This document shows positions 1 to 64,000 of a stretch of DNA of 64,000 nt, piece after piece. The stretch lies in the NCBI GenBank assembly GCA_036504895.1, contig DASXUJ010000024.1:1-64000 (forward strand), given 5' to 3'. Below the pieces are notes generated by a model. The model worked only from the letters and a program-made list of their open reading frames with translations, did no database searches and was not told where the DNA came from. This DNA comes from Syntrophorhabdaceae bacterium (lineage in GTDB: Bacteria; Desulfobacterota; Syntrophorhabdia; Syntrophorhabdales; Syntrophorhabdaceae). The stretch's first letter is position 1, and the number at the start of each line of letters is the position of its first letter. Position numbers and translations under genes: made by a program.

Positions 1-2
1 GT

Positions 3-638
3 CTTTGCGTAATTGCGGGGCTGTTCGTCCAGAGTTGCGCATTTACTGATTCCGTGATCAAACTTGATTACACGCCTAACTATTCGGTTAAAGTCGCTTT
101 CCCAACAGAGATTGTTGTGAAGAAACTCTCGGATGAGAGAGGGGTTGAACCAACACTTATAGCGCAAAAAGGGGTTGTACACAAGACCTCGGGCCGATAT
201 CTGAGCGAGCAGGAAATAGGGGATTTCTTGAGCGATGGAATAAAGGCGACGTTATCCCAATTAGGATACACAATTGTCAGAGACGGCGGCAATTTCACCT
301 TGTCCGGACAGCTTATGAAGTTCGACTCCCACGGCATTATGGGTTTTTGGAGCGGGGCACTCGAAGCCAGTATCCAAGCCAATATGAAGTTGAGTGACGA
401 TAAAAGCAACACCATAGTCTGGCATGAAGTTGTAAGCGGGAACGGACGCCTGGAAAGTCTGCAGATGGATGGGGACGATAATAGAAAGGAAGTCACCGAG
501 AAAGCTGTCGTAAACTTCATGAAAAGACTTGTTGAATCGGAAAGTCTAAAGAATGTTTTGGAGAGTCGCCAGACGGGAACAACGGCGAGAGGCACGAATC
601 AATCTGCGGCGGTAGAGAAGCCCGAGAAGACCCCATAA
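3..638 (+). CDS. Lipoprotein, 5' end outside window (YajG-like)
   Basis: The reading frame is open to the left edge, so the gene starts before the window. Read from base 3 it gives a hydrophobic stretch ending FVQSC, which looks like a lipobox, so the GTG at 54 is probably not the real start. The mature part (about 190 residues) has no enzyme motif. Its layout resembles YajG-type envelope lipoproteins: a beta-rich region, a 'VxxAxxxxLxxxGY' helix and a variable tail. The function is unknown and the likely location is the inner face of the outer membrane. It ends in a charged, low-complexity tail. The family call is tentative; coding status is fairly sure because of the in-frame lipobox. Confidence 0.7.
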   Translation, partial: LCVIAGLFVQSCAFTDSVIKLDYTPNYSVKVAFPTEIVVKKLSDERGVEPTLIAQKGVVHKTSGRYLSEQEIGDFLSDGIKATLSQLGYTIVRDGGNFTLSGQLMKFDSHGIMGFWSGALEASIQANMKLSDDKSNTIVWHEVVSGNGRLESLQMDGDDNRKEVTEKAVVNFMKRLVESESLKNVLESRQTGTTARGTNQSAAVEKPEKTP

Positions 639-759
639 ACCAAGCAGAGGGGTCACCCATTGGAGGTGTCAAGAGATAAAGGAGCTCGACGCCCTTTACT
701 TTTTCACTTTGTGTTTCCCTTGTCACAAAAGGCTGTAAGCGAGTTGCTTCTCAGGGATC

Positions 760-777
760 ATATGTCAAGGACGTCCC
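760..777 (+). repeat. Left copy of 18-bp inverted repeat flanking pdaD
   Basis: ATATGTCAAGGACGTCCC here is the exact reverse complement of 1429-1446. The core GGACGTCC is itself palindromic. The two copies bracket the arginine decarboxylase gene. It resembles the end sequences that go with RAYT transposases (GGGG...TTGACAT), so it may be a non-autonomous relic. Confidence 0.7.
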
Positions 778-816
778 TCTAATATCTCCATGGTTTTTCT
801 TTGCCTTCATTGCCTT

Positions 817-1362
817 TCAATCTATAATAAATACTGCTGACGCTAATACCGTGGTCCATAGACCGTCTTTATTTCCCTCTGCAGACTGGCAAATATTCGT
901 AGTTTTGAATATGTGGCCGCTCGCAGTATAAACCTGTTTCCGCTCATCCCACGCCTGATTGGGGTCAAAAGGAACACCGAGGGTCGTAGCAAGCATTGTG
1001 GCTGCGATGTCTTCTGCATAGTCCCCAGATACCGTGGCTTTTTCACCGAAAGCATGATGTTCCGAGATATAACCATAGTAGGATTTATCCGTCGGTTTTG
1101 CGAAACCAACTGCTGCAGAAATAAGGCGGTTCGGTTCGCTTGTCTGATTTCGGGACATTACACAATAGGTAATTTGACCGGGGTTGAGAAGTTTTAAGCC
1201 GGCACGCTTGGAAAGAATCCTGCACTGGGGCGGAAATATGCTTGATACATACACAAGGTTACACTTCTCAATGCCTGCGTTTCTTAAGGCGACCTCGAAA
1301 GACGGTAGCTTGTCTTTGTGAACACCCACCCCTTTCGTAAAGAAAACCTTTTTGGGGGTCAT
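817..1362 (-). CDS. pdaD: Pyruvoyl-dependent arginine decarboxylase
   Basis: Makes agmatine from arginine, the first step of one polyamine route; the cofactor is a pyruvoyl group made by self-cleavage of a serine. The 181-aa length fits the family (about 160-180). The processing site is visible as VSSIFPP, so cleavage would fall between Ser40 and Ser41, and the GxGxH segment near residue 12 is also typical. The C-terminal half has the conserved [12 protein letters not shown] stretch. The gene stands alone, with no agmatinase or agmatine deiminase nearby, and lies between two inverted 18-bp repeats, which suggests it moved as a cassette. The start is followed at once by a typical N-terminus, and AGGAGG lies just upstream. 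Family call is confident; the symbol follows the usual name for this enzyme. Confidence 0.9.
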
Positions 1363-1428
1363 TCCTGTGCCTCCTGTTAGATCCTGGTCTTAAAAACCAG
1401 TCCGGGAAAATGAAAGCAAGAATCATAG

Positions 1429-1446
1429 GGGACGTCCTTGACATAT
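1429..1446 (-). repeat. Right copy of 18-bp inverted repeat flanking pdaD
   Basis: Exact reverse complement of 760-777. On the plus strand it reads GGGACGTCCTTGACATAT and is followed by a second TTGACAT. It sits about 65 bp upstream of the pdaD start, so it may also affect pdaD transcription. Confidence 0.7.
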
Positions 1447-1555
1447 TGACATTTGGTGCTTTTTCAATTAAGGAAGCTGTTTATTCATGGACATCCCCCT
1501 AACCCCCCATCGTTATACAGACACAAGGGAGTACGATCCTGCCGCTGCAGCCTGC

Positions 1556-2284
1556 CTAGGGTACATACGTAGAGCCGCGGTCCACGAAATCCAACTTGTA
1601 CGCGCGGTATGCGTCGCCGGTGTCATCCCAGACAACGTTGCCGGTTGTCTCGTCTGTCGACTTCAATTGCTGCACGACCACCACCATGTCGACACTGTTC
1701 GCGGTGTAGAGGGTGACCATGAGCTTGGGACCGATGAGGGTCATGACATTGTGCATGGCCAAATCGTTTACCGGTGTCGCCCAACGTCCATAGGACCAGG
1801 TATTAGCGGGCGCCCAGGCTTGCTTCGTTGTTTTTTCATGCGGGCTTAACGCTATCCAGGTGCCATGCTCAAGGACACCGTCTGCCTTCTGATCTTCGAA
1901 AACAAGGTCGAAGGCCCAGTCCTTGAAGCCCGTCGAATAGAGCGTTATTCTCCCGTCATATATGATTGGAGCAGCAATGAATCCCCGATCGCAAAGCCAC
2001 ATCTTTGTCCGGTACGGGTCTACCTGCCAATCTGTGCCGGCGTCCAGCATGGGCTCCCCCGTGTTACCAACCCATGGATAGCCGTAGGCATCCGGCTCAG
2101 TGTTTCTCATGTACGTCAAAGGGTAGTCCGTCAGATTTACAAGCGAGATGCTCCAGTAGCTCATATACTGCCATATCCCCGCGCCGAGATGTGTAGCGGC
2201 TGATGCGGTGCGCGGACCCCAGACAAACAGCGTCGACAGGATGACGACAACCACAAGAATGTTCTTTTGTATTTTTGTTGACAT
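1556..2284 (-). CDS. Secreted protein of unknown function
   Basis: The 242-aa protein begins with a clear Sec signal peptide (positive start, about 18 hydrophobic residues, then RTASAA). The mature part is rich in Trp, Tyr and Thr and has no known catalytic motif that I recognise. Near its start it has a segment of the form ISLVNLTDYPL, which resembles RLLNMTPYNV in the larger secreted protein encoded just upstream (2304-3602), so the two may share a domain type. The genes are 19 bp apart on the same strand and probably form an operon. An AGGAGG-type ribosome site lies just upstream of the ATG. It could be a cell-surface or exported protein; no specific function is claimed. Confidence 0.75.
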   Translation of the reverse strand: MSTKIQKNILVVVVILSTLFVWGPRTASAATHLGAGIWQYMSYWSISLVNLTDYPLTYMRNTEPDAYGYPWVGNTGEPMLDAGTDWQVDPYRTKMWLCDRGFIAAPIIYDGRITLYSTGFKDWAFDLVFEDQKADGVLEHGTWIALSPHEKTTKQAWAPANTWSYGRWATPVNDLAMHNVMTLIGPKLMVTLYTANSVDMVVVVQQLKSTDETTGNVVWDDTGDAYRAYKLDFVDRGSTYVP

Positions 2285-2303
2285 GGCCTGCTCCTCCTTT
2301 TGG

Positions 2304-3602
2304 CTACCGGTTGTCCGGGCTGAGTTTGATCTGTCCCTTCTGCATGGCAGAGATTGTTTTCTCCAGGAGGACGACCTCCTGGCGGGTCAACGGGTTGTCG
2401 CGCAGAAACGCCTCGATTGCCTCACGGAGCGTGTGGCGCTGTGATTTGTTGAGGGACTTGTATATGGAAGCGAACTGTTTGTATTTCTGCAGGTTTCCCG
2501 TCGCAAGCGCCTCGCCCAGCTGCGCGCCCAAGTAATGCGACGTCATTTGCGTTACGGACGCGAGCTGCGCATACGTGTATTGTTCCGGTGTCCACAGCGT
2601 CACATGCGCAATCGGGAGCCTGTAGTCCTGGAAGCCATAGTTGCCGTACTCGAGCCCGTTGTCTTTTCCCCGGAGCAGGTGCGTGGTGACGATGATCTCA
2701 TCCGAGTAGCTGCCGGTTTCGCTGGCCCATTGCACGTCCACCGCGTCAGTGGTGCCCTTCGAAGACTGAGTGACCGTCTGCGGCGCACACCCGATGCAGT
2801 CCGGGTTACCCACCTTGCCGTCCGGTACGACGTAGGCAGCGAAATACATTTTGTCAGCGTCGGTCGACGTGTCTACACTGTTAAAATTGTTAAATGTCGC
2901 GTTCGCCAGCTCCTTAGCCCCTGCAAAGGCGTTAATCCAGGCGGCCGGATTCTCAGGCATAACGATCACCCCAATGAGTTTGGCAGCCTCTTTGACGGCA
3001 GAGCTGATAAACCCAAAGAGGTCGCTGTTGATAGCTTTTTTGGGATCGTTACGGGTGAACCACATGCGTAAGGGCACGTCTTTTGTGACCGGCCCTTGTC
3101 CTGCAGCATGGACCCCCTGGATCGTCCATCCCATCTGACTCTTCGTTACATTTCCGCCGTGATCGTCCCAGGCGACAACGAAGTTGTGGGGATGCACCCA
3201 GCTATTGGTAGCATCGGGCGTGAACAGCCAATTGCCGGTGCCTGGAATCTGTGACCAGGTTCCGTGCAGGCCACGCAGTGCGTCTGCTCCTCCCGGCCAG
3301 CCGACCGGAGCGAACATTCCGCTCTTGGCAGTGTGACGGTTTAGATCAGTGGCGCCGCTCATTGTGGAGATATGTGTCGTGTCTTGGACAACATTATAGG
3401 GCGTCATGTTGAGCAGGCGAATCACAAGCGTCTGGGATCGGCTTTTCATCATTACTAGATCTGCCGGTGTGGGTATCGCGGCACTGTCCCGTGAGTATTC
3501 CGCTCCCGCACCGGTCGCCAACCCTGAGGTAAGGGCCAGGACGAGTAAGGCCCATAACCACCGGTGTCCGGAAAGTCCTCTGCAAATTTTGTTTGCTTTC
3601 AT
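2304..3602 (-). CDS. Secreted protein of unknown function, paired with downstream gene
   Basis: The frame is open further upstream, but the ATG at 3602 is preferred: AGGAG lies 8 bp before it, and it starts a normal signal peptide (MKANK, a hydrophobic run, then TGAGAEY). The protein is about 432 aa. It has an N-terminal part with RLLNMTPYNV, similar in pattern to the neighbour at 1556-2284, a CIGC pair in the middle, and a charged helical C-terminus. I do not recognise the family. The fold may be a beta-sandwich, as in some secreted toxins and lectins, but that is a guess. It is first in a likely two-gene operon. Confidence 0.75.
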   Translation of the reverse strand: MKANKICRGLSGHRWLWALLVLALTSGLATGAGAEYSRDSAAIPTPADLVMMKSRSQTLVIRLLNMTPYNVVQDTTHISTMSGATDLNRHTAKSGMFAPVGWPGGADALRGLHGTWSQIPGTGNWLFTPDATNSWVHPHNFVVAWDDHGGNVTKSQMGWTIQGVHAAGQGPVTKDVPLRMWFTRNDPKKAINSDLFGFISSAVKEAAKLIGVIVMPENPAAWINAFAGAKELANATFNNFNSVDTSTDADKMYFAAYVVPDGKVGNPDCIGCAPQTVTQSSKGTTDAVDVQWASETGSYSDEIIVTTHLLRGKDNGLEYGNYGFQDYRLPIAHVTLWTPEQYTYAQLASVTQMTSHYLGAQLGEALATGNLQKYKQFASIYKSLNKSQRHTLREAIEAFLRDNPLTRQEVVLLEKTISAMQKGQIKLSPDNR

Positions 3603-4514
3603 TTCACTTCTCCTTTCTGATGGAGCCAATTGCGAGCCGCTTGCGTTGTTGATCCGGTATGCCCGCTTCTTGTCAAGAAATTTAGACAAACTCACCAGTG
3701 TTATGCATGCCCCGTGTTCTTATCTGCGAATCAAATAACACCACCTCCTTTCCTGACTGCAGACCCGCCCCTCTCAATGCGGGTGATTCGCGTTGAAAGG
3801 GCACTGCTCGTCAGACGACCTTCCAAGATAACCAAAATGGCCCCATATCTGCCTTGTCCTTTCTTACAATGAAGCCCCGGGATTAGAGCACCCTTGCTGC
3901 CGGCCGGGCCCGCTGAGGTCGGTCACATCGTACCCAACCGGTTGGAGGCGGTAGAGCAGTATCCTCTACTTTCCTCCCTTCGCCCGTTGCGACCCGCGTT
4001 ACCAATGGCCGCGTTCGTCCATGCGTCAGAATCGGAAAATTTGCGCTGCTTCTTAAAAGAACTATAAGGAGAAAAGTGTCACTGTCAATTGTAGTCCCCA
4101 AAAGCCTGTAAAGGTGAGCGCAAATTGAAACTTAGGACACGGTCAGGGACGCTCTTAAAAACTTAAAACTCCAAATCATCGAAAGAGTTACTTCTCAGAA
4201 ATCATATGTGGGCCAGGGAACAAAACACTATCCTTCTGCTGGAAAAGGTGCCGTCGCATACGTTCCGTCACACCAAGGCGATGCATCTTTCGCAGGCAAA
4301 CGTGTAACCTGAGAAATCGGACGTAGCAACTTCGTCAAGTCGAAGTTTTCGCCAAATACACTTTAATTTCGCAGCCTTTCCAACGAATAGCAGTGGGTGC
4401 ATGGGGATATTGATGCACTTCCACCATCCAATAATACCAGTAGTCTACAACCTATTTCCACGTTGAAGACCAAGAGTCACGCCAGTCACCTCGGCACTTC
4501 CACAAGACAACTTT
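3603..4514. other. Long intergenic stretch without convincing genes
   Basis: No ORF here has a ribosome site plus a sensible protein. At 4188-4208 a phrase close to GAGTTACTTCTCAGAAATCAT repeats, with changes, one near 741-761, next to the left pdaD repeat. This suggests decayed copies of the same element on both sides of the first secreted gene pair. The promoter of the gene starting at 3602 should lie in its left part. Confidence 0.45.
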
Positions 4515-4574
4515 GGGGACGCCCTTTCCTTTTTCACTTTCGGTACAACAAAGTAAAAAGGAAAGGGCGTCCCC
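4515..4574. repeat. Near-perfect long hairpin (25-bp arms)
   Basis: Left arm 4515-4540 and right arm 4550-4574 pair fully apart from one bulged C, around a 9-nt loop. The arms begin GGGGACGCCC and contain a T-rich tract. It lies 11 bp past the end of the minus-strand gene at 4586, so it can stop its transcription. A half-copy, GACGCCCTTTACTTTTTCAC, occurs near 688-707, so this is a dispersed repeat rather than a simple terminator. Confidence 0.75.
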
Positions 4575-4585
4575 TCGATCACCCA

Positions 4586-6367
4586 TCATTTTGCAATAGG
4601 GATCGTGATTACCTTACTTGACGTATTCGCATTGCCTGACGCGTCCGCGCATCGTGCATAGTATGTATAGGTCACCCCGCATGACCACGTGAGAGGAACC
4701 GAGTGCGTTGTTCCTCCTGTTGTTGCGAATGTATACTTCATTGCGCCATAGCTCGCATCGGACGCATTCAGCTTGCACGTTGCCGCTTTATCGGTCGAGA
4801 TCGAGAGAGTGCCGTTGCGGGGATTAGCGGTGCAGGCCTGGGTACCTGTCGGTGAAACGTTTGATATAACGGGAGGCGCATTGTTAGGTGGAGCAATCGT
4901 TACCGCCGCAGTTAATGGAGTCGACAGATTTCCTGCGGCATCCTTTGCCCAGGCATAGGCCGTCTGACTCCCTTGAGCGGTGAATGTGTAGCTTGCGGGT
5001 GCGGAGCCGGTCCATGTGCAGGCAGATGAATTATTCGCAGAGGTTACACAGTAGCCGGTTACTCCTACGTTGTCGATCGCGGTAAATGTCGTGACCGGTA
5101 CCGTAAGCGAGGTGGAGGTGGCCGGCACACCGAAGGCAGTCACCGTGGGGCGAGTGGTATCTACAGGGCTTGCAGTGCCGACAGGAATCGTGATTACCGT
5201 ACTTGAGGTGTCTGCGTTGCCCGCAGCATCCGCACATCTTATAAAATATGTGTAAGTTGTTCCGCACGCCAAACTGAGGGGGACCGAACTCGTGGTGCCG
5301 CCCGTCGACGGAAAGGTGTATTTCATTGCTGCATACGCTGCATCGGAAGCGTTTAGCTTGCAGGTGGCCGGCTTATTGGTAGCAACCGAGAGAGTAGTGG
5401 CTACAGGGCTGGACGGGCACGAGAGAGTGCCTGACGGGGGGGATATGGGGGTTATCACCGGAGGGGCGTCAGTAGCCGAACCATACTGGTTCGTGCCGTA
5501 TATCGATAATTCGTCGATCCACATAACCTGTGCTACGGTAGAACCGCCCCCCATGTAAGGGCCTAGGAACAGCTGAGCGAATTTCTTCGCAGGCTGCTGC
5601 GCCGTTCGATACACAATGTTGTTGAACGATAGGGCCTGAGCGCCATCAACCCAAAGTTTGAGAACGCCATCCGCCCGTGCCGCGTTGTTCGATATTGTAT
5701 TCATTTGGAGATAGTATTCGAATTTATGCCAGACGTTCTTGGTCAACGTCACCGAAGAAGCCCGCCATATTCTCCCATTGTACCAATCACCATTCAAATA
5801 ACACGTCGGCTGGCCCGGATCGCCCAGATCGCCATTGCAGCCTGCGACCGCACGATTTTCGGTAACCGTTACGAGATTGTTCGGAGGGGTCCCATGAGAC
5901 GTATTGATAAGCGCACTGTCCTGGATCGAAAATATCGGATTCGGTGAGCTCCCGTTGATCTCGAAGTAACTGTCCAGGTAAGAATAAGCCGGCCCCTGAT
6001 ATGCAGCATCCTGGTCACTTAGTATTTGGATCATATGAGGACCATAGGTAAGACCGTTTCCTTGCCAATTCGAGGCAATTTTCAAATAGAATCTAATGAA
6101 GACCTTGTCGTTGGGAGTAAAGAGGCGACGAACACCCGCTCCGTTGGTCGGAATCGTCGCACCGCTGGCCCACGACCATTGAAGACAATTTCCCGCGTAA
6201 CAACCGGAAGTTGCCAATAGGCCGTGGGAGGTATTATCGTACCACCCGCGGGAAGACCAATTCAGGTTCTCGAAGCTTTCGGAAAGAAGCGTCTGCGCAA
6301 AGCAGCTGCCCACAATGAACACACTAAAGATGATCCCAAGAAACGTTGACCCCGACAACCTTTTCAT
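4586..6367 (-). CDS. Secreted LamG/polysaccharide-lyase-like protein with Ig-like repeats
   Basis: A 593-aa exported protein. Residues 1-24 are a signal peptide ending in SCFAQ. Residues about 25-290 look like a concanavalin/LamG-type jelly roll of the kind found in polysaccharide lyases (SFENLNWSSRGW near the start, a VWHKFEYYLQMN strand, DGVLKLWVDG, and VMWIDELSIYG at the end). Then come a repeat of about 80 residues with two or more Cys (CKLNASDAAYAAMKYTF), a middle Ig-like stretch (CTWTGSAPASYTF), and a second copy of the Cys repeat with nearly the same sequence. The Cys repeats are bacterial Ig-like modules seen in surface or secreted carbohydrate-active proteins. AAGGAG lies just before the ATG. 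The catalytic role is not shown; it may only bind glycans. Confidence 0.8.
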   Translation of the reverse strand: MKRLSGSTFLGIIFSVFIVGSCFAQTLLSESFENLNWSSRGWYDNTSHGLLATSGCYAGNCLQWSWASGATIPTNGAGVRRLFTPNDKVFIRFYLKIASNWQGNGLTYGPHMIQILSDQDAAYQGPAYSYLDSYFEINGSSPNPIFSIQDSALINTSHGTPPNNLVTVTENRAVAGCNGDLGDPGQPTCYLNGDWYNGRIWRASSVTLTKNVWHKFEYYLQMNTISNNAARADGVLKLWVDGAQALSFNNIVYRTAQQPAKKFAQLFLGPYMGGGSTVAQVMWIDELSIYGTNQYGSATDAPPVITPISPPSGTLSCPSSPVATTLSVATNKPATCKLNASDAAYAAMKYTFPSTGGTTSSVPLSLACGTTYTYFIRCADAAGNADTSSTVITIPVGTASPVDTTRPTVTAFGVPATSTSLTVPVTTFTAIDNVGVTGYCVTSANNSSACTWTGSAPASYTFTAQGSQTAYAWAKDAAGNLSTPLTAAVTIAPPNNAPPVISNVSPTGTQACTANPRNGTLSISTDKAATCKLNASDASYGAMKYTFATTGGTTHSVPLTWSCGVTYTYYARCADASGNANTSSKVITIPIAK

Positions 6368-6987
6368 ACTCTTTTCTCCTTCGCCTTTATCGCTCTGGTC
6401 TGCATCGGTCCTATGCCTCCCAACCTTTCAGCTCCTCGCCAACAGGGTTGGGTCCTACTCATGGCCATACGCACGCTCTCCGTCCGTTTTTCCGCTTCAG
6501 ACCGTACCCGCTTGTGTACCACTTGAGCAATTAAGCAAGTACCGTGCCGAAAAACGAAGGACGCGCCGGACAGACGCTCAGGGATCATCCGCTCCTACGG
6601 GAAAGCGGGCTCCAAGCCAGTGAAGTACCAGGCGGAGGGAGCTCTCATCACCCCTGGAGCAGCGGAAGGTGAACGATTTCACCTGAAGATCGGCGGTATG
6701 AATGACTGATTTTTCCGTACAAATTGGAAGGAGACTTTGCCTGTTTTCAGGCAAGTCGTGAACCTGCTTGATAACCTTTTCCTCCAGGACCACTAGCAGA
6801 GGTCCCTTGATCCACCATCAAAATAAAACCTGGGCGAATTCACCCAGCAGAAGGGAGTGCGATGGAGGCATCCATAACTACATCACTGGCTCAACGTCAC
6901 CATTAACGGAGTTATTTAGTTATGGGATGTCCCCTTCGTCCCCCTATCGGGAAATTTCTTGCGTCAAAATAATGCGAGAAGTGGCCC
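6368..6987. other. Gap without recognisable genes
   Basis: Short overlapping frames exist on both strands, but none has a ribosome site, known motif or coding-like composition. A GGGATGTCCCC stretch near 6922 recalls the GGGACGTCCC ends noted beside pdaD. I see nothing else here. Confidence 0.4.
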
Positions 6988-7077
6988 CTACCGTCGCCTG
7001 GTCCAATAATAACCTCCACCACCACCGAACAAGAGGACCAGCACAATGACGACAATGATGAGTGTTGTGGTATCCAT
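6988..7077 (-). CDS. Tiny single-span membrane peptide (29 aa)
   Basis: Too short for usual gene finding. The peptide is MDTTT, a hydrophobic helix of about 13 residues, a GGGGGYY turn, and a basic WTRRR end. An AAGGAGG site lies 7-13 bp before the ATG. Peptides with this layout (one helix then Gly/Tyr-rich tail) are common in Proteobacteria, often beside stress genes, and are annotated as small hydrophobic or DUF3309-like. The next gene upstream on the same strand is csbD, also stress-linked. Function unknown; probably inner membrane. Confidence 0.6.
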   Translation of the reverse strand: MDTTTLIIVVIVLVLLFGGGGGYYWTRRR

Positions 7078-7259
7078 GGTAGCTTCCTCCTTTTTCTTCG
7101 TTTAATGCCTGTGTCAGGTTTGGTTTCTTCCGTTGGCCACGTGCTTCGCATCCTTCATTGACTTTGAGCCTCTACCTCTCGCTTGAGCCTTTTGCCGCCG
7201 GCAGGTCGCATACAGATCGCCGTCCCTATCCTGACTTGAAACATGGTGCAGCTCCTCCG

Positions 7260-7439
7260 CTACTTCCCAAGGACCTTTTTGACCTCACCGATCTTTCGCT
7301 GCATTTTGCCGGCTACCTTTTCGGCCTGGCCTTTGGCCTCCAGTTCGGGATCATCGACGATTTTCCCGGCCATTTCCTTGGCCTTGCCCTTTGCTTCGTG
7401 AAAGTTGCCTTCCGCCTTGTCCCTGATGCCAGATTTCAT
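7260..7439 (-). CDS. CsbD-like stress protein
   Basis: A 59-aa hydrophilic protein, MKSGIRDKAEGNFHEAKGKA then repeated helical units (KEMAGKIVDDPELEAKGQAEK, split here as KEMAGKIV and DDPELEAKG), ending VLGK. This Lys/Glu/Ala-rich pattern with the 'DDPELEAKG' phrase is diagnostic of the CsbD family, small proteins induced in general stress in many bacteria; the molecular role is unknown. AGGAGG lies 5-10 bp before the ATG. The 29-aa membrane peptide follows 182 bp downstream on the same strand, so the two may be co-expressed. Confidence 0.85.
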   Translation of the reverse strand: MKSGIRDKAEGNFHEAKGKAKEMAGKIVDDPELEAKGQAEKVAGKMQRKIGEVKKVLGK

Positions 7440-8014
7440 GGTATTCCTCCTTTAGAAATTCTATCTGACCGCTGCTACTTTAGCCGCAGTTGACTCCGTG
7501 ATCAAAGCCTTATCTGAGGCGCGATTCTATTGCCTCTATATTCATGATATGTCAGATGTCGTCTCTTGTCTGTCGCAGAACCAACTGCTATTGTGTAGCG
7601 CTTTTAATACATCAGCGATAACTTACCCTTGACTTGCCTTTGGGCTCATGATTACACATCCGTTATGGAATATCGACGGCGATACTAAATCGGCTGCGCC
7701 GCGCACTTCGGATCCCTTATCGCGATACCGATTCTTGACGGAGGCACCGTATGGGACGGGTCGCTGTATCGCCGGTTGCAGTTGCAGCGCCGGCCGGCGC
7801 GATCGCCTGGTGGCCCCCATCTGGACAGGCCGCTGGAATTCGCGAAACGATACGCGGGCGCGACGCCTCATCAGCGAAGGAGGATCCCCATGAAACGATG
7901 CAATGCCGGGGCCGGATTGATTGACCCTACCCCTTTTGGTTCTCTCCATGTTGCATGGGCGATATGCTCGTCCCGGGTATTTCATGCCCCTCCTCGCCAG
8001 CCGGGGAGGTGGCA
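7440..8014. other. Gap without recognisable genes
   Basis: The right end carries the GGGGAGGT ribosome site of the nitrilase fragment. Otherwise only unsupported short frames are seen on both strands. Confidence 0.4.
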
Positions 8015-8332
8015 ATGAAAGTCGTTAAGGCCGCCGCGGTTCAACTGAGTCCCGTCCTCTATAGCCGCGAGGGAACAATCGAAAAGGTCGTGCGGAAGAT
8101 CCACGAGCTTGGCCGACAGGGGGTGCAGTTCGCCACGTTCCCGGAGACCGTGGTGCCTTACTACCCGTATTTTTCGTTTGTCCAGTCCCCCTACCAGATC
8201 ATTGTCGGACCCGAGTACCGCAAGCTGCTCGACCAGGCGGTGACAGTGCCCTCTCCTGCCACCAACGCTATCGGCGACGCGTGCAGGCAGGCGGGCGTTG
8301 TCGTCTCCATCGGCGTCAACGAGGGGGGTAAC
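8015..8332 (+). pseudogene. Nitrilase, N-terminal fragment cut by a RAYT element
   Basis: From the ATG at 8015 (GGGGAGGT just before it) the product starts MKVVKAAAVQLSPVL and contains ATFPETVVPYYPYF and VSIGVNE, the classic N-terminus of the aliphatic nitrilase family, including the catalytic Glu of FPE. These enzymes hydrolyse nitriles to acids and are normally about 320-350 aa. Here homology stops after about 105 residues, where the TGGGGTCAAATC end of a transposable element begins, and the frame then runs on for 28 foreign residues to 8416. The catalytic Lys and Cys regions are missing, and I do not find them on the far side of the element, so the rest was lost or moved. It should be inactive. 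Confidence 0.8.
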
Positions 8333-9358
8333 TGGGGTCAAATCTTTATTCTTGACATTCATCTCCTCTCCCTGATATCCTTCCCCCATGAGCCGCCCTC
8401 TTCGCATCCAGTTTAAAGATGCATATTATCATGTCACCTGCCGGGGCAATGGAAGACAGAGTGTCTTTCTGTCGGACCAGGACAGGAAGAAGTTCCTTGA
8501 CCTTCTAGAGCGCTCCCTTGACATATACCAGGTGAATCTCCTCGCCTTCGTGCTCATGACCAATCATTTCCATATGATGGTAACCACGCCGCGAGCCAAC
8601 CTTCAGGAGTTCATGCGCCATTTCACCATCTCCTATACCTCCTATTTCAATAAGAGACATCAAAGATCCGGCCATCTCTACCAGGGCCGCTACAAATCCT
8701 TTTTAATCGAGACAGACAGCTATCTTCTCGAAGTGTCACGATACCTTCACCTTAATCCCATCCGTATAAAGCAGTTCTCGGAATCCTCCTTCGAAGAGAA
8801 GAAGGCCTACCTTGATAAATACCCGTGGAGCAGCTATCGCGATTATCTCTCCTCTTCCCGGTATGATTTTCTCTCCCGTACCGATATCCTCTCCCGCTTC
8901 AGTACTCAATCATCCTATAGGGACTTTGTGGAAGAAGGCATCCAGGGTGTGGTCAATCCCTTAGAAAGAGGACAAGGACATGGGATAATAGGTACTGCGC
9001 CGTTCATTAAGGAAATTCTCAAGATGAAGATGTTGAGTTCTTCCCGCGAACAGCCTGAAGCACGGCGTATTATCAAAGAGGCGGGACCCGATGAGGTCCT
9101 GGCGATCATTGCGAAACATTTCAAAATTACCCCGGAAGAGGTGCTTGAGAAAAGACCCGCCAAAAGTGTGGCCATGGAATTTCTCTACCGCTATGCGGGC
9201 ATGAACCAGCGGGAGATCGGGGAACTCATGGGCCTGGACTACAGTTCCATAAGCGTGGCGAGGAAACGACTACGGGAAGCAGCCGTAAAAGATAAAAAAC
9301 TCCAAAGGCATATGAAGGTGATCGAGGATGGTATTTCTCAAGTAAAGATTTGACACCA
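8333..9358 (+). mobile_element. RAYT (IS200/IS605-related) element with inverted ends
   Basis: The two ends are 16-bp inverted repeats with one mismatch: TGGGGTCAAATCTTTA at 8333-8348 and its complement at 9343-9358. The element holds a single transposase gene. It interrupts a nitrilase gene. The exact outer limits are my estimate from the inverted repeats and from where nitrilase homology stops; RAYT elements do not make target duplications, so none is expected. Confidence 0.7.
8388..9353 (+). CDS. REP-associated tyrosine transposase (RAYT)
   Basis: A 321-aa single-strand DNA transposase of the Y1_Tnp/IS200-like family. It opens with MSRPLRIQFKDAYYHVTCRG, has the metal-binding HxH motif in MTNHFHMMV near residue 60, and the YQGRYKSFLIETDSYLLEVSRYLHLNPIR region (given here in parts: GHLYQGRYKSF, then RYLHLNPIR) with the likely catalytic Tyr. 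The C-terminal third carries a DnaA-like helix-turn-helix (VAMEFLYRYAGMNQREIGEL, then SSISVARKRL), a layout typical of the longer RAYT group. Its stop codon lies in the right inverted end. RAYTs move or have moved REP-type palindromes in the genome. It looks intact. Confidence 0.9.
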   Translation: MSRPLRIQFKDAYYHVTCRGNGRQSVFLSDQDRKKFLDLLERSLDIYQVNLLAFVLMTNHFHMMVTTPRANLQEFMRHFTISYTSYFNKRHQRSGHLYQGRYKSFLIETDSYLLEVSRYLHLNPIRIKQFSESSFEEKKAYLDKYPWSSYRDYLSSSRYDFLSRTDILSRFSTQSSYRDFVEEGIQGVVNPLERGQGHGIIGTAPFIKEILKMKMLSSSREQPEARRIIKEAGPDEVLAIIAKHFKITPEEVLEKRPAKSVAMEFLYRYAGMNQREIGELMGLDYSSISVARKRLREAAVKDKKLQRHMKVIEDGISQVKI

Positions 9359-9709
9359 AGCTCTCCCCACATGGCAGGGGCACGCCCAGGGTGGGGCGAG
9401 CGTTTAAAGAGAGATTTTTCAACTGCTTTAGAGGACCTCGGAAGGCCCTTCTGTTAGTCTTCACGAGGCGCGACGGGTCGGACGTTCCTTTGAAACTCAT
9501 GGATGGTTTTCTCGGGGAGATAAATCCCCAATGATTTCGCGAAAACGAACCGACACCCTCCCTCCCCCCCATGGTGAGTCACAAGAGGCACAAGAGTGTC
9601 CGCTCCACGGGCCGCGGCGGAAGCACTGCTCTTTGACAATTGAATATGGGGCACTTCTCGCGCCCCCCATAGGGCCCGATCAGCCATTTAGGGATATGGG
9701 GAAATGATA
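9359..9709. other. Gap right of the RAYT element
   Basis: Both strands were read for the missing part of the nitrilase (CWE and metal-free C-terminal motifs) and it is not here. No other gene is recognised. Confidence 0.4.
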
Positions 9710-10267
9710 TTATCGACCCTGCGGTCTTCCTGGAGTTTTCGGAAACAAAATGACATTGTTTCCCTGTGCCGGACCTTCGGGCTCCTCGGCCATAAGGCCG
9801 AACGCATCTCGCGGGTACCCATATTTGAGAGATGACATAGGGGTCTTGTTAAGGAGGGACGAAACATCGAAAGGCGATATTTCGTCCCTGATCAAATGAT
9901 ACTTCCCACGCCAGATCATGTCGTTCATCGAACCGGTCACGGAACGGTTGGCGGTTTTCGACAAAAGAAATTCACCAGTCTCGGGTCCTATGCGTTTTTC
10001 ATATATCGATTCAAATCCATCTTCCGTCATAATGTCCCGCAAGCTATCGAGCACCCGGTTAATCAGCTGATTTGCGTCGGTGACCCCTTTGCCGTAAAAA
10101 ACCGCAGAATACAAGGCGGAGGTATTGGAAACGAGGATATACTGGGTACGATCCGCCGTGAAAAGACGGGCCGTCCAGTCGGCAAACGGGCTAGAACTCG
10201 GAGGTACAGGCGGCAACACCGTCTCTTTTATTTTCTTCGCAAGGGTATTCCCGAGCCGGATAATCAT
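9710..10267 (-). CDS. Unknown protein, possible DUF6933 type
   Basis: Start taken at the ATG at 10267 (MIIRLGNTLAKK), which has GGAGGGG just before it and overlaps the stop of the upstream gene (ATGA), so translation is coupled. The product is about 185 aa. The pattern 'MIIRLGNTLAKKIK ... FADWTARLFTADRTQYILVS ... SALYSAVFYGKG' recalls the DUF6933 family as I remember it; this was not checked. No catalytic motif, signal or membrane segment is seen, so it is probably cytoplasmic. It forms a two-gene operon with 10264-10683. Confidence 0.6.
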   Translation of the reverse strand: MIIRLGNTLAKKIKETVLPPVPPSSSPFADWTARLFTADRTQYILVSNTSALYSAVFYGKGVTDANQLINRVLDSLRDIMTEDGFESIYEKRIGPETGEFLLSKTANRSVTGSMNDMIWRGKYHLIRDEISPFDVSSLLNKTPMSSLKYGYPRDAFGLMAEEPEGPAQGNNVILFPKTPGRPQGR

Positions 10268-10683
10268 TGCCCCTCCTCCGTTATCCTCACCTTTATCTGC
10301 CATCCCTCGTGCATGGACAATACCCGCCCCAAGTCACCCATGCTCATCTTTTTTCCGTCAACCACGAGACACGCCTCATGGATTTCCGAATCCGTTGTTA
10401 TGCTTCCCTTGAAGTGGTCAAAATTCATGGTGCCGAAAGCCTCGCCCGCCTCTTCGGTGAAATAGCGGGTATTGAGTTCCTGAGGTATGCGCTTCCTCAG
10501 TTTGAAGAGAGCATTCCACGGACTCGCGGGATCGTAGGCGCTGAACACTCGAGGGTATTCGCTTTTTGTCACCTCCCGCGCCCGGAGTGAAAAGATGTTT
10601 CCGGCATCGATGAGATCATATCTGAACCTTATCGTCTTCCCGCGACAATCCTGAAAAGAATCGAAATCCGGAACATCATCCAT
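10264..10683 (-). CDS. Unknown protein, first gene of a coupled pair
   Basis: A 139-aa cytoplasmic-looking protein with good GGAGAAG spacing before the ATG. It has no signal, no transmembrane helix and no motif I know. The middle reads RKRIPQELNTRYFTEEAG, and the end is a KVRITEEG strand. Its last codon overlaps the start of the next gene, which points to joint function of the two products. Such coupled unknown pairs can be toxin-antitoxin or host-defence modules, but nothing in these sequences proves it. Confidence 0.6.
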   Translation of the reverse strand: MDDVPDFDSFQDCRGKTIRFRYDLIDAGNIFSLRAREVTKSEYPRVFSAYDPASPWNALFKLRKRIPQELNTRYFTEEAGEAFGTMNFDHFKGSITTDSEIHEACLVVDGKKMSMGDLGRVLSMHEGWQIKVRITEEGQ

Positions 10684-11218
10684 CTCACTTCTCCTTTCTC
10701 ATTTTGGTGAATTTTACAGACTGCGGGGGAAAAATGCAAACATTCCTCTGACGGCATATGTGATCGTCTTCTTGGAGGTCGGGTGTGGTTCGAATCTTTA
10801 TTGATAAAGGGTTGGCCTGGATGCGTCTTTTATCCCGTTTCCGAAAATACAGGAACAGAACTGACCCCAATAACGTTCCGACCGTCTGTGTGTCCAAAAT
10901 ATTGCGGAAGGATCAGCCCCTTGACAGCGGACATAAACGGTATTAGGTCACATTTGTCTCTCTGTCAATTCTATGGGAATCAATTGTATGTGAGCTTTAT
11001 AGGGAAAGATGGGAAAGCAAATCCTATCTGGCAGATGTTGAAGGGAAATGGTGCAACTATGGCCCTTTGCCTCGTGAGCAAAATCAACAGGTCTTATAAT
11101 GATACGCAATAGGCAATGCCAAGAGCCAGGATCTTCAGGTGATACACTTCGGAGAGCACTTTCTCTCTACCGCTGCGGGACGTCCGGCACGGTAAATATC
11201 AACCAAAGGAGGAACGGT
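10684..11218. other. Gap before the DM9 protein
   Basis: No supported gene. A GAACTGACCCCAAT phrase near 10858 is like the GGGGTCA end of RAYT-type repeats read backwards. The promoter of the minus-strand pair and of the DM9 gene should lie here. AAAGGAGG at 11203-11210 is the ribosome site of the DM9 gene. Confidence 0.4.
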
Positions 11219-12013
11219 ATGAAAAAGTGGGCCTTGGTTCTTCTCATGATTTGTGTGGTGATCGGAGTGGAACACTATGCACTTGCTCAAGTTCAAACTG
11301 GCATAGACTGTCCTGTAAAAGTCAATGCAGTTGTTCAGTCGCAGGAGAAGTGGGAGCCATCCACATTCATTCGTTGCGATTTGATGGGTGCGAATATCTA
11401 TACCGCACCCAGTGGCAAACACGTGCTGAATTGCAGTTACGATTCTCACATTGCTAATTACACGCACGGCTTGTCTAAGGAAGTGCCGGTAGGTTGTTCA
11501 AACTGCATCGTAAGGACGGACAACAAAGGATTTACATGCGCGTGCACCACTCAAACACCTGTTGCACAATGGATCAGATCTTCATCCTCTGTCCCTCCAA
11601 CAAATGCCTTAGTAGGCGGCCATATCTCTGACACGCCCTATCAAGTATATATTTGCAGAGCTAATCACAATGGCAATCTTCATCCGGGTAAAACAGCTTT
11701 TTACAATGGACGCTGGAGCTGCTTTATTGGCAATGGAGGAAGAGAAGAACGATATGAAAACTACGAAATATTTGTTGCGAATTCGGCAGAATACGTTTGG
11801 TCAACAGGAGTGACAAATTCTTTGCCAACCGGTGCTGTTCAAGGTGGTCACATTTCAGATACTCCCCAGCCTGTTTATATAGGCAGAGCATATCACAATG
11901 GAAATGCCCATCCCGGCAAGGTGGCAGTTTACGACGGGCGTTGGAGCTGCTTCATAGGTAATGGTGGTAGAGAGGAACGATATGAAACGTATGAGGTCCT
12001 AGTGAAAAAATAG
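11219..12013 (+). CDS. Secreted protein with two DM9/DUF3421-like repeats
   Basis: Start at 11219 is chosen over the earlier frame opening because AAAGGAGG lies just upstream and MKKWALVLLMICVVIG begins a signal peptide ending HYALAQ. The exported part (about 240 aa) has a Cys-rich N-terminal region (about six Cys, including CSNC and CACT) and two tandem repeats of about 65-70 residues. Each repeat reads VGGHISDTP, then YIGRAYHNGN (ICRANHNGN in repeat 1), HPGKV, then GRWSCFIGNGGREERYE. This is the pattern of DM9 repeats, best known from insect and mollusc proteins that bind glycans. In bacteria they are uncommon. Likely a secreted carbohydrate-binding protein; the target is unknown. Confidence 0.8.
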   Translation: MKKWALVLLMICVVIGVEHYALAQVQTGIDCPVKVNAVVQSQEKWEPSTFIRCDLMGANIYTAPSGKHVLNCSYDSHIANYTHGLSKEVPVGCSNCIVRTDNKGFTCACTTQTPVAQWIRSSSSVPPTNALVGGHISDTPYQVYICRANHNGNLHPGKTAFYNGRWSCFIGNGGREERYENYEIFVANSAEYVWSTGVTNSLPTGAVQGGHISDTPQPVYIGRAYHNGNAHPGKVAVYDGRWSCFIGNGGREERYETYEVLVKK

Positions 12014-12159
12014 TTTCGTCGAGTGTGTCAACGCCGGTGGTATACGTGGGGAAAATGAGGGACGCCCAGGGGATAGGGGATGGCCCTAAATAATAAAATA
12101 ACTCTCAAAGAAAGGGGATCGTATGGGATATCCCTGCATTAAGTTCTTAAGAGAATCCC

Positions 12160-12585
12160 CTACCGGGCCTCCCCTTCCCTCGCTGCAAGCCGTTTCGACA
12201 TCTCCTCTATGGCGCCCTTCTTATCCTTCCTGATTTTTCCGGCAAGCACGTGAATTTGCTCCGGGGTTTCGAAGTACTTGTCGCCCCATAGGATGATCTC
12301 AAAGAGGATGGGCATCAGATCGATCCCCTTGGGAGTCAGTTGGTAGAGATTTTTTACCTTGTTTCCGGGAAAGGCCTTTTTTTCAATGATCCCGTTTTGT
12401 TCCAAAACGAGAAGGCGATCGGCGAGGATATTGGTCGCGATCTTTTCCGGGGACTGGAGAAATTCGCCGTAGGTTTTTTTTCCGCTGAACATGAGGTCCC
12501 GTATGATCAGCAGGGTCCATTTATCGCCCAATATCTCGAGGGTAGAGCTGATCGGGCATGCCGATCTCCGGATAATTCTCTTCAT
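12160..12585 (-). CDS. HxlR-family transcription regulator
   Basis: A winged-helix repressor of about 141 aa from MKRIIRRSACPI; the earlier in-frame ATG at 12612 has no better ribosome site. Key features: Cys10 in SACPISSTLEILGDKWTLLI (shown here across CPIS and GDKW), the typical HxlR N-terminal Cys that may sense redox or aldehydes, the recognition helix around NILADRLLVLEQNGI, and YQLTPKGIDLMPI in the wing. It is divergent from the QueG-like iron-sulfur gene, with a 157-bp AT-rich spacer between them, so it probably controls that gene and itself. The ligand is not known. Confidence 0.88.
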   Translation of the reverse strand: MKRIIRRSACPISSTLEILGDKWTLLIIRDLMFSGKKTYGEFLQSPEKIATNILADRLLVLEQNGIIEKKAFPGNKVKNLYQLTPKGIDLMPILFEIILWGDKYFETPEQIHVLAGKIRKDKKGAIEEMSKRLAAREGEAR

Positions 12586-12742
12586 GTAAAAATATATACA
12601 AATTGCTTGCATAACACAAGTTAATGTTTTATACTACTTTTAAATAGCAAGTACTATGCCGGACCGGGAGTGATAACCGCCGCCGGTTCCCGCAAAGCAG
12701 GTAGTTTCAGAAAGGGAGACCATCAGAAGGAGGATGTGTGAT

Positions 12743-13780
12743 ATGGAACACAAAATACGGGAAAAGGCCCTGGAACTTGGATATGAAGACTGCGGCATCG
12801 TAGGGGTTGGTGCGTTGGCCGGTTATCGCGAAAAGCTGGAAGAGCGTATCTCGCGGATACCCATGGGAGAGAATATATATGGAAGGTTCAGGGATTACGC
12901 GGACCCCTCGGCGGCCAATCCCGCGATAAAATCGATCGTGGTCGCCATCGTCCCCAATTACAGGTACAAGGTGCCCGGCGAATTCGACGGCGTCTACGGC
13001 AAAGCCTACATGTTCGACAGCAGAACGGATGAAAATGCCCCTTTTTTCAGGATAGGCAGGGAATTTGCCCGATTTCTGGAGGGTCTCGGCCTTAAGGTTA
13101 CGATGGGGAGCGGCCATGGCCTCCCGGCGCCGGCACGGTGGGCGGCGTATCAGGCAGGGCTCGGAATCATTCGGAAGAACAACTTTTTCTACACGGCGCA
13201 AGGGTCGCATAATCATATAGAGATGTTCGCGATAGACCGGGAGCTCGAGCTCGTTCGCGACATCAAGCTCAAAGCATGTCCTGAAAAGTGCGGCAAATGC
13301 ATCGAAGCCTGCCCGACCCGAACGCTCAACGCGCCCTATACCATGTCGATGATCGGGTGCATCAGCTTTCAGACCACCTTATCGACGAACATGGGAATGG
13401 GGGTACCTTCTCCCGAGATGGCGGAACAGATAGGCGGAAGGCTGTACGGGTGCGACGCGTGCCAGGACGCATGCCCTTTTAACAAGGATAAGTGTACGGG
13501 CGAGGAGGAGTTTCCGGGGCTTGGCGCCCTGGCGCCTTCAATGCGTCCGGAACAGATTATGGCCATGAGCTACGATGAGATCGGGAGCACATTGGCCCGG
13601 AAATTCTGGTACATAAAGCCGGAAAATCTCTGGAAATGGAAACTGAACGCCCTGACCGTGATGATGAACCGTTACTGCAAAGAATATGAAGCGCCCATAA
13701 AGCTCGGTCTCGAAGATACCAACGAAAAGGTGCACGCTTTCTCGCGCGGCGCCTGCTCGAAGCTCGGGATATGGCATTGA
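12743..13780 (+). CDS. QueG-like 4Fe-4S protein
   Basis: About 345 aa from the ATG at 12743 (AAGGAGG 9 bp upstream; the ATG at 12734 is too close). It carries two ferredoxin-type clusters: CPEKCGKCIEACPT and, after MIGCISF, CDACQDACPFN. This order and the CISF-like link are those of epoxyqueuosine reductase (QueG), a B12 and iron-sulfur enzyme of tRNA queuosine synthesis. The N-terminal half, however, is divergent from typical QueG and the gene sits alone next to an HxlR regulator, so it may be a paralog acting on another substrate, as in reductive-dehalogenase-related proteins. The C-terminus has a short HEAT-like helical tail. Confidence 0.75.
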   Translation: MEHKIREKALELGYEDCGIVGVGALAGYREKLEERISRIPMGENIYGRFRDYADPSAANPAIKSIVVAIVPNYRYKVPGEFDGVYGKAYMFDSRTDENAPFFRIGREFARFLEGLGLKVTMGSGHGLPAPARWAAYQAGLGIIRKNNFFYTAQGSHNHIEMFAIDRELELVRDIKLKACPEKCGKCIEACPTRTLNAPYTMSMIGCISFQTTLSTNMGMGVPSPEMAEQIGGRLYGCDACQDACPFNKDKCTGEEEFPGLGALAPSMRPEQIMAMSYDEIGSTLARKFWYIKPENLWKWKLNALTVMMNRYCKEYEAPIKLGLEDTNEKVHAFSRGACSKLGIWH

Positions 13781-13820
13781 GCTGGAGCGATGGAGGGGCC
13801 ATCCCCATCGCTCCCTGATT

Positions 13821-14741
13821 CTACCTTCTATGGTCCGACTCCCCCCCTTCGGGTCTTCCCTGGGGTTGAGAGTGTTGCGGCTGCTGGGCTTCAGGTCTTT
13901 GCTCCTGCTGAGGATGCGGAGCCTGAGGCTGGACGCGTTGCGGCTGCGGAGCCTGTGGCTGAAAGTGTTGGGGCTGCGGAGCCTGAGGTCTTTGGTCCGG
14001 TCTTGGCGTCTGCGGACCCTGAGGCTGGACGTGTTGCGGCTGCGGACCCTGAGGTCTTTGGTCCGGCCTTTGTGGCTGCGAGGCCTGGGGCTGAAAATGT
14101 TGTGGTTGCTGAACTTGAGGTCGCTGCTGTGGCTGCGGGGCCTGAGGCCTTTGATCCGGCCTTTGTGGCTGCGGGGCCTGAGGCTGCATTCGTTGCTGAT
14201 GTTGCTGGACCTCGGGCCTCTGGTGGTATTGCTGCTGCCTCTGGCTTCTTAGCTCCTGTCTCTGTTGCGGCGGTCGGGGTTGATAGCCCTGGACGCCCCA
14301 CGCATGCTTTTCCCAGCGGCGGTCGTTTTGCCAGGTCCTCCAGTTCTGTTGAAGCCGTCTGTTGGGAATTCGTTCGTACCTCCAGGGATGGCCGTACCAG
14401 TTATGCTCTCTGTAGTGTCCCCTCCAACCTGGATCTATGTCAAAATAGAAGCTTGGAACACTGCGATAATAACCCCAGCCACGGTTATAATAGTGCGATC
14501 GATACCAACGGCCTTCCCACAGACGCCACCACCAGCCGTTCCAGAAGAACAGTTCTGCATCGATATCAGGGACAACATAGACACCGGTCGTATCAGGCAG
14601 GACTATTACATCGGGGGGCGCCTGAAATACGATGGGCGGCGGCAGACCAATCCTCACGCTAATGTCTATCTGCGCCATGGTTGGAAGGGGAGTGAAGCCC
14701 GCCAATACAAAAAGCATTGCGCCAAAAAGTAGCTTCTTCGT
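13821..14741 (-). CDS. Periplasmic Q/P-repeat protein, apparent ACG start
   Basis: About 306 aa. An AAGGAG site lies 8 bp before ACG AAG AAG CTA at 14741, which would be a perfect MKKLLFGAMLFVLAG signal-peptide start if the ACG were ATG; an in-frame stop lies just upstream. The first ATG is eight codons later (14717) and would remove both lysines. After the signal (cut near PTMAQ) come a hydrophobic beta stretch, a Trp/Tyr-rich region (FFWNGWWWRLWEGRWYRS), and from about residue 170 a Gln/Pro repeat tail (QPQAPQPQRPDQRP style units, 10 or more). This resembles YXWGXW-type envelope proteins. The repeats are encoded by near-identical DNA, so length may vary between strains. Role unknown. Confidence 0.75.
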   Translation of the reverse strand, partial: TKKLLFGAMLFVLAGFTPLPTMAQIDISVRIGLPPPIVFQAPPDVIVLPDTTGVYVVPDIDAELFFWNGWWWRLWEGRWYRSHYYNRGWGYYRSVPSFYFDIDPGWRGHYREHNWYGHPWRYERIPNRRLQQNWRTWQNDRRWEKHAWGVQGYQPRPPQQRQELRSQRQQQYHQRPEVQQHQQRMQPQAPQPQRPDQRPQAPQPQQRPQVQQPQHFQPQASQPQRPDQRPQGPQPQHVQPQGPQTPRPDQRPQAPQPQHFQPQAPQPQRVQPQAPHPQQEQRPEAQQPQHSQPQGRPEGGESDHRR

Positions 14742-15170
14742 CTCGTTTTCTCCTTATTTCCCGAATTGAGCATAGATGTCTTCAAGTTCAGCGACGCACC
14801 TCCATAATGGGCCAATCTATTGCGAGAGCTATATATCTTTGTCTTTCCATCGGCCGAAACCGAGTCGATCCGTTTATGCCGGTCCTTTCTCAATGTAAGG
14901 CATCTTCGGCAGGACCGCAACCGGGGAAATCCCGGGCAAATTCTTTAATTGTTCACTTTCTTTCGGCCCTTGTGCGTGCGGGGCCGGATCGGGTCCGGTG
15001 GTCGAAAGAGGAGGACCAACCTGCGATCAGGTGAAGAAGGTTGGAGCCTTCAACAAGGAGATCGACTGTACTTGTTGAGTTTATTCCCTGAATATGTGAA
15101 AATATGCAGCCGGCCTCCCGATAATCACGGGACAAAGCATTCGTAGTAGAGTGTATAAGGAGTGGGTGAG
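14742..15170. other. Gap with no recognised gene
   Basis: Only unsupported short frames. The right end holds AAGGAG (15157-15162), the ribosome site of the NHLP-type peptide. The region between presumably holds divergent promoters for it and the Q/P-repeat gene. Confidence 0.4.
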
Positions 15171-15446
15171 ATGAAGAAAGACACCAAAGAGTATAGAAGA
15201 AGAATAGCGCAGGTGATCGAGAAAGCGGGCACGGATGCATCTTTTAGAAAGAGATTTCTTGCCGAGCCTAAGGCGGTACTGGAAGAGCACGGAATCATTC
15301 TTCCAGATAATTTTGAAGTGCAGGTCGTGGAGGAGACGGAAAAGTCCAAGTATATTCTGCTGCCCTACAAGCCGATAGATGCAGAAGGCGGGGCATGGTT
15401 ATGTGGGGACGACTCCTACGATGCGCCGTGCATTCGATGTAACTGA
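15171..15446 (+). CDS. NHLP-leader RiPP-like precursor peptide
   Basis: 91 aa from the ATG at 15171, with AAGGAG 8 bp upstream; the GTG at 15162 is inside that site. Residues about 10-65 look like a nitrile-hydratase-type leader (NHLP, as in TIGR03793): RIAQVIEKAGTDASFRKRFL, then EPKAVLEEHGI, LPDNFEVQVVEET and YILLPYKP. Such leaders guide modification enzymes in ribosomal peptide (RiPP) synthesis and are clipped off. The rest is a short core, DAEGGAWLCGDDSYDAPCIRCN in two parts (DAEGGAWLCGDD and SYDAPCIRCN), with three Cys (a CIRC pair at the end), the usual targets for cyclisation. No modifying enzyme or peptidase-transporter gene is near, so it is an orphan, or the enzymes act in trans. It could also be a fragment of nitrile hydratase alpha ancestry. 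Confidence 0.8.
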   Translation: MKKDTKEYRRRIAQVIEKAGTDASFRKRFLAEPKAVLEEHGIILPDNFEVQVVEETEKSKYILLPYKPIDAEGGAWLCGDDSYDAPCIRCN

Positions 15447-15668
15447 AGCGAAAGCGCCTCATCATACGACAATTCTCATGGGAAGCAGCGGTATGGGCGA
15501 ATCTATGCGGGTCAGCTGCACCGGGCCGCGTGTTTTATTCGAATCCGTCATCGGGAACTGTCCGTTCCTGTTGGTATCAAACCTGATTCATTTCAACAGC
15601 ATGCAGCCGGTCAGGGTTAGATGGCTACCGGGGTGGAGCGATTATCTCCCGTGAGTGGGGACGCACCC

Positions 15669-15833
15669 TTATGCCCTCGGCCGGTTTTCCTTGTCGGGCT
15701 CCTGGATCGCCCTTTTAAAACCCCTTATCGATTTTCCTAATCCGGAGGCGATTTCGGGAAGCTTACCGGCTCCGAATATAAGAATGACGATTACCATAAT
15801 GATAATAAGCTCCTGCATTCCCAGTCCGAACAT
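15669..15833 (-). CDS. tatA: Twin-arginine translocase subunit TatA
   Basis: 54 aa, found by reading the strand; [20 protein letters not shown], then [20 protein letters not shown], is the diagnostic TatA/E signature: a short N-terminal helix, the hinge FGAGKLPE, and an amphipathic helix. TatA forms the pore through which folded proteins with a twin-arginine signal pass. GAGGAGAGG lies just before the ATG. It is last in a minus-strand run after a Tat-signal flavoprotein and its cytochrome, so it probably serves that substrate. tatB and tatC are not in the window. At 54 aa it is on the short side. Confidence 0.92.
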
Positions 15834-15942
15834 TTCCTCTCCTCTGTCTAGGGTATGGTCTTTTTGCTCCCATGGCCTCTATCCGGACCGGTAGCGGCCT
15901 TGGCCCTCTGGGTCTCCCGGCTAACCGCGGTTTTCGGCGCGA

Positions 15943-16482
15943 TCAGGAATGGCATTTGGCGCAGGCGAATTCCCCGGTATGGTGGCACCCCATACAATAC
16001 TCCATGGAATTCGGGTTTGCCTTATGCTCTTTGTGGCAGTTGGCGCACTCGTCCACTTTTGCATGCTTCGGGATATTGGGGATATCGTGGGGGTTGACCA
16101 CTTTCCCCCTGGTATCGGTCAGGATTTTGCTTTTTGCCGTTGCTTTCGCAAGTTCGGCAGGCGTGCCGTGACATTTGAGGCAAAACTCCCGGGAATACCG
16201 GCGCGCCTTTACAGGCCGGCTGCCGGTCACATTGACGTGCGATTTCTTGAGCGCCGCCTCCTCATGGCAGCCGGTGCAGGTATCGACCCCTTTATTCGCA
16301 TGGGAGGACACGTGCATGGCGCTGTCTTTCATCGACTTCACCTGTTTCTCGTGGCAGGCGGAGCAATTCGCGGCCCCCGGTGACGGGGCGTCCGCCCGCA
16401 AAGGCCCTTCGCAGACGGCAAAGGTCGCCCACCACAGCACCAGGAACGCCACGGCAAGGAAACTCCCTATCCCTCTTATCAT
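15943..16482 (-). CDS. Six-heme c-type cytochrome
   Basis: A 179-aa periplasmic cytochrome with a signal peptide (about residues 1-24) and six CxxCH heme sites: CSACH, CTGCH, CLKCH, CANCH, CMGCH and CAKCH. Spacing and the HKEHK/HHTGEF stretches are those of small tetra- to hexaheme cytochromes that pair with fumarate-reductase-like flavoproteins (the cytochrome domain of Fcc3/CctA types, here as a separate protein). It lies downstream of such a flavoprotein and upstream of tatA on the same strand, separated from the former by a strong stem-loop. Probable role: bring electrons from the quinone pool to the flavoprotein. Confidence 0.88.
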   Translation of the reverse strand: MIRGIGSFLAVAFLVLWWATFAVCEGPLRADAPSPGAANCSACHEKQVKSMKDSAMHVSSHANKGVDTCTGCHEEAALKKSHVNVTGSRPVKARRYSREFCLKCHGTPAELAKATAKSKILTDTRGKVVNPHDIPNIPKHAKVDECANCHKEHKANPNSMEYCMGCHHTGEFACAKCHS

Positions 16483-16511
16483 TTCATGCTCCTTTGTTCC
16501 TGTCGTCTATG

Positions 16512-16543
16512 GGCGGGAGCCCGGACAATTTCGGGCTCCCGCC
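16512..16543 (-). other. Strong stem-loop between flavoprotein and cytochrome genes
   Basis: A perfect 12-bp stem, GGCGGGAGCCCG and its complement, around an 8-nt loop. There is no T-run on the minus strand, so it is more likely an mRNA processing or stability element, or a weak terminator, setting the ratio of the two products. Confidence 0.6.
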
Positions 16544-16565
16544 TCACGGAAAAGCCGGATGCCGC

Positions 16566-18368
16566 TTATACGGGTACGCCTGCCGCATATTTGGCGGCAA
16601 GGTAGCCGGTTACGCAGCACCGGGCGAGACTTCCGATGTCGGCGTCCATGGAGTATTCGTACTGGTTGAATCCGCCCGCGTTATTTCCGCACGCGTAGAG
16701 GCCGGAGATCACCTTCCCTTCCTTGTTCATCACCTGGAACTTATCGTTGACCAGGGGACCAGCCTGGGCGACAAGGATGCCGACCGTGGTCCTCACCGCA
16801 TAATAGGGCGGCTTGTCGCAGGGAAAGAGGGTTTGGGGGTCCTTTCCGAAATCCTTGTCCCGCCCGGACTTTGCAAGCTCGTTGTACCGCGCGACGGTAG
16901 CCTTGAAGACATCCACATTCAGATCGCCGCCGATGCCCAGGGCAGGGCCCTCCTTGATCATCTTCGCCGCGAGCTCTTCGATGGAATTCGCTTTTATGAT
17001 GATACCCGCCTCGATCATTTTTTCCGTGGCCTTCTTGCTGTTCATGGGCAGGACCAGGGGGATCCTTCTGGTGGTCATCCTCCTGCAGACGGTGCCCGCG
17101 AGGTTCTCCAGCACATTGTCGTCCTTCCACCTCTCGTCGAATATGGTCCACATCATGCTTTTGGGCTGCATGAACATTGCTTTTCCGATACCGCTGAAGG
17201 GGGCGTTCTCATTCATGAACCTCTCGCCGAAGGCGTTCACATAGAGCCATGGCTGCCGGGCGATACCCACGTAGTCGAGGCGAAGCTTCTCCAATGCCTC
17301 GGGGTTCATGCCGTCCCACGTCATGGGGCAATGTGGCCAGGGGTCCATGCGCGCGCCGATCCATTGGGACATCAGGTACCCGTCGCCCGTGTTGGTCTTC
17401 TTGCCGAATACCTCCTTGTATGCCCCTGCTTCGGGCAAATACTTCCTCATCATCTCGGGGTTGCCTTCATAACCGCCGGTGCAGAGGATGACCGCCTTTT
17501 TGGCGTTGATCCTTACATAGCCTTTAGGGCCCTTCGCAATGAGCCCCGTAACCCTGTCCCCTTCCTTGATGAGCTGCTCAGCCGCGGTCCCGTAGGTGAT
17601 CTGGAAGCCCATTTCGTTGAGGTGCTTTTCGAGGGCGGGCTCCACCCGCACCGCGGTGATGATGTGAGCCCCGGGGTGCCAGTATATCCACTGACCCGGC
17701 CTGGAATGGGCCTGGCTCGGAAGGGCCTGCTGGTTCATCTCGCCGTGGACCTCTATGGGGATGGAATCGGGGTTTATCCCCTGCCCCTCCAGGATGTCGA
17801 GCCACCAGTCGGCGACTTTTCTGCCGTAGTTGACGACCTTATTGATCTGCCTCTGGTCGCACCTCCAGAGCGAGGCTCTCACCTGGGCCCCTGCCTGCAG
17901 CTCCTTATCCTTTTTGATCCCTCTCTTTTCCATGAGCCTGCTGTCGGAGAAACCGTACCAGGCGCCTATCGCCCTCGATTTGTAGATCCTTCCCGGGCTC
18001 TTTATGTATTCTTTCGTCAGTTTCTCGATGGCGATCACCTTCGCCCCTGTCTCGACGGCGGAAATGGTACACGGCATACCGGAGGCCCCCGTGCCGACCA
18101 CCACGATATCGGCAGTCAAAGTCTCCACAATGGCAGACGCGGGCACGGCTCCGGGTTGCTTCTCAAATTCCCATACCTGCTCCTCGAGTGGCAGGTTTCT
18201 CAATTTTTTTGGCTCGACCCTTACCGCGTCGTCATTTCCCGCTGCCTTCACCCGTGTAGCGCCTGTCGCGGCAAGTACGCCGGCCGCAAGTGTGGCGCCC
18301 GCGCCTGCCAGGATCTGGCGTCGTGAAAGAAGCTTCTTTTTTTCCTGGCCCTTTTCCTCTTCGGACAT
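16566..18368 (-). CDS. Tat-exported FAD reductase (fumarate-reductase-like)
   Basis: About 600 aa from the ATG at 18368 (GGGAGGAT upstream); the frame is open further but has no signal there. It starts MSEEEKGQEKKKLLSRRQIL, a twin-arginine signal ending ATRVKAAG. FAD binding is seen at VVVGTGASGMPCTISAVETG (near residue 85) and in a second ILCTGGYEGNPEMM region, then GISGLYACGN-like GLYACGNNAGGF and SLARCCVTGYLAA at the end. This fits soluble periplasmic reductases of the fumarate reductase/3-oxosteroid/urocanate reductase group that work with a multiheme c cytochrome. The catalytic Arg/His set could not be assigned confidently, so the substrate (for example fumarate, urocanate, cinnamate or another enoate) is open. 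Divergent from a sigma-54 activator. Confidence 0.85.
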   Translation of the reverse strand: MSEEEKGQEKKKLLSRRQILAGAGATLAAGVLAATGATRVKAAGNDDAVRVEPKKLRNLPLEEQVWEFEKQPGAVPASAIVETLTADIVVVGTGASGMPCTISAVETGAKVIAIEKLTKEYIKSPGRIYKSRAIGAWYGFSDSRLMEKRGIKKDKELQAGAQVRASLWRCDQRQINKVVNYGRKVADWWLDILEGQGINPDSIPIEVHGEMNQQALPSQAHSRPGQWIYWHPGAHIITAVRVEPALEKHLNEMGFQITYGTAAEQLIKEGDRVTGLIAKGPKGYVRINAKKAVILCTGGYEGNPEMMRKYLPEAGAYKEVFGKKTNTGDGYLMSQWIGARMDPWPHCPMTWDGMNPEALEKLRLDYVGIARQPWLYVNAFGERFMNENAPFSGIGKAMFMQPKSMMWTIFDERWKDDNVLENLAGTVCRRMTTRRIPLVLPMNSKKATEKMIEAGIIIKANSIEELAAKMIKEGPALGIGGDLNVDVFKATVARYNELAKSGRDKDFGKDPQTLFPCDKPPYYAVRTTVGILVAQAGPLVNDKFQVMNKEGKVISGLYACGNNAGGFNQYEYSMDADIGSLARCCVTGYLAAKYAAGVPV

Positions 18369-18405
18369 ATAATCCTCCCCAATCAATAATTTTGTAAATC
18401 CTCGA

Positions 18406-18422
18406 TAAATTGTGTGTGCCAA
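18406..18422 (-). promoter_or_regulatory. Candidate sigma-54 promoter for the flavoprotein operon
   Basis: On the minus strand TTGGCACACACAATTTA keeps a perfect -24 part (TTGGCAC) but the -12 part lacks the usual GC (ATTTA in place of TTGCA). It lies 54 bp upstream of the flavoprotein start, next to a divergent sigma-54 activator, so context favours it. A weak or variant site. Confidence 0.35.
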
Positions 18423-18603
18423 CAGGATGAGGTAATTGCCGTTGAAATATCCAAAATGCGTGCCAATGGAAAAATGTCGCAGATTCAAGGAAGATGGAAT
18501 CGAGAGAAGAGCCATAATGCGAAATATGGTCGAAATGCAGTGCCATATATGGTATGTCAGTAAGTGGAATGTCAAATATCGCATTTGCCTTTTCTTCGGA
18601 GGA

Positions 18604-20154
18604 ATGATGATCAACGAGCTCGATTTCTTCAACCAGGCGACCCTTCGCATCTGCAGCAGCCTCGATATCGATGAGGTGGCCCAGGAATGCCTCGATTACC
18701 TGGAGAATTACATCCCCCTCGACGGGGTCACCATGAGCTACTACGACGAGAAGAGCAAATCTGTGGTCATGATGGCCATCAAAACACGGATTCCCCTCAA
18801 CACGCAGGTGAAAGTCATACCCATCTCTCCGGAAGGGCAGCAGGATTTTAAGACAACAAAGAGCGTCGTCATGATCCACAATAACCCGGAGCAGTACCCC
18901 GTGCCCCGGGCGGTGTGGCAGGCCCTCGGGCTGATGGAGAAATCGAGCATCGTGCTCTTTACGTGGTCGAAGGGGCGCCGGCTGGGACAGGTAGGCTTCT
19001 TCGTGCGCGGGCGCAACCGATATACGGAAGAGCACACTCGCCTCATCAAGCTGCTTCACCGGCCTTTTTCCATAGCGATGGCAAACGCCCTGCAATACCA
19101 GAAGATCGTGAACATGAAAGAGCTTTTTTCCGCGGACATCCGGCGGCTGCGCCACGAGCTGAAACAGATCTCCGGCGCCGAGGTCATCGGTGCGGACGGC
19201 GGGCTGCACAATGTGATGGAGGTGATCTCCCAAGTCGCGCCTTTGACGACCCAGGTACTCCTCCTTGGTGAGACCGGGGCGGGAAAGGAAATCATTGCCA
19301 ACAGGATTCACCTTTCCTCGCCCCGCAGGGACGGCCCCTTCATAAAGATCAACTGCGGAGCCATTCCGGAGGGACTGATCGACAGCGAGCTCTTCGGACA
19401 CGAGAGAGGCGCCTTTACCGGGGCTGTTTCCCAGAAGCCGGGCCGCTTCGAGCGCGCCCACAGGGGCACGATCTTTCTCGACGAGATAGGAGACCTGCCC
19501 GCATCGGCCCAGGTGAGGCTTCTTAGGGTGTTGCAGGAGAAAGAGATAGAGCGCGTGGGAGGTTCAAATCCGATAAAAATAGACGTCCGCGTCATTGCCG
19601 CGACCCACTGCGACCTCGAGACACTGGTACGGCAGGGAGTATTCAGGGAGGACCTCTGGTTCCGGCTCAGCGTGTTCCCCATCAAGATCCCGCCGCTTCG
19701 GGAAAGAAAGTCCGACATACCGATGCTGATCTATTATTTTGTGATGAACAAGTCGCGGGAGCTCAACCTCAGGATCAATCCGGAGCTTGCCCCGGGAGCC
19801 ATGGAACGTCTCGTCGCCTACGATTGGCCGGGGAACGTGCGGGAGCTGCAGAATATCGTGGAGCGGGCCCTGATCCGCGCCCAAATTACGGACCCTTCGC
19901 AGCCTCTCAGGTTCGACGAGCTTTCCCTCGCGGCGGGCGACGCGAAGCAGGACATCCTGCCCGAAACAGACGGGACATTTTCTACCCTGGACCAGGCGAT
20001 GAAAGGGCATATCGAAAAGGCCCTTCACATCACGAAGGGAAGAGTTCAGGGTAAGGGCGGAGCGGCAGAGCTTCTGGGAATAAATGCAAACACCTTGAGG
20101 CACCGGATGCGCCAACTGGAGATACCTTTCGGCAAAGGGCAGAAGAACGCGTAA
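18604..20154 (+). CDS. Sigma-54-dependent transcription activator with N-terminal GAF-like domain
   Basis: About 516 aa. The frame is open back to 18436, but the ATG pair at 18604/18607 follows GGAGGA and starts a normal domain, so it is preferred; the ribosome site is very close, so the second ATG may be used. Domains: GAF-like sensor, residues about 1-165; AAA+ core, with Walker A GETGAGKE, sigma-54 contact GAFTGA, Walker B-type LDEIGDLP, and R-finger region FREDLWFRL; C-terminal Fis-type HTH (ELLGINANTLRHRM). It lacks a receiver domain, so it probably responds to a small molecule rather than a kinase. Divergent from the flavoprotein/cytochrome genes, which it should activate. Confidence 0.9.
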   Translation: MMINELDFFNQATLRICSSLDIDEVAQECLDYLENYIPLDGVTMSYYDEKSKSVVMMAIKTRIPLNTQVKVIPISPEGQQDFKTTKSVVMIHNNPEQYPVPRAVWQALGLMEKSSIVLFTWSKGRRLGQVGFFVRGRNRYTEEHTRLIKLLHRPFSIAMANALQYQKIVNMKELFSADIRRLRHELKQISGAEVIGADGGLHNVMEVISQVAPLTTQVLLLGETGAGKEIIANRIHLSSPRRDGPFIKINCGAIPEGLIDSELFGHERGAFTGAVSQKPGRFERAHRGTIFLDEIGDLPASAQVRLLRVLQEKEIERVGGSNPIKIDVRVIAATHCDLETLVRQGVFREDLWFRLSVFPIKIPPLRERKSDIPMLIYYFVMNKSRELNLRINPELAPGAMERLVAYDWPGNVRELQNIVERALIRAQITDPSQPLRFDELSLAAGDAKQDILPETDGTFSTLDQAMKGHIEKALHITKGRVQGKGGAAELLGINANTLRHRMRQLEIPFGKGQKNA

Positions 20155-20568
20155 AGAGCAGATTAAGGCCCTTCGCTTTTTCGCCTTCCCTCTTCCCTTC
20201 CGGGGAGGGGTTGTGCCGACGGTGGATACCTTATTATTCAATATCTTGGGCGACAACGAGATTATTCACTCACCCGCAAAGCGCGACCGGCCATGCGCCT
20301 GCCAATGACCCATGTACCCGAGGTTTCGAAGAGCGCCTTGTCACGGCCATTTGTTCCTCCACGGTCTTTAATTATGGACAGATTATCATGGGGGAAAGGA
20401 ACATGGACTCGTCGTATATATGAGGGCAAATTTTTGCAAGAGGATGGCCTTCGGGAGTGCAGGACCGGACGCGGAGGCCGAACCTTCCCTCCAGGGATCG
20501 TGCCATGGCGGAAAATGGGTGAATGTGGTAAAATAAGCCCATCGCGATTGTCGCGATATTCCCTCAGC
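20155..20568. other. Gap between activator and radical SAM gene
   Basis: The radical SAM frame opens at 20293, but the extra residues look non-coding. No ribosome site is seen for any start. Nothing else is recognised. Confidence 0.4.
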
Positions 20569-21339
20569 ATGCAAGAAATTATCCGAAAAAGCCTATTATA
20601 CCGGACCGCCGTCGAGTATGGCGATTACACCATCAACCATGTGAGTGGGTGCGGCCACGGCTGCACCTATCCCTGCTATGCATTTATGATGGCGAAGCGC
20701 TTCGGCAAGGTCAAAGCCTATGACGAATGGTGCAAGCCCAAGATTGTCGGCAATGCCCTCGATCTGCTCGACAGGGAACTCCCGAGGCTTAAGCATAGGA
20801 TACGGTATGTCCACCTCTGCTTTTCCACCGATCCGTTTATGAGGGGCTATGATGAGGTGACCCGCCTTTCCCTCGAGATAATTGCCCGGTTAAATGCCAA
20901 TGGGATCAGGGTCACCACCCTGACGAAGGGACTATATCCTGCGGCGCTTTCAGACAAGGGCTTTCTCCGGAATAACGAATACGGCATAACCCTGGTTTCT
21001 CTCGCGGAAACACACCGGGAGAAATATGAGCCCTATGCCGCCTCCTGCATGGAGAGGATCGAGCGCCTCAAGGCCCTGCACGACGCGGGCCTCCGGACGT
21101 GGGTCAGCATCGAGCCTTACCCGACTCCGAATATTATCGGGCAGGACCTGACGCAATTGTTGGCCGAAATCGATTTTGTAGACAGGATCGTATTCGGACG
21201 CCTCAATTATAGTAAAGAAGTCGGTCTTTACGGCGATTCTGCCGGTTTTTACAATAGATGTGCAATGGAGGTAAGGCAATTTTGCCGCGACCACGGAATA
21301 GAAGCCTATATCAAGCGGAAAACTGCCGCGCAGAAATAA
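20569..21339 (+). CDS. SPL-like radical SAM protein with CX3CX3C motif
   Basis: About 256 aa from the ATG at 20569. It has HVSGCGHGCTYPCYAF, so the cluster cysteines are spaced CX3CX3C rather than the CX3CX2C of most radical SAM enzymes; the rest (VHLCFSTDPFMRGY, VTTLTKG, LVSLAET, WVSIEPYPTPNI) matches the spore photoproduct lyase-like COG1533 group. These use a 4Fe-4S cluster and S-adenosylmethionine to make a radical. The variant spacing seems natural for a subgroup, as other residues are intact. The start is uncertain since no ribosome site is visible. It stands alone; the substrate is unknown. Confidence 0.8.
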   Translation: MQEIIRKSLLYRTAVEYGDYTINHVSGCGHGCTYPCYAFMMAKRFGKVKAYDEWCKPKIVGNALDLLDRELPRLKHRIRYVHLCFSTDPFMRGYDEVTRLSLEIIARLNANGIRVTTLTKGLYPAALSDKGFLRNNEYGITLVSLAETHREKYEPYAASCMERIERLKALHDAGLRTWVSIEPYPTPNIIGQDLTQLLAEIDFVDRIVFGRLNYSKEVGLYGDSAGFYNRCAMEVRQFCRDHGIEAYIKRKTAAQK

Positions 21340-21446
21340 GAGGTCTTCTCCCGGTTATCGATACAAATAGGGGGTGAATACCCCGTGCTCAACGAGACAT
21401 CCACCCCGGTACAACCGCTGCAAGATGAACAAAGATGGGGGCGTTT

Positions 21447-22307
21447 TCACGTCACGGGGATCCTCCTTCCTTCGGGAGCTTTTGCCTCCCGCCCGGGCTT
21501 TGCCTGAATCGATACCAGCTCGAGATCTTTCTCGTAACCCGGGGCTACCGCCTCCCAGGCGAACTCATAAAGGCTGCCTCGTCCCGGTCCGTAACCGATG
21601 CCTCCCTCCGGTAACCCGGCCCCCGAACGTTTACCTGAGAATGTTATCTCGTTCGTGACAAAATCCCAGAACGGTTCTTTGACGCGCATCAGCGTGAAGA
21701 GGGGGGCCATGTCCTTCTCCGCCACAATTGAGACCAATTCGCCTTCCTGTTTTTGCACTTTCAGGTTCCCGTGGGGATCGGCCAGGCGGTCGAACACTGT
21801 ATTTGCCGGCCCGGTCAATACCATGGCGGCTGCTTCCGAATCGGCCAAAAACAGCGTGGTACTGCCGGACCTCACGACCCTGTCCACCACCGTATAATCC
21901 CTGCTCCATCGGTTGATCCGTGCCAGTTCCCGCACTGCTTCCGCGATCTCGGCCTTATTTTCGATCTCATCCACGAAACATTCCATGGCGTCGAAACAGA
22001 AGGCGCCCTGACAGGCGAATGTGAGCGCAGCCGTGCTTTGTGCGGGCAATGGAGCCTCTTCTATGGATGCACTCGATTCGCAGAGAAGATTCGCGTCCGA
22101 CCGATAAGAAAAATCCATCGGCTCAAGACCCTTGCGAACCTTGATTTTCACCCCAACTTTCTCCAACGAGGTAAGGCGGTGAAAAAAGTGGCCGTCTTCT
22201 TTTCGCCCGATATCGCCCAGTTGGGGAGATAGGCCCGGAAGCCATGCGGCAAAATAGTTAAACTTGCGATACATCTCTTTTACATAATGGTGACCGACAT
22301 TTGGCAT
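21447..22307 (-). CDS. Unknown 286-aa protein
   Basis: A soluble protein with no signal peptide or membrane helix and no family I recognise. It has a HHYVKEMYRKF start, a Cys-rich middle (CQGAFCFDAMECF) and a C-terminal Gly/Pro loop (GGIGYGPGRG), then a charged tail. GGAGGG before the ATG gives a good start. It is convergent with the radical SAM gene and may be single. Candidates such as a stress or defence effector were considered, but no motif supports any of them. Confidence 0.6.
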   Translation of the reverse strand: MPNVGHHYVKEMYRKFNYFAAWLPGLSPQLGDIGRKEDGHFFHRLTSLEKVGVKIKVRKGLEPMDFSYRSDANLLCESSASIEEAPLPAQSTAALTFACQGAFCFDAMECFVDEIENKAEIAEAVRELARINRWSRDYTVVDRVVRSGSTTLFLADSEAAAMVLTGPANTVFDRLADPHGNLKVQKQEGELVSIVAEKDMAPLFTLMRVKEPFWDFVTNEITFSGKRSGAGLPEGGIGYGPGRGSLYEFAWEAVAPGYEKDLELVSIQAKPGREAKAPEGRRIPVT

Positions 22308-22992
22308 GATACCCTCCTTCGTTTTTTAGATTGCAAGGTATGAAGAGCGGCGGATGACTGGAGAGCCCACTGCGTGGTCTGACGACAGAAGAATAAAGGT
22401 AAGCTGGGAAACTGCAATCTGGTTTTAGGGACTATAAGTCTCCGGGGGAAACCTGTCAATGAGGTTAGTACTGCCTTTTTGCTGCGAGATTATCTATCGG
22501 GAAGAATGACCTCTCGTCCCCTCGACTGACAGGGTCGTTTAAAAGACCCTTTCGGCCCTAAATCCCTGTAATGATATTATTTGCCGCAGCCATGACCGGA
22601 AAAAGGTGATTTTCAGGAAAGCTCACGCCCGTCCCGCACAGAGCCATGATAGGGTCTTTGCTGTGAAAAGTTCTTACATCGCCTGCAAATCGTTTTTATT
22701 CTCCCTTTCGCTTTTTCCATCAACATCCCATATCGTTCGGCCGCATGGAGCAGTATCGTCACCTCGCCATTGCACTTGTGGGTAAAGATGTTCTCGCAAT
22801 TGGCAAAACCATACTCGTTCATACACCACCTCTTGGTAAATCGTTGAATAAAACCCTTATCGGCTGTTCAGATCTAAAGAGTATAAGAAATCGAATCACT
22901 CCCTACACCGTCCGAACATGGAACAGTTACCGTAGTGAAAACCTAAGGACTTTCTTTTCTGATTTCAACCGGTCGTCACAAATATTCTTACT
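22308..22992. other. Gap with one possible small gene
   Basis: A minus-strand frame at 22613-22822 (69 aa) starts MNEYGFANCENIFTHKC, has four Cys in two pairs (C9/C17, C47/C50) and an AGAGGTGG site before its ATG, so a small metal-binding protein is possible. The rest of the gap shows nothing. Confidence 0.3.
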
Positions 22993-23331
22993 TCAGCCCG
23001 GCCTGTTGAGAAACTCTTCCACCTTTCCGTTCCACTGGGGGAGGGTTTGGGCGATGGTCTCCCACACCTGTTTCGCGTCCACGCCATCGAAGGCGCCTGT
23101 GCTACGGTTCCATGTGCCGGTCAGGGCATTCCAGTCGAGAGGTCCCAGCTCCCGTCGCACCTGAGCGGGAAGCCAGGCCCACCTTTCCTTCATAATCAAC
23201 AACCGTTCGACTGCGGATTTCAACGTCTTGGGGTCAGCGGTAAATTTTTCGTAGGGCAGGCCGCCGAATTCCCCGGTCAAGGTCCCGATAAGCTTGTTGA
23301 TGTCGTAAAGGTATAGTTTTTCAGCTCTCAT
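22993..23331 (-). CDS. Small unknown protein (112 aa)
   Basis: Taken from the ATG at 23331, which has GAGGTGA just upstream; the frame is open to 23631 but the earlier part is Arg/Pro-rich junk. The protein is helical, MRAEKLYLYDINKLIGTLTG to start, with WAWLPAQVRRELG in the middle and a NGKVEEFLNRPG end. I do not recognise the family. It lies just before the divergent holA gene. Function unknown. Confidence 0.6.
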   Translation of the reverse strand: MRAEKLYLYDINKLIGTLTGEFGGLPYEKFTADPKTLKSAVERLLIMKERWAWLPAQVRRELGPLDWNALTGTWNRSTGAFDGVDAKQVWETIAQTLPQWNGKVEEFLNRPG

Positions 23332-23544
23332 ACTCTCACCTCTTTTTGGGGCTATAGGACCCCGCACACCCCCTGTGTCCGGCGCCCTGACTGTCTCTAA
23401 TCGAAAAGTAATCCGCCGGCTATTTATTATCAAGGGCAGGGCGACCAATAGTCTCCCGTCCCGGAGCGGGCCTTTCCTTGAAAAAATCGAGCCGGTATAG
23501 TAATCTAGCTGAGCGAGGGACTTATCGGCCCCGACTAATTCGTC

Positions 23545-24537
23545 ATGACGCACAATGTGAAAGAAACCCATCAGGGAAATGAAGTCATTATCGCAGTGGG
23601 CTCCAAAGATACTGCGGCGGAGGATATCCATATCCTTTCACACGAGTGGTCCAAGTACCCTGAGGTGGATATTGCCGCAGGGAAGGATATCAAGGCCAGG
23701 GTGGTCGAGCATGCCTCCGCCTTATTCCTCAACCCCGACCTCGTGCTCGTCCTCGTAGACCCCGACCGGGAGACGCTCCACGACGTAAAAAAGCAGATCC
23801 TTTCACTTAAGGAGCGGGCCCATGTGATCGTCTATCTCACCGCGCCGGCCCCGGCGGGACACCGGCTCATCGAGGGGAAGACCATTGTCCTCGAGCAGAA
23901 GAAAGAGCGGCGCATCGAGGAGAGGGTCCGGGCATTCATCAGAAAACACGACAAAAAGATGACCCACCAGGCCCTCCAGCTCCTGACCAACCGGATAAAA
24001 GACGAATCGATCCTGGAAATGGAGCTCGAGAAGCTCGTCACCTACGTGGGCGAGCGGGGCGAGATCCGCTCCAAGGATATCCTTGCCGTGGGCACCGAAA
24101 CCCACGAGGAGAGCCTCATCACCCTCTTCGACGCCTACGCGCGTAAGGACACGTTGGGCGCCCTCGCCATATTCGAGAACCTCCTCTCCAACGGGCTGCC
24201 GGTCCTCGCGGTCCACAGTTTCCTCACCAAGCAGATACGCCTTCTCCTCCACGCCAAGGACATGGAGGAGATATTCGCTGCAAGCTCCGAGTTCGGGGTT
24301 TTTTCGAAGCCTTTTACCAAATGGAAGGACGGCATGGAGATAAAACCCCTGGAGAAGAAGCAGTACCTGCCCTTCCAAAAACCTTATTACGCCTTCAACC
24401 TTTCGAAGACGAGCCGGAAGATATCGAAAAGGGAGCTCATCGCCTTTCTCGATATGCTGGCGGCCCTCGATTTGAGTATAAAGAGGGGCAGCAAATTCGA
24501 CCGGGTCCGTCTCGAAGAGGGGTTGATCGGCTCATAA
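23545..24537 (+). CDS. holA: DNA polymerase III subunit delta
   Basis: 330 aa, the right length for HolA, the clamp-loader subunit that opens the beta clamp. Signs: an N-terminal AAA+-like part without a working Walker A, the LDxxP-type strand LVLVLVDPDRE, the middle LTNRIKDESILEMELEKLV (an NDLxxLxxEIEKL-like phrase of HolA), and a C-terminal bundle with QIRLLLHAK and LLAALDLSIKRG-like MLAALDLSIKRG. The start is the first ATG of the frame; its ribosome site is weak. The M50 protease gene follows after 3 bp, so the two are one operon. Confidence 0.85.
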   Translation: MTHNVKETHQGNEVIIAVGSKDTAAEDIHILSHEWSKYPEVDIAAGKDIKARVVEHASALFLNPDLVLVLVDPDRETLHDVKKQILSLKERAHVIVYLTAPAPAGHRLIEGKTIVLEQKKERRIEERVRAFIRKHDKKMTHQALQLLTNRIKDESILEMELEKLVTYVGERGEIRSKDILAVGTETHEESLITLFDAYARKDTLGALAIFENLLSNGLPVLAVHSFLTKQIRLLLHAKDMEEIFAASSEFGVFSKPFTKWKDGMEIKPLEKKQYLPFQKPYYAFNLSKTSRKISKRELIAFLDMLAALDLSIKRGSKFDRVRLEEGLIGS

Positions 24538-24540
24538 CCC

Positions 24541-25368
24541 ATGGTCCTCAAGGTCATCCTTTTTCTCCTCACCTGTGCTTCCACCTATTTCGTGCAGGGC
24601 TTCGCTTACAGTGTGGCCCTTATGGCCATACTTCTCTCCCACGAGATGGGCCACTACTTTATGACCATGAGGTACGGCATACCCGCCACCCTCCCCTATT
24701 TCATCCCCTTTCCCCTTTCTCCCTTCGGCACCTTCGGGGCGATCATAAAGATGAAAGGTGTGGTCACGGACAAAAGGGCGCTCTTCGATATCGGTGTTGC
24801 AGGCCCCCTTTCGGGATTTATAGTCGCCATCCCCTTCATCGTGCTAGGCATAAAGTGGTCTACGGTGCGGGCCATCACCCCTGATATGGATGGATTTATC
24901 CAATTGGGAGACCCCATGATGTTCAGGCTCCTCGAAAGCCTGCTCGTGGGACCCATACCCGCCGGTCACGACCTGGTGCTCCACCCTTTCGGATACGCGG
25001 GATGGGTGGGCCTCTTCGTCACCGCCTTAAACCTTCTGCCCGTCGGCCAGCTCGACGGCGGCCACATCCTCTACGCCCTCTTCGGCCAACGAAGCAAGTG
25101 GGTCTTCATGGCCGTAATCTTCGCCCTCGCCGCAACCGCCATCCTCTACAATCCCGGCTGGCTCCTCCTCGTAGTCCTCCTCCTCATCTTCGGCATGCGC
25201 CACCCCCAGCCCACAGACGCCTCCACTCCGCTCGACAAAAGAAGAAAGCTCTTCGCCCTGGTGATCCTCCTAATATTCCTCCTCTCTTTCACCCCCGCCC
25301 CCTTTCCGGAAACCACCTTCGATAAAATTTTCGAGCCCGAGCCCGCCACCGAGAAAATAGAAGTGTAG
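24541..25368 (+). CDS. Site-2-type membrane metalloprotease (M50)
   Basis: 275 aa with about six hydrophobic segments. The zinc motif HEMGH lies in the first part (LLSHEMGHYF) and the third ligand motif NLLPVGQLDGGH comes near residue 170, in the S2P order. No PDZ domain is present, so it is a compact S2P of the soil/thermophile type (also called FtsH-independent site-2 protease family), unlike RseP. Such enzymes cut proteins within the membrane in signalling. It follows holA with 3 bp between them. The substrate is unknown. Confidence 0.88.
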   Translation: MVLKVILFLLTCASTYFVQGFAYSVALMAILLSHEMGHYFMTMRYGIPATLPYFIPFPLSPFGTFGAIIKMKGVVTDKRALFDIGVAGPLSGFIVAIPFIVLGIKWSTVRAITPDMDGFIQLGDPMMFRLLESLLVGPIPAGHDLVLHPFGYAGWVGLFVTALNLLPVGQLDGGHILYALFGQRSKWVFMAVIFALAATAILYNPGWLLLVVLLLIFGMRHPQPTDASTPLDKRRKLFALVILLIFLLSFTPAPFPETTFDKIFEPEPATEKIEV

Positions 25369-25377
25369 ATTAAAGGC

Positions 25378-25409
25378 AGTCTCTAGTCTCTAGTCTCTAG
25401 TCTCTAGTC
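25378..25409 (+). repeat. 7-bp tandem repeat (AGTCTCT), about 4.5 units
   Basis: Four full AGTCTCT units plus AGTC, directly after the M50 protease gene. Slipped-strand copy changes are likely. It is not a CRISPR: units are 7 bp with no spacers. Confidence 0.85.
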
Positions 25410-25609
25410 AAACAATAAGGTAAAAGTCTTCGAGCTGCGCGAGCGAAAAAGGAGGTTTTTGTTAGCTTTTGCGGATTGGCTAAACCATGTGAGTCGTGAC
25501 GGGCTGTATTCTTTCGCTCAGCTAGGCGACTAGGAAAAGCGAAAGAAAGTCCGCCCATGGCGACAGCACATAAGCGTGAATTGGAAGTGGGAACTGTGAG
25601 GAATATTCC

Positions 25610-25697
25610 AGCGTGATGTAGCTCGCACAGCGAGCGAGAGGGGGAGGCTCGGTCGGCTTTTGCCGAGCGAGGGGGCGACGTGAGCCCCCTTAAATTG
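25610..25697 (+). repeat. 88-bp structured repeat, copy 1
   Basis: Nearly the same as 25834-25921. It begins AGCGTGATGTA and holds two hairpins: CTCG/CGGC pairing with GCCG/CGAG around TTTT-type loops, then GGGGGC with GCCCCC, followed here by TTAAATT. Plus-strand transcripts from holA and the protease run into it, so it may end them, weakly. Confidence 0.75.
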
Positions 25698-25833
25698 CAC
25701 GTCGAGGAGAGGGACGACGCGGGCAACGACGCTGTGCGGAAGAAGACAGGGCGGCCACAGAGCGAAATAGAGTTCGCTCCTCCCGATCGCACACCAGCGG
25801 ATATCGAAACATGTAAATTATTGGAATTGTCCT

Positions 25834-25921
25834 AGCGTGATGTAACTCGCACAGCAAGCGAGAGGGGGAGGCTCGTTCGGCTTATGCCGAGCGAGGGGGC
25901 GACGCAAGCCCCCTTTTATTG
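25834..25921 (+). repeat. 88-bp structured repeat, copy 2, with terminator-like end
   Basis: About 80 of 88 positions match copy 1 by eye. Its last hairpin GGGGGC/GCCCCC is followed by TTTTATT, a good rho-independent terminator on the plus strand. Its right end overlaps the stop codon of the minus-strand lipoprotein gene. Between the copies (25698-25833) and before copy 1 (25410-25609) I see no gene. Confidence 0.75.
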
Positions 25922-26533
25922 GAAGACGGGGGTGTAGTGGGTGGGGGGCCCCATGTTCAGGCTTGCGATTACTTCCGAGTCGGAGACGGTCTCCGCGAAG
26001 CTTTTGTTGCCGTTCCTGATGTTTTGCAGGTCGTCATTGCTCAGGTAGAGGATGACGTATTCTATGAAGCCGCCTGCTTCCTTGCATTGAGAATAGTCGC
26101 GTACGGGCCAGAAGATCCCTAATGCCAGGCCTTCGGCGCCGCTTTTCTCGATCTCTTCTTTTTTCGCATAGGCCAGGTATTTTTCGGCGTAGGCGCCTAC
26201 GACCTTGGAGAACCTCTGCTCTGGCTTGGTGGAGGCCTCGTCGAAGACGATTTCGGAGGGCCTTACGCTGACCATGAGGTAGTAATGGGGTACATCGACC
26301 TCGTCTTTCAGGGTGGTAAAACCGATCCCTTCTTTATAGACGTCTATTTTTGCCCTTGTGAGGCGGGTATATATCTCATGAAGGAGGGGCTTGTTCTTTT
26401 CATGGAGGGTCCTGAGCTGGGCTTCCGCGTAGGTGGTCTTTATGCCTTCCTGCTCGTTCTTCGCCATTTGTACGGGTCCCGCGGCGCAGGAGAGGACGGA
26501 CAAGGAGAGAAGGATCGGGATGAGAAATTTCAT
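25916..26533 (-). CDS. Lipoprotein of unknown function
   Basis: 205 aa with a lipoprotein signal: MKFLIPILLSLSVLSC, so Cys16 would carry the lipid. AAGGAG precedes the ATG. The mature part is hydrophilic, with HYYLMVSVRPSEI and VGAYAEKYLAYAKKEEIEKSG, and no family I know. It is 1 bp downstream of the merR gene on the same strand and so may be part of the long thrS-infC-...-merR transcript. The gene end overlaps a structured repeat. Role unknown; inner or outer membrane. Confidence 0.75.
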   Translation of the reverse strand: MKFLIPILLSLSVLSCAAGPVQMAKNEQEGIKTTYAEAQLRTLHEKNKPLLHEIYTRLTRAKIDVYKEGIGFTTLKDEVDVPHYYLMVSVRPSEIVFDEASTKPEQRFSKVVGAYAEKYLAYAKKEEIEKSGAEGLALGIFWPVRDYSQCKEAGGFIEYVILYLSNDDLQNIRNGNKSFAETVSDSEVIASLNMGPPTHYTPVFQ

Positions 26534-26534
26534 G

Positions 26535-26843
26535 TCATACTCCTTTTTTTAGGATCTCCACGATCTGGATCAGCTCGTCCCTGATCTCGTCGAGGATGTG
26601 GCGATCGGTCAGGTACTTCTTTGCCCCGTCGATGGTAAACCTTTTTTCATAGAGAAGTTTCTTGATGGCGATGATTGCGTCCAGGTCTTTTCGCTTATAG
26701 AGCCGCTGTCCCTTCGAGCTCTTGGCGGGTCTGATATCCTTGAATTCCTGTTCCCAGTACCGGAGCACATGAGGTTTCAGGCCCGTTATAAGGCATACCT
26801 CCTTGATCCGGTAGAACATCCTTTCAGGGATATTTTCACGCAT
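26535..26843 (-). CDS. MerR-family regulator
   Basis: 102 aa: one MerR-type winged HTH (FYRIKEVCLITGLKPHVLRYW, given in parts RIKEVCLITG and KPHVLRYWEQEF) with GQRLYKRKDLD in the wing, then a short dimer helix, no sensor domain. This compact MerR regularly follows ihfA downstream of pheST in Deltaproteobacteria, so its position is typical. It lies 6 bp downstream of ihfA. Its target is unknown; it does not look like a metal sensor, as the metal cysteines are absent. Confidence 0.88.
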   Translation of the reverse strand: MRENIPERMFYRIKEVCLITGLKPHVLRYWEQEFKDIRPAKSSKGQRLYKRKDLDAIIAIKKLLYEKRFTIDGAKKYLTDRHILDEIRDELIQIVEILKKGV

Positions 26844-26849
26844 TTTTTA

Positions 26850-27137
26850 TCATTTTCTGCTTCTGCTATTTATCTCATCCTTAAGAACCTGGCTCAGCCG
26901 GAAATTGAGCACCTTTCGCTCCGATATCTCTATCTCTTCCCCTGTCTGGGGGTTTCTGCCTCTTCTGGCCTTCTTCTGTTTCACGATAAAATTGCCAAAG
27001 CCCGATATTTTTACGTTTTCCCCATCGGCGAGTGTCTTCTTTATCGATTCGAAGAAGGCATCCACGATATTTGCACACTCCCTTCTGGAAAATCCGAGTT
27101 TCTCATATAAATTAGTTACGATTTCTAATTTTGTCAT
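26850..27137 (-). CDS. ihfA: Integration host factor, alpha subunit type
   Basis: 95 aa DNA-bending protein of the HU/IHF family. MTKLEIVTNLYEKLGFSRRE at the start, then GFGNFIVKQKKARRGRNPQT with the intercalating Pro, and ISERKVLNFRLSQVLKD at the end. It is named IhfA by position after pheT, as in E. coli and Deltaproteobacteria, but an HU role is possible. AAGGAGG precedes the ATG. IHF bends DNA for sigma-54 promoters among others, and a sigma-54 activator is encoded elsewhere in the window. Confidence 0.92.
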   Translation of the reverse strand: MTKLEIVTNLYEKLGFSRRECANIVDAFFESIKKTLADGENVKISGFGNFIVKQKKARRGRNPQTGEEIEISERKVLNFRLSQVLKDEINSRSRK

Positions 27138-27149
27138 GCTCCATCCTCC

Positions 27150-29534
27150 TTACGTTCTCAACGTGACGCCGTTTATATTAGTAAGCTCTCTTATGATCCG
27201 CTCCTGCAGCTCATTCACGGTCTCGTCCGTGAGCGTATCTTCCAGGGATTGGAAGATTACCCTGAGCGCAATGGACCGCATCTCCTTCTTAAATACATCG
27301 AATATCCCCACATGACGTATGAGGGGGGAAACTTTCTTGATGATCTCCACGAGATCCGCCACCGGGACCGAATCTTCGGCGAGGAACGAAAAGTCTCTCG
27401 ATGCCTGGGGATACCGGGGTATGGGACTATATTGCACCCGGGCCGGTCCTCTCGCGAGCATTATATCAAATCTCAATTCCCCGCAGTAGACTTTTTGCTC
27501 GATCTCATAGGATGCGGCCACCTCGTCCTTCAGTTCGCCTATCCACCCCGCGTTCATGCCGTTATCGAGGATCACATCTCCTGCCCGGCTCGCATTCAGA
27601 AAAGGCTGGCTGCTTCTTACGAGGGTGAAGCCGATGCCGAAGCGCGCGAGAAGCCCTTCAAGCACCCCCTTCAAATCAAAAAAATCATCCTCCGCGACAG
27701 GCTCCCTCCAGTAATAGTCCCTCTCCTTACCGGTCATGACAAAGGAGATGGAAGGGTGTTCGCGGGGCAGGTCTTTGCCGGGGTCCGGAATAAAGACCTT
27801 TCCCGTCTCGAAAAACCTGAGGTTTTTTGAGCCCCTGTTGATATTATATCCCACCGCCTTCAGGATGCCCGGAGTGATGAGGGTCCTCATTACGGCATAA
27901 TCCTTGGCCAGGGGGTTCATGATGGGGACGTAGGAGGCCCTCTCGTCCGTAGGGGGCAAAAGGAAATTGGCGATATCGGCGACGCCCGAGAAGCTGAAGT
28001 TTATGAGCTCGTAAAAACCGGCGGCGATGAGGTATTCTTTTACCTTCGCCCCATAGCGCTCGGTATCACTTATTTTCGGAGGTTGGACGGTGATGACGGG
28101 CATGGTGGCGGGAATGCGGTCGTATCCGTAGATGCGGGCCACTTCCTCTATCAGGTCCGCATATTCCACGATATCATGCCTGAAGGGCGGGATGGAGACG
28201 GTAATCTTCCCCTGGGCCTCTTCGAGGACAAAGACATCGATCGATTTCAGGGCGCTTATCACCTGGTGCTGCTCTATGGGCGTCCCCACGATCTCGTTTA
28301 TCCGTGCGAAGCTCAAGGTGATGGTCCTCTTTTCACTCCGCTCGTAGACCTCCTGCTTTCCCTTTACCACGGCGCCGCCGGAGATGGTGTGCATGAGGTA
28401 GATCGCCCTCTCGGCCGCGAGATCGGTGGTATCGATATCGATACCCTTCTCGAACCTCAGGGATGCTTCCGATTTGAGCCCAAGCCTTCTGGCGGTCCTT
28501 CTGATATAGAGGGGGTTGAAAAAGGCGCTTTCCAACGCGACGTTCGTGGTATTCGCGCTGATCTCCGAATTCTCGCCGCCCATGATGCCTGCCACGGCAA
28601 CCGGGCCCTCGCCGTCACATATGAGGATGTCGCCGGCGAATAGGTCGCGGTCCTGACCGTCCAGGGTCCTGAACTTCATGGCGTCTTGCGCGACCCTCAC
28701 ATCGATTCGTGTGCCCCTGATCTTGTCGTAATCGAAAGAGTGGAGAGGCTGGCCGAGCTCGAGCATGATATAATTGGTCACATCGACAATGGAATTGATG
28801 GGCCTCATGCCCGATTTTATGATTCTGTTGCGCATCCAGAAAGGCGAAGGCACGATGGAGATGCCCTTCAGCATCATGAGCACATAGCGGGGACAGGCGG
28901 CGAGGTCGTGGATCTGAAGGGAGATATGATCCTTCACGTTCCCTTCCCCGGAGTCGATCTTGAAGAGCGGCAGCTTCGCCCGCTGTTTCAGGATGCTTCC
29001 CACTTCCCTGGCTATGCCGTAGATGGAAAGGCAGTCGCCCCTGTTGGGGGGCACGCTCACGTCGAGCACCGTGTCCCGGATACCGGGCTGGTCCGCGAGT
29101 GCCTGGCCGATCACGAATTCTTCCGGCAGGATGAAGATGCCGCTATGGTCGTCGGAAATGGTGAGCTCCTTTTCCGAACAGAGCATGCCTTCCGACTCTA
29201 TGCCCCTGACTGGCCTTTTTTCAATCAGGAAGTCGCCCTGGAGCCGGGCGCCCACAGTAGCCACGGGGACCTTGTCCCCAACCTTGATATTACTTGCGCC
29301 GCAGACGATCGAGAGGGCGTCGCCCCCTGCATCCACTTTGCATAGAGTCAGCTTGTCCGCTTTCGGGTGCTTCTCCATGTGGACGATCCTTCCCACCTTC
29401 ACGCCTTCGAAGGAAGGAACGATCTCCTCCACGGACTCTACTTCAAGGCCCCTCATGGTAAGCCTTGACGCCACCTCATGGGGACCCATCTCGATTACCA
29501 CAAACTCCTTCAGCCACTCGAACGGGATTCTCAC
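27150..29534 (-). CDS. pheT: Phenylalanine-tRNA ligase beta subunit
   Basis: 794 aa, usual length. Seen in order: N-terminal tRNA-binding (EMAP-like) part with VGRIVHMEKHPKADKL, then B3/B4 with RYVLMMLKG, MRPINSIVDVTNYIMLELGQ (split as MRPINSIVDVTNY and MLELGQPLHSFD), B5, the catalytic-like core, and a C-terminal FDX-ACB domain (PRYPQASRDFSFL). Forms the alpha2-beta2 enzyme with PheS that charges tRNA-Phe; the beta subunit also edits. It lies 9 bp downstream of pheS. Confidence 0.98.
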   Translation of the reverse strand: MRIPFEWLKEFVVIEMGPHEVASRLTMRGLEVESVEEIVPSFEGVKVGRIVHMEKHPKADKLTLCKVDAGGDALSIVCGASNIKVGDKVPVATVGARLQGDFLIEKRPVRGIESEGMLCSEKELTISDDHSGIFILPEEFVIGQALADQPGIRDTVLDVSVPPNRGDCLSIYGIAREVGSILKQRAKLPLFKIDSGEGNVKDHISLQIHDLAACPRYVLMMLKGISIVPSPFWMRNRIIKSGMRPINSIVDVTNYIMLELGQPLHSFDYDKIRGTRIDVRVAQDAMKFRTLDGQDRDLFAGDILICDGEGPVAVAGIMGGENSEISANTTNVALESAFFNPLYIRRTARRLGLKSEASLRFEKGIDIDTTDLAAERAIYLMHTISGGAVVKGKQEVYERSEKRTITLSFARINEIVGTPIEQHQVISALKSIDVFVLEEAQGKITVSIPPFRHDIVEYADLIEEVARIYGYDRIPATMPVITVQPPKISDTERYGAKVKEYLIAAGFYELINFSFSGVADIANFLLPPTDERASYVPIMNPLAKDYAVMRTLITPGILKAVGYNINRGSKNLRFFETGKVFIPDPGKDLPREHPSISFVMTGKERDYYWREPVAEDDFFDLKGVLEGLLARFGIGFTLVRSSQPFLNASRAGDVILDNGMNAGWIGELKDEVAASYEIEQKVYCGELRFDIMLARGPARVQYSPIPRYPQASRDFSFLAEDSVPVADLVEIIKKVSPLIRHVGIFDVFKKEMRSIALRVIFQSLEDTLTDETVNELQERIIRELTNINGVTLRT

Positions 29535-29543
29535 GATCTTACC

Positions 29544-30554
29544 TCAGAACTGGGAAAGAAATCTGATGTCATGGTAGTAAAACTGCCTGATGTCGTCTAT
29601 TCCAAATTTCAGCATGGCAATCCTCTCGACCCCCATCCCGAAGGCGAAGCCGCTCACCTCTTCGGGATCGTAGCCCACGCCCCGGAGCACCTGGGGATGG
29701 ACCACACCGGAACCAAGTATCTCGAGCCACCCCGTCTCTTTGCAGAGCCTGCACCCTTTGCCCTTACAGATGACGCACCCTATGTCTATCTCCGCGGAGG
29801 GCTCGGTAAAGGGAAAATAGCTCGGCCTGAACCTGACGGGCGTCTCCGCCCCGAATATCTCCTGGATAAAAAGGGTGAGAATGCCTTTCAGATCGGAAAA
29901 CCTTACTCCCTTGTCCACCATGAGCCCCTCCACCTGATGAAACATGGGGGTATGGGAGACGTCCTGATCGCATCGATAGACGGAGCCGGGTGAGATAATC
30001 CTCACGGGAGGCAACTGGGACTCCATCACGCGCACCTGCATGGGCGACGTATGGGTGCGAAGCACCACCCCCGGCTTTACGTAAAAGGTATCCTGCATGT
30101 CCCGCGCAGGATGGTCCTGGGGAATATTCAGGGCCTCGAAATTGTAGTATTCGGTCTCGATATTCGGCCCTTCGGCCACGGAGAAGCCGAGAGAGGAGAA
30201 GATGCGGACGATCTCATCGAAGGTCTGGGTTATGGGATGTTTCCTGCCCACCACAGGCTGCTTGCCGGGCATGGTGATATCGATCCACGACCGTGCCTGC
30301 TGCCTCGCCTTCTCTTCCTCCACGAATTGGCTCTCGATCCCGGAGAGCCTCGCCTCTGCGCCTACCTTTAGGTTGTTGATCTCTTTTCCGAAGACCTTCC
30401 GCTCTTCTTTATCGAGGGATTTCAGCCCTTCCAGGTACTCCGCGAAGAGACCTTTTCTTCCCAGGAGGGAGAGTTTGAGGTTCTTGAGGTCTTCAATAGT
30501 CCGAATAGACGATATTCCGCCTTCGACCTTCTCACTCAACTCTTCTATATTCAA
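29544..30554 (-). CDS. pheS: Phenylalanine-tRNA ligase alpha subunit
   Basis: 336 aa, usual length. Class II catalytic motifs: GRKHPITQTFDEIVRIFSSLG (parts GRKHPITQ and DEIVRIF), FYVKPGVVLRTHTSP-like motif 2, RCDQDVSHTPMFHQVEG, and GFAFGMGVERIAMLKFGIDD (parts GFAFGMGVERIAML and FGIDDIRQF) as motif 3. A zinc-type CVICKGKGCRLCKETG stretch is present, as in many bacterial alpha subunits. Upstream of it is a stem-loop with a T-run after rplT, so part of its expression may be set by attenuation. Confidence 0.98.
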   Translation of the reverse strand: MNIEELSEKVEGGISSIRTIEDLKNLKLSLLGRKGLFAEYLEGLKSLDKEERKVFGKEINNLKVGAEARLSGIESQFVEEEKARQQARSWIDITMPGKQPVVGRKHPITQTFDEIVRIFSSLGFSVAEGPNIETEYYNFEALNIPQDHPARDMQDTFYVKPGVVLRTHTSPMQVRVMESQLPPVRIISPGSVYRCDQDVSHTPMFHQVEGLMVDKGVRFSDLKGILTLFIQEIFGAETPVRFRPSYFPFTEPSAEIDIGCVICKGKGCRLCKETGWLEILGSGVVHPQVLRGVGYDPEEVSGFAFGMGVERIAMLKFGIDDIRQFYYHDIRFLSQF

Positions 30555-30598
30555 GATTCACCTTTCACGTAGAAAACGGGCAGGACCCGCCTGCCGAC

Positions 30599-30648
30599 AA
30601 AAAATCCGGAAGTTGACGGGGCCTCATACGAGCGTCTCTCTTCCGGAT
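30599..30648 (-). terminator. Terminator/attenuator between rplT and pheS
   Basis: On the minus strand ATCCGGAAG pairs with CTTCCGGAT (9 bp) around a 27-nt loop and ends in a run of six T. It lies just after rplT and before pheS. E. coli pheST is controlled by an attenuator with a Phe-rich leader peptide; I looked for a Phe-rich leader here and did not find one, so a plain partial terminator is more likely. Confidence 0.7.
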
Positions 30649-30653
30649 TCCGA

Positions 30654-31025
30654 TCATGCTGACGGCTGCGCCACCATCACCTCTTTCACCTTCGTCACTA
30701 CCTTCGCGAACCCGGAGGGATCGTTGATCGCCATATCGGCGAGGGACTTACGGTTAAGGTCTATACTGGCGGTCTTCAACCCGTTTATGAACCTGCTGTA
30801 GGTGATTCCGTAGGGTCTGCATGCCGCGTTGATCCTCACGATCCACAGGGCCCTGTAATCCCTTTTCCTCTGCTTCCTTCCGCTGTATGCGTACTTGAGC
30901 GCCTTGAAGACCGCGCGCTTGGCCACGCTATAGGTAGTCCTCCTGCTCTCATACATACCCCTCGCCAGCTTAAGGATCTTCTTCCTTCTTCTTCTCGCTT
31001 TTACTCCACGTTTTGCCCTTGGCAT
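30654..31025 (-). CDS. rplT: Ribosomal protein L20
   Basis: 123 aa. [20 protein letters not shown] is the L20 N-terminus, then [20 protein letters not shown] and YSRFINGL. L20 is an early assembly protein of the 50S subunit and a translational repressor of its own operon in E. coli. It sits 20 bp after rpmI, in the standard infC-rpmI-rplT order. Confidence 0.98.
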
Positions 31026-31045
31026 GTTCTACTCCTCAAAAATTA

Positions 31046-31243
31046 TTATAGGTAAGGTATGAGTGACCTGATCCGTTTCGCATCGGTGGAATGGACCGTG
31101 TCGGGCTTGGACAGCCGTGCCTTCTCTTTCGGTGACTTGGAAGAGAGGAGGTGGCTATGGTACGCCTTTGACCTCTTTATCTTTCCCTTTGCGGTGATCT
31201 TCACCCGCTTTGCTAATCCTCTGTGCGTCTTTACCTTCGGCAT
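31046..31243 (-). CDS. rpmI: Ribosomal protein L35
   Basis: 65 aa, MPKVKTHRGLAKRVKITAKG and KRSKAYHSHLL give the family. Small basic protein of the 50S subunit. It lies 13 bp after infC and before rplT, as in most bacteria. Confidence 0.98.
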   Translation of the reverse strand: MPKVKTHRGLAKRVKITAKGKIKRSKAYHSHLLSSKSPKEKARLSKPDTVHSTDAKRIRSLIPYL

Positions 31244-31256
31244 CTAAAATCCTCCT

Positions 31257-31781
31257 CTATATCGGAGCGAATACCATCACGATATTCCTTCCGTCGAATC
31301 TCGGCTTCTGTTCCAGGTCTCCTATATCCTTCAAAGATTCTATAATCCTTTGGGCCATCTTCTCCCCCATATCTACATGGAGAACTTCTCTGCCCTTAAA
31401 CATTATAATGATCTTCACCTTATCTCCCGCTTCAAGAAAATCCCGGATATGCTTGATCTTGAACTGGAGATCGTGTTCTTCGATCTTGAGACCGAGCTTC
31501 ATTTCCTTGAGCTGGATTATGGTCTGCTTCTTCTTCGCTTCCTGCGTCTTCTTCGCAGTCTGGTACTTGAATTTCCCGTAATCCATGATCTTGCACACAG
31601 GGGGAACTGCGGACGGTGAGACTTCCACCAGGTCCAGTTCCTGCTCTTTCGCCATCCTCATGGCGTCCAGCGTGGGAACTACACCCATCTGGGTCCCGTT
31701 TGCGTCGATCAGCCGCACTTCCCGTGACTTGATCTTCTCGTTGATATTGGCGTCTTTACTGTCCTTTGCTATGGAGCTCAC
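31257..31781 (-). CDS. infC: Translation initiation factor IF-3
   Basis: 174 aa. Both domains are present: an N-terminal part ([40 protein letters not shown]) and the C-terminal part ([29 protein letters not shown]). The start is GTG at 31781-31779, overlapping the thrS stop as GTGA, with AGGAGG inside thrS. Many bacteria use rare starts such as AUU for infC; here it is GTG, so the usual start-codon autoregulation may be weaker. IF-3 keeps free 30S subunits and checks initiator tRNA. Confidence 0.97.
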
Positions 31782-33493
31782 CTCCTGGAGATATTTTCTT
31801 CCCTGATCCTGTCTATAAAATCTTTTATTTCAATATTCCTGAGTTCTTCGCCATCGCGGAGACGGACGGTGATAACCCCTGCTTCCATCTCTTTTTTGCC
31901 CGCGATCACCATGTAAGGTACCTTTTTTACCGTGGCCTCTCTTACTTTAAGACCGAGCTTCTCGTTGCGCACGTCCATCTCCACCCGGATCCCCTCGTCG
32001 ATCATCCGGTCATAGAGGGATTTTATATAGCCTTGCTGGTCGTCGGTAATATTCATGAGCACCGCCTGGACAGGCGAGAGCCACACAGGGAAACGGCCGC
32101 CGTAATGCTCGATGAGGACGCCGATGAACCGCTCCAGTGCGCCGAGGATCACCCTGTGGAGCATGACGGGCCGCTTGCGCTTGCCGTCGCTGTCTACGTA
32201 ATGGAGGTCGAACCGCTCGGGCAGGGCAAAGTCGCACTGTATGGTGGCGCACTGCCACTTCCTGCCGATGGCGTCTTTCAATTTAATGTCGATCTTGGGT
32301 CCGTAAAAGGCGCCGTCCCCTTCATTGATATCATAAGGCAGGCCCTGGTCGTCGAGCACCTCTTTCAGGACCTTTTCCGCCTTGTCCCAGTCCTCGATGG
32401 AGCCTATGAATTTCTCCGGCCTCGTGCTGATCTCCATCTCGAACTCGAAATTGAAGATCTTCATCACGTCCTGGACAAATTTGATGATGGCCACGATCTC
32501 CTCATGGAGCTGATCCTGCCTGAGGAAGATATGGGCATCGTCCTGGGTGAACTCCCTCACCCTCATGAGGCCGTGGAGAACGCCCGATTTTTCATGCCTG
32601 CAGACCGTGCCGAGCTCGAAATATCTGAGGGGCAGGTCGCGATAGCTTCTGATCTTCGATTTATAGACCATGATATGGGCGACACAGTTCATCGGCTTTA
32701 TGCCGTAATCGACCTCGTCCACCTTGGTAAAATACATGTTTTCGCGATAATTCTCGTAGTGGCCCGATTTTTTCCAGAGATCGACCTTGAGTATCTGGGG
32801 ACCGACGACGAATTGATACCCCCTCTTCAGGTGCTCCTTCCTCTCGAAATCTTCGAGGAGGTACCTGAGAAGCGCGCCATTGGGGTGGTAAATGACCAGG
32901 CCCGCGCCCACCTCGTCGGAGAGGCTGAAAAGCTCCAGGTCCTTCCCCAGCCTCCGGTGGTCCCTCTTCTTCACCTCTTCGAGGAACTGGAGGTACTCTT
33001 TTAAAGAAGCCTCATCCGGGAAGGCGGTGGCGTAAATCCTCGTGAGCATCTTGTTTCGCTCGTCGCCTTTCCAGTATGCTCCCGCGAGACTCAGGAGCTT
33101 GAACGCCTTTATTTCACCCGTGGAAGCGAGATGGGGTCCCCTGCAGAGGTCCGTGTACCCTTCCTGGGTATAGGTGCTCACCTCGTCATCCTCAATGGAT
33201 TCGAGAAGCTCCACCTTATATTTTTCGCCCATTTTGGCGAACATTTCCCGGGCTTCCTCCCGTTTTATCACTTTTCTGACGATAGGAAGGTTCCTCGCGG
33301 CAATCTGCCTCATCCGTTCCTCGATCTTCGGGAAATCCTCTTCCGTAAAGCCGGGGTCGTACTCGAAATCATAGTAAAATCCCGTCTCTATGGCGGGTCC
33401 GATCGCCACGAGGGCTTCGGGATAGAGCTCCTTCACCGCCTGGGCCATGAGGTGGGAGGCGCTATGTCGCAGTACTTCGAGGTCTTCTTTCAT
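31778..33493 (-). CDS. thrS: Threonine-tRNA ligase, short form without TGS domain
   Basis: 571 aa against about 640 in E. coli. It starts directly in the editing domain ([16 protein letters not shown]), so the TGS domain is missing. Editing motifs (HSASH, SDLCRGPH-like TDLCRGPHL) and class II motifs ([13 protein letters not shown], the Zn-type residues, and a C-terminal anticodon-binding part) are intact. It charges tRNA-Thr and is the first gene of the thrS-infC-rpmI-rplT-pheS-pheT-ihfA-merR string. TGS-less ThrRS occur in several lineages. I see no alternative upstream start in frame with a TGS domain. Confidence 0.96.
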
Positions 33494-33726
33494 CGTTTCC
33501 GCTCTTCTCCGGTACTGATAAATAAAAGCACGCCGGACCTTAGGGTCAAATCAAGAGATATTATTACCATTTTTATCTTTCCCTTGTCAATTCTTATAGT
33601 TAACTCCGGCAAAAGAAAAATGGCGGTCTCGCCGGTTTTCCACGCCCCTGTCGGGCCCCGGGTCCTTGCCCCTCAAAAAAGCCTGTATTACAGTTATCGG
33701 AAAAGGCCGGGTTTTCGAAAGAGGCC

Positions 33727-34527
33727 GTGAAGGACAGGGAAATGAGAATCGGAATATTTTCCCGGGGGGCGCTCGCCGCATGGACGGTCATCCTCTGCCT
33801 CCTCGTCAGCCCCATTCATGCCATGACCCCGGACCAGATGCGCGAGCTGCCCGGGGGAGACCTCATCTCCTCAAACCCCGAGACCGTGTTCAGTCAATAC
33901 GGCCTTCCCGCCGCCATCATCGATTTCGGCGTCATCAGCCGAAGACCGGTGAGGACCCTGCGGTGGGGCGGGAACACCATTCGGCTCACCGACGACGATT
34001 GGACCCTCATCTATTCCCGCGAAGGGGAAAAGAGGAAAGACCCGACGTACTGGATCAATCCGGGGCCGGTCATGCCCGAAAAGCTCGCGGGCCTCAAATC
34101 CCTCACCCTCTTCACCTACGGCAGGGAACGCATGGTAATCGAGAGGAGCCGCCGCACGAATAGGCTCGTGATGAGAATCCCCGCCAACCTCTTCGAGGCC
34201 CATATCGTCTACCAATTGATTGGCGTTCCCCTGGACCCTTTGACCTCTCCGGATATCGTAAAGATTTACGGAGCTCCCCAGGAGGAGGTTCGGGATAAAA
34301 GGGACCGTAGGGTCCTCAGATACCGGGTCGCCGAAAACCTGGCAGACTTCCCTCCCAATATCTACGTCGTCGATTTTACCTTTGAAGAGGGCGGAATGCT
34401 CGCAGACTACGGCATACAAGGCGTCAGCGTAGACCACGTGAGGGAAAAATACAGAAGACCGATTGAAAAGTTCAGGCCGGGCTGCGAGGAAGACGAACAA
34501 GGCAGAGGCTCGTGCTCCCCCATATGA
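33727..34527 (+). CDS. Exported protein of unknown function
   Basis: 266 aa; starts at GTG 33727 or, more likely, at the ATG 33742 (MRIGIFSRGALAAW) with AGGACAGGGAA upstream. The signal peptide ends near SPIHAMTP. The mature part has a strand-rich lead, IYWINPGP-type TYWINPGPVMP, RTNRLVMRIPANLFEA, and a Cys pair at the C-terminus (CEEDE...GSCSPI). No family is recognised. It is divergent from thrS and stands alone. Periplasmic; it may have one disulfide. Confidence 0.7.
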   Translation: MKDREMRIGIFSRGALAAWTVILCLLVSPIHAMTPDQMRELPGGDLISSNPETVFSQYGLPAAIIDFGVISRRPVRTLRWGGNTIRLTDDDWTLIYSREGEKRKDPTYWINPGPVMPEKLAGLKSLTLFTYGRERMVIERSRRTNRLVMRIPANLFEAHIVYQLIGVPLDPLTSPDIVKIYGAPQEEVRDKRDRRVLRYRVAENLADFPPNIYVVDFTFEEGGMLADYGIQGVSVDHVREKYRRPIEKFRPGCEEDEQGRGSCSPI

Positions 34528-34764
34528 TCTCAAAAAAACCGATGGAATCATTATTTTTTATGCGGTGAAATTCCTTTTGCCGGAGGAGTCCGGCAACAAT
34601 CCGACACCTCCTGTCTAAAGGGTGACTCTTTTTCGATGCCCGGGGCGCTGTCTTTTCCCTTTCCTTGAATTGGCCGCCTTTTAAGAAACGGCATCTATCT
34701 TGCTCGGTTTTTAATAAAGTTCTGAAAAGGGGGCTTTAACTATCGCAGTTTTCAGGAGGATCAC

Positions 34765-35097
34765 ATGGGAAGACGAGACACCACGATAACCGGAGTCATG
34801 ACCCTCTCAGGCTCCTATCCGACCCCCGAGGCTTTTGCGAGCGGCCTCTTTTTCCCGTCTTTTCCCCGGTGTCTCAGGCCCGGCTGCGGCGAAGGGCATG
34901 CCGACGGCTCGCTGCCCTTAGAAGCTGATCCGCTGTGGGAAGGCCCCGATGAATCGACGACCCTGACGGGGGCGACGCCCCATAGTGCGTGCGAATTCGA
35001 GGATTTCTGCAATCGTGTATATGGGGCGGATCTTTTGTGCGATTGCGAAAAGGCATGGAAAAGAAGGGCGGGCCTTGTCCTGCCCACCCTCACGTGA
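34765..35097 (+). CDS. Small Cys-containing protein (110 aa), doubtful
   Basis: AGGAGG at about the right distance (AGGAGGATCAC then ATG) makes it credible as translated. The product has seven Cys, with CLRPGC and CNRVYGADLLCDC pairs, and lacks a signal peptide. I know no such family, and the reverse strand also has open frames, so it may be chance. It ends just before the AT-rich cold-shock leader. Confidence 0.4.
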   Translation: MGRRDTTITGVMTLSGSYPTPEAFASGLFFPSFPRCLRPGCGEGHADGSLPLEADPLWEGPDESTTLTGATPHSACEFEDFCNRVYGADLLCDCEKAWKRRAGLVLPTLT

Positions 35098-35136
35098 GGG
35101 GTAAAATTAAAATATTAAAAAAAATTAAAAAATTAT

Positions 35137-35164
35137 TTGCATTCGAATTATTTTTGTGTATACT
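35137..35164 (+). promoter_or_regulatory. Promoter of the cold-shock gene
   Basis: TTGCAT and TATACT with a 16-bp spacer in very AT-rich DNA. A start about 7 bp after TATACT gives a 5' leader of about 118 nt before the ATG at 35289, the long leader typical of cold-shock genes. Confidence 0.65.
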
Positions 35165-35288
35165 AAGTGTTATAGAGAAGTATCGGAATATTCTGTTATT
35201 AGAGTACCACAGGAATTTTCTATTTTTGTAGTCCCTGTAACACAGTTCCGTATCCTTCCATTTTAAATTTCAGGAGGTAGTAGATAGC

Positions 35289-35489
35289 ATGGCAAAAGGA
35301 ACTGTGAAGTGGTTTAATGAGTCCAAGGGTTTCGGCTTTATCACGAAAGACGATGGCTCGGATGTATTCGTTCATTATTCTTCTATTCAGGGCAGCGGCT
35401 TCAAGTCTCTCTCCGAAGGCGACAGCGTAACCTTCGACGTCACGAGCGGCCCGAAAGGCCCCGCCGCAGCAAACGTAGTAAAGAGCTAA
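35289..35489 (+). CDS. Cold-shock protein
   Basis: 66 aa, the classical single cold-shock domain. [20 protein letters not shown] with RNP1 (KGFGFI) and VFVHYSSI with RNP2-type residues, then [17 protein letters not shown]. It binds single-stranded RNA/DNA and melts RNA structure. AGGAGG lies before the ATG. The long AT-rich leader and the strong terminator fit a highly expressed single gene. A cspA-type name is likely but paralogs cannot be told apart here. Confidence 0.95.
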
Positions 35490-35498
35490 GCCTTTTAC

Positions 35499-35533
35499 GG
35501 CGGGTTCGGTAAATCCGAACCCGCCATTTTTTT
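35499..35533 (+). terminator. Strong rho-independent terminator of the cold-shock gene
   Basis: GGCGGGTTCGG pairs perfectly with CCGAACCCGCC (11 bp) around a 5-nt loop and is followed by ATTTTTTT. It starts 10 bp after the cold-shock stop codon. Confidence 0.92.
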
Positions 35534-35687
35534 AATCTGCCGCAACGATAAGGGCATGCCCGTCTTCAGGGGACCTTCTTTTTTTCCTCCCCTTCCGACC
35601 TTTCCGGCAGCGATTCCCCCCTATATTAGGCTTTACATCACCCGCCGCCTCGCATAAAATAGATTCGATCACATGCACATACGGTAA

Positions 35688-36959
35688 ATGCCGGCGTTAT
35701 GCCACAGGGTTTCCCGGCACAAATGGGGGTTCGAGCTGACCGCTTTTCTGAGATCCTACGGGTTTTCCATCCTCTTGATACTCTCAATCTCTCTGGGCTC
35801 GCTCCTGGGGATTCTTTTCGGACCGAAAGCGGCAATCTGTAAGCCCTTCGGCGACATATTCCTGAACCTTCTCTTCACCGCCATCGTGCCCCTCGTCTTC
35901 TTCTCCATTTCGTCTTCGGTGGCCGCCATGTCCGATATGCGGCGCCTGGGCAGGATCATCGCCGCCATGCTGGCAGTCTTCATCCTTACCGGGATCATCG
36001 CATCGGCGCTGATGCTGGTCGGGGTAATCCTGTTTCCTCCCGCTCAGGGCCTCGCACTCGATCTGGGCGCGAAAGTGACGGTCGATCATTTCAAGGCGTC
36101 GGAGCAGATAGTCCGCGCCTTTACCGTCGTCGATTTTCACGAAATCCTTTCGAAGAAGAATATGCTCGCCCTCATTCTCTTTTCCATTCTCGTCGGGCTC
36201 GCGACCGCCTCTTCCGGACAGAAGGGCAGGGCCTTCTCCGATTTCCTCTCCTCAGGCAATCACGTGATGATGAGGCTCATCTCCTATATCATGTATTACG
36301 CCCCCATAGGATTGGGGGCCTATTTCGCTTATTTCATCGGCGTCAACGGCGCCCAGCTGGTGGGCTCCTATTTCCGGGCCATGGCGCTCTATTATCCCCT
36401 GGCCCTTCTCTATTTTTTCCTCGCCTTCTCCCTCTACGCCTACAGCGCGGGGCATCTGCCGGCAGTGCGAAGGTTCTGGAAAAATATCGCCTCTCCCGCC
36501 CTGACGGCGCTGGCCACCGGCAGCAGCATGGCAGCCATCCCTCTTAACCTGGAAGGGGCGCGTAAAATAGGGGTACCGGAAGACATCCGGGAGATCGTCA
36601 TCCCCATTGGCGCCACCATCCACATGGACGGCTCCTGCCTGGCGGCGGTCCTCAAGATCGCCGTGCTTTTCGGCATCTTCAACCTCAACTTCTCGGGAAC
36701 GGAGACAGTCCTCACCGCAATAGGCATCGCCCTGCTCACCGGCACGGTGGTAAGCGGCATCCCGGCGGGCGGCATCATCGGAGAGCTGCTGATCATCTCC
36801 CTTTATGGATTTCCCGTCGAAGCCTTCCCCCTTATCACCATGATCGGCACCCTGGTAGACCCCCCGGCGACCATGGTCAATTCAGCGGGCGACAACGTGG
36901 CGAGCATGATGGTGACGAGGATGGTGGAAGGAAAAGGGTGGATGAAGGAAAAGCCCTGA
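35688..36959 (+). CDS. Dicarboxylate/amino-acid:cation symporter
   Basis: 423 aa with about eight hydrophobic helices. The family signs are the Ser-rich TGSSMAAIPLNL loop (hairpin HP1), then IPIGATIHMDGSCLAAVLKI and GIPAGGIIGELLII, as in DctA/GltP. It takes up C4-dicarboxylates or acidic amino acids with Na+ or H+. The start is uncertain: the first residues (MPALCHRVSRHKW) look odd, and a start near LTAFLRSYGF would fit the family better. It stands alone after the cold-shock gene. Confidence 0.9.
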   Translation: MPALCHRVSRHKWGFELTAFLRSYGFSILLILSISLGSLLGILFGPKAAICKPFGDIFLNLLFTAIVPLVFFSISSSVAAMSDMRRLGRIIAAMLAVFILTGIIASALMLVGVILFPPAQGLALDLGAKVTVDHFKASEQIVRAFTVVDFHEILSKKNMLALILFSILVGLATASSGQKGRAFSDFLSSGNHVMMRLISYIMYYAPIGLGAYFAYFIGVNGAQLVGSYFRAMALYYPLALLYFFLAFSLYAYSAGHLPAVRRFWKNIASPALTALATGSSMAAIPLNLEGARKIGVPEDIREIVIPIGATIHMDGSCLAAVLKIAVLFGIFNLNFSGTETVLTAIGIALLTGTVVSGIPAGGIIGELLIISLYGFPVEAFPLITMIGTLVDPPATMVNSAGDNVASMMVTRMVEGKGWMKEKP

Positions 36960-37241
36960 AACAATTTTCCCATAACAATTTCAAAAGGTATTATTATTGT
37001 GGAGAGCGCCCGCATATCAGGAAGATATCCGTAAGAGCAACGCCTGCATCCGGCAGGCCCTTCACGGGCGACGTCGGATGAACAGGGAAGAAAGATTTCA
37101 CATTTTAAGCAAAGGGTCTTTTGATGGACCGGGTTACCGGCCGCCTCCAATTCCTCAGGCACGTCTTGTAAGGAAAGGGATCATGAAGAGGCGAGGGTTC
37201 TTCGCCGCCTTGCAAAAAAATCAGGAATAGCCAAAAGGGCC

Positions 37242-38003
37242 TTACTGACCCATGAGCCCGTCCCTGCGGCTCCGGGTCGGGAGCTTTTGCGGGGATTGGG
37301 AGCCCGGAAGAGCGCCCTGTCCGACAATGGGCGGAGGGGCAACCGGCTGAGCAGACGTCGGGGCGGGCCTCGGGGGAAAGGTGGGCTGGGCAGCAGGTCT
37401 CGCGGGCGCCGTCTGTCTTCCGGGCTGGGTTACGCTGCTTCCCGGAGGAGAGGTCCCGGGGGCGCCAGGGACGCCGCCTCCCCGCCCCTTTTTTTCCTGG
37501 GAGAGCTGGACCACCATAGTCTCGTCGCCTCTCAGGAGGACTATTTTATCCGCCTCGATCTCTCTCACCACAAAACCGCTCAATATATCCCCCTTCTTGA
37601 CCGCCGTCTGGCGATTTCCCCTGCCGGGGGTGGTCTTGGGCGATTTCCTGTCCTCTATGTAGGCAATCGTGGCGCCGTCAGCGATAATCGTTCCGTACAG
37701 CACGAGGTCCGGCCTGGGAAGGGCCTGCTCGTCCGTCTTGAGGGGCGGGATTTTCCGCTCGGGATGGAAAAGGTTGTTCTCCCCTATCATGGCGTAATCG
37801 ACGGGCGAGGGGGCAGGTGTTTTTTCCGCGGGGGCAGCCACCTCTGCCACAGGCTTCGGTTTGACCTGGGGCAGGGTAAATTTCGCTCCCATACGAAAAA
37901 GGGGAATGACGGCGAAGACAATGATCGCGATCACGGAGGCAAGGATGGCCAGGTTGAGGATATTTACGTTGGTATAGAGATAACGCAAAAACCGGATCAT
38001 CAT
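37242..38003 (-). CDS. gspC: Type II secretion GspC-like protein
   Basis: 253 aa, the last gene of the T2SS operon. One membrane helix near residues 15-37 (LNLAILASVIAIIVFAVIPL), a linker, then a homology-region-type beta domain (YAMIGENNLFHPERKIPP, then ALPRPDLVLYGTIIADGATI) as in GspC/PulC, which ties the inner membrane platform to the secretin. There is no PDZ domain; instead the tail is about 80 residues rich in Pro, Gln and Gly. The start overlaps the gspM stop, ATGA style. Confidence 0.8.
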   Translation of the reverse strand: MMIRFLRYLYTNVNILNLAILASVIAIIVFAVIPLFRMGAKFTLPQVKPKPVAEVAAPAEKTPAPSPVDYAMIGENNLFHPERKIPPLKTDEQALPRPDLVLYGTIIADGATIAYIEDRKSPKTTPGRGNRQTAVKKGDILSGFVVREIEADKIVLLRGDETMVVQLSQEKKGRGGGVPGAPGTSPPGSSVTQPGRQTAPARPAAQPTFPPRPAPTSAQPVAPPPIVGQGALPGSQSPQKLPTRSRRDGLMGQ

Positions 38004-38557
38004 TTCCCACCCGTAAGCGCGGCCACCCGGAGCTTGACCATAAGCTCCCTCGGCTCCCTGAAATTTCTCACCCGTGAATCCATCTCTTTGATCACGATGT
38101 AAGGGGTCCTCGTCTCGATGCCGTAGATCACATCGGAAAGCGCCCTCGCGTCGGGCAGGACCACATCCATGGCAACATTCACTATTTTGAATTTACCGAG
38201 GTCCTCGGGCTTTTCCGCTCTCTCGCTCGTGATACTGCCTCCCTTGCCGGTGATTATGGTCTTCACCGTGTCGACCAGGGTATTTGCGGCAAGGGACGGG
38301 GTCTGGGCGTCTATGATTTTCGAATCTCCTTCCCTTCTCTTATCCTTGAGGGCCGCAAGGTTCGCCTCCAGGGACGGCTTCTCCGAAATGATGCTCATAT
38401 ATTTCTGAAGGGTCTTGATCTTCGTACGCTCCATATCCTTTATTGCCGCCATCTGCTCGCTCACCCTCTCGTAACCGTATTCATAGGCGGTAACGCAGAA
38501 GAGCACAAATATCAGAGGGACCGCCAGCTTTAAGATCCTACTCCTCTGTTGTTCCAT
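38000..38557 (-). CDS. gspM: Type II secretion protein GspM-like
   Basis: 185 aa: an N-terminal membrane helix (LKLAVPLIFVLFCVTAYEY), a coiled-coil stretch, and a small ferredoxin-like C-terminal domain (VNVAMDVVLPDARALSDVIY). This is the GspM layout (also PilO-like). It binds GspL and helps hold the ATPase at the membrane. It overlaps gspL by 20 bp and gspC by 4 bp, a sign of tight coupling. Confidence 0.8.
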   Translation of the reverse strand: MEQQRSRILKLAVPLIFVLFCVTAYEYGYERVSEQMAAIKDMERTKIKTLQKYMSIISEKPSLEANLAALKDKRREGDSKIIDAQTPSLAANTLVDTVKTIITGKGGSITSERAEKPEDLGKFKIVNVAMDVVLPDARALSDVIYGIETRTPYIVIKEMDSRVRNFREPRELMVKLRVAALTGGK

Positions 38558-40088
38558 TCTTTTCCTTTTCCTTTTCCTTTGTTACGGCAAAGCCTTCTAT
38601 TTCCATTCTGATGACAAACCTGTCCGCATTGAGCCTCGTATCCCTGATGGTGGGAGAGGCAAATTCCACCTTTTTAAAGAATTTCGATTGCTCGAGCTTC
38701 GGCAGGATCTCCGATGCGGAGTTCGCGTAGCCCTCGATATCGGCGGTGGTCTCCGTGATCCTCGCCCGGGTCAGCCATACGGTTTTCGGAAGGTTGGTGG
38801 TAAGCTCCTTCAGGAGCACAAGGGCCATGGGTCGGGTTTCTTTAAAATCGTCGATGGCGGCCACTTCTTTACCGAAGGCAGCGACCTCCTTCTTCAGGGC
38901 TTCCACCTTCTTCACTTCGTCTTTTCTGATCGATATCTGCCGGTTAATCTCCTGGAGCCGTTTCTCTTCCCGTTGAAGGGGCAGGACCACATAGGGGACC
39001 CATGCGGCAAAGAGGAGAAGAATCAGGACCATGGTCATCGCCTTGGGCACATTCACTTTCCTGCGGACCCCTTTTCCCAGGATATTGAGCCCTTTTTGCC
39101 CGTCGAGCAAAGATTCCAGGGCCGCTCCCACCGCGGTATGAGAGATATCATCATCCATGGAAGGCACCTTCCGGCCGAAGTCTTTCCTGTCGAGTACGGT
39201 GACCGGCACATCGAGGAGATCGCCGAGGCCCGCGTCGGTCTTGTCCCGGGTGGAGACGAAGACCTGCGGTATGAGGCCCAGGCTCTTCGCAAGCTCGACG
39301 GACGGCCCGACAGCCCGCGCCATGGTTTCAGCTTTGCCGGCCGATTCCTGTTCTAAGAAGGCTCCTCCGAAAGCCTGGACTATCTCGTGGTTATGGATAA
39401 ACCCGCCCTCATAGCCGAAGGGATCGATCTGGAGGCAGATGCAGTCCGCGGCCGGGTCGAGTTCGCTGCAAAGGGCGTTCAGGCCGGCGAGGTTGGTGCT
39501 CACCCGCTCCACTACCAGGTTCTCATTCCTCAGGGCTTCCAGGTATTGGTTCAGAAGGGCCGCTCTCGCCGCCACCACCAGAACGTCGAGCCTCCCCTCC
39601 TTTTCGCCCAGGATCTTAAAGTCATAATATGCGTCGTCGGCGCTTAAGGGGGTCAGCCTGTCGAGCTCGTATCCCATGACATCGATGATATTCTCTTTCA
39701 CTGCGGCGGGAAGCTCGACCGTCCTGATTATGGCCCAGTCCCTGGGGATGCTCAGGGTGATTCCCACCCGTGAGGCCCTGAGCTCTTTGCCCGCCATGGC
39801 GAGGGTCGAGGCAAGCGCGTCGGGCCGGACATACTTTCCCTCTTCGAAGGTATATCTCCTGAAACCCTTGATCTTGAGCCTGCCCAGGAATTTCGATGCC
39901 GATACCACCCACACCGCTCCCCGCTCTATCGAGACGGAGAGCGACCTTCTCGGAATGATGACCCCATCCATCAGGCTGAAGGTGAGGAATTCCCACACCG
40001 GGGTCCACCATTTTCGAATCCTGTTCAAAAAATTGATCCTGTCCGCATAAAAACCGGACAGCCTTTGGATGACTTCCGTTCCTATCAT
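38538..40088 (-). CDS. gspL: Type II secretion protein GspL-like
   Basis: 516 aa. The N-terminal part (about 1-320) is an actin-like ATPase fold as in GspL/PilM (SIERGAVWVVSASKFLGRLK, then SIPRDWAIIRTVELP and YDFKILGEKEGRLDVLVVAA). A membrane helix lies near residue 365 (MVLILLLFAAWVPYV) and then a PilN-like coiled part to the end. The protein carries GspE to the inner membrane platform. It lies 48 bp from gspK. Confidence 0.85.
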   Translation of the reverse strand: MIGTEVIQRLSGFYADRINFLNRIRKWWTPVWEFLTFSLMDGVIIPRRSLSVSIERGAVWVVSASKFLGRLKIKGFRRYTFEEGKYVRPDALASTLAMAGKELRASRVGITLSIPRDWAIIRTVELPAAVKENIIDVMGYELDRLTPLSADDAYYDFKILGEKEGRLDVLVVAARAALLNQYLEALRNENLVVERVSTNLAGLNALCSELDPAADCICLQIDPFGYEGGFIHNHEIVQAFGGAFLEQESAGKAETMARAVGPSVELAKSLGLIPQVFVSTRDKTDAGLGDLLDVPVTVLDRKDFGRKVPSMDDDISHTAVGAALESLLDGQKGLNILGKGVRRKVNVPKAMTMVLILLLFAAWVPYVVLPLQREEKRLQEINRQISIRKDEVKKVEALKKEVAAFGKEVAAIDDFKETRPMALVLLKELTTNLPKTVWLTRARITETTADIEGYANSASEILPKLEQSKFFKKVEFASPTIRDTRLNADRFVIRMEIEGFAVTKEKEKEKNGTTEE

Positions 40089-40136
40089 CTGTCTCTTCCT
40101 GTAATTTTCATTCCCGGGGGCCCTTCATTCCTCTGC

Positions 40137-41177
40137 TCACCTTTTTTCGAGCGTAGAATCGCCGGTCGGCGCCTGCGTGATTCCCGAGGGGCTCTTATAA
40201 TATATGCATCGGTACTTCCCCTCGCCTTGTATTTCGACGATGGCTTTCACTGAAAGCCCCTGGTGTCCGCCGGCCTTGAACCCCGTCGATTCAATATCAT
40301 ATATGCTCGCTTCGCTTGCCACGGTCACACGGTCGGAGACCGCCCTGAACGCTTCTCCCAGCGAAGTCTTCACCTGCTCGATATCTTTGATCTCCCCTGC
40401 GGCGCGCAGCGTGATGATCTGGTCCGCCATTTCCGGCGTCATGTTGGGCAGCGCCTGGAGCAGCTCTTTCGACGCATAATTGAGGTTGATCTTATCCGCT
40501 CCCGATTTCGTATATACGGTAATCACATTGATGAGCCCAGGCGTAGTCCCGTTGCCGTAGAGGATCTCCGGGGTCATTCCCTTTATGAGCAAGAACTCTT
40601 CCACCGACTCGAATTTTCCGTTTCGCGCCTTGTACGGGTTGGGCAGGCTCATGTAATACTCGTTTTCCGCTCCGTGGAGCCGGTGATTATCGTCCGTATC
40701 CATCCAATCGAGGACGGAATCGACTATAATGTCCGCCTGTTCTTTCGGTATTTTTCTGTTCACGAGCAGGTTGTTCAATATTATAGCGGACGTGTCGGAC
40801 AAAAGGTTGACATTGAGCTTTGCCGATTCGTCGAGGACGGAGTAGACATAATAGTCATTTCCCAGCTTGCCCGTATATTTCGTGCCGTCGAGCTTCACTA
40901 CCTCGCTGCCTTCCAGGGTTGCAGGCTGGTTCTTATACCACCCCTTGTAGAACATCTCCATGACCGCCCTCTGCATCCCGGCTTCGGCGATAAATTTCTT
41001 CTCCGCCCCTTCTTTGAAGAAAAGGGTCGCCTGGCTCTCGCTTTTCGTCATGAAGGTGAAGGAAAGGGCGATGACCATGAGGATGGTCATGACCCAGAGC
41101 ACCATGAGGAGGGCTACGCCCTTTTCGGAGCCGAATATCGCCCCTGCCCCTCCGGGATTGCGCGATTCAGGCGCCAT
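40137..41177 (-). CDS. gspK: Type II secretion pseudopilin GspK
   Basis: 346 aa, the large minor pseudopilin. The leader ends at G and is followed by VALLMVLWVMTILMVIALSF, and residue +5 is not Glu, as usual for GspK. The large alpha-domain includes LNVNLLSDTSAIILNNLL and INLNYASKELLQALPNMTPE, with the helix-hairpin-helix-like repeat of the family. It tops the pseudopilus with GspI and GspJ. It overlaps gspJ by 11 bp. Confidence 0.9.
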   Translation of the reverse strand: MAPESRNPGGAGAIFGSEKGVALLMVLWVMTILMVIALSFTFMTKSESQATLFFKEGAEKKFIAEAGMQRAVMEMFYKGWYKNQPATLEGSEVVKLDGTKYTGKLGNDYYVYSVLDESAKLNVNLLSDTSAIILNNLLVNRKIPKEQADIIVDSVLDWMDTDDNHRLHGAENEYYMSLPNPYKARNGKFESVEEFLLIKGMTPEILYGNGTTPGLINVITVYTKSGADKINLNYASKELLQALPNMTPEMADQIITLRAAGEIKDIEQVKTSLGEAFRAVSDRVTVASEASIYDIESTGFKAGGHQGLSVKAIVEIQGEGKYRCIYYKSPSGITQAPTGDSTLEKR

Positions 41178-41895
41178 ATGACTGCCTCCACCTGCCGGAT
41201 ATCCCGCCCAACGCCGCCAGGAGGACCGGCCTCATCTCCATGGACGCGGGCCCAAGACCGGCCTCGTTTTGCAGACCCTCCGACCTCATGGGCATAATGA
41301 GGGAGATAACCCTTTGGCCGCTTACGACCGACAATCTCACCTTAAGAGGGGTCTTCGTATCGTCGGCCCACTGGTCCACCCATTTCCCTGCCTCGTCCGT
41401 GGCCTCCTGGGAGAAATATTCGAATATTATCTGATCGAAACCTTTGAAAAGGGTCGTGGTCCGCTTGTTCGCCGCCCCCACGGGTGATTCGGCAGCCAAA
41501 AGGACCGCTTTGCCGTTTTCATCCGTCTGGACCCTGTATTCGGCGACCACATAGCCCCGTCTCCCGCCCCAGATCGAATAATTGGTCGCCATCCTGAGAA
41601 AATCGCGCCCACCTTCGAAATAGGGTCTTTTGTTGCCGAGATCGTCGTAGGTAAGGGGCACCGCGGATTGCACCTGGGCGTCGACGATGGTGAAAGAAGC
41701 CCTGAACCTCTCGAGGTTTTCTATCTTCTTTTCACCGCTCGCGATAGAACGGGTGCCGAGCCTCATGGCGCCGGCGATCACCACGATAATCGCCGCCACC
41801 ATGGTGATCGCGATTATGACCTCGAGAAGGGTGAAGCCCTTGTCCGTCCCCTCGATCTTCCCCGTCTGCCGTCGCGTCGATAGCCGCGCCATCAT
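41167..41895 (-). CDS. gspJ: Type II secretion pseudopilin GspJ
   Basis: 242 aa. Prepilin start: KGFTLLEVIIAITMVAAIIV with the G/F cleavage site and Glu5, then ARLGTRSIASGEKKIEN-like coil and a beta body ending in the EGLQNEAGLGP region. Minor pseudopilin of the tip complex. Four-base overlap with gspI. Confidence 0.88.
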   Translation of the reverse strand: MMARLSTRRQTGKIEGTDKGFTLLEVIIAITMVAAIIVVIAGAMRLGTRSIASGEKKIENLERFRASFTIVDAQVQSAVPLTYDDLGNKRPYFEGGRDFLRMATNYSIWGGRRGYVVAEYRVQTDENGKAVLLAAESPVGAANKRTTTLFKGFDQIIFEYFSQEATDEAGKWVDQWADDTKTPLKVRLSVVSGQRVISLIMPMRSEGLQNEAGLGPASMEMRPVLLAALGGISGRWRQSYGA

Positions 41896-42326
41896 GTCAC
41901 CTTTTTCGGGATCATCTTGATGGTCCGCATAGTCATGACCTTTGTCCGGGAGTCTTTCACCCAGTAGATGGTGAGCATGACGTCGAGGAGCTGGACCTGG
42001 AGGTCCTTGGTCCTTTCCGGCAAGGCGGGCGCCACCACGACGTCGACCCTGTACCCTTCAGTGGTAGTCTCGCTCCACGCCTTTTCGGTAAGGGTTTCAT
42101 CGTCGACGATCTCTCTCAACCTCGCCTGAGCCCGGATTGAGGCAGCCACGTAATCCTCCGAAGCCCTTACCGCCCTCAAATCAGCGGCAAAAAGCTGAAA
42201 GACGACGGTCACCGCCATGCCCAGGATAGCGAGCGCCACCAGGACCTCGAGGAGTGTGAACCCCTCCTCGGCCGGACGTCTATTTGTGTTATGGGAGGGA
42301 TTATATAGTTTCATTTTCCGGATCAT
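41892..42326 (-). CDS. gspI: Type II secretion pseudopilin GspI
   Basis: 144 aa. Prepilin start EEGFTLLEVLVALAILGMAV, with cleavage before F and Glu5, then a short beta domain ending MRTIKMIPKKV. Minor pseudopilin that nucleates the tip with J and K. Overlaps gspH by 4 bp. Confidence 0.88.
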   Translation of the reverse strand: MIRKMKLYNPSHNTNRRPAEEGFTLLEVLVALAILGMAVTVVFQLFAADLRAVRASEDYVAASIRAQARLREIVDDETLTEKAWSETTTEGYRVDVVVAPALPERTKDLQVQLLDVMLTIYWVKDSRTKVMTMRTIKMIPKKVT

Positions 42327-42781
42327 TGGCGCAGCCTCACGACCCCCACCACCGGGTCGGTCTCGATATAAATTGCTTTCTTTTTGTACGAGAGGACCAC
42401 CACTCCGCCTTCAATTCCCCCTGTGGAGGAGAAGTTCATGGAATACCTTCCATTCCGCATAATGCCGCTATAGGGATCGACTACTCCGAGGGAAACCTCC
42501 GCGGGCAGTTTCCGTACCCCCACGCCCTCAATGCCGTAGAGGCGCCGGTCTAGGTCGAATACGAGGGCCAGGTCCATTCCGCGGTTCTGGGCGAGAAGCC
42601 GCGTCTGCCGTATGGCGGCCGAGATATCGCGGGCAGTGGAGGCGAGACGGGCGGAAGGGAGGGTGCTCGCCACGAATACGCCCCCCAATCCGAGCATAAG
42701 GCTCGCCAGAAGCATGACGATGATCAGCTCGAGGAGGGTAAACCCCCCGGAACCGGCGACGGATATAGGTCGATTCTTCAT
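42323..42781 (-). CDS. gspH: Type II secretion pseudopilin GspH
   Basis: About 152 aa from the ATG at 42781 (MKNRPISVAGSGGFTLLELI). Prepilin cleavage is before FTLLE, with Glu5. It has the GspH-type second part (AAIRQTRLLAQNRGMDLALVFD, shown in parts IRQTRLLAQNRG and DLALVFD) and no calcium-binding C-terminal loop of GspG, so I call it H rather than the major pseudopilin G. No gspG lies in the operon. Confidence 0.82.
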   Translation of the reverse strand: MKNRPISVAGSGGFTLLELIIVMLLASLMLGLGGVFVASTLPSARLASTARDISAAIRQTRLLAQNRGMDLALVFDLDRRLYGIEGVGVRKLPAEVSLGVVDPYSGIMRNGRYSMNFSSTGGIEGGVVVLSYKKKAIYIETDPVVGVVRLRQ

Positions 42782-42788
42782 AAAAACC

Positions 42789-43982
42789 TCAAAAAGGCAG
42801 GTCCGTAATGCTGAAGATGGCCATGAGCATGGATATGACGATGAAGGCGATGACAAGTCCCATTACGAGAATCATGGCGGGCTCGAAAAAACCGACGAAC
42901 CTCTTTACCGCGTCCCTCAAGCTTTTTTCATAGGCGGTGGCGACCTTGAGGAGCATCACGTCAAGCTGCCCCGTCTCCTCTCCGACCTTTATCATGGAGA
43001 GGGCCAGCGCCGGGACCACCCTTGCTTCCGCGAGGGGGCCTGCAATGCCTTTGCCTTCCTTCGCGCCTTTTGCAACGCTGTCGAGGCCGGAGGCGATCAC
43101 CTGGTTCGTGATCACGTCCTTCGAGTTATTGAGGGCCTGAAGAAAAGAGACGCCGCTTCTCAGAAGCGTGCCCAGGGTCCTGCAGAACCGTGCGGTCTCG
43201 AGCTTCCTCAGGAGGTCCCCCATGAGCCTCAACTTTATCCCATCCCACTGGTAGCGCCCGTTCTTCGATTTGATCCAGCTCTTGAACAGGAGCCACAGGG
43301 CTGCCATGCCCGCGAAGCCGACCCACCAGTAGGACCTCATCCCGTCGCTCACGGCGAGAAGTATCTTGGTATTGAGCGGCAGAGAGCCGCCGAGCTCGGC
43401 GAAAATAGTCGAAAATTTGGGGAGCACGAAAGTGAGGAGAATAATTATGGAGACCCCTCCCGTAATGCTCAGGATCAGGGGATAGATCATGGCGGAGATG
43501 ATATGGTCCTTTAATTCCTTTGATGATTCCAGAAATTCGTTCAATTTTTCAAGCACCACGTCGAGCACCCCGCCCGTCTCGCCCGCCCGGACCATGTTGA
43601 CGTAGAGCCTGGGAAAGGCCTTCGGGTGCTTCTGCAGGGCATCGGAGAAGGAGCTTCCCTCCCGTATCGATTTGAGCACCGATTGGACGATCTCCTTCAT
43701 ATCCTTGCCTTCAGATATATCGGAGAGGATATTGAGGCTTCTGTCCAGGGGGAGCCCTGCGCTCAGGAGCACGGACAATTCGGAGGTAAAGGTGAGGAGA
43801 TCTCCTTTCGAACGTTTGAAAGATATGCCTCTCAGCCCCTTCTGCCTCGGGGCCTGAACCTTGAGGGGTATGACGCCGGTGCTTCTGAGTCTCTCTATTG
43901 CGACCTTTTCGTCGGCGGCATCGATCACTCCCTCGATGGTTTCGCCGGCCATTGTAGTTGCCTGGTAAGAAAAAACAGCCAT
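42789..43982 (-). CDS. gspF: Type II secretion inner-membrane protein GspF
   Basis: 397 aa, the usual length. Two copies of the GspF cytoplasmic domain (LLTFTSELSVLLSAGLPLDR, and later ARFCRTLGTLLRSGVSFLQA) and three membrane helices (VSIIILLTFVLPKF, GFAGMAALWLLF and MILVMGLVIAFIVISMLMAI). It is the polytopic platform protein. Its start overlaps the gspE stop by one base. Confidence 0.95.
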   Translation of the reverse strand: MAVFSYQATTMAGETIEGVIDAADEKVAIERLRSTGVIPLKVQAPRQKGLRGISFKRSKGDLLTFTSELSVLLSAGLPLDRSLNILSDISEGKDMKEIVQSVLKSIREGSSFSDALQKHPKAFPRLYVNMVRAGETGGVLDVVLEKLNEFLESSKELKDHIISAMIYPLILSITGGVSIIILLTFVLPKFSTIFAELGGSLPLNTKILLAVSDGMRSYWWVGFAGMAALWLLFKSWIKSKNGRYQWDGIKLRLMGDLLRKLETARFCRTLGTLLRSGVSFLQALNNSKDVITNQVIASGLDSVAKGAKEGKGIAGPLAEARVVPALALSMIKVGEETGQLDVMLLKVATAYEKSLRDAVKRFVGFFEPAMILVMGLVIAFIVISMLMAIFSITDLPF

Positions 43983-45508
43983 TACACCTCCTGGGTCACG
44001 CGGAGGATTTCGGACAGGGTGGTGATTCCGTTCCTGACCTTTATCACGCCATCCTCAAGAAGGGTCCTCATACCCCGCTCACGCGCCGCCTGCCGCGTCT
44101 GGATCGAGTCCGCGTTTCTGAGGATCATCTTTCGTATCTCCTCATCGATCACGAGAAGCTCGAATATGCCCTGCCTTCCATAATAGCCGGTATAGGCGCA
44201 TGCCTCGCAGCCGCGCCCCCTGAAGAGGGTCACGTCTTTCGACAGCCCCATGATGTCGAGCTCCGCCTGGTCCGCGCCGGACGTGTCGATCTCTTTGCAT
44301 TCCCGGCAGATGACACGCACTAGGCGCTGGGCGAGGATCCCTCGCACGGTGGACGAAAGAAGAAAACTTTCCACCCCCATGTCGAGGAGCCTCGTGATCG
44401 CGCTCGGTGCGTCGTTCGTGTGGAGGGTGGAAAAGACGAGGTGGCCCGTAAGGGCCGACTGTATCGCGATCTCCGCCGTGGCAAGGTCCCTGATCTCGCC
44501 GATCATGATGATATCAGGGTCCTGCCGCACGATATGACGCAGAGTATTGGAGAAATCGAGTCCGATCTGGGTTTTCACCTGGATCTGGTTTATGCCCTTG
44601 ATCTGATATTCCACCGGGTCTTCCACGGTAATGATCTTCTTGTCCGGGGAATTGACCTTGTCGAGGGCGCCGTAAAGAGTAGTGGTCTTTCCGCTTCCGG
44701 TGGGCCCCGTTACCAGGACAATGCCGTTCGGCTTCTTGATAAGGCCGTTAAAAGTCGTCAACGTCTCGGGCAGAAAGCCCAGGAGGTCGAGATTCACCAC
44801 CACGGTCTCCTTGTCGAGTATCCTCATGACCACCCCTTCGCCGTGGACGATGGGGATGGTGGAGACCCGGAGGTCTATCTCCCGCTCTCCCACGCGAAGG
44901 CGGATCCTGCCGTCCTGGGGGAGCCTCCGCTCCGCGATATTCATCTTGGACATGATCTTTATTCGGGAGACGATCGCTGCCTGGAGCCTCTTTGGCGCGG
45001 TCTCCACGTCGTGGAGCACGCCGTCGATGCGGTACCTCACCTTGAGCTCGTCCTCGAAAGGCTCGATATGGATATCACTCGCCCTGGCCTCCACGGCCCG
45101 GGTGATGAAAAGGTTGCAGAGCTTGATGATGGGGGCTTCCGACGCCAGGTCCTTGAGATGGCCCACGTCCTCTTCCTCGTCCTGGATGAACTCGAGACCA
45201 TCCTCGTGGATATCTTCTATGATCCGGTTGATATTCTGGGTTTCCTGGCCGTAGAATTTTGTAATATATTCCTCGATGAGGGAGCCGTCCCCGGTATAGA
45301 CGACCACTTCCGCCGCGACCGCCACCCGCAGCGCGTCGATCACCTCGCGGTCCGAGGGGTCCGCCATGAGGACTTTCAATATATTGTTCTTCAACTCGAG
45401 GGGGATAACCCTGTTTTCCTTCACGAATCGCGATGAAAGCCCGTCAAGCACGAAAGGCACTTTGGGGAAATCATCAGGACTCATGTACAATGCTTCTTCA
45501 CCTATCAT
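43982..45508 (-). CDS. gspE: Type II secretion ATPase GspE
   Basis: About 508 aa from the ATG at 45508 (AAGGAG upstream), not from the longer frame. N1 domain, then DIHIEPFEDELKVRYRIDGV, Walker A GPTGSGKTTTLYG, Asp-box GEIRDLATAEIAIQSALTGH (shown in parts GEIRDLATAEI and SALTGHL), Walker B-type, and the C-terminal tetracysteine (CRECKEID and CEACAYTG, two CxxC pairs) for zinc. It powers pseudopilus assembly. First gene of the minus-strand T2SS operon. Confidence 0.96.
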   Translation of the reverse strand: MIGEEALYMSPDDFPKVPFVLDGLSSRFVKENRVIPLELKNNILKVLMADPSDREVIDALRVAVAAEVVVYTGDGSLIEEYITKFYGQETQNINRIIEDIHEDGLEFIQDEEEDVGHLKDLASEAPIIKLCNLFITRAVEARASDIHIEPFEDELKVRYRIDGVLHDVETAPKRLQAAIVSRIKIMSKMNIAERRLPQDGRIRLRVGEREIDLRVSTIPIVHGEGVVMRILDKETVVVNLDLLGFLPETLTTFNGLIKKPNGIVLVTGPTGSGKTTTLYGALDKVNSPDKKIITVEDPVEYQIKGINQIQVKTQIGLDFSNTLRHIVRQDPDIIMIGEIRDLATAEIAIQSALTGHLVFSTLHTNDAPSAITRLLDMGVESFLLSSTVRGILAQRLVRVICRECKEIDTSGADQAELDIMGLSKDVTLFRGRGCEACAYTGYYGRQGIFELLVIDEEIRKMILRNADSIQTRQAARERGMRTLLEDGVIKVRNGITTLSEILRVTQEV

Positions 45509-45683
45509 TATGCTAACTCCTTGAAATTGTGGAAGTGGGACAATAGTTAGTATAACACAGGAAAAATCCCGGGGCAATCCACTCCGGAAAAGGCGCCCGA
45601 TAAGCTTTGCGGATGGTGTCTGCCTTTCGGAATTCGCGGGAGGCTCCATATGCGCCGCCCGCCTCCGGCCGGGTTAGAGATTT

Positions 45684-46121
45684 TTATTCCAGCCCTTCCG
45701 GCAGGGTCTCTATATAGGCCATGATCTCATCCCTTACCCGGCGGTAAGGGGACATGGCTTCTTCCTCGCTCGCGGCGCCCTGGGCGAGGCGGGGAGGGTC
45801 GTCGAAGGCTTTGTGGATGAGCCGGGACTTGCCCGGGAAGACGGGGCATGCGGCTGCCGCGTCTTCGCACAGGGTGATGACATAATCGAATTCTATGCCT
45901 TCCACTGCGGCAAGAGATTTCGATCTCTGTCCCGAGAGGTCTATCCCCGCCTCGGCCATGGCCCGCACTGCCCGTGGATCGATGCCTTTCGGTTCGACCC
46001 CGGCGGAGTAGGGCTCTATTAGGCCGGCCTTCAGGCGACGCGCCCACGCCTCGGCCATCTGACTCCTGCAGCTATTTCCCGTGCACAGGAAAAGGACTTT
46101 CTTCTTTTCTCCCGGGGCCAT
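45684..46121 (-). CDS. arsC: Arsenate reductase, thioredoxin-type (LMW phosphatase fold)
   Basis: 145 aa. P-loop CX5R at Cys13 (LCTGNSCRSQ), and two further cysteines, C85 and C92, in the LCEDAAAACPVFPG stretch, at the spacing of the classic Cys82/Cys89 redox relay, so it should be the thioredoxin-linked ArsC and not the glutaredoxin type. It turns arsenate to arsenite. Downstream of arsR (22-bp gap) in the arsM-arsR-arsC operon. Confidence 0.93.
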   Translation of the reverse strand: MAPGEKKKVLFLCTGNSCRSQMAEAWARRLKAGLIEPYSAGVEPKGIDPRAVRAMAEAGIDLSGQRSKSLAAVEGIEFDYVITLCEDAAAACPVFPGKSRLIHKAFDDPPRLAQGAASEEEAMSPYRRVRDEIMAYIETLPEGLE

Positions 46122-46142
46122 ACACCCTCCTTTGCCCTGTCC

Positions 46143-46601
46143 TTATGCCCGTGCCGCGCAGCAACGGCCGGCAGGGAGAAGGGGCGGGGCGCTCTCTTTC
46201 ATGAATGCTGCAAGTCTTATCCTGTCCTCCCTCACCATCTCATCCGGGACCTTCTCCACTACGGACAGAACCAAAAGACGCCTGAACAGGTCCGAATCAT
46301 CGATCCTGTAGTGCATCCACTTCCCTTCTTTCCTGTCTTTCACCAGACCCGCTGCCCTGAGCACGCCGAGATGAAAGGAGACCTTCGACTGGCTCATATG
46401 AAAGGCAGCAACCACATGGCAGACACAGAGCTCGCCGTTGCCGAGGAGCTTCAGCATCCTGAGGCGCGTCTCGTCCGAGAGGGCCTTGAATAAGGAGAGC
46501 ATCTCTTTTACCGGCTCTCCGCTGCGCTCCGGTCCCACAGGAAGTTCTACCGTCTCTCCCTGGGCCGCACCGCCTGTTCTATTCGTCCCCCTATGGCTCA
46601 C
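46143..46601 (-). CDS. arsR: Arsenite-responsive repressor ArsR
   Basis: 152 aa. Winged HTH with the metal site ELCVCH (Cys59, Cys61) in the first helix-turn-helix, then MSQSKVSFHLGVLRAAGL and GKWMHYRIDD. The CVC pair binds arsenite and releases DNA. It should bind the perfect palindrome at 47413-47442 upstream of arsM. A Cys-Cys pair near the end (RCCAARA) may add a third ligand. Overlaps arsM by 4 bp. Confidence 0.93.
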   Translation of the reverse strand: MSHRGTNRTGGAAQGETVELPVGPERSGEPVKEMLSLFKALSDETRLRMLKLLGNGELCVCHVVAAFHMSQSKVSFHLGVLRAAGLVKDRKEGKWMHYRIDDSDLFRRLLVLSVVEKVPDEMVREDRIRLAAFMKESAPPLLPAGRCCAARA

Positions 46602-47395
46602 TTTCGGGCCTCCACGTAGACGCTTACCGCGTAGTCGTTAAGGGACTCTCCCTCTCCGAGCCACTTGAGGAACTCTTTGCCTATCGGGTCTTTCGTACCG
46701 GGATCGGCGCAGGCCGATTTGCCCGCTGCGATCACCGTGATCTCCCTGAAGCCCGCTTTTTCGACGAGACCCCTGTATTCATCCAGCGTCACGGCCCCCG
46801 CAATGCAGCCCACGTATGCCTCGGCGTTTTGTTTCACCCTACCCGGCAGGTCCCTCGTGAGGGCCATATCGGAGACCGCGATCCTGCCTCCCGGCTTGAG
46901 GACCCTTCGGACCTCGTCGAAAACCCGCGCCTTATCCACCGAGAGGTTGATGACGCAATTGCTGATGACCGCGTCAACGGCATTGTCCGCCACGGGAAGG
47001 TTCTCGATCTCCCCAAGCCGGAACTCCACATTGGAGAAGCCGCCCTTTTTCGCATTCTCCCGCGCCTTCTCCACCATGGCAGGAGTCATGTCGACGCCTA
47101 TCACTTTTCCCGTTGCGCCCACCTTCGGGGCGGCGACAAAACAATCGAAGCCTGCGCCCGAGCCGAGGTCGACCACCACTTCCCCCTCTTTAAGGGAGGC
47201 CAGGGCCGTGGGGTTTCCGCAGCTGAGCCCAAGGTTGGCCCCCTCCGGCAGCGTGGCAAGCTCCTCGTCCGAATAACCGAGTACTTTCGCGAAATCGATC
47301 AGGTCCCCTGCGGAGCCGCCGCAACACGATTTGCCCTGGGTCGCGATGCTGCTGTATGCCTCCCTCACCGTTTTCTTCGTCCTTATATCATCCAT
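46598..47395 (-). CDS. arsM: Arsenite S-adenosylmethyltransferase
   Basis: 265 aa. SAM-binding motif VVDLGSGAGFD and the conserved cysteines C59 (LGLSCGNP), C147 (ISNCVINLS) and C197 (YVGCIAG), matching the three catalytic Cys of ArsM (72/174/224 in the algal enzyme by position in these motifs). CC at 24-25 is typical. It methylates arsenite to volatile species. First gene of the operon. No ArsB or ACR3 pump is in the window, so detoxification seems to be methylation plus a pump elsewhere, if any. Confidence 0.94.
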   Translation of the reverse strand: MDDIRTKKTVREAYSSIATQGKSCCGGSAGDLIDFAKVLGYSDEELATLPEGANLGLSCGNPTALASLKEGEVVVDLGSGAGFDCFVAAPKVGATGKVIGVDMTPAMVEKARENAKKGGFSNVEFRLGEIENLPVADNAVDAVISNCVINLSVDKARVFDEVRRVLKPGGRIAVSDMALTRDLPGRVKQNAEAYVGCIAGAVTLDEYRGLVEKAGFREITVIAAGKSACADPGTKDPIGKEFLKWLGEGESLNDYAVSVYVEARK

Positions 47396-47412
47396 GTTCC
47401 CTCCTCATGCAC

Positions 47413-47442
47413 ATATCATATCAACTATTATTGATATGATAT
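47413..47442 (-). promoter_or_regulatory. ArsR operator (perfect inverted repeat)
   Basis: ATATCATATCAA and TTGATATGATAT are perfect 12-bp arms around CTATTA, 18 bp upstream of the arsM start. Another half-like ATATCAATAT lies at 47483-47492. Position and form fit an ArsR-family operator for the arsM-arsR-arsC operon. Confidence 0.8.
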
Positions 47443-47761
47443 TAATTTTTTAATACTATTGTCAATAGGTTAAGCTTACTACATATCAATATCTATAATA
47501 CCATCGTCACAACGGGCCTTTATCGTACCCCTTTTCAATTCCCGATTCCCGGTCAGGGCCGATTCGGCACGTTCTTTATTGTTGATTTAAGCCCTGCCAA
47601 CCGTTTATAATAGGGACCGGCAGGGGAAGCAAAAGCTGGCGTTTGGATCTCTTTTCAACACAACAAGGACAAACCTGATTACCTCATCTTTGATCAAGAT
47701 CCCTTTCCGCTTAGTTCTATCCATTCCGGTACATTCATAAATTTGATGAAGAGAGGGCGTC

Positions 47762-48151
47762 ATGAAGAAGATGTTACTGTATTGCCTCGTTCTGGGGAGT
47801 CTCTGCGGATGCTCCGTAGGTATGGCGGTCTCCGGAAAACCTGAGCCCAATCTGTCGGTAGTGAAAGAGAAAGCGAAGATGGGGGAAGTCGAGCTCAATA
47901 TCGGCTCCGCTCCCGTGAAAATGCTCTCCTTGCCCAACGGATATCTGCTCTGCGTCTATAAGTATGAGGTCGGGAATACCCCAAGTCCGGGAAGGGCGGC
48001 ACTTCACGGCGCATTGGACATCCTTACCCTCGGCGCATGGGAAGTAATCGGCACTCCGGTGGAAAGTCTCGTAGGGCAGACCCATTACGTGGCGGTCACC
48101 TATGACAATGATGACAGGGTCGTGGAAGTAAAGCCCACCAGGACCCCTTGA
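47762..48151 (+). CDS. Small lipoprotein, paralog 1
   Basis: 129 aa. Lipobox LCGC at Cys17 after a short signal (MKKMLLYCLVLGSLCGCS). A single-domain body: KPEPNL start, VELNIGSAPVK, then CVYKYEVGNTPSPGRA, and a helical DILTLGAWEVIGTPVE, ending with VTYDNDDRVVEVKP. Nearly the same protein is encoded at 49198-49587; I count 33 differences in 129 aligned residues with no gaps. Family unknown, though the DILTLG...VIGTP phrase occurs in several small Deltaproteobacterial lipoproteins. Outer-membrane or periplasmic side. Confidence 0.8.
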   Translation: MKKMLLYCLVLGSLCGCSVGMAVSGKPEPNLSVVKEKAKMGEVELNIGSAPVKMLSLPNGYLLCVYKYEVGNTPSPGRAALHGALDILTLGAWEVIGTPVESLVGQTHYVAVTYDNDDRVVEVKPTRTP

Positions 48152-48236
48152 TTGATCACGGGCATCGCCGGCGGGTATTTTCCGGCGAAAATCCCGGACA
48201 GGCCGGGTTCACTGGTCCCGCCCTGTCCTGAAGGGC

Positions 48237-48257
48237 GGCCCGGCCTCCTTGCGGCCC
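48237..48257 (+). repeat. Left arm of 21-bp inverted repeat flanking uspA
   Basis: Perfect inverted repeat with 48862-48882, 604 bp apart, GC-rich (GGCCCGG... to ...GCGGCCC). The two arms enclose the uspA gene. Confidence 0.8.
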
Positions 48258-48285
48258 CCTGACGGCTGTCCTTCAAGGCAAAAGA

Positions 48286-48732
48286 TCATTTAGTCAGCAG
48301 GACAGGGCACGTTGCGCGCTTCACCACGTTGCGGGCTACTCCTCCTAAGGCATATCTCGCAAAGATCGATTTGCCCCGCGAGCCCATCACGATGAGGTCT
48401 ATTCCCCTTTCCTTCTCTTCCTCCAGGATAGCCTCGTAAGGAATGCCCGTTATTACGCGGGTAGTGAGCTGCACCTGATGTGCTCCGGAGAATTTCTCCA
48501 CCTGTTTCGCAAGGCTCTCTTCCGCCGCTTCCATGCTGTTCCTTTTGAATGCCTCCAGCATATCGTCGCTGAACGAGAATTCGAGGGACCCCCTGTGTAT
48601 CTTCTCCTGAATTACGTGAGGAACATGCACCCTGGCCGCACACTGCACGGCAATGTCCAGGGCTTGCCCCAATGCCTTATCCGCGTATTCGGAAAAATCG
48701 GTCGGTACCATTATACTTGTCGGTTTAAGCAT
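48286..48732 (-). CDS. Universal stress protein
   Basis: 148 aa from the ATG at 48732 (MLKPTSIMVPTDFSEYA), with GGAGGTGGCG before it; the upstream ATG is inside that site. UspA fold, with the ATP-binding GSRGKSIFARYALGGVARN near the end (G-x2-G-x9-G-type) and KRATCPVLL as last strand. It binds nucleotides and is made under stress; the role is unspecific. It lies between two lipoprotein paralogs inside a 21-bp inverted repeat, on the opposite strand. Confidence 0.92.
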   Translation of the reverse strand: MLKPTSIMVPTDFSEYADKALGQALDIAVQCAARVHVPHVIQEKIHRGSLEFSFSDDMLEAFKRNSMEAAEESLAKQVEKFSGAHQVQLTTRVITGIPYEAILEEEKERGIDLIVMGSRGKSIFARYALGGVARNVVKRATCPVLLTK

Positions 48733-49197
48733 CGCCACCTCCAATTTTGGAATAAACTGACGGTTTCATTCAGTTCGTCCTGATTCTTTTGGGGACCGGC
48801 CGTCACTTCCCGGTCCCTCCCTATGTCATCCGGCTCGTGCGTTATCCATCCCGAAGCTGTCGGGCCGCAAGGAGGCCGGGCCACATCGCACGTGCCGGTT
48901 ACCGGTTCATAGGGGTTATTCCCTTTTTCGGGTCTTCGATTTTCCATCCTTCAACTCCTGTGCATTGGTCCATCGGGCGCTATCGACGTGAACCTTTTGA
49001 GGGCAGCTTTTTGTGTGGGGTGGTTAAAAGCGCGAGCCTGGGGTACTCTTCTTCCTTTTTCCTTTGATAAGCACCTCCGGAATGTCTGTCAAGGGACCAC
49101 GGAGAAGGCGAAGGAAAGGGTTACAAATGAATGAGGATTATGCTTTACTATCCCTTAGCCGGCTATTACGGATTTTGTTTCGAAGGAGAGGGGGTTC
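48733..49197. other. Gap with hairpin and inverted repeat arm
   Basis: GGGACCGG at 48793-48800 and CCGGTCCC at 48809-48816 form an 8-bp hairpin. The arm of the 21-bp repeat (48862-48882) lies here. No gene is seen. The promoters of uspA and the second lipoprotein gene should be inside. Confidence 0.5.
48862..48882 (-). repeat. Right arm of 21-bp inverted repeat flanking uspA
   Basis: Exact reverse complement of 48237-48257. See that entry. Confidence 0.8.
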
Positions 49198-49587
49198 ATG
49201 AAAAGGATAATATTCTGTTGCCTCATTCTGGGGAGTCTCTCAGGATGTTCCGTGGGCATGGCGATTTCCGGAAAACCTGAGCCCAATCTGACGGCAGTGA
49301 AGGAGAAGGTGAAAAGGGGCGAAGTTGAGCTCAATATCGGCTCTGCCCCGGTGAAATCCATCTCTTTACCCAATGGCCGGATGCTCTGCGTGTATAAATA
49401 TGAGACCGGAAATACCCCCAGCCCCGGAAGGGCGGTATTCCACGGCTTGATGGACGTGCTCACCCTCGGCGTCTGGGAGGTGATCGGCACGCCCGTGGAA
49501 GGCTTTACCGGGGATACGCGCTATGTTTCCATAACCTACGACGGCGACGACAGGGTGGTGGAGGTCAAGCCCGTGAAAACCCCGTAA
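49198..49587 (+). CDS. Small lipoprotein, paralog 2
   Basis: 129 aa with the same layout as paralog 1 (47762-48151): signal, lipobox LSGC, KPEPNL, VELNIGSAPVK, CVYKYETGNTPSPGR, DVLTLGVWEVIGTPVE. A GAGAGGGGG site lies before the ATG. The two are direct repeats of one gene, with uspA between. DNA of the two has drifted, so the duplication is old. Function unknown. Confidence 0.8.
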   Translation: MKRIIFCCLILGSLSGCSVGMAISGKPEPNLTAVKEKVKRGEVELNIGSAPVKSISLPNGRMLCVYKYETGNTPSPGRAVFHGLMDVLTLGVWEVIGTPVEGFTGDTRYVSITYDGDDRVVEVKPVKTP

Positions 49588-49691
49588 ATCTTCTAGCATG
49601 CACTCCCCGCTTTCACACGGGCAGTTGACATCCCGGTTCCCCAATCCCATAGTAAGAATAACCTGGAATAATATACAGGGAGGGGGAGAAT

Positions 49692-50081
49692 ATGAAGAAA
49701 TTGATAGTACTGATCGTGGCTCTCGTCATTAGCCTTTTCCCCGCGGCAGCCTCGTTTTCGTTGACGGCACTGGCCGCGGAAGGAGAAAACGAAAAGCCGG
49801 TGCAGGATAAGGGGCCGAGGACCGATGCCCTGACCTTCACGGGAATAGTGCAAAAAGTGGATGGCGCGCTCATCTCGGTCAAAAACAGGAAGGGCACGAC
49901 AAAGACCTTCGATGTGTCCGAGGCGAAGCTGAAGGGTTACAAAGATGATGCCGAGATCAAGACCGGCGACGTGGTGAAGGTCGCATATCAGGAAAAGGAC
50001 GATAAATTGACTGCCACGATAGTGACCAAAATCCGCGCCCGCCTCACGAAAGCCGGCGCCCCCCTGCTCAAAAGCATATAA
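49692..50081 (+). CDS. Secreted small beta-barrel-like protein
   Basis: 129 aa with signal peptide (ends LTALAAEG) and a DUF5666-like body: TFTGIVQKVDGALISVKNRK, then KTFDVSEAKLKGYKDDAEIK, GDVVKVAYQEKDDKLTATIV. This OB-like pattern is common in small periplasmic proteins of unknown role. GGAGGGGGAG precedes the ATG. It is 104 bp after the lipoprotein paralog on the same strand. Confidence 0.75.
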   Translation: MKKLIVLIVALVISLFPAAASFSLTALAAEGENEKPVQDKGPRTDALTFTGIVQKVDGALISVKNRKGTTKTFDVSEAKLKGYKDDAEIKTGDVVKVAYQEKDDKLTATIVTKIRARLTKAGAPLLKSI

Positions 50082-50263
50082 AGACGAGCAAACCAGGACA
50101 AAATCCGCCCGTCCCTTGTCATCACTCTTATCGAAACATATGAATCCGTTCTGCTTTTTCTGTTTTTCATGTACCTGGAACAGGCGCTCACATTGATGTC
50201 CGAAAATGGCGGGCACCATGTTTTCGGAAGTGCTATCCTTACCGGATTGGATGACAATATGAA

Positions 50264-51772
50264 ATGGGGAATAATCGTATGATGCTCGATGACGAGGCCT
50301 GTTATGCCGCACTGCGAGCCCGCAACGCAGGGTTCGACGGGCGATTTTTCGTGGGGGTGAGCTCGACCGGGATCTATTGCCGGCCGGTCTGCCCTGCCCG
50401 TACCCCGAAACAGGAGAACTGCTCATTTTATGCGAGCGCGGCGGCGGCGGAGGCGGCGGGATACCGGCCGTGTCTGAGGTGCCGGCCGGAGCTGGCTCCG
50501 GACCTTCTCCGTCTCGAAGGGGAGTCGCGCCTGGCGGGACTCGCCGCGAAAAGGATGGAGTCGGACGGGCTCTCCGATGAGACCCTCTCGGGTCTCGCGG
50601 GATCCCTGGGCATCACGGACCGCCATCTCCGGCGTCTCTTCGTACGCGAATACGGAGCGCCGCCCGTGGCGTGGCTTCAGACCCGGCGGCTCCTCACCGC
50701 CAAGCGGCTTCTCACCGATACGGGTCTGTCCGTAACCCAGGTTGCCATGGATGCCGGATTCGGCAGCGTACGGCGATTGAATGCCCTTTTTCGGTCCCGC
50801 TACACCCTCTCCCCCACGGATTTCCGGAAGAAAGCCAAGGTCGGTCCCGGCCCCGAGTCGCCCATTGCCCTCTCCCTCGCCTACAGGCCGCCCCTCGCGT
50901 GGGAGAGGCTGCTCCGCTTTTTTGAGCTGAGGGAGATCGCGGGCGTGGAGCATACGGAGGGCTCGCGCTATATGCGCACCGTCTCGGTGAGCCGCAAAGG
51001 AAAGACCTGCAAAGGCTGGATCGAGGTCAGAAATGTGCCGGAGCGGAACATGCTCCGCCTCAGCCTCTCTTCGTCTCTTTTTCCCGTCATAAACCAGGTG
51101 CTCATGCGTGTGCGCTTCCTTTTCGACCTCGACTGCTCCCCCGACGAGGTCCAAAAGGGAATCGGCGGCATGCGGGTGGGGGAAGAACCCATTTTCGAGC
51201 CCGGACTTCGGGTGCCCCATTCCTTCGACGGCTTCGAAATGGCCGTGAGGGCCGTCATGGGACGACAGATCACGGTGCGGGCCGCCCGGACCCTCGCCAC
51301 CCGGGTTGCGGCCCATTTGGGCGAGCCGATCGAGACCCCTTTTAAAGAGCTGACCCTTATTTTTCCTTCCCCCGAACAGATCTGCGGCCTCGGCACGGAA
51401 GTGGAGGACCGCCTGGGCTCCCTCGGGGTGACCGGGGCGAGGTCCCGCTCGATCATGGCAGTGGCGGAGGCATTGAGAAAGGGAGAGATACGGCTCGGCC
51501 CGGACAGCGATGTCGAGGAGGAGATAAAACATCTCGCAACCCTGACCGGCTTCGGCCCCTGGACGGTTGAGTATTTGGCCTTACGCGCCCTTGGCTGGCC
51601 GGACGCCTTCCCCTCTACCGATTACGGGGTGAGAAAGGCCCTCGGGAACCCACCCCAGGGGGAGGTCGAGGCATTGGCCCGGACGTGGTCCCCGTGGCGG
51701 GCCTATGCGCTGGTGGCCCTGTGGGACTATCTGCAAAAGGCCCGCCGGGAAAAGGCCGGTCCGGTTCTATAA
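50264..51772 (+). CDS. Ada-AlkA fusion: methyl sensor/activator and 3-methyladenine glycosylase
   Basis: 502 aa. The N-terminus is an Ada-type zinc/methyl-acceptor domain (Cys39, Cys43, Cys70, Cys73; YCRPVCPART and CLRCRPE), then an AraC-type HTH (DRHLRRLFVREYG and VTQVAMDAGFGSVRRLN), then an AlkA glycosylase with N-terminal beta domain, HhH motif (TGFGPWTVEYLALRAL) and the catalytic Asp in PSTDYGV. So one protein senses alkyl damage in phosphates, can activate genes, and removes alkylated bases. The start may instead be ATG 50279. The O6-alkyl repair part of Ada is missing here, but a separate ogt gene follows 51 bp downstream, giving the full Ada set across two genes. Confidence 0.93.
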   Translation: MGNNRMMLDDEACYAALRARNAGFDGRFFVGVSSTGIYCRPVCPARTPKQENCSFYASAAAAEAAGYRPCLRCRPELAPDLLRLEGESRLAGLAAKRMESDGLSDETLSGLAGSLGITDRHLRRLFVREYGAPPVAWLQTRRLLTAKRLLTDTGLSVTQVAMDAGFGSVRRLNALFRSRYTLSPTDFRKKAKVGPGPESPIALSLAYRPPLAWERLLRFFELREIAGVEHTEGSRYMRTVSVSRKGKTCKGWIEVRNVPERNMLRLSLSSSLFPVINQVLMRVRFLFDLDCSPDEVQKGIGGMRVGEEPIFEPGLRVPHSFDGFEMAVRAVMGRQITVRAARTLATRVAAHLGEPIETPFKELTLIFPSPEQICGLGTEVEDRLGSLGVTGARSRSIMAVAEALRKGEIRLGPDSDVEEEIKHLATLTGFGPWTVEYLALRALGWPDAFPSTDYGVRKALGNPPQGEVEALARTWSPWRAYALVALWDYLQKARREKAGPVL

Positions 51773-51823
51773 CGCGTTACTGATGAAACACATATAACTT
51801 CGATCATATCAAGGAGCAAAAGA

Positions 51824-52357
51824 ATGGAATTAAGGAAATGTACTATCTTCACCCCCTTGGGGGAAATGAGGGCTGCCGCGGAAGGAGACGCCCTGGTGGG
51901 ACTCAGATTTTCCGGTCAAAAATATGACTGTAATTACGGGAAAGAATGGTCCGAAGAACCCGATTACCCCCTTTTCAAGGCCCTGGGCACGCAGCTCGAC
52001 GCCTATTTCAGTGGCCGGCCCGAAAACTTCGACATACCTCTGTCGCTACGGGGCACTCCGTTTCAAAGGGCGGTGTGGGGACTGTTGAGAACCATACCCG
52101 CAGGAAAAACATCCACTTACGGGGCGCTCGCGATTCAGCTCCGCGAGCAGGGTCGGGCGGCTTACCCGCGGGCCGTGGGGGGCGCAATAGGGAGAAATCC
52201 CCTCTCCCTCATTGTTCCGTGCCATCGCGTGATAGGGTCGAACGGCCGACTTACCGGGTATGCAGGAGGCCTCGACCGTAAGGCCCTGCTGCTTGATTTG
52301 GAGAAAGGAGCCGATCCCGGCATGGCGTATTCGCCGAGGGGCGGGCAAAAGACATAG
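51824..52357 (+). CDS. ogt: Methylated-DNA-protein cysteine methyltransferase
   Basis: 177 aa. The active site PCHRVIGSNGRLTGYAGGL has the acceptor Cys133; the helix-turn-helix GALAIQLREQG and the arginine finger ARAVGGAIGRNP (here YPRAVGGAIGRN) are also present. It repairs O6-methylguanine by taking the alkyl group. AAGGAG lies before the ATG. It follows the Ada-AlkA fusion on the same strand, a two-gene alkylation-repair operon. Confidence 0.94.
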   Translation: MELRKCTIFTPLGEMRAAAEGDALVGLRFSGQKYDCNYGKEWSEEPDYPLFKALGTQLDAYFSGRPENFDIPLSLRGTPFQRAVWGLLRTIPAGKTSTYGALAIQLREQGRAAYPRAVGGAIGRNPLSLIVPCHRVIGSNGRLTGYAGGLDRKALLLDLEKGADPGMAYSPRGGQKT

Positions 52358-52525
52358 TTTCATTGACTTTAGGGCCCTATCGTCACAAAATGGAATATCC
52401 TGTGCCCTCCGATACAATTCTCTACGGGTTTAAATTCAAACAATGATTGAAAACGGCAAGGGGCGCACGCCTTTCTGCGGTCCTTGCCTTCAGTACCGTG
52501 CGGGGATTGCAAATCTAACCTGAAA

Positions 52526-53032
52526 TCAGGGCTTCATGCCTTCGGGCATTCCTTTGCCGCCCATCATCTTTCGTCCCTTGCCCATCTCTTCGCGGGCCGC
52601 GGCTGTTGCTTCCTTGAAGGTCGCGAGATTTCCCCCGTTGGTTTTAATGAATACCTCGGCGTCTTCTTTCTTTTCAAACGCCCATTTTCCCACTCTCGCC
52701 ATCACGCCCGGCCTTTCTCCCCCCACTACCCAAAAGGCCTTCTCCGCGTCGATGAGCTTTTTGGTATTATAGTCGGCGACCTTGATCGACTTTACAGCCT
52801 TATCCTGGTGCCGCCCCATTTCATCAATCGCACAGCGGAGGCTGCAGACTGCCTTTGTCGTGCCGTCGCTGAATTCGACGACCATGCGCGATGTATTGAA
52901 TCTCTCCCTGTCCATGCCGCAATTGCTGCACGCCTTGTGGGTGGCGATATCCGGCTGCATCTGGGCCCATGCCGCTATGCCGGAGAGGAGACAAAACACT
53001 GCAATTGCGACCCATGTAAACTTCCTTCCCAT
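52526..53032 (-). CDS. NosL-like periplasmic copper-binding protein
   Basis: About 168 aa from the ATG at 53032 (AGGAGG upstream). A Sec signal ends near AAWAQMQP. The NosL marks are CSNCGMDRERF, CSLRCAIDEM and MKKPK-like FIKTNGG; the CxxCGM motif binds Cu(I). NosL assists copper site maturation in nitrous oxide reductase and related systems; nosZ is not in the window. Here it ends a six-gene operon with an ABC transporter, so copper or another metal could be handled by the set. The last 30 residues are Met/Gly/Lys rich. Confidence 0.85.
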   Translation of the reverse strand: MGRKFTWVAIAVFCLLSGIAAWAQMQPDIATHKACSNCGMDRERFNTSRMVVEFSDGTTKAVCSLRCAIDEMGRHQDKAVKSIKVADYNTKKLIDAEKAFWVVGGERPGVMARVGKWAFEKKEDAEVFIKTNGGNLATFKEATAAAREEMGKGRKMMGGKGMPEGMKP

Positions 53033-53081
53033 CCTGTTCCTCCTGTATTTGAGTTTCACCCGGTTCTTTTCCCGGTTTTGT

Positions 53082-53825
53082 TTAAGTGACGGCTGCGGCA
53101 ACCGGACCGGTCTTCCCTTTGCCTTGCGATATATCGATCTCGCCGATGTTCCCGTCCCGCATCTCGAGCATCCGGTCCGCGTAACGGGCGAGCTCCGGGT
53201 TGTGGGTAACCATTATGACGGTAAGACCCACCTCTTTATTCAACTGCTTGAGGACCCTGACGATCTCCTCCGACCGCTTCGTGTCGAGATTGCCTGTAGG
53301 CTCATCGGCAAGGAGTATCTCCGGCTTATTGACCATGGCCCTCGCGATGGCTACCCTCTGCATCTCGCCGCCCGAGATCTGGCCCGGAAGATGGTTCTTC
53401 CTGTGGTCGATCCCGAGAAGGGCGAGGAGCTTGTCTGCCTCCTGTTCCGTGCCCGGCTTTTGATAAAAGGTCAGGGGAAGGAGCACGTTCTCCCGGACGC
53501 TCAGGGTGGGAATAAGGTAGAAGTTCTGAAAGATATAGCCGAAGGCCTCCCTCCTTATTCTCGTCAGCTCCCGCTCGGAGAGTCTTTTGCCTCCGCCGAA
53601 TATCATCCGGTCGTTGATGAAGAGCTCCCCGCCGGTCGGGTTGTCGAGGCAGCCTATCAGGTTGACGAGGGTGGTTTTTCCCGACCCGGAAGGGCCGATG
53701 ATCGAGATGAAGTCGCCCTTCATTATTTTGAAGGAGACATTGTTCACCGCGACCACTTCCTCGATCCCCCGCGAATATACCTTGGTCAGTTGTGCCGCCT
53801 TTATGGTTTCCCGTGTTTCGCTCAT
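53082..53825 (-). CDS. ABC transporter ATP-binding protein, LolD/MacB type
   Basis: 247 aa from the ATG at 53825; overlaps the permease stop by 4 bp. Walker A GPSGSGKTT, signature SGGEMQRVAIARA, Walker B ILLADEPTGNLD and the H-loop VTHNPELA. The longer frame upstream is not used. This subfamily powers LolCDE/MacB-type transporters that work from the inner membrane on periplasmic substrates. It pairs with the permease 53822-55015. Confidence 0.95.
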   Translation of the reverse strand: MSETRETIKAAQLTKVYSRGIEEVVAVNNVSFKIMKGDFISIIGPSGSGKTTLVNLIGCLDNPTGGELFINDRMIFGGGKRLSERELTRIRREAFGYIFQNFYLIPTLSVRENVLLPLTFYQKPGTEQEADKLLALLGIDHRKNHLPGQISGGEMQRVAIARAMVNKPEILLADEPTGNLDTKRSEEIVRVLKQLNKEVGLTVIMVTHNPELARYADRMLEMRDGNIGEIDISQGKGKTGPVAAAVT

Positions 53826-55015
53826 CTTCCCGTCTCCCCCCGTATGGCCTCTAAGGGCCGGATCCTTCCCGCTCTCCATGCGGGATAGAGCCCGCTCAGG
53901 AGCCCTATCACAATAATCCCGATGAGGGTCGTCACGATGAGCTCCCCGTCTATCCGGACCAGACCGCCGCCCGGCGCATAGGGCAGGACGCGGCGCATGA
54001 CGATATCCGTGACCCTCGAAAGGATGAGGGCGAAGATGATGCCGAGAACGCCGCCCACGGTGCAGAGCATGCTCGTCTCCAGCCAGATCAGCTTGAATAT
54101 GTCCCACGGCATGGCCCCTATGGTCTTTAAGATCCCGATCTCCTGAAACCTTTCCCACACGGAGGTGAGGATAGTATTAATCACCCCCACCATGGCGATG
54201 ACGATGGCGATGACCGCGATGGAGAGGACCATCACCTTTGCCGTGGAGATGAGCTTCATGATCGTATCTTTCACCTGGGCGAGGCTGACGATCTGTACGT
54301 CCGGGAGTTTGTAGAGCTTCTCCTCGAGGGGGCCGCTGTTCGCCCCCTTCTTGAGCTTGATGCCGATGGTGGTAATCTCGTTGGGCCTCTTGAAGATGGT
54401 TTGCAGGGTTTTCATGGGCACGAAGATGGTGCCGTCGTCCTGGGTGCCGGTCCTTTCGAGGATGCCCACCACTTTGAACTGCACGTTCTTTTCCGGCATG
54501 AGGATCATATCCCCTACCTCGCGCTGCTCGAGTTCGGCTGCCTCGAAGCCCATGACCGCCTCGTTTCCTTCCTCGCTCTTGAACCAGCCGCCCTGCCTGA
54601 ATTTCAGGAAGGGCTTCATCTCCGAAAAGCTTTTCGGATCGACCCCGAAATAGGCGGCGATGCCGCCGCTCTCCCCCTTATTCGGATCGAAGACCGCAGA
54701 CATGAGTATTGGCGTGATCTTGTCCACCTCGGGCTCCTTCGTGATATCCTTCATCACCGATTCGTCCATGTAGCGGAGCCCCGTCCCCCCTTTGAGCATG
54801 AGGGTCGCCGCCTCATAAGGGCAGCCCTTCGCCATGATCATGAGCTGGAACCCCATGTTGTCGATATCCTTATTTAAAGATGCTTCGTAGCCCTTATTGA
54901 AGCCGAGAAGGCTCACGAGCACCCATGCGGAAAGGGCGATGCCGACGACGGTCAGCACAGTGCGCACTTTTTTTCTCAAAAGGTTCTTGTATGCAACCTG
55001 AAACTTGGTAATCAT
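53822..55015 (-). CDS. ABC transporter permease, FtsX/MacB type
   Basis: 397 aa. One N-terminal helix (TVLTVVGIALSAWVLVSLLG), a large periplasmic domain (about residues 50-260), then three more helices, as in MacB/LolC/FtsX permeases. It has no fused ATPase. The periplasmic part reads VGILERTGTQDDGTIFVPMK, as in MacB_PCD. Four-base overlaps on both sides make it part of a tightly coupled set. The substrate is not known; mechanotransmission in the periplasm is likely rather than classical import. Confidence 0.92.
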   Translation of the reverse strand: MITKFQVAYKNLLRKKVRTVLTVVGIALSAWVLVSLLGFNKGYEASLNKDIDNMGFQLMIMAKGCPYEAATLMLKGGTGLRYMDESVMKDITKEPEVDKITPILMSAVFDPNKGESGGIAAYFGVDPKSFSEMKPFLKFRQGGWFKSEEGNEAVMGFEAAELEQREVGDMILMPEKNVQFKVVGILERTGTQDDGTIFVPMKTLQTIFKRPNEITTIGIKLKKGANSGPLEEKLYKLPDVQIVSLAQVKDTIMKLISTAKVMVLSIAVIAIVIAMVGVINTILTSVWERFQEIGILKTIGAMPWDIFKLIWLETSMLCTVGGVLGIIFALILSRVTDIVMRRVLPYAPGGGLVRIDGELIVTTLIGIIVIGLLSGLYPAWRAGRIRPLEAIRGETGR

Positions 55016-55677
55016 TTCCTGTTACCCTCCTGCGCGGATTGCGCTGAAAAGACGAATTCATCCATGAGTATGAGGTTCTTCTTGGCGGCCCTGAGGGCTG
55101 CCCTGAAATCCCCTTCCGCTTCGGGCGCCGGGTTCTTTATCTCGCCTGCCTTCCCCGCGGCCTTGCCCGAGGCGACATCATACTTCTCGAAGTCTTTGAG
55201 ATCCAGGCCGACGAACTGTTTGGCGAATTTAGGGTCCCTCAGCTTTCCCGCGTACTGGCTCGTCATCTTCTGGATGTAAAAACCCTTTATTGTCCCTTCG
55301 AGGTCCTGCACCAGGAAGACCTGGATACCCCCGAACTGGCCCTTCTGATTGACCCCGTGGATATAGCCCACTTTCTTCTTTCCCTGGTTGACCTCGTAGA
55401 TTGTATAGGGCACGTCTATGGTTTCATAGATGCCGTGGAACTTGTCGCCGAGCCGCCGCTCCACGGTGGCGAGGAGCTTTTCCCCTCCTTTCTTCTGAAT
55501 CGAGGTATAGACCGTCTTATATCCCGTGGATTGCGGAAAAAGTCTCGCCACGTCCCTGTCCGGGTCGTTGAGGTCGCAGCCCACCGCCGCCCACGAGGCG
55601 CTATATCCGGAACACAGAAGGAAAAGTGCCAAAATGAGATATCTTACTGCCCCTACGTTTCGTCTGTTCTTTTTCAT
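55012..55677 (-). CDS. FMN-binding-like periplasmic protein
   Basis: About 221 aa from the ATG at 55677 (MKKNRRNVGAVRYLIL). A signal peptide ends near SASWAAVG. The body has the FMN_bind (NosR/RnfG-type) layout: IYEVNQGKKKVGYIHGVN, GGIQVFLVQDLEGTIKGFYI, then a K/D-rich helix FAKQFVGLDLKDF. It lacks the S/T-GAT flavinylation motif, so it may bind FMN only non-covalently, or not at all. Together with NosL and the ABC pair it recalls Nos-type accessory systems. It overlaps the permease by 4 bp. Confidence 0.75.
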   Translation of the reverse strand: MKKNRRNVGAVRYLILALFLLCSGYSASWAAVGCDLNDPDRDVARLFPQSTGYKTVYTSIQKKGGEKLLATVERRLGDKFHGIYETIDVPYTIYEVNQGKKKVGYIHGVNQKGQFGGIQVFLVQDLEGTIKGFYIQKMTSQYAGKLRDPKFAKQFVGLDLKDFEKYDVASGKAAGKAGEIKNPAPEAEGDFRAALRAAKKNLILMDEFVFSAQSAQEGNRK

Positions 55678-55705
55678 ACTCCTTCTCCGCCGGCACCCCA
55701 CTCGA

Positions 55706-56704
55706 TCAGAGTACCAGCTTATAAAAATAAATTTGGAATATTATGCTCGAATCGGTGGTATTGTGGTCGTACTGATACATGAGGCGCAGGGTGAGGTCGG
55801 AGGTGATCTGGCTCGAGGCGCAGAATGCCGCCTGCCAGTCCCGGTCGAACCCCTGTTTCCAGTAGGTGGGCTGGATCTCCAGCTTGAGCCGGTTCTCAGG
55901 GTCCACGTTAAACCCGATTCGATACATCATGGCATAAGTATCCTGGTCGAGCCAGGTGCCCGCGAGGATGTCAAAACGGTGCTCCCAACGGTCCCTCAGA
56001 ATGGCGAAGTCGGCGCCCACGAGCCTCATCTCCTGGGCCTTCGGATCTCTCAGGTTATATCCCATGGTGTCGAGGGTCTTTCCGTAGCCCGCGGAAAATC
56101 CGATGTTGTAATTGTCGCGGCTCAAGACCCCGTAGGATATGCGGGACGCGGCCATGGAGTTGCCACGGGCATAGACGGGCATACCGGAGCCGGTCGTGTA
56201 AGTGGCCGCCACGTCTCCCCATGAAAAATCCTTTGAGAGCCCCGCGCCCCAGTCGCGGTCGTACCCGAAGCCCTGGATCGCGAGGGTCCGAAGCAGAAGG
56301 GCATGGCTGTCCAAATAGGAGCCGAGGCCGAAGGCGGGGCGGTTGTGACCTACCCACACGTAGGGACCCGGGGTCCTCACCTTGAAATAGGCGTTATACA
56401 CCTGGGGCTCCCATTTTATCGAGTCCGCACCATCAAGACCGTTTACGGTAAGGGCCGCGCGGGCCTGGAGGGCGAAGGTGCCCCAGTCCCCGGACTCGCC
56501 GGAGAACCGCTTCAGGTAATCGAATCCCACGCTCGGCTTCTGCATCTCCGCGTCGGGGTTCTGGGAATAATAAATTGTCTTTCTCAGCTCTGATGAATAC
56601 CCCATGATGCCCTGGGACTCGAAATAGAGAAGCTGGTCGGCCGCCTGCACGGCGCCGCCGGAAGCGAAAAAAATTGCGATGAGAAGGAGGAGCCTATACG
56701 TCAA
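55706..56704 (-). CDS. Outer-membrane beta-barrel-like protein
   Basis: 332 aa, start TTG at 56704 overlapping the FixH-like gene by 11 bp. Signal peptide (MTYRLLLLIAIFFASGGAVQ, cut near AADQ). The mature part is a run of alternating aromatic strands ending in phenylalanine-like YFYKLVL (a C-terminal aromatic residue close to the end), as in porin-like outer-membrane proteins; IQPTYWKQGFDRDWQAAF and YDHNTTDSSIIFQIYFY are typical strands. No plug domain, so not TonB-dependent. Its channel substrate is unknown; in this operon it might bind or pass a metal chelate. Confidence 0.78.
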   Translation of the reverse strand: MTYRLLLLIAIFFASGGAVQAADQLLYFESQGIMGYSSELRKTIYYSQNPDAEMQKPSVGFDYLKRFSGESGDWGTFALQARAALTVNGLDGADSIKWEPQVYNAYFKVRTPGPYVWVGHNRPAFGLGSYLDSHALLLRTLAIQGFGYDRDWGAGLSKDFSWGDVAATYTTGSGMPVYARGNSMAASRISYGVLSRDNYNIGFSAGYGKTLDTMGYNLRDPKAQEMRLVGADFAILRDRWEHRFDILAGTWLDQDTYAMMYRIGFNVDPENRLKLEIQPTYWKQGFDRDWQAAFCASSQITSDLTLRLMYQYDHNTTDSSIIFQIYFYKLVL

Positions 56705-57155
56705 AGTTCACCCTGCCGCGCATGACGACCTTTCCCTCCTTTGATATGGTTACCCGGATCTCCCAATCACCGGGCATGACAATGTTCACGGGCAGGAGAT
56801 AATCGCCCCTTTTGGAGAGGCTGAACGTCTTGTCGCCCGTCTCGTGGGCGCCCTTCATGGAAGGCATCCCCGCGTCGCCTTTCAACTCGAAGGAGGTATC
56901 CTTCTTTCCTTCTTTCGTAAAAATCTCTATCTTCGTGATGAGCATGCCGAGCTTAGGCGTCCGGTCGAAGCTATAGATGAGGTAATGGGTGCTTCCCATG
57001 GAAATCTTCTTGCCCGGACCGGCCATGGGCGCAAAAGCCGCTCCGTCCGCGGCAGCCCCTTCCTTTGCCTCTCCGAAAAAGGGCATGAGGAGGAGGACGA
57101 ACCCCGCAATGAGCAGGCCGGGGAGGATGCACTTCTTCAGAGTCGGGTGGATCAT
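56694..57155 (-). CDS. FixH/YtkA-like periplasmic protein
   Basis: About 153 aa from ATG 57155 (AAGGAGACTGTGCCC upstream; GTG at 57161 is the alternative). Signal or membrane anchor (LPGLLIAGFVLLLMPFFGEA), then an Ig-like beta domain: MGSTHYLIYSFDRTPKLGML, IEIFTKEGKKD, DAGMPSMKGAHETG, GDYLLPVNIVMPGDWEIRVT. The MPSM and MPGDWEIRV phrases are the FixH/YtkA-family signs (copper-oxidase accessory and related). It opens the six-gene operon. Confidence 0.8.
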   Translation of the reverse strand: MIHPTLKKCILPGLLIAGFVLLLMPFFGEAKEGAAADGAAFAPMAGPGKKISMGSTHYLIYSFDRTPKLGMLITKIEIFTKEGKKDTSFELKGDAGMPSMKGAHETGDKTFSLSKRGDYLLPVNIVMPGDWEIRVTISKEGKVVMRGRVNFDV

Positions 57156-57337
57156 GGGCACAGTCTCCTTATTTCGTGTGGTAAGTTTCTTTCAAAAACG
57201 TCTATTAATGTTATGCACGATCTGGGGTCATGTCAATAAGCCCGCGGCCGCGGACAGGGCCGATTAAATTCCTGTTGCGTGAAAAGGCGTATGAGATTAG
57301 TATTGAGGTGAAGGAATGACGAGAGGGGGCAACTACC

Positions 57338-57757
57338 ATGAACATCATGAACGAGAGAATCACCTTCGAGACAAAGGGAGCGGGCGACCTGACCGACATT
57401 ACGGGCGAGCTCCAGCGGCTCCTTAACAAATCGACCCTCATGGACGGGAATATGACGGTCTTCGTCGCGGGCTCCACCGCGGGCATCACGACTTTCGAGT
57501 ACGAGCCGGGCATGATAAAGGACATCACCGAATTTTACGAGAAACTCGCCCCCTCGGGAGTCCATTATCACCATGACGACACGTGGGGAGACGCCAACGG
57601 GTTCAGCCACGTCCGCGCTGCCTTCACGGGCCCTTCACTCACCCTGCCTTTCGAGGACGGCAGACTGCTGCTGGGCACATGGCAGCAGGTGGTGCTCGCC
57701 GAATTCGACAATAGGCCGAGACGGCGCGAGCTCGTCGTCCAGCTTATGGGGATATAG
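57338..57757 (+). CDS. yjbQ: YjbQ-family protein (UPF0047)
   Basis: 139 aa, the full length of the family. Signs: GDLTDITGELQRLLNKS, VAGSTAGITTFEYEPG, YHHDDTWGDANGFSHVRAAF (parts HHDDTWGDAN and GFSHVRAAF), LLLGTWQQVVLAEFDNRPRR. Its fold is known, and the family has been reported to have thiamin phosphate synthase-like activity in vitro; the in vivo role is unclear. GAGGGGG precedes the ATG. Convergent with the carboxyltransferase gene, 11 bp apart. Confidence 0.93.
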   Translation: MNIMNERITFETKGAGDLTDITGELQRLLNKSTLMDGNMTVFVAGSTAGITTFEYEPGMIKDITEFYEKLAPSGVHYHHDDTWGDANGFSHVRAAFTGPSLTLPFEDGRLLLGTWQQVVLAEFDNRPRRRELVVQLMGI

Positions 57758-57768
57758 GGAAAAATCCC

Positions 57769-59151
57769 TTATTCGGACTTGACCCCGTATTTCTTTTTAA
57801 GAAACTCCAGCCCCGTCATGGGATAGAGGGCGTAAGTAAGAATGTCTCCCATGTCCTCGGAGATGCCTTTCAAAGCCTCTTTTGCCTTGGGAAGCTCGGG
57901 CTCGAGTATATCGCCGGGTCTCACCTCGATGGGCACGTCGCCCTTTTCATAACCCTTCAGGGCCTTCTTGCGGATCTCCTCGTTCACTGCCACGGGCGGT
58001 CTCCCATAGAGGCCGTAAAAGTAGTCCTTCACCTCTTTCGAGATCATCTTGTATCTTCCCGCAATGACGTTGAATACCGCCTGGACGCCGACGATCTGGC
58101 TCGTGGGCGTCACCAGCGGCGGAAACCCGAGGTCCGCGCGGGTTCTCGGTATCTCCTCGTAGACCTCTTTCAGGCGGTGGAGCGCCTTGGCCTGTTTGAG
58201 CTGGCTCACGAGGTTGCTTATCATGCCCCCGGGTATCTGGTGCATGAGCACCCCGATATCGATTACGGCAAAACGTGTGGTGTCGGCGAACTGCATGTAG
58301 TTGGGAACGATCGTCTCCAGGTATTCGTCGATCTCGGCCGCCACTTCAAGATCGAGGCCCGTATCGTGTTCCGTGCCGCGAAGGGTGATGATGAAGGGTT
58401 CGACCGCCGAATGGGATGACCTGAGCCCGAAGGGGGCAAGGCACGTATCGATGCCGTCCGCTCCCGCCTCGATCGCTTTCAGAAGCGCCATGGAGGCCAT
58501 GCCGCTCGTGTAGTGGGTATGGAGGTGCACGGGGATGGTAAGGGAGGCCTTGAGGGCCGAGATGAGGTCAAAGGCGTCGTAGGGCGAGATAATGCCCGCC
58601 ATGTCTTTTATGCAGAGTGAATCGGCGCCCATCTCCTCGATGGTCTTCGCTTTCTTTACATAATAATCGATATTGAATATAGGCCCGCCCAGCTTCTTTT
58701 CCGTGAGGGAATAGGAGAGGGCGCCCTGGATATGGCGGCCGCATTTCTTGATGGCCTCGAAGGCGGCGATGAAATTGCGCTCGTCATTGAGGGCATCGAA
58801 GACACGAAATATCTCGATCCCCGCTTCGGCGGCCCTGGCCACGAAGGCGTGGACCACGTCGTCCGCATAGTTCCTGTAGCCCACAAGGTTCTGTCCCCTG
58901 AGGAGCATCTGGAACTTCGTGGTGGGCATCCGCTCTTTGAGGAGCCTGACCCTCTCCCACGGGTCTTCGTTGAGGAAACGGGTCATCACGTCGAAGGTGG
59001 CGCCGCCCCAGACCTCCATGGAGTAAAACCCCATACGCTCCATCTTCTCGGCAATGGGCAGCATATCCTCAGTGGTCATCCGCGTGGCAAACAGGGATTG
59101 GTGTCCGTCGCGTAACGTGAGATCGGTGACTTTGATGCCCTTCTTTTCCAT
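57769..59151 (-). CDS. pycB: Pyruvate/oxaloacetate carboxyltransferase subunit without biotin domain
   Basis: About 460 aa from ATG 59151 (the ATG at 59169 is the longer option). TIM-barrel carboxyltransferase: TDLTLRDGHQSLFATRM, then EMGADSLCIKDMAGI with the carboxylated Lys, HLHTHYTSGMAS metal ligands, then the PYC_OADA domain (SQIVGVQAVFNVIAGRYKMI in parts). The C-terminus ends without the AMKM biotin site, so biotin is on a separate protein. It could be PycB of two-subunit pyruvate carboxylase or the alpha subunit of oxaloacetate decarboxylase; the partner is not here. Confidence 0.9.
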   Translation of the reverse strand: MEKKGIKVTDLTLRDGHQSLFATRMTTEDMLPIAEKMERMGFYSMEVWGGATFDVMTRFLNEDPWERVRLLKERMPTTKFQMLLRGQNLVGYRNYADDVVHAFVARAAEAGIEIFRVFDALNDERNFIAAFEAIKKCGRHIQGALSYSLTEKKLGGPIFNIDYYVKKAKTIEEMGADSLCIKDMAGIISPYDAFDLISALKASLTIPVHLHTHYTSGMASMALLKAIEAGADGIDTCLAPFGLRSSHSAVEPFIITLRGTEHDTGLDLEVAAEIDEYLETIVPNYMQFADTTRFAVIDIGVLMHQIPGGMISNLVSQLKQAKALHRLKEVYEEIPRTRADLGFPPLVTPTSQIVGVQAVFNVIAGRYKMISKEVKDYFYGLYGRPPVAVNEEIRKKALKGYEKGDVPIEVRPGDILEPELPKAKEALKGISEDMGDILTYALYPMTGLEFLKKKYGVKSE

Positions 59152-59245
59152 GGTTAACCCTCCTCGCAAAAGTGGTGATTAGTTATCATGTCTTCCTGAA
59201 AAAATCAATGGAATATTTCCTCCGAGTCTGCTATCCTTTTAGCCA

Positions 59246-59322
59246 CGGGAAGTAGCTCAGCATGGTGGAGCACAGCGTTCGGGACGCTGGGGTCGCAGGT
59301 TCAAATCCTGTCTTCCCGACCA
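59246..59322 (+). tRNA. tRNA-Pro (anticodon CGG)
   Basis: 77 nt with CCA encoded. Acceptor CGGGAAG pairs with CTTCCCG, the D arm has AGCTCAG, the anticodon stem CAGCG/CGCTG frames the loop TTCGGGA with anticodon CGG, and the T arm GCAGGTTCAAATCCTGT (GGTTCAAATCC core) is normal. The plus-strand gene is flanked by the carboxyltransferase on the left and a quiet gap on the right. Confidence 0.96.
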
Positions 59323-59626
59323 TTTTACCCCCTCGATCAAATATCCGGAGTTTTATAATCCCTTTTTTCTGTAGCCAATCTGCCGCCCGAGTATGGGGGG
59401 TAATGAAAATATAAGTCCTTCCGTCGGGTGTTCAACCGTGTTGTGACCGGCGCAGGCCGCTGAAGGTCCATATAGGTATTTCCCGGATTCCTTTATCAAG
59501 ATGAGCCCTTTCCGGTTTTATCAGCCCCAGGCCTCCCACACCCATAGCCTGTTTGACCGGCACCCCCCCGCTCCTTATATTGTAAGAAATGAAATCAATC
59601 CATAGACGTGAGGGGAATGGCCTATT
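59323..59626. other. Gap after tRNA-Pro
   Basis: No supported gene. The AGGGGAA at 59611-59617 may be the ribosome site for the TTG start at 59627. Confidence 0.4.
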
Positions 59627-59866
59627 TTGAACTGGCCGGCCGGAACAATAAAAAAAGTAGTGGTCGGCGTGATAGGCGGCACCGTGGTCCTCGTGGGGAT
59701 CGCCATGATCGTGCTTCCGGGACCGGCTTTTGTCCTTATCCCCCTGGGTCTGGCAATTCTTGCCACAGAATTCGCGTGGGCGAAAAAACTCCTGAAAAAA
59801 GTAAAGCTCGAGATCAAGAAAAGGATCAATAGAGGCGGCATATGGAATGGCACCAAAAAGAGATAG
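59627..59866 (+). CDS. PGPGW-type small membrane protein
   Basis: 79 aa; the start is TTG (59627), since an in-frame stop lies just upstream and AGGGGAA sits 10 bp before it. Two hydrophobic helices around a Pro-rich turn (VGIAMIVLPGPAFVLIPLGL) and a basic C-terminus (KKLLKKVKLEIKKR). The LPGPAxxLxPxG motif is that of putative PGPGW-type transmembrane proteins, which are widespread and of unknown role. Its last 25 bp overlap the start of the P-type ATPase, so the two are co-translated. Confidence 0.75.
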   Translation: MNWPAGTIKKVVVGVIGGTVVLVGIAMIVLPGPAFVLIPLGLAILATEFAWAKKLLKKVKLEIKKRINRGGIWNGTKKR

Positions 59867-62460
59867 AGAAGGTCTTCGGCGAGCTCGGCACCTCGCGGCT
59901 CGGCCTCGGAGCCGAGGAAGCCGCGAAAAGGCTCTCCGAATACGGTCCCAACGAGATGGAGGAAAAGGGAAAGAAATCGCCCTTTGCCATGCTCCTCGGC
60001 CAGTTCAAGGACTTCATGATCCTCGTTCTTATTGCCGCGGCCATCATATCGGGCTTTATCGGCGAGGTATCCGATACAATCACCATCATTATCATCGTGG
60101 CATTAAACGGCGCGGTCGGCTTTATTCAGGAGTACCGGGCGGAGAAGGCCATGGAGGCGCTCAAGAAGATGGCGGGCTTTACTGCCACGGTTATCCGTAA
60201 CGGGACGCAGGGCCAAGCGCCCTCGTCGGCCCTGGTGCCCGGTGACGTGGTGGTCCTCGAGGCGGGAAAGGTGGTCCCCGCCGATATGAGGCTCTTCGAG
60301 ATTTATGAGCTCAAGGTCGAGGAAGCCGCCCTCACCGGGGAATCAATGCCGGTGGAGAAGGAGGGGGAACCCATTGAGGAACAGTCTCTCTCTCCCGGCG
60401 ATCGGATCAATATGGCATTCAAGGGCACCGTCGTTTCCTATGGCCGGGGCTCCGGGGTGGTGATTGCCACCGGAATGAAGACGGAGCTCGGCAAGATAGC
60501 GGCCATGCTCCAGGAAGGCAGCGAGGTAAAGACCCCTCTTCAGAAAAGGCTCGCCTCCTTCAGCCAGAAACTCGCTTTCGCCGTCCTCGCGATTTGCGCC
60601 ATAGTCCTCTTTGTGGGCATCATGAGAGGAGAAAAACCCCTGCTCATGCTCCTCACTGCCGTCTCTTTGGCCGTGGCCGCCATACCGGAGGCCCTCCCTG
60701 CGGTCATCACCGTCTCCCTTGCCCTGGGCGCAAAAAAACTGGCGGCACAAAATGCCCTCATACGGAAGCTTCCCGCGGTGGAGACCCTGGGATCGGTGAC
60801 GTACATCTGCTCCGACAAGACCGGGACACTCACCATGAACAAGATGACCGTGGAGCAGGTATACCTCAATGAGACCATTTTCGAGGCCGGCCGGCTTTCG
60901 GGGCGGGAAATCCCCGAAGAATTGAGGGAGATCTTCATGAAAGGCCTGGCGTTGAGTAATGACGTAGAGGAGGACATGGACGGCAGGCTCATGGGCGATC
61001 CCACTGAAACGGCCCTTGTCGCCGTTGCGAAACTCCATGGGGTCAACAAGAAGGACCTCCTGACAACGCACCCGAGAGTCGCTGAAATCTCCTTCGATTC
61101 AGTAAGGAAGTGCATGACCACTTTTCATAAATGGAACGGGGGGTACATAGCCTTCACCAAGGGGGCCATCGACGCCTTCCTCGATAAATCGGTCAATATC
61201 CTCACCGCGAAGGGACCAGTTGAGGCGGACCCCGAAGATTTGCGGTGTGCCAATGAACGAATGGCCGGACAGGGCCTTCGGGTCCTTGCCGTTGCGATGA
61301 GGAGGTGGGATGCCATTCCGGAGGTCCTGTCTCCCGATACGGTGGAGACGGGGCTTACCCTTATCGGAATCGCGGGCATGATGGACCCTCCGCGGGAAGA
61401 GGCGAAGCAGGCCGTGGCCATGTGCCGGGAGGCGGGCATAGTACCGGTAATGATCACTGGCGACCACCCGCTCACGGCGAGAATCATTGCGACCAAACTG
61501 GGTATCATCAGCGAAGGCTCAATGGCGGTGACCACGGGACGCGATCTGGACCGGCTCGACCCTGCAGCGCTTCGCGACAGAGTCGAGCAATTGCGGGTGT
61601 ATGCACGGGTGGCTCCGGAGCAAAAGCTGAAAATCGTCAAAGCCCTTCAGGAGAGGGGCCAATACGTGGCCATGACGGGCGACGGGGTAAACGACGCCCC
61701 TGCCCTCAAGCGAGCCGATATCGGCATTGCCATGGGGATCACAGGGACGGACGTCTCGAAAGAAGCGGCCCACATGATTCTTTTGGATGATAATTTTGCG
61801 ACCATCGTCAAGGCAGTCGCGGAAGGCAGAAAAATCTACGACAATATACGAAAATTTATCAAATATCTTCTTACCACCAATTCGGGTGAAATATGGACCC
61901 TCTTTCTCGCGCCCCTCGTGGGCCTCCCCATTCCCCTCCTGCCGATCCATATCCTCTGGATCAACCTCGTGACCGACGGCCTGCCCGCCCTGGCCCTCTC
62001 CCTGGAGCCCGCCGAGGGCGACGTAATGGCAAGGCCCCCGAGGAGCCCGAAGGAGACCATCTTTGCCGGCGGCGTCGGAATCCATGCAATATGGGTAGGT
62101 CTTCTCATGGCGGGAATCGCCCTTCTGGTCCAGACCTGGTCGATCAGTACCGATCATGCTCATTGGCAGACCATGGTTTTCACCGTATTGTGCCTGACCC
62201 AGCTCGGCCATGTCCTCGCCATACGATCGGAAAGAACCTCCCTTTTCTCCACCGGCCTTTTCTCCAATGCCTGGCTCACCGGCGCCGTAGCGATCACATT
62301 CCTTTTGCAGATGGCCACGGTCTATATTCCCGCCCTCAATCCCGTGTTCAAAACGGTCCCGCTCACGGGCGCCGAGCTGTCTATCACCCTGGTTCTCTCC
62401 TCGGTTGTCTTTTTTGCCGTCGAGCTTGAAAAATTGGTAAAACGGCGCAAGGGGCTATAA
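59842..62460 (+). CDS. Cation-transporting P-type ATPase (Ca2+/SERCA-like)
   Basis: 872 aa, type II P-ATPase. TGES (actuator, LTGESMPVEK), AIPEALPAVITVSLALGAKK with the PEALP ion-site motif of calcium pumps, the phosphorylated Asp325 in CSDKTGTLT, MTGDGVNDAPAL, and 10 helices. The C-terminal cation domain is present. It resembles bacterial Ca2+-ATPases (PMA/PacL type) but ion choice, Ca2+ or Mn2+/Mg2+, is not provable here. N-terminal residues are EWHQKEIEKVFGELGTSRLG, the usual cation ATPase N-domain. It is coupled to the PGPGW gene. Confidence 0.95.
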   Translation: MEWHQKEIEKVFGELGTSRLGLGAEEAAKRLSEYGPNEMEEKGKKSPFAMLLGQFKDFMILVLIAAAIISGFIGEVSDTITIIIIVALNGAVGFIQEYRAEKAMEALKKMAGFTATVIRNGTQGQAPSSALVPGDVVVLEAGKVVPADMRLFEIYELKVEEAALTGESMPVEKEGEPIEEQSLSPGDRINMAFKGTVVSYGRGSGVVIATGMKTELGKIAAMLQEGSEVKTPLQKRLASFSQKLAFAVLAICAIVLFVGIMRGEKPLLMLLTAVSLAVAAIPEALPAVITVSLALGAKKLAAQNALIRKLPAVETLGSVTYICSDKTGTLTMNKMTVEQVYLNETIFEAGRLSGREIPEELREIFMKGLALSNDVEEDMDGRLMGDPTETALVAVAKLHGVNKKDLLTTHPRVAEISFDSVRKCMTTFHKWNGGYIAFTKGAIDAFLDKSVNILTAKGPVEADPEDLRCANERMAGQGLRVLAVAMRRWDAIPEVLSPDTVETGLTLIGIAGMMDPPREEAKQAVAMCREAGIVPVMITGDHPLTARIIATKLGIISEGSMAVTTGRDLDRLDPAALRDRVEQLRVYARVAPEQKLKIVKALQERGQYVAMTGDGVNDAPALKRADIGIAMGITGTDVSKEAAHMILLDDNFATIVKAVAEGRKIYDNIRKFIKYLLTTNSGEIWTLFLAPLVGLPIPLLPIHILWINLVTDGLPALALSLEPAEGDVMARPPRSPKETIFAGGVGIHAIWVGLLMAGIALLVQTWSISTDHAHWQTMVFTVLCLTQLGHVLAIRSERTSLFSTGLFSNAWLTGAVAITFLLQMATVYIPALNPVFKTVPLTGAELSITLVLSSVVFFAVELEKLVKRRKGL

Positions 62461-62554
62461 CTCTTACCTTTAGTGCCCTCCGGCAAAACCCTCAGACAGG
62501 CCGGGACCGTTTTTAGTGGATAAAAGAAACGTTTTTTGGTAATATTATCGCTAC

Positions 62555-62627
62555 GGTCCCATCGTCTAGTGGCCCAGGACGCTGGCCTCTCACGCCGGAA
62601 ACAGGGGTTCGAAACCCCTTGGGACTA
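62555..62627 (+). tRNA. tRNA-Glu (anticodon CTC)
   Basis: 73 nt without an encoded CCA. Acceptor GGTCCCA pairs with TGGGACT (one G-T), D arm TCGTCTAGTGG, anticodon arm CTGGC/GCCGG around CTCTCAC (anticodon CTC), T arm AGGGGTTCGAAACCCCT. It reads GAG and is followed by a terminator. Confidence 0.93.
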
Positions 62628-62642
62628 TTTTCAAGCCTTTAT

Positions 62643-62673
62643 AAGGAGACCTCTAACGGTCTCCTTTCGTTTT
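62643..62673 (+). terminator. Terminator after tRNA-Glu
   Basis: AAGGAGACC (62643-62651) pairs with GGTCTCCTT (62658-62666) around TCTAAC, then TCGTTTT. A rho-independent terminator 15 bp after the tRNA. Confidence 0.85.
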
Positions 62674-63082
62674 ATCCCCCAATTCCGGTGTTCAAAATTG
62701 AACCCAAATAATGTCTCCTGCCGCAATACTGCATCTCACCATATAAGACACCCATATTGCGCTGCAAGACAAAGATGGGAGGCTCGCCGCATCGTTTTGA
62801 CTACATGTCCCCGAGTATTCCGCTTACGTATTCCATACTTCCATTAAAAGGGGAATAACGGGAAAATTGTGATGAAGTCTGGCATGGATCTTGGATATAC
62901 ACCGCATTGGCGGGCAGGTTCAGTGAACACCTGCCTCTGCGCAATGTAATCGTTTTAGCTACACAATGGAATACTGAACAGGGAGCTTACGACTCCCCAA
63001 GGGGACCGGTATACCCCCGGATAGCCGGCGTATAACGAAGAAGCTTAACTCACAAATTTCTTACGCTATGGAGGAGTGATCA
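62674..63082. other. Gap before the multicopper oxidase
   Basis: No supported gene. The GGAGGAG just before 63083 is the ribosome site of the oxidase. TTCAAAATTGAA near 62691 is a small palindrome that may be an operator; nothing proves it. Confidence 0.45.
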
Positions 63083-64000
63083 ATGAAGAAGAATCGCGCG
63101 GCATTGTTTTTGTGGCTTTTGTTACCGGCCTTTCTCATGCTGGCTTCACCCGGGGGCGCGGGTGCGAGTAATCTCGTGACCCAGACGTGGCTGCCGGGGG
63201 ATACGCTTTTCCCGACTATCGGGTTCACCACGGGCCTTCCCATATTCGGTCCCGGCTATAATGCAGCCCTGCCCAGGGTAAACGCCCTGGCCCACCCCTT
63301 TCTCACGGTGACCATGAAGGAGGTGGAGCAGCAGGTATTGCCTCTGCCTGCCCCGAAAACGCGAGTATGGGCGTACGAGATGTCCGATTCCAGGACGGGC
63401 CGCGTCCTGGGACCGGCGCATTGGCCCGCAGTAACGGTGGAAGCCCGAAAAGGGGCTGCCGCCACAATGAAATTCGTAAACAACCTTCCGAGCTTCAATC
63501 CTCTCCAGCCGACCGGCCCAGGACTCGTTCAGGGCCTGGTGACCGTGGATAAGACAATACACTGGGCAGACCCCTTTAACGCCCCTTATGACAATTACTG
63601 TATAGACGATCCCACCGAGCCGGGCTGCGGATTGCCCTTTATCGGCTCACCACCTGCCGCCGTGCACCTTCACGGGGCAGAGACCTTCTCCGGCTTCGAC
63701 GGGGGCCCGCAACAATGGTTCTCCCCGAACGGCGCACGGGGTTCCGACTTTTATACCCTCGGCTATCCCGGACCCGGGGAGGCGATATACAGGTACATAA
63801 ACCAGCAGGAGCCCGGGACCCTCTGGTTCCACGATCACGCCCTCGGCGCGACCCGCACCAACGTCTATAGCGGCATGGCCGCCTTTTATTTCCTCAGGGC
63901 CCCGGGGCAGGAACCCAGGAATCTGCCTGCCGGCGCGTATGAGATCGAAGCAGCCATCCAGGACCGGCAGTTCGACACGAATGCCCAGCTTTTCTGGCCT
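63083..64000 (+). CDS. Multicopper oxidase, 3' end outside window
   Basis: Open from the ATG at 63083 (GGAGGAG just upstream) to the right edge: 306 residues and continuing. Signal peptide (MKKNRAALFLWLLLPAFLML, cut near GAGA). Two copper-ligand motifs of the first domain are seen: HLHG (His195, His197) and WFHDHALG (His250, His252), in the order of CotA/CueO-like laccases. It should be a periplasmic or exported oxidase of metals or phenolics; the substrate cannot be told. The missing part should hold the last copper ligands. No other gene shares its strand upstream until tRNA-Glu. Confidence 0.9.
   Translation, partial: MKKNRAALFLWLLLPAFLMLASPGGAGASNLVTQTWLPGDTLFPTIGFTTGLPIFGPGYNAALPRVNALAHPFLTVTMKEVEQQVLPLPAPKTRVWAYEMSDSRTGRVLGPAHWPAVTVEARKGAAATMKFVNNLPSFNPLQPTGPGLVQGLVTVDKTIHWADPFNAPYDNYCIDDPTEPGCGLPFIGSPPAAVHLHGAETFSGFDGGPQQWFSPNGARGSDFYTLGYPGPGEAIYRYINQQEPGTLWFHDHALGATRTNVYSGMAAFYFLRAPGQEPRNLPAGAYEIEAAIQDRQFDTNAQLFWP

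Follow-up and report, generated by a model that had tools for sequence, protein, structure and literature searches.

The locus raises the question of where the enzymes are encoded that would modify the peptide specified at 15171..15446 (+ strand), an NHLP (proteusin-type) precursor gene of 91 aa plus stop with an ATG start. The window, i.e. the whole stretch of 64,000 nucleotides that was analysed, has on the other strand a Pro/Gln-rich protein without Pfam match upstream of this gene, and a TatA-like protein and a c-type cytochrome downstream of it, so that the gene stands alone. An earlier note on this DNA had described it as an orphan without local maturation genes. This holds for its surroundings, since none of the neighbours examined from ~8 to 22 kb was recognised as a maturase, transporter or peptidase, apart from a weak radical SAM protein, but it does not hold for the genome as a whole, in which a second, enzyme-linked NHLP copy is present on contig C40.

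Other features of the window include a nitrilase-like gene (7955-9353; CN_hydrolase, N-terminal part only) that ends at the start of the ORF of an IS200-like (Y1_Tnp) transposase, at 8388; the rest of the gene was not evident in the + strand frames from 9341 to ~10300. The protein at 11099-12013 has two stretches of DM9 repeat (natterin-like) and, close to its start, what looks like a signal segment.

The precursor gene in the window

A ribosome-binding site (AAGGAG, 15157..15162, + strand), read directly, lies 8 nt 5' of the ATG. The best NCBIfam model for the peptide is TIGR03793, at 64.1 bits against a cut-off of 50.9 bits, with residues 13-69 matching positions 7-63 of the 77 in the profile, so that the NHLP leader claimed in the earlier note is borne out by the HMM search it had proposed. 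The Pfam model NHase_alpha also matches the peptide (39.9 bits). The leader, which is supported by the profile match, a single-sequence model and a structural match, is taken as residues 1-72 (15171..15386, + strand), with the leader/core boundary placed putatively between residues 72 and 73. The core, residues 73-91 (15387..15443, + strand; GGAWLCGDDSYDAPCIRCN), has three Cys, one Ser and no Thr in ~19 aa. The Cys-rich tail is as had been described, with Cys78, Cys87 and Cys90 and a C-terminal CxxC (C87-I-R-C90), and all three Cys are predicted azole sites, on the basis of a motif kept in the paralog on C40. Judged by sequence comparison, the 91-aa ORF is a real NHLP-type precursor and more than a chance frame, since the paralog is 49% identical and dN is 0.34 against a saturated dS. 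Its product very probably serves as the starting material for a chemically modified peptide.

A paralog beside predicted azole-forming enzymes

The search of the whole genome with TIGR03793 gave two matches, namely the window gene, which was again above the cut-off, and a gene on C40 (27815-28087, - strand) whose peptide scores 70.3 bits; the look for other NHLP peptides in the genome that the earlier note had recommended thus yielded one. The two peptides align without gaps over 91 aa, and their tails have in common the motif G-x-W-[LM]-C-x-DD-x-YD-x-PC-xx-C-[ND]. Directly downstream of the C40 precursor, after a gap of ~290 bp, lies the gene for a 749-aa protein which matches both TIGR03882 (leader-binding partner, 135 bits) and TIGR03604 (SagD/YcaO, 297 bits) over cut-off, and the end of which is overlapped by a 454-aa SagB-type azoline dehydrogenase (TIGR03605 172 bits, cut-off 78). 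By sequence, this cyclodehydratase is akin to the cyanobactin enzymes TruD (E 1e-126), LynD (E 1e-123) and MusD. It retains CxxC pairs in its E1-like part as well as the stretches ALGEAIER and EExxMQGFFELVERDA, shares a C-terminal NP[VL]PFYL with its relative in genome G132, and is the only YcaO detected in the genome.

The proposal that the peptide is modified by enzymes encoded elsewhere is therefore most probably correct, as contig C40 carries a TOMM cyclodehydratase and a dehydrogenase next to the sister precursor, whose core and upstream element match those of the window gene. The NHLM peptidase-transporter looked for elsewhere in the genome did not turn up: a search with PF03412 gave no C39 peptidase in this genome (controls positive in 8 of 14), and a search with the G132 metalloprotease, run with no positive control alongside, gave no relative. 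The draft assembly comprises 138 contigs and 4.35 Mb (completeness 100, contamination 1.61), and the GC content is equal on the window contig and on C40 (0.548 and 0.547).

A shared upstream element

Alignment and a genome pattern search revealed a 39-nt element (GTACTTRTTGAGTTTNTTCCNTNAATATGTNANANTATG; 15068..15106, + strand) upstream of the window gene that is common to the C40 precursor. The two copies are identical at 32 of 39 positions (82%), and their flanks are unalignable, at chance level. Shuffled sequence came no closer to the element than 11-14 mismatches, and no further copy of the full element was found in the window or on C40 at up to 12 mismatches. Its 29-nt core (TACTTRTTGAGTTTNTTCCNTNAATATGT), which ends 64-73 nt before each ATG, occurs at exactly two places in the 4.35 Mb with up to 3 mismatches allowed. 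Because the synonymous sites of both genes are saturated, the conservation of this non-coding block points to constraint. A consensus promoter scan left the shared element unexplained; it probably acts as a promoter or operator, and both precursors are probably co-regulated.

Selection on leader and core

For the pair formed by the window and C40 genes, dS is 3.6 (saturated, tail included) and dN/dS is ~0.1. Within the core, pN of 0.25 and pS of 1.0 indicate purifying selection, the Cys/Asp/Tyr/Pro pattern having been kept by selection while the synonymous sites became saturated. In this one pair, with 18-19 core residues, core identity is 56% versus 48% for the leader; in the arrays of relatives, the corresponding values are 40% versus 76% (G132) and 22% versus 82% (G464). 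Hypervariable cores, which are described for the NHLP family (PMC2887384) and would be expected of its members, are thus not seen in the pair, and the conservation of the core suggests that the product serves a single specific function and is not part of a diversified arsenal.

Leader fold and mapped enzyme-contact positions

The single-sequence model of the window peptide (mean pLDDT 61; near 80 for residues 11-40) has helices at residues 5-21, 23-31 and 33-39, strands at 51-53 and 61-63, and no fourth helix. Its best fold match in the PDB is the proteusin precursor 8TB1, an NHLP (probability 1.00, E 1.5e-3), followed by the proteusin DprE2 (9CJX) and then by nitrile hydratase. As modelled, the peptide would have a nitrile-hydratase-like fold without the CxxCSC metal site, and no such motif was read in its 91 aa. 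The LXXXXL helix at the C-terminal end of the leader is absent from both peptides of this genome, the leaders of which stop after the second strand; among ten relatives aligned, five have a strict LX4L and others have hydrophobic variants. The window peptide has GG at residues 73-74, not VAGG, and the paralog has RG.

In helix 1, the window peptide carries Glu17 and Gly20 where the C40 paralog carries Ala17 and Trp20, and it alone deviates at these two near-invariant positions. The 8TB1 chain, an NMR construct of MprE7, aligns in a fixed register in which Ala14 and Trp17 of MprE7 correspond to residues 17 and 20 here. Both of these MprE7 residues contact the RRE of the YcaO enzyme (PMC12455567). 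An A14F substitution greatly lowers product formation, a quadruple mutant including W17A abolishes it, and the LXXXXL motif and helix 1 are both required for YcaO recognition (PMC12455567). The idea that the helix-1 contact positions are conserved between the paralogs was rejected, as the 8TB1 register shows the opposite. Glu17 and Gly20 are the strongest reason to doubt that the window peptide is a good substrate.

Distribution in other genomes

None of the 45 further genomes searched within the order (46 in total) has the synthetase, and an NHLP match turned up in just one of them, G030, where the tail differs. The NHLP-leader peptide of G030 (L013 1465-1779) has a very short, Cys-free tail (NDGQMLELERRR) and adjoins an M50-like gene; no YcaO was found in G030, and the peptide may be a precursor that has degenerated or is put to another use. 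Among 395 sampled genomes of the phylum, the nearest synthetases are those of G132 and G160 (43-45% identical), which adjoin NHLP arrays. The arrays beside cyclodehydratases comprise five NHLPs in G132, three in G160 and three in G464, whose enzyme is evidently homologous, so that it is usual for a single synthetase to serve several precursors.

The G132 cluster (L071 3862-12198, contig C65) contains, besides its five NHLP precursors, a fused YcaO, a SagB dehydrogenase, a radical SAM protein and a metalloprotease-like protein, which is akin to the daptide HExxH intramembrane metalloprotease (181 bits with NF041824, under the cut-off of that model). Comparable proteins adjoin NHLP genes in G030 (L013) and, by eye, in G060 (L018), and the G132 protein is a candidate leader protease for azole proteusins. 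Two NHLP peptides of G463 (L075 1414-2036) have tails with runs of Cys (SAQCCCCCTP and MQCCSCSG) and adjoin a large ORF that has, by eye, a B12-binding/radical SAM look.

No second genome with the core of our pair was found in the order (46 genomes), the phylum sample (395) or the class of G132 (63), where NHLP leaders were found. A degenerate core pattern, searched in the genomes of 84,980 species and in viral contigs, gave 16 matches on genome contigs and 8 on viral contigs, all of them judged unrelated on reading, mostly in other or antisense frames and with no NHLP leader, those from Syntrophaceae and Synechococcus included. A profile search of genome contigs with the alignment of the two peptides gave no relatives. 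Several weak matches in the phylum, on open frames of ~210-335 aa, have the appearance of genuine alpha chains of nitrile hydratase. The core thus appears private to this genome as far as the searches reach, with the proviso that cores departing from the pattern would be missed.

Proposed pathway and alternatives

Since the remote enzymes lie beside a sister gene with the same Cys tail and the same upstream control sequence, the window gene probably encodes a second substrate of one known pathway type, rather than being an orphan. We consider it likely that its product is a trans-encoded substrate of the TOMM (azole-proteusin) pathway for which C40 carries the enzymes and a first precursor, and that up to three thiazoles are probably formed from it. 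The shared element would turn on both precursors together, and the folded NHLP leader would dock on the RRE-like N-terminus of the C40 cyclodehydratase. This enzyme would convert Cys78, Cys87 and Cys90 to thiazolines in an ATP-dependent manner, and the flavin dehydrogenase would oxidise these to thiazoles. Leader removal and export, if any, may proceed via general cell proteases and transporters, which are proposed because no dedicated ones were found, or there may be no release at all. Recognition of the window peptide by the C40 cyclodehydratase is a prediction from sequence, with the adjacency of the paralog and the shared element for it and E17/G20 against it; the location of the two loci on different contigs of the 138-contig draft, the absence of the LXXXXL motif from both peptides and the failure to find a leader peptidase or exporter also count against the two-substrate reading. 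The thiazole tail, with its conserved Cys-thiazole/Asp-Asp/Tyr-Asp pattern, might even stay on the folded nitrile-hydratase-like domain, giving a small modified protein, e.g. a metal-binding or redox carrier, and not a released antibiotic-like peptide. We judge this improbable; it agrees with the conservation of the core and with the lack of both leader peptidases and a recognition helix.

That only the window peptide departs at E17 and G20, the YcaO contact residues in MprE7, could also mean that it is a duplicate which has drifted from the C40 synthetase and is either handled by a different enzyme or unmodified, e.g. a decoy or regulator which the enzyme would bind but convert poorly. Such drift seems rather unlikely, as purifying selection has preserved the DD-YD-P frame and all three Cys of the core, the upstream element is retained, and the genome has neither another detected YcaO nor a linked alternative maturase that we could find. 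As for the radical SAM protein ~5 kb downstream (20293-21339), to which the earlier note had drawn a speculative link, its proximity is the one point in favour of its maturing the window peptide, together with the fact that some NHLPs have radical SAM maturases, as in the G132 cluster. We regard this as exceedingly improbable: the protein scores 26.8 bits with Pfam Radical_SAM, below the cut-off of 29.5, its nearest NCBIfam models (Rv2578c/PA0069-like) match far below their cut-offs, and it matches no RiPP-maturase model. Unrelated genes for TatA, a cytochrome, an FAD oxidoreductase and a sigma-54 activator lie in between, and the partners of the paralog are YcaO and SagB.

The match to NHase_alpha, together with a consensus scan that gave no terminator and a weak promoter-like match, would be compatible with the window ORF being a non-working remnant, either a decaying relic or a fragment of a nitrile hydratase. 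This is nonetheless very unlikely, given that TIGR03793 is the best NCBIfam match and above its cut-off, that the CxxCSC metal motif is missing, that the ORF is intact and preceded by a ribosome-binding site, and that both the low dN/dS of the pair and the conserved upstream element speak for a maintained gene.

Comparison with known systems

NHLP precursors distant from TOMM genes were reported in Microscilla marina, Methylobacterium and Bacillus anthracis/cereus by Haft et al. 2010 (PMC2887384), so that a scattered arrangement of precursor and enzymes is already known; what is new is the shortened leader, together with a conserved core that appears private to this genome. As in the NHLP-TOMM clusters of Haft, Basu and Mitchell (2010, PMC2887384), a TIGR03793 leader, a TIGR03882 fused cyclodehydratase and a TIGR03605 dehydrogenase are found in one genome, whereas here no C39-type exporter was found in the genome, a VAGG-type leader end is not apparent, and the core is conserved between the copies instead of hypervariable. 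The azole proteusins of the MprE1-10/MprC/MprD system (PMC12455567; 8TB1) likewise combine a folded NHLP leader, a YcaO with RRE and flavin dehydrogenase, and several precursors per synthetase, but the LXXXXL helix is missing in both peptides here and the window peptide differs at the Ala14 and Trp17 contacts of MprE7. Nostatin A (NstC/NstD; PMC11583998) is also an azole-containing proteusin made from a YcaO-processed NHLP, although the NstC core is long, Ser/Thr rich and carries many other modifications, compared with ~19 aa and three Cys here. Closest within the phylum are G132, G160 and G464, which have the nearest synthetases found and NHLP precursors adjacent to them, in tandem arrays with variable short cores and mostly LX4L-type helices, while the precursors here are scattered; the radical SAM protein and the daptide-type HExxH metalloprotease that the G132 cluster has in addition were not found at our locus.

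An apparent orphan thereby becomes a testable two-substrate pathway, with one synthetase, two scattered and probably co-regulated precursors, and one conserved core that was not found in other species. The two precursors offer a natural experiment on what YcaO recognition of a folded leader really demands, since neither leader has the LXXXXL helix and they differ from each other in the mapped contact helix. A fixed physiological role is hinted at by the conservation of the core, in contrast to the diversity that is usual for cores of this class.
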